This document shows, one piece after another, positions 1 through 13,091 of a stretch of DNA of 13,091 nucleotides; the stretch's first letter is position 1, and the number at the start of each line of letters is the position of its first letter. The stretch is from the NCBI GenBank assembly GCA_934317205.1, contig CAKREL010000069.1, positions 1-13,091 of the forward strand, given 5' to 3'. Below the pieces are notes generated by a model. That model was not told the DNA's origin, searched no databases, and was given only the letters and a program-made list of their open reading frames with translations. This DNA comes from an uncultured Eubacterium sp. GTDB taxonomy: Bacteria; Bacillota; Clostridia; Lachnospirales; Lachnospiraceae. Both the position numbers and the translations under genes were made by a program.

Positions 1-123
1 AATTGTATTAACAACATACTTATTTTTTTGCTTAATATGCCTAGCCACACGCTCTATCATATAACATACAAAATATAGATCATTCATTTCTATTTCTTCA
101 TCTGGGAAATACTTATTTATCAT
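1..123 (-). CDS. DUF3791 domain protein, 3' end cut by window edge
   Basis: Forty-one codons are visible, starting at the ATG at 123-121 and running off the left edge. The peptide begins MINKYFPDEEIEMNDLYFVC and continues through a basic helical stretch with ERVARHIKQKNKYVV. This matches what I know of DUF3791, a small Firmicute family of about 70 residues with no assigned biochemical function, often found beside DUF3990. The ATG overlaps the TGA of the DUF3990 gene as ATGA, so the two are translationally coupled. I infer a partner role, perhaps an antitoxin or immunity protein for the ADP-ribosyltransferase-like neighbour; that is not shown by the sequence. By eye GC is about 26 percent, far below the genes to the right, which suggests acquired DNA. 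Confidence 0.75.
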   Translation of the reverse strand, partial: MINKYFPDEEIEMNDLYFVCYMIERVARHIKQKNKYVVNTI

Positions 124-581
124 AATGTCTTGCTCCCTTCAAAAACCAACGTTTTCAGCACCGATTCTGTACAAAACACAATCTGATGCGTAGGATAATT
201 AAACCTAACCAATCCCCAAAAGGCATCTCGTGGAATTTTACCATCAATAAATCCTTCTACAAAATTCCAAATCTGATCATCCGCCATAGGTCCCTCAACA
301 ATATCATAATCATGTTCAATACCCCGTCTGCAATCTACTACAAAATCAAGCCATGCATCTGTCATCTTATCAAATTTTAATACCTTCAACTCCTCGTTTG
401 GCATATATTTATAACGATTAACCATAGATGCACCTCTTCTTGTCAGTGCCCACCGCTTCGCCTGCTTTTCATAACTTGTGCAGTAAAAACCGTATCCAAA
501 ATCTTTATAAAAGCCGTTCTGGAGAATACGAGGAACCGATACTTCTACATTACTTCCATGATATATAATATTCTTCTCCAT
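120..581 (-). CDS. DUF3990 ADP-ribosyltransferase-like protein
   Basis: A 153-residue protein with the DUF3990 signature: IIYHGS near residues 5-10, DFGYGFYCT at 27-35, a KQAKRWA helix at 39-45, and a C-terminal HQIVFCTES at 132-140. I recall DUF3990 as a member of the ADP-ribosyl fold clan. The His8 and Tyr33 positions would suit an H-Y type NAD pocket, with a Gln133/Glu139 region as the third element; this residue assignment is inference. No signal peptide or membrane segment is seen, so it should be cytosolic. GGAGGAGG lies about 4 bases before the ATG, beginning within 10 bases of the nitroreductase stop (gap 21 bases), and the 3' end overlaps DUF3791 by 4 bases. It may act as a toxin or host-directed modifier neutralised by DUF3791. 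Family call is firm; function is not. Confidence 0.78.
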   Translation of the reverse strand: MEKNIIYHGSNVEVSVPRILQNGFYKDFGYGFYCTSYEKQAKRWALTRRGASMVNRYKYMPNEELKVLKFDKMTDAWLDFVVDCRRGIEHDYDIVEGPMADDQIWNFVEGFIDGKIPRDAFWGLVRFNYPTHQIVFCTESVLKTLVFEGSKTL

Positions 582-602
582 TTGCCTCCTCCTAATCTTA
601 CT

Positions 603-1460
603 TTAGAATTTCAAACGGTGAATTGCCTGTTTTCCACTCTTCTGTGCACCGCGGGCATACTCAAACTTCGAATAACCGAATCCCATGGCCGTTGCCACGA
701 AGTGATCTTCCGGAATGCCAAGTTTCGCCCAGACATCCGGCAGCAGTTTCATAACATTCATTGGGAAACCAAGATACACACAGCCAAGTCCTTTTGACTC
801 GCATAACAGCTCAAAATAAGCCAGTGTAATTCCAACTTCTACTGCTGCAGAGCCAAATTTCTTCGGCATATGTGGAATAATGACATGTGGTGCTGAGCAG
901 AAATAAATATCTCCGTTCATGGCCTGCGGCCCACGATCTTCCATGATTCCGTAGGACTCCTTGTCCCAGGAATACGGATAAATCCCCTGTTTCTTCAGAT
1001 CTTTCACACCTTCACAGATCATCTTGCGTAACTTGTCCAGTTCTGCACGATCATCGATAATCGTAAACTCCATTTTCTGCTTGTTTCCGCCAGTCGGAGT
1101 CGCTTCCAGTGCTGCAAGCAGTTCATTTAAAAGTTCCGGATCCACATTTTCGTCTTTGTAGTGACGGCAAGAACGGCGGCTGCAGACCAGACGCTCCATA
1201 TCTGTAGAAATCGCATCACTTGGTAACGGAAGGCTGTTTTCCGGCTTTTTACCAAGCACACTGATGGCCCCGTTCGGACAGACGGTCAGGCAATGCTGAC
1301 AGCCCCAGCATCCGTACCAGTCCATACTTTTTACCGGTTTCAGACTTGGTTTTTTATGTTCATTCAGTTCAATCAGCATAGATGGACAGGCGAGCTGGCA
1401 TAAACCGCAGCCCACACATTTACTCTCGTCTACTTGAAATTTCGTATCAATTAAATCCAT
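603..1460 (-). CDS. Ferredoxin-nitroreductase fusion (2x[4Fe-4S], FMN)
   Basis: A 285-residue protein with two ferredoxin motifs and a C-terminal nitroreductase domain. The first cluster motif is C15-x2-C18-x2-C21-x3-C25-P, the second C51-x2-C54-x2-C57-x3-C61-P. From about residue 90 the nitroreductase domain begins with SRRSCRHY, the Arg/Ser FMN-phosphate-binding pattern, and ends with GFGYSKFEYARG. Electrons probably pass from reduced ferredoxin through the clusters to FMN and an unknown organic acceptor. I chose the ATG at 1460 because AGGAGG sits 9 bases upstream; an upstream in-frame extension of 14 residues to 1502 lacks such a site. The gene stands alone behind the cysE terminator and is followed after 21 bases by DUF3990. 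The substrate cannot be read from sequence. Confidence 0.85.
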   Translation of the reverse strand: MDLIDTKFQVDESKCVGCGLCQLACPSMLIELNEHKKPSLKPVKSMDWYGCWGCQHCLTVCPNGAISVLGKKPENSLPLPSDAISTDMERLVCSRRSCRHYKDENVDPELLNELLAALEATPTGGNKQKMEFTIIDDRAELDKLRKMICEGVKDLKKQGIYPYSWDKESYGIMEDRGPQAMNGDIYFCSAPHVIIPHMPKKFGSAAVEVGITLAYFELLCESKGLGCVYLGFPMNVMKLLPDVWAKLGIPEDHFVATAMGFGYSKFEYARGAQKSGKQAIHRLKF

Positions 1461-1514
1461 TATTTGGTACCTCCTGACATTCTGCTCAGCGATATCGCAC
1501 ACTATCTTTCATTT

Positions 1515-1562
1515 GCGTATGCAACACAGTGTTCCTTATTCTAGCATTTCCTGCGCATACGC
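1515..1562 (-). promoter_or_regulatory. Nested inverted repeats upstream of nitroreductase
   Basis: An 8-base inverted repeat GCGTATGC (1515-1522) / GCATACGC (1555-1562) encloses a second perfect palindrome AACACAGTGTT (1523-1533). On the minus strand a weak -10 like TAGAAT falls between the arms, without a convincing -35. The block ends about 55 bases before the nitroreductase start, so it may be an operator or a leader hairpin. No regulator can be named. Confidence 0.35.
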
Positions 1563-1612
1563 GTCACAACGTAAGGGTAAGCAGTGTGGTTTTCACACAG
1601 TCTTGGAAAAAT

Positions 1613-1674
1613 GGACTCTGGCTATTTTTTCTCGACCAGCGATTGTTAGCGGGCGAGACAAAATCGCAGAGTCC
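1613..1674 (-). terminator. Long hairpin terminator after cysE
   Basis: GGACTCTG (1613-1620) pairs perfectly with CAGAGTCC (1667-1674). The pairing continues inward, 1622-1634 with 1654-1666, with two mismatches and one bulged base, giving about 19 paired positions and a 19-base loop. Read leftward it begins about 45 bases after the cysE stop and is followed by ATTTTT, as expected of an intrinsic terminator. A smaller hairpin GTGTG/CACAC lies just beyond (1584-1598). The stem is unusually long for a terminator. Confidence 0.65.
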
Positions 1675-1718
1675 CTTTTCATAACCTATCTAAAACCACA
1701 CAATTACCCGAAAACGTT

Positions 1719-2693
1719 TTATATAATATAAAACCAGTTCTCATCCTGATCTAAATTACTAATCTCCATAGTCGTCTTTCCACCCTGCTTGAACTGCAAT
1801 TCCTGTCCTTTAATGCTTACCGTCGTTCCCGCCGGAATAGACTTTGTAATAAACGCGTTACCACCGATGACAGAATCTTTGCCAATCACTGTCTCACCAC
1901 CAAGAATGGATGCACCGGAATAAATCGTCACATTATCCTCAATGGTAGGATGACGTTTTGCATTTTTCAGCTTCTGACCACCTCTGGTAGACAACGCACC
2001 AAGAGTGACACCCTGATAAATTTTTACATTATCGCCGATAATCGTTGTCTCACCGACTACAATACCTGTACCATGATCGATAAAGAAATGCTTTCCAATC
2101 GTTGCACCCGGATGAATATCAATTCCAGTTACACTGTGCGCATACTCAGTCATAATACGAGGAATCAACGGAACGGAACGGATAAAAAGTTCATGTGCCA
2201 AACGGTTGATAGTAATTGCAAATAAGCCCGGGTAGGCAAGAATAATCTCACCGTAGCTGTTTGCCGCCGGATCGCCTTCCAATGCAGCCTGCAGATCGCC
2301 TTCCAGATACTCGCGGATCTTCGGGATCTGACGCAGGAAATCTACCGTGATCTCGTAACTTTCTTTTTCAATCTGCTCTCTGCATTTTCCATCCAGCTGC
2401 GGACAGAATTTAGAAACTTTTGCGATCTGTCTGCTGAGACGATACAATACATCTTCGATCAATGTTGATAAATGATGGTTCGCATGATAACTTTTGTATG
2501 CACGGTCTCTGTAATAACCCGGATAAATAATTTTTAATAATTTTTCAATAATATCAATAATAACTTCTTTATTCGGCTGATCGTAAAAATCTTCCATTTT
2601 GTCAATGGTACGATCCAGCTCATAATCGGCAAGAATGGAATCAAGAATTTCTTCTGCTTCTCTTCCTTCCATATTTCTGCTCATATCTGACAT
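1719..2693 (-). CDS. cysE: Serine O-acetyltransferase, long form
   Basis: A 324-residue enzyme that acetylates L-serine with acetyl-CoA to O-acetylserine, the first step of cysteine synthesis. Residues 1-180 form the helical N-terminal region, longer than in the enterobacterial enzyme and typical of the CysE/EpsC type of Clostridia. From about 188 the left-handed beta-helix hexapeptide repeats begin ([11 protein letters not shown]), including the catalytic Asp192 in DIH and His207 in IDHGTG, followed by VVGE, GVTLGA and the RHPTI acetyl-CoA region. The tail ends ENWFYII, an aromatic-Tyr-Ile end suited to insertion into the CysK active site. ATG at 2693 is preferred (AAAGGTGA about 5 bases upstream); a TTG at 2717 would add eight residues. 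It sits apart from cysK, with hydE, mnmA and cymR between. Confidence 0.93.
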
Positions 2694-2724
2694 ACTATTC
2701 ACCTTTTTCTTTCTCAATCAATTC

Positions 2725-2743
2725 ATTATATTACACTGGAATT
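2725..2743 (-). promoter_or_regulatory. Candidate cysE -10 box and GGAATT site
   Basis: A TATAAT hexamer (minus strand, 2730-2725) lies about 31 bases before the cysE start. The -35 region is poor, so activation or a weak promoter is possible. Directly upstream, GGAATT (plus strand, 2738-2743) resembles the GGAAT core I recall for CymR sites. Tentative. Confidence 0.35.
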
Positions 2744-2815
2744 GATAATATCTTTCCGCTTTTGGCATATTCTCGTTTTATTGTTTTGTTTTTTTATGCG
2801 ACTCTGGAAATTCTA

Positions 2816-3850
2816 TTACCTGAAATCCCCACGATCGCTGACCAGTTCAAATCCGACACTCTCTACTCTGCGTCCCAGACATCCCCGACATTCTGCCGCT
2901 TCTTCTCCGGTACAGATTTTATTATCATACAGATCATACTGTTTGCGATTCTTCACTGGTGACAGGTTTGGCATTACAACATTCGCCCCATGCTGCAATC
3001 CTTTTTCTCTTCCAAGCGGATCTGCGGTTCCAAGTGCCGTTGTTGCCGGAAGCAACACATGCGGCAGCATGATACGGATCACAGACAGCAAAAATAACGT
3101 CAACGGAACACTTCCAGACGGCTCATCAGCAAACATGGTATCATGATGCGGTATAAATGGGCCGATGCCAACCATCTGCGGCTCCAGCTCTTTTAAAAAT
3201 ACCAGATCATCCGCAAGTGTCTCTGCAGTCTGCTCCGGAGAACCAACCATAAATCCTGCGCCTACCTGATAACCAAGTGCCTTCAAGTCATACAGGCACT
3301 GCTTACGCACCGCCAGACTCATTTCCTCCGGATGCAGTTTTCGATAATGTGCATCGTTTGCAGTCTCATGACGGAGCAGATAACGATCTGTCCCTGCTTC
3401 CCTGAACCGTTTATAACTCTCATAAGATTTTTCGCCAATAGACAACGTGATTGCACAGTCCGGATAACCGGCATGAATTTTCTGCACAATATCTACTATG
3501 CGGTCATCGTTATAATAAGGATCTTCACCGCCCTGTAAAACAAAGGTACGAAATCCTAACTCATATCCGTTCTCACAACAGGCTAAAATCTCATTCTCTG
3601 TCAGGCGATACCTTTTTGCATTCTGATTGCTTCTGCGAATTCCACAGTAATAACAGTCATTTTTGCAATAATTGGTAAACTCGATCAACCCTCTTGTATA
3701 CACATCAGTGCCATAGACTTCTTTGCGAATACGGACCGCTTCTTCTGCCAGCAATGCATCCACTTGCGGATCATCTGCCATTTTGAGCAGTTCCACAAAC
3801 TCTTCCCTGGTTAAACTATGTTCACGGATTAATTTCTGTGCTAATTCCAT
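2816..3850 (-). CDS. hydE: [FeFe]-hydrogenase maturase, radical SAM
   Basis: A 344-residue radical SAM enzyme needed, with HydG and HydF, to assemble the 2Fe subcluster of [FeFe] hydrogenase; HydE is thought to process the HydG-made Fe(CO)2(CN)-cysteine complex. The cluster motif is C62-x3-C66-x2-C69 in the family context GLIEFTNYCKNDCYYCGIR. GGEDP at about 100 is the radical SAM SAM-binding stretch. The C-terminus carries the optional second-cluster motif C313-x7-C321-x2-C324. Length and cysteine positions closely match the Thermotoga protein. The ATG at 3850 has AAAAGGGGA upstream; a longer frame to 3889 adds 13 poorly supported residues. No hydF, hydG or hydrogenase gene is in the window, so this maturase sits apart from its partners, among sulfur genes. 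Confidence 0.93.
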   Translation of the reverse strand: MELAQKLIREHSLTREEFVELLKMADDPQVDALLAEEAVRIRKEVYGTDVYTRGLIEFTNYCKNDCYYCGIRRSNQNAKRYRLTENEILACCENGYELGFRTFVLQGGEDPYYNDDRIVDIVQKIHAGYPDCAITLSIGEKSYESYKRFREAGTDRYLLRHETANDAHYRKLHPEEMSLAVRKQCLYDLKALGYQVGAGFMVGSPEQTAETLADDLVFLKELEPQMVGIGPFIPHHDTMFADEPSGSVPLTLFLLSVIRIMLPHVLLPATTALGTADPLGREKGLQHGANVVMPNLSPVKNRKQYDLYDNKICTGEEAAECRGCLGRRVESVGFELVSDRGDFR

Positions 3851-3974
3851 TGCTTTACTTCCCCTTTTACAACCCATTTCATTTCTCATATTGTTCTTAC
3901 TATAATGATAAAATGTATGCTTTTATCCAGTATTTTACCGCTAAAATATAAAAATGCTTCGTTATCCATATATT

Positions 3975-5075
3975 TTAGCTATAACGCTTTGCAATTTCGG
4001 TTTCAATGATCGTTGCTCCACCGACAACCACATCACCATCATACAGAACAACGGCCTGACCACAAGTGATCGCCCGCTGCGGCTCATCAAATACCACACG
4101 GATCTTGTCCGGTTCCGGCTGGGTCACAGTGGCCCACTGCTCCTCATGACGATAGCGGACCTTTGCTTTCACACGCATCTCCCCTTCGATATGATCCAGG
4201 GAAATCAGATTCACGTCATTTGCCACCAGTTCTCTGGAGAACAGATCCTCATTTCTGCCTAAAATCACCTGATTTTTTGTCAGATCAACTGCAACGACAT
4301 ACATAGACTCTTTCAAAGATAAACCAAGCCCTTTTCGCTGTCCGATGGTATAACGGATAATTCCTTTATGGCGTCCCAGTACATTGCCTTCCAGATCCAC
4401 AAAATCACCTTCTGGATATGTTTTTTCCCGATACTGCTCAATAAAGTCTGAATATTTGCCATTCACAACAAAACAGATATCCTGGCTGTCATGTTTTCTT
4501 GCATTGATAAAACCCTGTGTTTCCGCAATTTCTCTGGCTTCTGTTTTGTGCATGCCGCCCAATGGGAACTGCACATGCGCCAGCTGATCCTGAGTCAGAG
4601 AATATAACACATAACTCTGATCTTTGCTCAGATCTACAGATTTTTTTAATAAATAACGTCCATTTTCCTCATTATATTCAATCTGTGCATAATGACCGGT
4701 CACCACATAATCGTAGGACAACTCTTTTGCACGCTGAAACAATTTTTCAAATTTCAGATACCGGTTACAGTCGATGCATGGATTCGGCGTACATCCGTTT
4801 TCATAGGAACATACAAATTTTTCCATAACTTCTTCTTTGAACCGGTCCGAAAAATTAAACACATAATATGGCATTTCCAGTGCCCGGGCCACACTTCTGG
4901 CATCTTCCACATCATCCAAAGAACAACAGGTATGCTCTCTGCATACAACCACATCCTCATTCTGAAACAGCTTCATGGTAGCGCCGATACACTCATATCC
5001 TTTTTCTTTCATTAAAAAAGCGGCTACGCTGGAATCAACGCCGCCGCTCATTGCGATTATTGCTTTTTTATTCAA
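3975..5075 (-). CDS. mnmA: tRNA-uridine 2-sulfurtransferase
   Basis: A 366-residue enzyme that thiolates C2 of U34 in the wobble position of Lys, Glu and Gln tRNAs, using ATP and a persulfide sulfur. The N-terminal PP-loop SGGVDSS is at 10-16. The two catalytic cysteines are visible: Cys103 in NPCIDCNRYLKF and Cys201 in SQDICFV. The central tRNA-binding region and C-terminal beta-barrel are complete, so this is full length. It starts at TTG (5075) with AAAGGAG 8 bases upstream; the next in-frame Met is residue 9, inside the PP-loop region, so TTG is needed. No cysteine desulfurase gene is adjacent, unlike the yrvO-mnmA arrangement of Bacillus. It has its own promoter inside the cymR-mnmA gap and may also receive readthrough. 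Confidence 0.96.
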   Translation of the reverse strand: MNKKAIIAMSGGVDSSVAAFLMKEKGYECIGATMKLFQNEDVVVCREHTCCSLDDVEDARSVARALEMPYYVFNFSDRFKEEVMEKFVCSYENGCTPNPCIDCNRYLKFEKLFQRAKELSYDYVVTGHYAQIEYNEENGRYLLKKSVDLSKDQSYVLYSLTQDQLAHVQFPLGGMHKTEAREIAETQGFINARKHDSQDICFVVNGKYSDFIEQYREKTYPEGDFVDLEGNVLGRHKGIIRYTIGQRKGLGLSLKESMYVVAVDLTKNQVILGRNEDLFSRELVANDVNLISLDHIEGEMRVKAKVRYRHEEQWATVTQPEPDKIRVVFDEPQRAITCGQAVVLYDGDVVVGGATIIETEIAKRYS

Positions 5076-5168
5076 AGGCTACGTCTCCTTTTTATCATAC
5101 TATTCAAGAATCTGCGGATTATATCGCCTGTATCTTACAGTCATGATATAACCTCATGTTATCCTAGT

Positions 5169-5198
5169 ATTATAGTATTTTTTACTGATAAAAATCAA
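5169..5198 (-). promoter_or_regulatory. mnmA promoter
   Basis: On the minus strand TTGATT (5198-5193), an 18-base spacer and a perfect TATAAT (5174-5169) form a sigma-A promoter about 20 bases past the cymR stop. The leader is about 87 bases. It carries an inverted repeat ATAAC/GTTAT (5148-5162) at the expected start point and a small CTGTA/TACAG hairpin (5128-5140). The first is a candidate operator. Confidence 0.7.
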
Positions 5199-5216
5199 GT
5201 AGTAGCATACATTTCT

Positions 5217-5663
5217 TTAGATATAGTACATACTTTCGTCGTACTTTTCAAATTCCTGATATTCTTTCACCAGATCTGCCAGTGTCAGATTCATCAGAAT
5301 CTGATCCAGCTGACGGTTCACCTCATCAATTACCCGTGTCTGAATGGCCGCTGCAATTCCTTTACAGTCACCCTCTTCTGTCGTATCTCCATCTGCAATG
5401 TGATAAGTTCCATCCAGAGCTTCCAGAATCTCAGCCACAGTAATTTTCTCTGCCGGATGATTCAGCAGATAGCCCCCCTGCGGACCTTTGATACTTTTGA
5501 CAATGCCTGCCCGGCGCAGTGCAGCAAATACCTGCTCCAAATACTGCGGAGAAATATCATTTCGTTCCGCGATGCTGTTTAATGCCACATGTCCGTTTTT
5601 GGAATGTACGGATAAATCGATCAGAGAGGTCAGTCCATATCTGCTTTTTTTCGAAAACTTCAT
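5217..5663 (-). CDS. cymR: Rrf2-family regulator, CymR-like cysteine repressor
   Basis: A 148-residue Rrf2 protein. The winged helix-turn-helix starts MKFSKKSRYGLT, with the recognition-helix region ISPQYLEQVFAALRRAGIV at 37-55 and the wing GPQGGYLL at 60-67. There is a single cysteine (Cys100), so the three-Cys Fe-S site of IscR or NsrR is absent. Length, the N-terminal start and the terminal DESMYYI match Bacillus CymR, which ends in MFYI and represses cysteine uptake and synthesis genes when complexed with CysK. Location between the cysK-metY genes and cysE fits that role. ATG at 5663 follows GGGAGG at a long spacing of about 11 bases. No terminator stands between it and the mnmA promoter. 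The symbol is by homology and context; another Rrf2 subfamily is possible but less likely. Confidence 0.82.
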   Translation of the reverse strand: MKFSKKSRYGLTSLIDLSVHSKNGHVALNSIAERNDISPQYLEQVFAALRRAGIVKSIKGPQGGYLLNHPAEKITVAEILEALDGTYHIADGDTTEEGDCKGIAAAIQTRVIDEVNRQLDQILMNLTLADLVKEYQEFEKYDESMYYI

Positions 5664-5716
5664 TTTTTAAAATACCTCCCATACTCCAATTTTTTAACTT
5701 TATACAAAAATTTCAC

Positions 5717-5899
5717 GATGCCAGGGTCAAAAGCCTGAAACCACGATGTGCTTGCACAGGAGTGGTTTTATGGCTTAATGACCCACCCCGATATGAGCAT
5801 AAAAGTGGAGCGTCAGCTTCACGATATGCGAATATTGGGTAGAATTGTGGGAGTACGAAGTACGGAACAATTCGTAAGGCATCTTTTGACTCCAACATC
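5717..5899. repeat. Structured inverted-repeat element (MITE-like or leader RNA)
   Basis: A 183-base element bounded by imperfect 17-base inverted ends (5717-5733 and 5883-5899, 13 of 17 complementary, including GTCAAAAG/CTTTTGAC). Inside are three hairpins: (1) 5724-5784, GGGTCA/TGACCC, AAGCC/GGCTT, AAACCAC/GTGGTTT with TGTGC/GCACA at the tip; (2) 5786-5839, CCC/GGG, ATAT/ATAT, GCAT/ATGC, GTGGAGC/GCTTCAC; (3) 5842-5873, GAATTGT/ACAATTC with GTAC-GAA-GTAC at the tip. A second closing stem GATGCC/GGCATC (5717-5722, 5878-5883) is possible. The flanks are ATTTCAC (5710-5716) and ATTTTAC (5900-5906), a near direct repeat. It lies 54 bases before cymR. I read it as a small non-coding mobile repeat; a structured cymR leader is the alternative. 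An 89-codon open frame across it is judged spurious. Confidence 0.75.
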
Positions 5900-5960
5900 A
5901 TTTTACTGTTTTTTCTAATGTTTGGATTACAGTAACATTTAATATTTTTATTTAATTTAA
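5900..5960. other. AT-rich spacer with overlapping inverted repeats
   Basis: No gene is seen between the structured element and the sulfhydrylase terminator. Two interleaved inverted repeats occur, TTACTG/CAGTAA (5903-5908, 5930-5935) and AATGTT/AACATT (5917-5922, 5934-5939). They may be an operator or chance in AT-rich DNA. Confidence 0.3.
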
Positions 5961-5990
5961 CAGGCAGATTGCAGTAATACAACCCGCCTG
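5961..5990 (-). terminator. Terminator after O-acetylhomoserine sulfhydrylase
   Basis: Read leftward, CAGGCGGGTTG pairs with CAATCTGCCTG over 11 positions, two of them G-U, around an 8-base loop, about 25 bases past the stop codon. The following tract is AT-rich rather than a pure T run, so termination may be partial. Confidence 0.6.
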
Positions 5991-6014
5991 AATTTCTATA
6001 CTTTTTTCACTTTT

Positions 6015-7325
6015 TTACTGAATTGCTTTGAAAGCTTCATCAAGATCCTGAATGATATCATCCACATTCTCTGTACCGATGGAAAGACGAATTGTGTTTG
6101 GTTTGATTCCCTGATCAGCAAGTTCTTCCGGTGTGCACTGGCTGTGTGTAGTTGTTGCCGGATGGATAACCAGAGATTTTACATCTGCAACGTTTGCAAG
6201 CAGGGAGAATAACTCCAGATTGTCGATGAAATCTTTTGCTTTCTTCTCATCACCTTTGATCTCAAATGTGAAGATAGAACCACCGCCGTTCGGGAAATAT
6301 TTTTTGTATAACGCCTGCTGGCTTGGATCCTCAGATACAGACGGATGATGTACACGCTCTACCTGTGGATGGTTGTTCAAGTACTGAACTACTTTCAGCG
6401 CGTTCTCTACGTGACGCTCTACACGTAAGGACAGTGTCTCAAGTCCCTGTAAAAACAGGAAAGAGTTGAACGGAGAAATGGTTGCTCCTGTATCACGCAG
6501 TAAGATAGCACGGATCTTTGTAACGAAAGCTGCCGGTCCAACTGCTTTTGTGAAGCTGATACCGTGGTAGCTTGGGTTCGGCTCTGTTAAAGAAGCGAAT
6601 TTTCCAGATGCTTCCCAGTCAAATTTGCCACTGTCAACGATAACACCACCGATGCTTGTTCCATGTCCGCCGATGAATTTTGTTGCAGAATGAACAACGA
6701 TATCTGCGCCATACTCAATTGGGCGAACCAGGTATGGTGTTGCAAATGTATTGTCGATCACAAGCGGAATTTTATGCTCATGAGCAATGTTTGCCAGTGT
6801 CTCGATATCTACGACATCAGAGTTCGGGTTACCAAGTGTCTCGATGTAAAGTGCTTTTGTATTGTCCTGAATAGCTGCTTTTACTTCGTCAATGTTGAAC
6901 GGATCTACGAATGTAGTCTCGATACCATACTGTGGAAGTGTATGCTCAAGTAAATTAAAGGAACCACCGTAAATATTTTTAGCTGCTACAATATGGTCAC
7001 CTGCCTGAGCAAGGTTCTCGATTGTATATGTGATAGCTGCTGCTCCGGAAGCTACTGCTAATGCTGCAACGCCGCCTTCCAGTGCTGCCATTCTCTGCTC
7101 AAATACGTCCTCTGTCGGGTTTGTCAGACGTCCGTAAATGTTACCTGCATCTGCAAGTCCGAAACGTGCTGCCGCATGATCGCAGTTACGGAATACATAG
7201 GAAGATGTCTGATAAATCGGTACTGCTCTTGCATCTGTAACCGGATCCGGGTTCTCCTGTCCTACGTGTAACTGTAATGTCTCAAATTTAAAATTTCTGT
7301 CTTTTCTTGCGATTTTCTCTGCCAT
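6015..7325 (-). CDS. metY: O-acetylhomoserine sulfhydrylase
   Basis: A 436-residue PLP enzyme of the Cys/Met metabolism family. It makes homocysteine from O-acetylhomoserine and sulfide, the direct sulfhydrylation route to methionine. The start FETLQLHVGQENPDP is typical of this subfamily, as is the length; cystathionine synthases are nearer 380 residues. The PLP-binding lysine is Lys216 in HSATKF, and IYGRLTNPT (63-71) holds the phosphate-binding Tyr and Arg. I chose ATG at 7325, where the family's conserved start lies (AAAGG 9 bases upstream). A TTG at 7442 would add 39 Gln/Arg-rich residues unlike the family. It lies 152 bases after cysK, probably as the second gene of its transcript. No S-box (SAM-I) riboswitch is visible in the spacer. 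A minor O-acetylserine activity is possible. Confidence 0.93.
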   Translation of the reverse strand: MAEKIARKDRNFKFETLQLHVGQENPDPVTDARAVPIYQTSSYVFRNCDHAAARFGLADAGNIYGRLTNPTEDVFEQRMAALEGGVAALAVASGAAAITYTIENLAQAGDHIVAAKNIYGGSFNLLEHTLPQYGIETTFVDPFNIDEVKAAIQDNTKALYIETLGNPNSDVVDIETLANIAHEHKIPLVIDNTFATPYLVRPIEYGADIVVHSATKFIGGHGTSIGGVIVDSGKFDWEASGKFASLTEPNPSYHGISFTKAVGPAAFVTKIRAILLRDTGATISPFNSFLFLQGLETLSLRVERHVENALKVVQYLNNHPQVERVHHPSVSEDPSQQALYKKYFPNGGGSIFTFEIKGDEKKAKDFIDNLELFSLLANVADVKSLVIHPATTTHSQCTPEELADQGIKPNTIRLSIGTENVDDIIQDLDEAFKAIQ

Positions 7326-7354
7326 TTCTCTCAACCTTTGCCTTTCATAATCTG

Positions 7355-7435
7355 TCCTGTTCAGGATCTGCTGTCTGCCATCCTGCTGTTGTCTTTGTTT
7401 CACAGATTCTGATAACAGTTCAAATTCACTTGAAC
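7355..7435 (-). promoter_or_regulatory. Inverted repeats in cysK-metY spacer
   Basis: The 152-base spacer holds GTTCAA/TTGAAC (7418-7423, 7430-7435) and the near-palindrome TCCTGTTCAGGA (7355-7366). No good promoter accompanies them. They could be operators, processing hairpins or chance. Confidence 0.25.
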
Positions 7436-7477
7436 GTATCAAATCACTCTAAAACATTCTTGCTCTCACAGTTTTTT

Positions 7478-8413
7478 CTATTCCTCTGTGAATAATGGTG
7501 TTGAATAATATCTGTCACCTGTATCCGGTAATAATGCTACAATTGTTTTTCCTGCAAATTCCGGACGTTTTGCCACCTGAATTGCTGCGGATAATGCTGC
7601 TCCGGAAGAAATTCCGACTAAAACGCCTTCTTTCTTTGCCAGAAGTTTTGCTTTCTCAAATGCATCATCATTTTCAATTGTGATAATTTCATCATATACC
7701 TGTGTATTTAAAACATCTGGTACGAAACCAGCACCAATACCCTGGATTTTGTGAGCTCCGCTCTTGCCCTCAGAAAGTACAGGAGATGTTGCAGGCTCTA
7801 CTGCGATGATCTTAACATCTGGATTTTTAGATTTCAAATATTCACCTGTACCTGTTAATGTTCCGCCTGTACCTACACCTGCTATAAACACATCTACATT
7901 TCCGTCTGTATCATTCCAGATCTCCGGACCAGTTGTTGCTTTATGTGCTGCCGGATTTGCCGGGTTTACAAACTGTCCAGGAATGTAGCTGTTTGCAATT
8001 TCTTTTGCAAGTTCATCAGCTTTCTCAATGGCACCTTTCATTCCTTTGGAACCTTCTGTTAAAACGATCTCTGCACCATAAGCTTTTAAGATGTTTCTTC
8101 TCTCAACACTCATGGTCTCTGGCATAGTAAGGATGATTCTGTATCCTTTCGCTGCTGCGATAGATGCAAGACCGATACCTGTATTTCCTGAAGTCGGCTC
8201 AATGATAACAGAACCTTCTTTTAATAATCCTTTTGCTTCAGCATCCTCGATCATCGCTTTTGCAATTCTGTCCTTGACACTTCCTGCCGGATTGAAGTAT
8301 TCTAATTTTACAAGGATTTTTGCGTTGAGATTCTGATCTTTTTCTACATTTGTAACCTCAACAAGTGGTGTGTTACCGATTAAACCAAGTGTTCCTTTAT
8401 AAATGTTAGCCAT
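7478..8413 (-). CDS. cysK: Cysteine synthase A (O-acetylserine thiol-lyase)
   Basis: A 311-residue, full-length PLP enzyme that converts O-acetylserine and sulfide to cysteine and acetate. The PLP lysine is Lys47 in NPAGSVKDR. The substrate loop PTSGNTG is at 73-79, the site that also accepts the C-terminal Ile of serine acetyltransferase. GVGTGGT near residue 180 is the PLP phosphate loop, and the protein ends with [15 protein letters not shown], a CysK hallmark. ATG at 8413 has AGGAGG 8 bases upstream. It is transcribed from a perfect-consensus promoter (8468-8496), so it should be highly expressed when not repressed. In Bacillus, CysK also binds CymR as co-repressor, and a CymR-like gene lies two genes downstream here. 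Confidence 0.97.
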
Positions 8414-8467
8414 TGTTTCGTCCTCCTATAAATCATATCTGCTTTCTATGTTTTATTTGTTGAATGT

Positions 8468-8496
8468 ATTATATTCCCATTATTCCTATTTGTCAA
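8468..8496 (-). promoter_or_regulatory. cysK promoter, perfect sigma-A consensus
   Basis: On the minus strand TTGACA (8496-8491), exactly 17 bases, then TATAAT (8473-8468). Both hexamers match the consensus at all six positions. The predicted leader to the cysK ATG is about 48 bases and leaves no room for a riboswitch, so control is probably by a repressor. Confidence 0.92.
8472..8489 (-). promoter_or_regulatory. Tandem ATRGGAATA operator candidate
   Basis: The promoter spacer contains two adjacent 9-base copies, ATAGGAATA and ATGGGAATA, filling most of the space between -35 and -10. A bound protein would block RNA polymerase. The GGAAT core resembles what I recall of Bacillus CymR sites (ATNGGAATT), so the nearby CymR-like protein is the prime candidate. 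Confidence 0.5.
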
Positions 8497-8591
8497 CTAG
8501 GTTTTGAAAGTTTTTTCAATTATTATTTTTTTAATGTCGCAAAGCCACGTAAATACTTGGTTTTCTGGCATTTTTATTTTTTCATAAATAT

Positions 8592-8640
8592 AAAAAAGGT
8601 CTTCTCCAGACACTTTTTTTGTCCAAAGAAAGCCCTTTTT
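8592..8640 (-). terminator. Terminator after rhodanese-TtcA gene
   Basis: Read leftward, AAAAAGG pairs with CCTTTTT. Inside, an imperfect stem with G-U pairs runs to GGAC/GTCT around an A-rich loop, and the structure ends in six T residues. It lies about 53 bases past the stop and separates this operon from the cysK promoter. A perfect CTGTCA/TGACAG hairpin (about 8669-8682) precedes it. The remaining gap, 8500-8590, is AT-rich with no recognised feature. Confidence 0.75.
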
Positions 8641-8692
8641 CATTTCACCAACTTATCAGGTATGAAATCTGTCAACTGACAGTCGCATCTTC

Positions 8693-9856
8693 TTATTTTT
8701 CCTCTTTTTTATCGTAATCATCCAGGAAGTGATGTTTCACGCCCCCCTGCTTATAGGCAATGACCGTGCTTAAATTGACATTCTCCACACTTTTGAAAAT
8801 ATTAGATTCCACAAACGGATTTGTCTCTTTCAACTGACGGATCAGATTTTTTACTTCCACACGTTTGGAAGTATTTTCGCCTCCGCAAGTGCTGCAGGTA
8901 TCCGTAAACTTACATGCGCACTGGATAAAATGCAGATCATTACTGTCACGCCATTTCTTGATATCATCCTCACGGATCAGATACAACGGACGGATCAGCT
9001 CCATGCCTTCAAAATTTGTGCTGTGCAGCTTCGGCATCATAGTCTGCATCTGAGCCCCGTAAAGCATGCCCATGAGAATCGTCTCAATGACATCATCGTA
9101 ATGATGGCCTAAGGCAATCTTGTTGCATCCAAGTTCTTTCGCCTTACTGTAGAGATGACCGCGACGCATTCTCGCACACAGATAACATGGAGACTTTTCT
9201 ATATTAAATACTGCATCGAAAATATCCGACTCAAAAATTGTGATTGGAATATTCATTCTCTTTGCATTTGCTTCAATGATCTGTCTGTTTGCCGGACTGT
9301 ATCCCGGATCCATTACCAGAAATACCACTTCAAAATTAAATTTGTTGTGGCGTTTTAATTCCTGGAAAAGTTTTGCCATCAGCATAGAATCTTTTCCACC
9401 AGAGATACAGACTGCTATCTTGTCGCCCTCTTTTACCAGCTCGTACTCACGTACTGCACGAGTAAAACGACACCAGATGGTTTTCCGGAACTTTTTACGG
9501 ATACTCTGCTCTATTTCAACATACTCCGGAGTTTCTTCCTCTTTTTTAGCTTCTTCTTTCTGTTTCATGGACTCCATCAACCATGCTAAATAACCGCCAT
9601 TCAAACTTCTGGCATCCACGCCTGCTTCCTGCAGTGCTTCCGCTGCCGGAACGCTCATTTCACCTTTCTGGCAATAAATAACAACCATTTTATTTTTATC
9701 AATTTCCTGTGATTCCTGCAGTTCCTCTGCGCTTAAAGCCACGCTGCCTGGGATCACACCGTAGGAACGCGCACGCTCATCCCGGATATCTACTAACTGA
9801 TAACTGTTTTCCGGCAATGTGAACAGTTCCTGTACGGATAATTGTATTTCACCCAT
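8693..9856 (-). CDS. Rhodanese-TtcA fusion, tRNA thiolation PP-loop ATPase
   Basis: A 387-residue two-domain protein. Residues 1-95 are a rhodanese domain (VDIRDERARSYGVIPGS, active-site Cys62 in IYCQKGE, NGGYLAW). A charged Lys/Glu linker follows at 97-118. From about 120 comes a TtcA/TilS-type PP-loop ATPase with SGGKDS at 152-157 and the TtcA signature PCYLCARMRRGHLY (C224-x2-C227), then ALGHHYDD. TtcA uses a [4Fe-4S] cluster to make 2-thiocytidine 32 in tRNA. The usual third ligand region is replaced by a richer cysteine set: C313-x-C315, C321-x2-C324. The rhodanese presumably passes persulfide sulfur to the PP-loop domain, as in ThiI but with the domain order reversed. The start has AAAGGAG 5 bases upstream and follows the tcdA-like stop by 12 bases. 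The exact tRNA target is not shown. Confidence 0.88.
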   Translation of the reverse strand: MGEIQLSVQELFTLPENSYQLVDIRDERARSYGVIPGSVALSAEELQESQEIDKNKMVVIYCQKGEMSVPAAEALQEAGVDARSLNGGYLAWLMESMKQKEEAKKEEETPEYVEIEQSIRKKFRKTIWCRFTRAVREYELVKEGDKIAVCISGGKDSMLMAKLFQELKRHNKFNFEVVFLVMDPGYSPANRQIIEANAKRMNIPITIFESDIFDAVFNIEKSPCYLCARMRRGHLYSKAKELGCNKIALGHHYDDVIETILMGMLYGAQMQTMMPKLHSTNFEGMELIRPLYLIREDDIKKWRDSNDLHFIQCACKFTDTCSTCGGENTSKRVEVKNLIRQLKETNPFVESNIFKSVENVNLSTVIAYKQGGVKHHFLDDYDKKEEK

Positions 9857-9868
9857 ATGTTCTCCTTT

Positions 9869-10684
9869 CTACTGTGGCAGTTCAGTCAGATCTTTTGTAA
9901 TCTCACCCGCAATGATCAAACCGACTACTGACGGTACAAAGGCCATGCTTCCCGGAATCTGGCGGCGCACAGTACATTTTCTTGCGGTTCCAGGCGGGCA
10001 GACACAGTTATTTTTACAGCTGTTTTCAGTCTCGTCGATTGGTGTCATCGGTTTCTCTTTGGAATAAACAACCTTCAGATGATCAATGCCACGTTTTTTC
10101 AGTTCACGGCGCATAACTTTTGCCAATGGGCAAACAGAAGTATCATAGATGTCTGCCACTTCAAAAGCGGATGCATCCATCTTATTTCCTGCTCCCATGG
10201 AACTGATGATCGGCACACCTGCTGCTTTTGCCTGCTCCACAAGCATCAGCTTTCCGGTTACGGTATCAATCGCATCTACCACATAATCGTACTGGGAAAA
10301 ATCAAACTGTTCTGCGGTATCTGGCATATAAAATGTCTTATATGTGTTGACCACCGCCTTGGGGTTAATCTCCAGAATACGCTCTTTCGCTACATCTACT
10401 TTATATTTTCCAATGGTTTTTCTTGTTGCAAAAATCTGACGGTTCAAGTTTGTCAGGCAGATTCGGTCATCATCGATCAGATCCAGCGTTCCAACACCCA
10501 CACGTGCCAGTGCTTCCACGGTATAACCACCGACACCGCCAATTCCAAACACGGCCACTCTGGCATTGAACAGGCGCTGCATATTATCTTCACCCAAAAG
10601 CAGTTCCGTTCTGGAAAACTGATTCAATACAGCCGGATGCGGCTTATTTGCACATTCGGTATGCAAAGAAGTATTTTCTTCCAT
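9869..10684 (-). CDS. tcdA: tRNA threonylcarbamoyladenosine dehydratase
   Basis: A 271-residue ThiF/E1-like enzyme of the TcdA (CsdL) type, which cyclises t6A37 to ct6A in ANN-decoding tRNAs using ATP. FSRTELLLG at 23-31 is the family start. The nucleotide-binding loop GIGGVGGY is at 47-54, DDDRICLTNLNRQ at 71-83 gives the Asp, Asn and Arg that hold ATP, and the C-terminus has GSMAFVPSVVGLIIAGE. Cys185 lies in SVCPLAKVMRREL. A cysteine group C223-x3-C227-x-C229 with C237 may bind metal. ATG at 10684 follows GGAGGAG at 8 bases. It forms an operon with the rhodanese-TtcA gene, 12 bases downstream, so two tRNA-modifying enzymes are made together. A role as a sulfur-activating E1 for the rhodanese partner is an alternative but less likely. 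Confidence 0.9.
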   Translation of the reverse strand: MEENTSLHTECANKPHPAVLNQFSRTELLLGEDNMQRLFNARVAVFGIGGVGGYTVEALARVGVGTLDLIDDDRICLTNLNRQIFATRKTIGKYKVDVAKERILEINPKAVVNTYKTFYMPDTAEQFDFSQYDYVVDAIDTVTGKLMLVEQAKAAGVPIISSMGAGNKMDASAFEVADIYDTSVCPLAKVMRRELKKRGIDHLKVVYSKEKPMTPIDETENSCKNNCVCPPGTARKCTVRRQIPGSMAFVPSVVGLIIAGEITKDLTELPQ

Positions 10685-10726
10685 TCTTTTCTCCTCCGAT
10701 GTATTTTTTAAATTTTTAAAACATTT

Positions 10727-10756
10727 CAGAACCTATCGATTTTCATAAGTTCCTAC
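10727..10756 (-). repeat. Short hairpin repeat, copy in tcdA leader
   Basis: CAGAACCTATC, TTTCA and AAGTTCC occur here in the same order as at 10936-10960, with small indels. The copy folds as GAAC..TAT / ATA..GTTC within the roughly 100-base tcdA leader. Confidence 0.55.
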
Positions 10757-10790
10757 ATTGTTTAGTATTTTACTATGAATTGCCTGTGAT

Positions 10791-10819
10791 AGTATAGCGG
10801 ATTTTCACACAAAAAACAA
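10791..10819 (-). promoter_or_regulatory. Promoter of tcdA-ttcA operon
   Basis: On the minus strand TTGTTT (10819-10814), 17 bases, then TATACT (10796-10791). The -10 matches five of six positions. The rest of the 328-base gap 10685-11012 holds the ATPase terminator, the hairpin repeat pair and AT-rich DNA with no gene. Confidence 0.6.
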
Positions 10820-10921
10820 TTACTTCTCTGAAAATAAACAATTTTCCGATAAGCAGAACATCTCCAAAATCTATTGTTTTCAAAAAAACAAGCATACTGA
10901 ACTTTCACAAATTATTCTATT

Positions 10922-10969
10922 AAAAAAGAAGCCCGCAGAACCTATCTTTCAAAGTTCCACGGGGTTCTT
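10922..10969 (-). terminator. Terminator after the metal ATPase
   Basis: Read leftward, AGAACCCCG pairs with CGGGCTTCT with one mismatch. An inner GGAAC/GGTTC stem follows, and a six-T run comes directly after (10927-10922). It begins about 43 bases past the ATPase stop. The inner part is the second copy of the short hairpin repeat (10936-10960). Confidence 0.8.
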
Positions 10970-11012
10970 ATACTACACTTGATTGCAATCGCTATCTCAG
11001 TACAATGCTCTT

Positions 11013-13091
11013 TTATTTATTTTTTTCCTGCTCATCCAGCAGATTTTCCATACTTTTCAATCCAATATACAACGTTGAAGTGTTATGCAATAGAGAAGAT
11101 GTGGTCGGCTGAATGATTCCGCAAACACCAAGTGCAATCAATCCTGCATTAAACGCTACAATAAAACGATAATTTCGGTGGATTCGCTGCATCAATTTAT
11201 TGCTGATTTTCTTCAATGTCACGATTTCATGTAGATCGTCAGCTGCAATAGTAATATCTGCAATTTCACGGGCAATGGCTGCACCATCGCTGATAGCCAC
11301 ACCTGCATCTGCAGCAGAGAGTGCCGGTGAATCGTTGATTCCGTCACCAATCATGATTACTTTATGACCAAGTGATTTCTCCTGTTCTACGAAATTTGCC
11401 TTATCTTCTGGCAGAACTTCGGAATAATACTCATCCACACCAACTTTGCGTGCGATGGCTGCTGCTGTACGTTCACTATCTCCCGTCATCATAACAATTT
11501 TCCCGATACCATTATCTCTAAGATTCTGAATCACATCAGCAGCTTCCTCGCGTACCGGATCTTCGATACAAATAACAGCTGCAAGTTGCTGATCAATTGC
11601 CATATACAGGCAGGAGCATTCTTCCGGTAACTTGTTAAATACAACTCCCTTGCCTTCCGGGATCTGACACTGCTCATCTTCAAATACAAAATGATAACTT
11701 CCGATCACCACACGTTTTTCTTCAATAAAGGAAGAAATGCCATGTGCTACAATGTATTCCACTTTAGAATGCATTTCTTCGTGTTCCAGCTTTTTCTCTT
11801 TTGCCGCTGTCACAACGGCTTTTGCCATGGAATGAGGGAAATGTTCTTCTAAGCAAGCCGCAATACGAAGCAACTCATCCGGCTCTGAATCGTTAAATGG
11901 AATGACATCGATCACGGTCGGTTTTGCCTTTGTCAATGTACCTGTTTTATCAAATACAATCGTTGTTGCCTCTGCAACGGCCTCCAGATATTTTCCACCT
12001 TTAACAGTGATGTCGCATTGCTGTGCCTCTCGGATTGCAGAAAGCACAGAAATCGGCATTGCAAGCTTCAGTGCACAGGAAAAATCTACCATCAAGATAG
12101 ATAATGCTTTTGTAGCATTTCTGGTCAATAACCAGGTCAACAACGTGCCACCTAATGTATACGGAACCAGTTTGTCTGCCAAATGCTCTGCTTTTCCTTC
12201 CAAATTGGATTTCAGTTTCTCAGAATCCTCGATCATTGTAACGATTTTCTCGTATTTTGTAGCACTTCCGGTGGCTTCTACACGGATTGTCAGTTCACCT
12301 TCTTCCAGAACAGTGCCTGCATAAACATAAGAATCGATTGTTTTTGCAACCGGTACGGATTCTCCAGTCAGGGAAGCTTGATTTACGGAAGCGTCACCAA
12401 CTGTTACCACACCATCAAATGGAATAACATTTCCGGCATGGACAATGATCTCATCGCCTCTTTCAATAACAGAAGACGATACCAGAACTTCCTGGTCTCC
12501 AACTTTCTGCCATACTTTCTCTACGTTCAGAGACATGCTTCGTGCCAGATCACCGACGGATTTCTTGTGCGTCCATTCCTCAAGCAACTCTCCGATACCA
12601 AGCAGGAACATGACAGAGCCTGCCGTTCCCATATCCTGGCGGAGTAGTGATACCGCAATTCCAGTTGCATCCAAAACAGCTACATCCAGCTGACGGCGAC
12701 ACAGACTTTGCAGTCCTTTCCATATATAACGGATACCATTTACAATGGTGATCACATTCCGGATTGGTGCCGGCAAGATTATTTTTTTTCCGTAATGCCA
12801 TACGACTTTACAGATTAATTTTTCTTTATATTCTGAGTTTAACTCACGTCCTGTACTCTCCAAATATCCTTCCGGCACTTCCACCAGCTGATATTTGAAG
12901 CTACATAATAAATGAATCATAGCAGCCCGGTCTCCGTTGTAACTGATCACAACGTCCGCTGTCTGTTCGTATACTTTTGCCTCTATTACAAGATCTGACT
13001 GTTGCAGGTAATACTGCAGGACGTCTGCCTGCTCATATGTCATGCGCTGCTGCGCCATATGTACACGTAAACGTCCTTTTATCTCATGTTT
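11013..13091 (-). CDS. P1B-like heavy-metal ATPase, N-terminus beyond window
   Basis: The frame is open to the right edge. Eleven in-frame codons (KHEIKGRLRVH) precede the ATG at 13058 and look like the conserved start of this group, so the real start lies outside; 692 residues are visible. Visible order: a degenerate HMA-like domain without CxxC (about 1-70), membrane segments from about 100, TGES at 242-245 (actuator), the metal-site helix FSCALKLAMP at about 337-346, the phosphorylated Asp381 in DKTGT, FPHSMAKA at 418-425, MTGD at 535-538, GDGINDSPA at 582-590, then final membrane helices with HNTST. It exports or moves a transition metal using ATP. The usual CPC or SPC membrane motif is FSC here, so the metal cannot be named. 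No metal regulator or chaperone is visible nearby. Confidence 0.9.
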   Translation of the reverse strand, partial: KHEIKGRLRVHMAQQRMTYEQADVLQYYLQQSDLVIEAKVYEQTADVVISYNGDRAAMIHLLCSFKYQLVEVPEGYLESTGRELNSEYKEKLICKVVWHYGKKIILPAPIRNVITIVNGIRYIWKGLQSLCRRQLDVAVLDATGIAVSLLRQDMGTAGSVMFLLGIGELLEEWTHKKSVGDLARSMSLNVEKVWQKVGDQEVLVSSSVIERGDEIIVHAGNVIPFDGVVTVGDASVNQASLTGESVPVAKTIDSYVYAGTVLEEGELTIRVEATGSATKYEKIVTMIEDSEKLKSNLEGKAEHLADKLVPYTLGGTLLTWLLTRNATKALSILMVDFSCALKLAMPISVLSAIREAQQCDITVKGGKYLEAVAEATTIVFDKTGTLTKAKPTVIDVIPFNDSEPDELLRIAACLEEHFPHSMAKAVVTAAKEKKLEHEEMHSKVEYIVAHGISSFIEEKRVVIGSYHFVFEDEQCQIPEGKGVVFNKLPEECSCLYMAIDQQLAAVICIEDPVREEAADVIQNLRDNGIGKIVMMTGDSERTAAAIARKVGVDEYYSEVLPEDKANFVEQEKSLGHKVIMIGDGINDSPALSAADAGVAISDGAAIAREIADITIAADDLHEIVTLKKISNKLMQRIHRNYRFIVAFNAGLIALGVCGIIQPTTSSLLHNTSTLYIGLKSMENLLDEQEKNK

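What the first reader, a model, noticed from the sequence alone, without database searches (positions are those of the whole stretch)
5717..5899. Compact 183-base element with three nested hairpins and inverted ends beside cymR
Almost every base belongs to one of three long hairpins closed by an outer inverted repeat, a cloverleaf-like four-way fold. Two outer stems compete (GATGCC/GGCATC against GTCAAAAG/CTTTTGAC), and the latter also competes with hairpin 1. The 7-base flanks ATTTCAC and ATTTTAC look like an eroded target duplication. This fits a small non-autonomous mobile repeat, or a switching leader RNA for the sulfur regulator. I have a vague memory of similar intergenic repeats in Lachnospiraceae but cannot verify it.
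Basis: partly seen in the sequence, partly recalled or inferred. Interest (0 to 1): 0.7.

Follow-up and report, generated by a model that had tools for sequence, protein, structure and literature searches.

The report
A jumping RNA-shaped repeat beside cymR
A 183-base stretch that databases list as a small RNA gene of unknown function is in fact a tiny jumping DNA element: carrier genomes of one family of gut bacteria hold a dozen to several dozen copies, and two relatives still show the exact empty spot where this copy landed.

Summary
Window 5717-5899 folds with z -9.3 and is Rfam RF01699, Clostridiales-1 RNA (135.9 bits, cut-off 48), an sRNA family of unknown function. It is a dispersed repeat: 13-79 matches in each of 8 genomes picked as carriers, at least one in 215 of 397 Lachnospiraceae genomes, and in 4 of 398 genomes of the phylum, all four also in that family set. 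Two congeneric genomes, G402 and G417, have a base-exact empty site: TATACAAAA-ATCTTAC-TG against ATTTCAC-[5717-5899]-ATTTTAC here. Of 83 usable full-length copies, 34 have an exact 7-bp and 12 an exact 8-bp target duplication; shuffled flanks give 1.9 and 0.2. The ends are about 17-bp inverted repeats. The core covaries (28 of 44 pairs changed on both sides). A cymR leader is not supported. Best reading: a non-autonomous, MITE-like DNA transposon moved in trans by a transposase that I did not find. Unexpected: a second class of the same RNA family lacks the 3' terminal repeat, and 10 of 13 examples start on an upstream ORF's stop codon.

The parts
5710..5716 (+). left target-site duplication ATTTCAC
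   Evidence: single ATCTTAC at the empty site in G402 and G417; 6 of 7 identical to the right copy
5717..5899 (+). the whole element: non-autonomous mobile repeat, Rfam RF01699 plus a 3' terminal repeat
   Evidence: two G002 copies match exactly this extent (query 158-340) at 96-98%
5716..5884 (+). stretch matched by the Rfam Clostridiales-1 model (stops 15 bases short of the element's 3' end)
   Evidence: 135.9 bits, model 1-166 of 166
5717..5733 (+). 5' terminal inverted repeat GATGCCAGGGTCAAAAG
   Evidence: 13 of 17 complementary to the 3' end here, 15 of 17 in G001 (GATGCCAGGGTCAAAAG / GATGTCGGGGTCAAAAG)
5883..5899 (+). 3' terminal inverted repeat CTTTTGACTCCAACATC
5717..5722 (+). 5' strand of the outer stem GATGCC (pairs with 5878-5883 GGCATC)
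   Evidence: helix 1
5724..5784 (+). hairpin 1, tip GTGCTTGCAC, closed by GGGTC/GACCC
   Evidence: helices 2-5
5787..5839 (+). hairpin 2 with conserved ATGAG and CGAAT segments
   Evidence: helices 6-7
5842..5873 (+). hairpin 3 with a purine internal loop GGGA/GGAA
   Evidence: helices 8-9
5900..5906 (+). right target-site duplication ATTTTAC

Best explanation
Window 5717-5899 is one copy of a small non-autonomous DNA transposon (MITE-like) spread through Lachnospiraceae. It has about 17-bp terminal inverted repeats (GATRYC.GGGTCAAAAG) and a structured core listed in Rfam as Clostridiales-1 RNA. It inserts between genes into AT-rich ATWWTAT sites and duplicates 7, sometimes 8, bases. Shown: dispersal, inverted ends, target duplications, precise empty sites, lineage-specific amplification, covarying fold. 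Inferred: a DDE-type transposase supplied in trans binds the inverted ends and makes a 7-8 bp staggered cut; the folded core is kept because it matters as RNA or as folded DNA. Not shown: transcription, the transposase, movement in the laboratory.
For: RF01699 match; 13-79 matches in each of 8 carrier genomes; 215 of 397 family genomes. Exact empty site in G402 and G417; none of the 5 congeneric genomes matching on both sides carries the element there. Exact 7- or 8-bp duplications in 46 of 83 usable copies (27 of 110 dropped for unclear ends), shuffled means 1.9 and 0.2; 11 of 13 in G276; at least one in 28 of 44 sources. Intergenic: 3 of 78 midpoints inside an ORF against 77% of random points. 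Copies cluster by genome: 18 label changes against a shuffled mean of 45.8 (66 copies, 12 genomes), and five of the 12 genomes hold a pair with identical cores. No orientation bias relative to an assumed origin at position 0: 14 of 28 and 35 of 73, as double-strand transposition predicts.
Against: No autonomous relative with these ends was found. Among the listed end sites of the single-contig genomes G001, G237, G276 and G396, the outward pairs I examined 0.8-4.2 kb apart enclose ordinary genes such as argC, a glycosidase and an amidohydrolase. Eight of 14 PF01609 matches in G001 have other ends, containing CAGACTGTA, and the rest showed no such ends; PF00872 loci gave none; PF01610 matches occur in 1 of 6 genomes. 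A covarying core is more than a plain deletion derivative needs. 37 of 83 usable copies lack an exact 7- or 8-bp duplication, the window's own among them (6 of 7).
Confidence: 0.86

Rival explanations
1. It is a regulatory leader or attenuator RNA of cymR and the sulfur genes, switching between two outer stems.
For: It lies 53 bases upstream of cymR's start; two mutually exclusive outer stems exist; the fold is strong.
Against: The better-folding, Rfam-modelled strand is + and cymR is on -. The element is absent at this site in the five congeneric genomes matching on both sides. 68 copies sit between genes in mixed orientations: 24, 18, 13 and 13.
Confidence: 0.02
2. It is a bacterial SINE-like retroelement: the folded RNA is reverse transcribed at a nicked target.
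For: Strong RNA-like fold, the + strand folding better in 34 of 34 copies; ten 5'-truncated copies with an intact 3' end among the end sites that I printed.
Against: Exact duplications are 7 or 8 bp, none of 9-12; inverted ends are not needed for this route; by eye nine of the ten 5'-truncated copies show no duplication (L263 is a possible exception), and four 3'-truncated copies also turned up; reverse-transcriptase domains were not found in 2 of 15 genomes searched, G002 and G050.
Confidence: 0.05
3. It moves as a single-stranded hairpin (like IS608 ends or integron attC sites), so that the + strand fold is the substrate.
For: The + strand folds better than the - strand in 34 of 34 copies, also with DNA parameters; G-U cells exceed A-C cells 182 to 28 in 108 copies.
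Against: Target duplications and inverted ends; no replication-strand bias, 14 of 28 and 35 of 73, if the origin is at position 0. The G-U excess shrinks to 12 to 5 in pairs that both strands predict.
Confidence: 0.06
4. It is an ordinary stand-alone sRNA gene, as Rfam files it, that happens to be duplicated.
For: Rfam type 'Gene; sRNA'; conserved covarying fold; a copy of the second class aligns after the same gene in two species of a genus.
Against: Exact insertion boundaries, target duplications, genome-specific bursts; the simple scan shows no promoter-like site upstream of it and no terminator-like site.
Confidence: 0.05

Closest known systems
Rfam RF01699 Clostridiales-1 RNA (Weinberg et al. 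2010, PMC2864571; passages read)
   Same: Same family: full-length model match at 135.9 bits; listed there as a probable RNA, not cis-regulatory, from Clostridiales and human gut.
   Different: Rfam files it as an sRNA gene; here it is a transposable element with inverted ends and target duplications. The Rfam model stops 15 bases before the element's 3' end.
Bacterial MITEs in general (review PMC10969869, passages read; QMITE2 of Coxiella with 7-9 bp direct repeats)
   Same: Short, inverted ends, direct repeats, intergenic, folded transcript predicted.
   Different: The core is conserved by compensatory changes among 34 copies of different genomes; no parent insertion sequence found.
Correia/NEMIS, ERIC, BOX, RUP, CIR, YPAL small mobile repeats (PMC2229807 and PMC10969869, passages read; partly recalled)
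   Same: Dispersed short repeats, several with RNA folds.
   Different: Most are said to carry a terminal TA motif, and YPAL duplications to vary from 3 to 26 bp; here 7-8 bp at ATWWTAT with GATG ends.
REPIN/RAYT and IS200/IS605 hairpin elements (recalled)
   Same: Hairpins dispersed in many copies.
   Different: Those make no target duplication (recalled); this one does.

Membership tests
Rfam RF01699 Clostridiales-1 | score above the curated cut-off over the whole model | tested here: met
   135.9 against 48 bits, positions 1-166 of 166
Rfam RF01699 Clostridiales-1 | consensus structure with covariation | tested here: met
   34 copies, 97.3% of cells paired, 28 of 44 pairs with changes on both sides
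MITE | short, no transposase gene inside | tested here: met
   183 bases
MITE | terminal inverted repeats | tested here: met
   13 of 17 here, 15 of 17 in G001
MITE | target-site duplication of near-fixed length | tested here: met
   34 of 83 copies 7 bp and 12 of 83 copies 8 bp exact; 11 of 13 in G276
MITE | many dispersed copies and empty sites | tested here: met
   empty sites in G402 and G417
MITE | ends shared with an autonomous transposon | tested here: inconclusive
   none found with end patterns in ten genomes (list for G003 cut off) and three transposase families; most families not searched
cis-regulatory leader of cymR | on the same strand as, and conserved before, the regulated gene | tested here: not met
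   opposite strand; absent there in 5 of 5 congeneric genomes matching on both sides
retroelement (SINE-like) | a reverse transcriptase available in every genome that holds copies | tested here: not met
   PF00078 not found in G002 and G050, 2 of 15 genomes, both with several copies; G002 is a draft assembly and a lost enzyme is possible
IS200/IS605-type or REPIN | no target duplication (recalled) | tested here: not met
   duplications present

The most novel reading that the evidence does not exclude
The Clostridiales-1 RNA fold is a working part of the mobility system, not a passenger: an RNA that sits between genes of an operon (class II: copy-specific outer stem, starting on a stop codon) and a transposable form (class I: fixed ends, target duplications) are two lifestyles of one RNA, so that a folded RNA or its DNA hairpin controls or guides a transposase encoded elsewhere.
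Probability: 0.18. Interest if true: 0.85.

Novelty: new variant of a known kind. Interest (0 to 1): 0.62.

Why it matters
A curated RNA family of unknown function turns out to be a transposable element spread through a major gut bacterial family. Annotating it as an sRNA gene mislabels a dozen or more loci in each carrier genome examined, and the repeat may break assemblies, since many pattern hits lie near contig ends. It poses a testable question: why does a MITE-like element carried by 215 of 397 genomes keep a covarying RNA core, and which enzyme moves it? The second, stop-codon-anchored class suggests that the same fold has a role between genes.

Tried and rejected
Leader RNA for cymR: rejected (strand, empty sites, mixed neighbours).

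Phage or plasmid element: no plasmid match; one IMG/VR contig; 12 'phage' records, of which the three opened are marked UNVERIFIED and unannotated and may be bacterial DNA.

Autonomous partner: inverted-end patterns in ten genomes (G001, G002, G402, G417; G276, G237, G109, G396, G003, G005, the list for G003 being cut off); relaxed end pairs with duplications in the loci held at the time; PF01609, PF00872 and PF01610 in 3, 5 and 6 genomes. An apparent 1,874-base partner in G237 (L277) was an unrelated transposon nested inside a copy. End pairs 0.8-4.2 kb apart in G001 and G276 enclosed ordinary genes.

Retroelement: looked at through truncated copies and reverse-transcriptase domains.

Replication-strand bias: none in class I (8 of 46 G001 end sites left out as atypical; origin assumed at position 0). 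A bias seen when the 46 G001 matches copied from the cut-off list were pooled (33 of 46) was gone in class I.

G-U against A-C asymmetry: strong on the + strand structure, weak in the control, so I do not rest the case on it.

A CymR scan of viral contigs found nothing. A multi-family literature search returned 0 papers.

Full report
What is there. Window 5717-5899 folds on the + strand into three hairpins closed by GATGCC/GGCATC (-81.8 kcal/mol, z -9.30, 0 of 200 shuffles as low), less well on the - strand (z -5.5). Rfam recognises 5716-5884 (+) as RF01699, Clostridiales-1 RNA, 135.9 bits against a cut-off of 48, the only gathering-level match in the window. I read passages of Weinberg et al. 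2010 (PMC2864571): Table 1 lists it as probably an RNA, probably not cis-regulatory and probably not a switch, from Clostridiales and human gut. The flanking genes, both on the - strand, are an Rrf2-family regulator whose best specific model is CymR, below its cut-off (114 of 195 bits), and an O-acetylhomoserine sulfhydrylase.

It is a dispersed repeat. A core pattern hit 75 stretches in the genome collection, many per genome and often near contig ends. A covariance search of eight genomes that I had picked because they carry the pattern gave 79, 40, 48, 34, 26, 16, 13 and 22 matches. In an even draw of the family, 215 of 397 genomes matched and 177 of 397 had a match over the cut-off (strict filters and at most 7 candidates scored per genome, so per-genome counts there are floors). 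In an even draw of the phylum, 4 of 398 matched, all four being genomes of the family draw; 0 of 14 controls matched in either. The nearest genome to the window that I found is G002, Eubacterium ramulus ATCC 29099 (94-98% identical); it has copies 95-98% identical over all or nearly all of 5717-5899.

It inserted here. Of 20 genomes of that genus, 15 matched window 5560-6060 somewhere; five (G002, G402, G417, G408, G409) match on both sides of the element and none has it. In G402 and G417 the alignment runs base by base: TATACAAAA-ATCTTAC-TG without the element against TATACAAAA-ATTTCAC-[5717-5899]-ATTTTAC-TG in the window. So the element is exactly 183 bases and duplicated a 7-base target whose two copies now differ at one base. 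In G002 a larger deletion covers the site, with a short stretch that may be a remnant.

Mobility is general. I collected 110 unique full-length copies with flanks; 83 had clear ends. Exact duplications: 7 bp in 34, 8 bp in 12, 9-12 bp in none; pairing left flanks with other copies' right flanks gives 1.92 and 0.23. 37 of 83 have no exact duplication of 7-8 bp. The 34 seven-base targets read A-T-W-W-T-A-T. In G276, 11 of 13 elements with both ends show one; at least one copy does in 28 of 44 sources. The ends are inverted repeats: GATGCCAGGGTCAAAAG and GATGTCGGGGTCAAAAG in G001, GATACC... and GATGTT... in G276. Of the 78 copies with enough flank, 3 have their midpoint in an ORF (random points 77%), and neighbours occur in all four orientations. 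Copies cluster by genome (66 copies, 12 genomes: 18 label changes against a shuffled mean of 45.8, minimum 40), and five of the 12 genomes have a pair with identical cores: recent bursts.

The core is under selection as a fold. I aligned 34 copies from different genomes; three odd loci (L087, L231, L235) were left out beforehand. 97.3% of cells pair, 28 of 44 pairs have changes on both sides (shuffled 17.6), the covariation score is 0.396 against 0.178, and sliding the partners destroys it (structure). The shuffles do not allow for relatedness. The + strand folds better in 34 of 34. G-U cells outnumber A-C cells 182 to 28 in 108 copies and 34 to 11 in 17 copies below 80% identity; restricted to pairs that both strands predict the ratio is only 12 to 5. 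So a strand-specific role is likely but not proved. I have no transcript data, and the promoter and terminator scan gives nothing convincing for it.

Mechanism. Inverted ends plus a near-fixed 7-8 bp duplication is the mark of a DDE-type transposase acting in trans (established knowledge of insertion sequences). I did not find it. The end sites that I fetched and read lay, by eye, mostly in full, shortened or truncated copies; a few showed little beyond the end itself. Outward end pairs 0.8-4.2 kb apart in G001 and G276 enclose argC, a PTS enzyme, a glycosidase, an amidohydrolase and a metal-dependent repressor, not a transposase. Eight of 14 PF01609 matches in G001 have ends containing CAGACTGTA, and none showed ours; PF00872 loci showed no such ends; PF01610 matches occur in 1 of 6 genomes. 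Reverse-transcriptase domains were not found in 2 of 15 genomes, which disfavours a retro route. Class I elements show no strand bias relative to replication if the origin is at position 0 (14 of 28, 35 of 73), which disfavours a single-strand hairpin route.

A second class. Thirteen copies that I noticed in G008, G212, G229, G266 and G340 lack the 3' terminal repeat; their outer stems differ from copy to copy, for instance AGCGATAT/ATATCGCT and AGCAAT/ATTGCT. Ten of 13 start within -4 to +6 bases of the stop codon of an upstream reading frame of at least 80 codons on the same strand; the same test gives 26 of 104 for class I-type copies, no more than on their other strand (26). In seven of 13 a frame of 80 or more codons can start 17-46 bases after the end. 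One class II copy aligns after the same gene in two species of a genus. Several are followed by a second, 5'-shortened copy that repeats the outer 3' strand. These 13 were not a random sample.

Novelty. Library searches for Clostridiales-1, RF01699 and related phrases found the 2010 list; of the other papers listed I opened two: one mention is part of an unrelated gene name (PMC4081043), the other is a count among fish cDNAs (PMC3466250); the rest I saw only as listings. Searches for MITEs in Lachnospiraceae and for structured mobile RNAs listed nothing that names it. The 2010 supplement, subscription papers and the Rfam page text were not available to me. So the identification of this RNA family as a transposable element appears new, within a known kind: small structured mobile repeats of bacteria.

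Noticed in passing
L231, L087, L102, L339-L344, L348 9558-9714, L349, L350, L232: A second class of RF01699 without the 3' terminal repeat: outer stem sequence differs from copy to copy and 10 of 13 begin on the stop codon of an upstream reading frame.
   Followed up: partly
L231, L087, L343, L359: Class II copies followed by a 5'-shortened second copy that repeats the outer 3' strand, so that two 3' strands could compete for one 5' strand.
   Followed up: no
L159 (G001 1878600-1879900): Three head-to-tail RF01699 copies with a period of about 156 bases.
   Followed up: no
L310, L322, L325, L335: Mini-derivatives of 69-120 bases with both ends; L310, L325 and L335 show 7-8 base duplications (the last two by eye); L335 has hairpin 1 joined straight to hairpin 3.
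   Followed up: partly
L160, L163, L166, L172, L299-L302; also L248, L254, L259: Longer variants of 234-243 bases; some G001 copies carry an extra hairpin next to hairpin 3 (by eye): modular growth.
   Followed up: no
L277 595-2468: A 524-residue transposase element nested inside an RF01699 copy that keeps its own 7-base duplication; other copies of the transposon lie elsewhere in G237.
   Followed up: partly
window 5716-5884: The Rfam model ends 15 bases short of the element's real 3' end and omits its terminal repeat; the family record could be extended.
   Followed up: yes
PMC3466250, Table 5: Six 'Clostridiales-1 RNA' are reported among elephant shark cDNAs (passage read), presumably contamination or false matches.
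   Followed up: no
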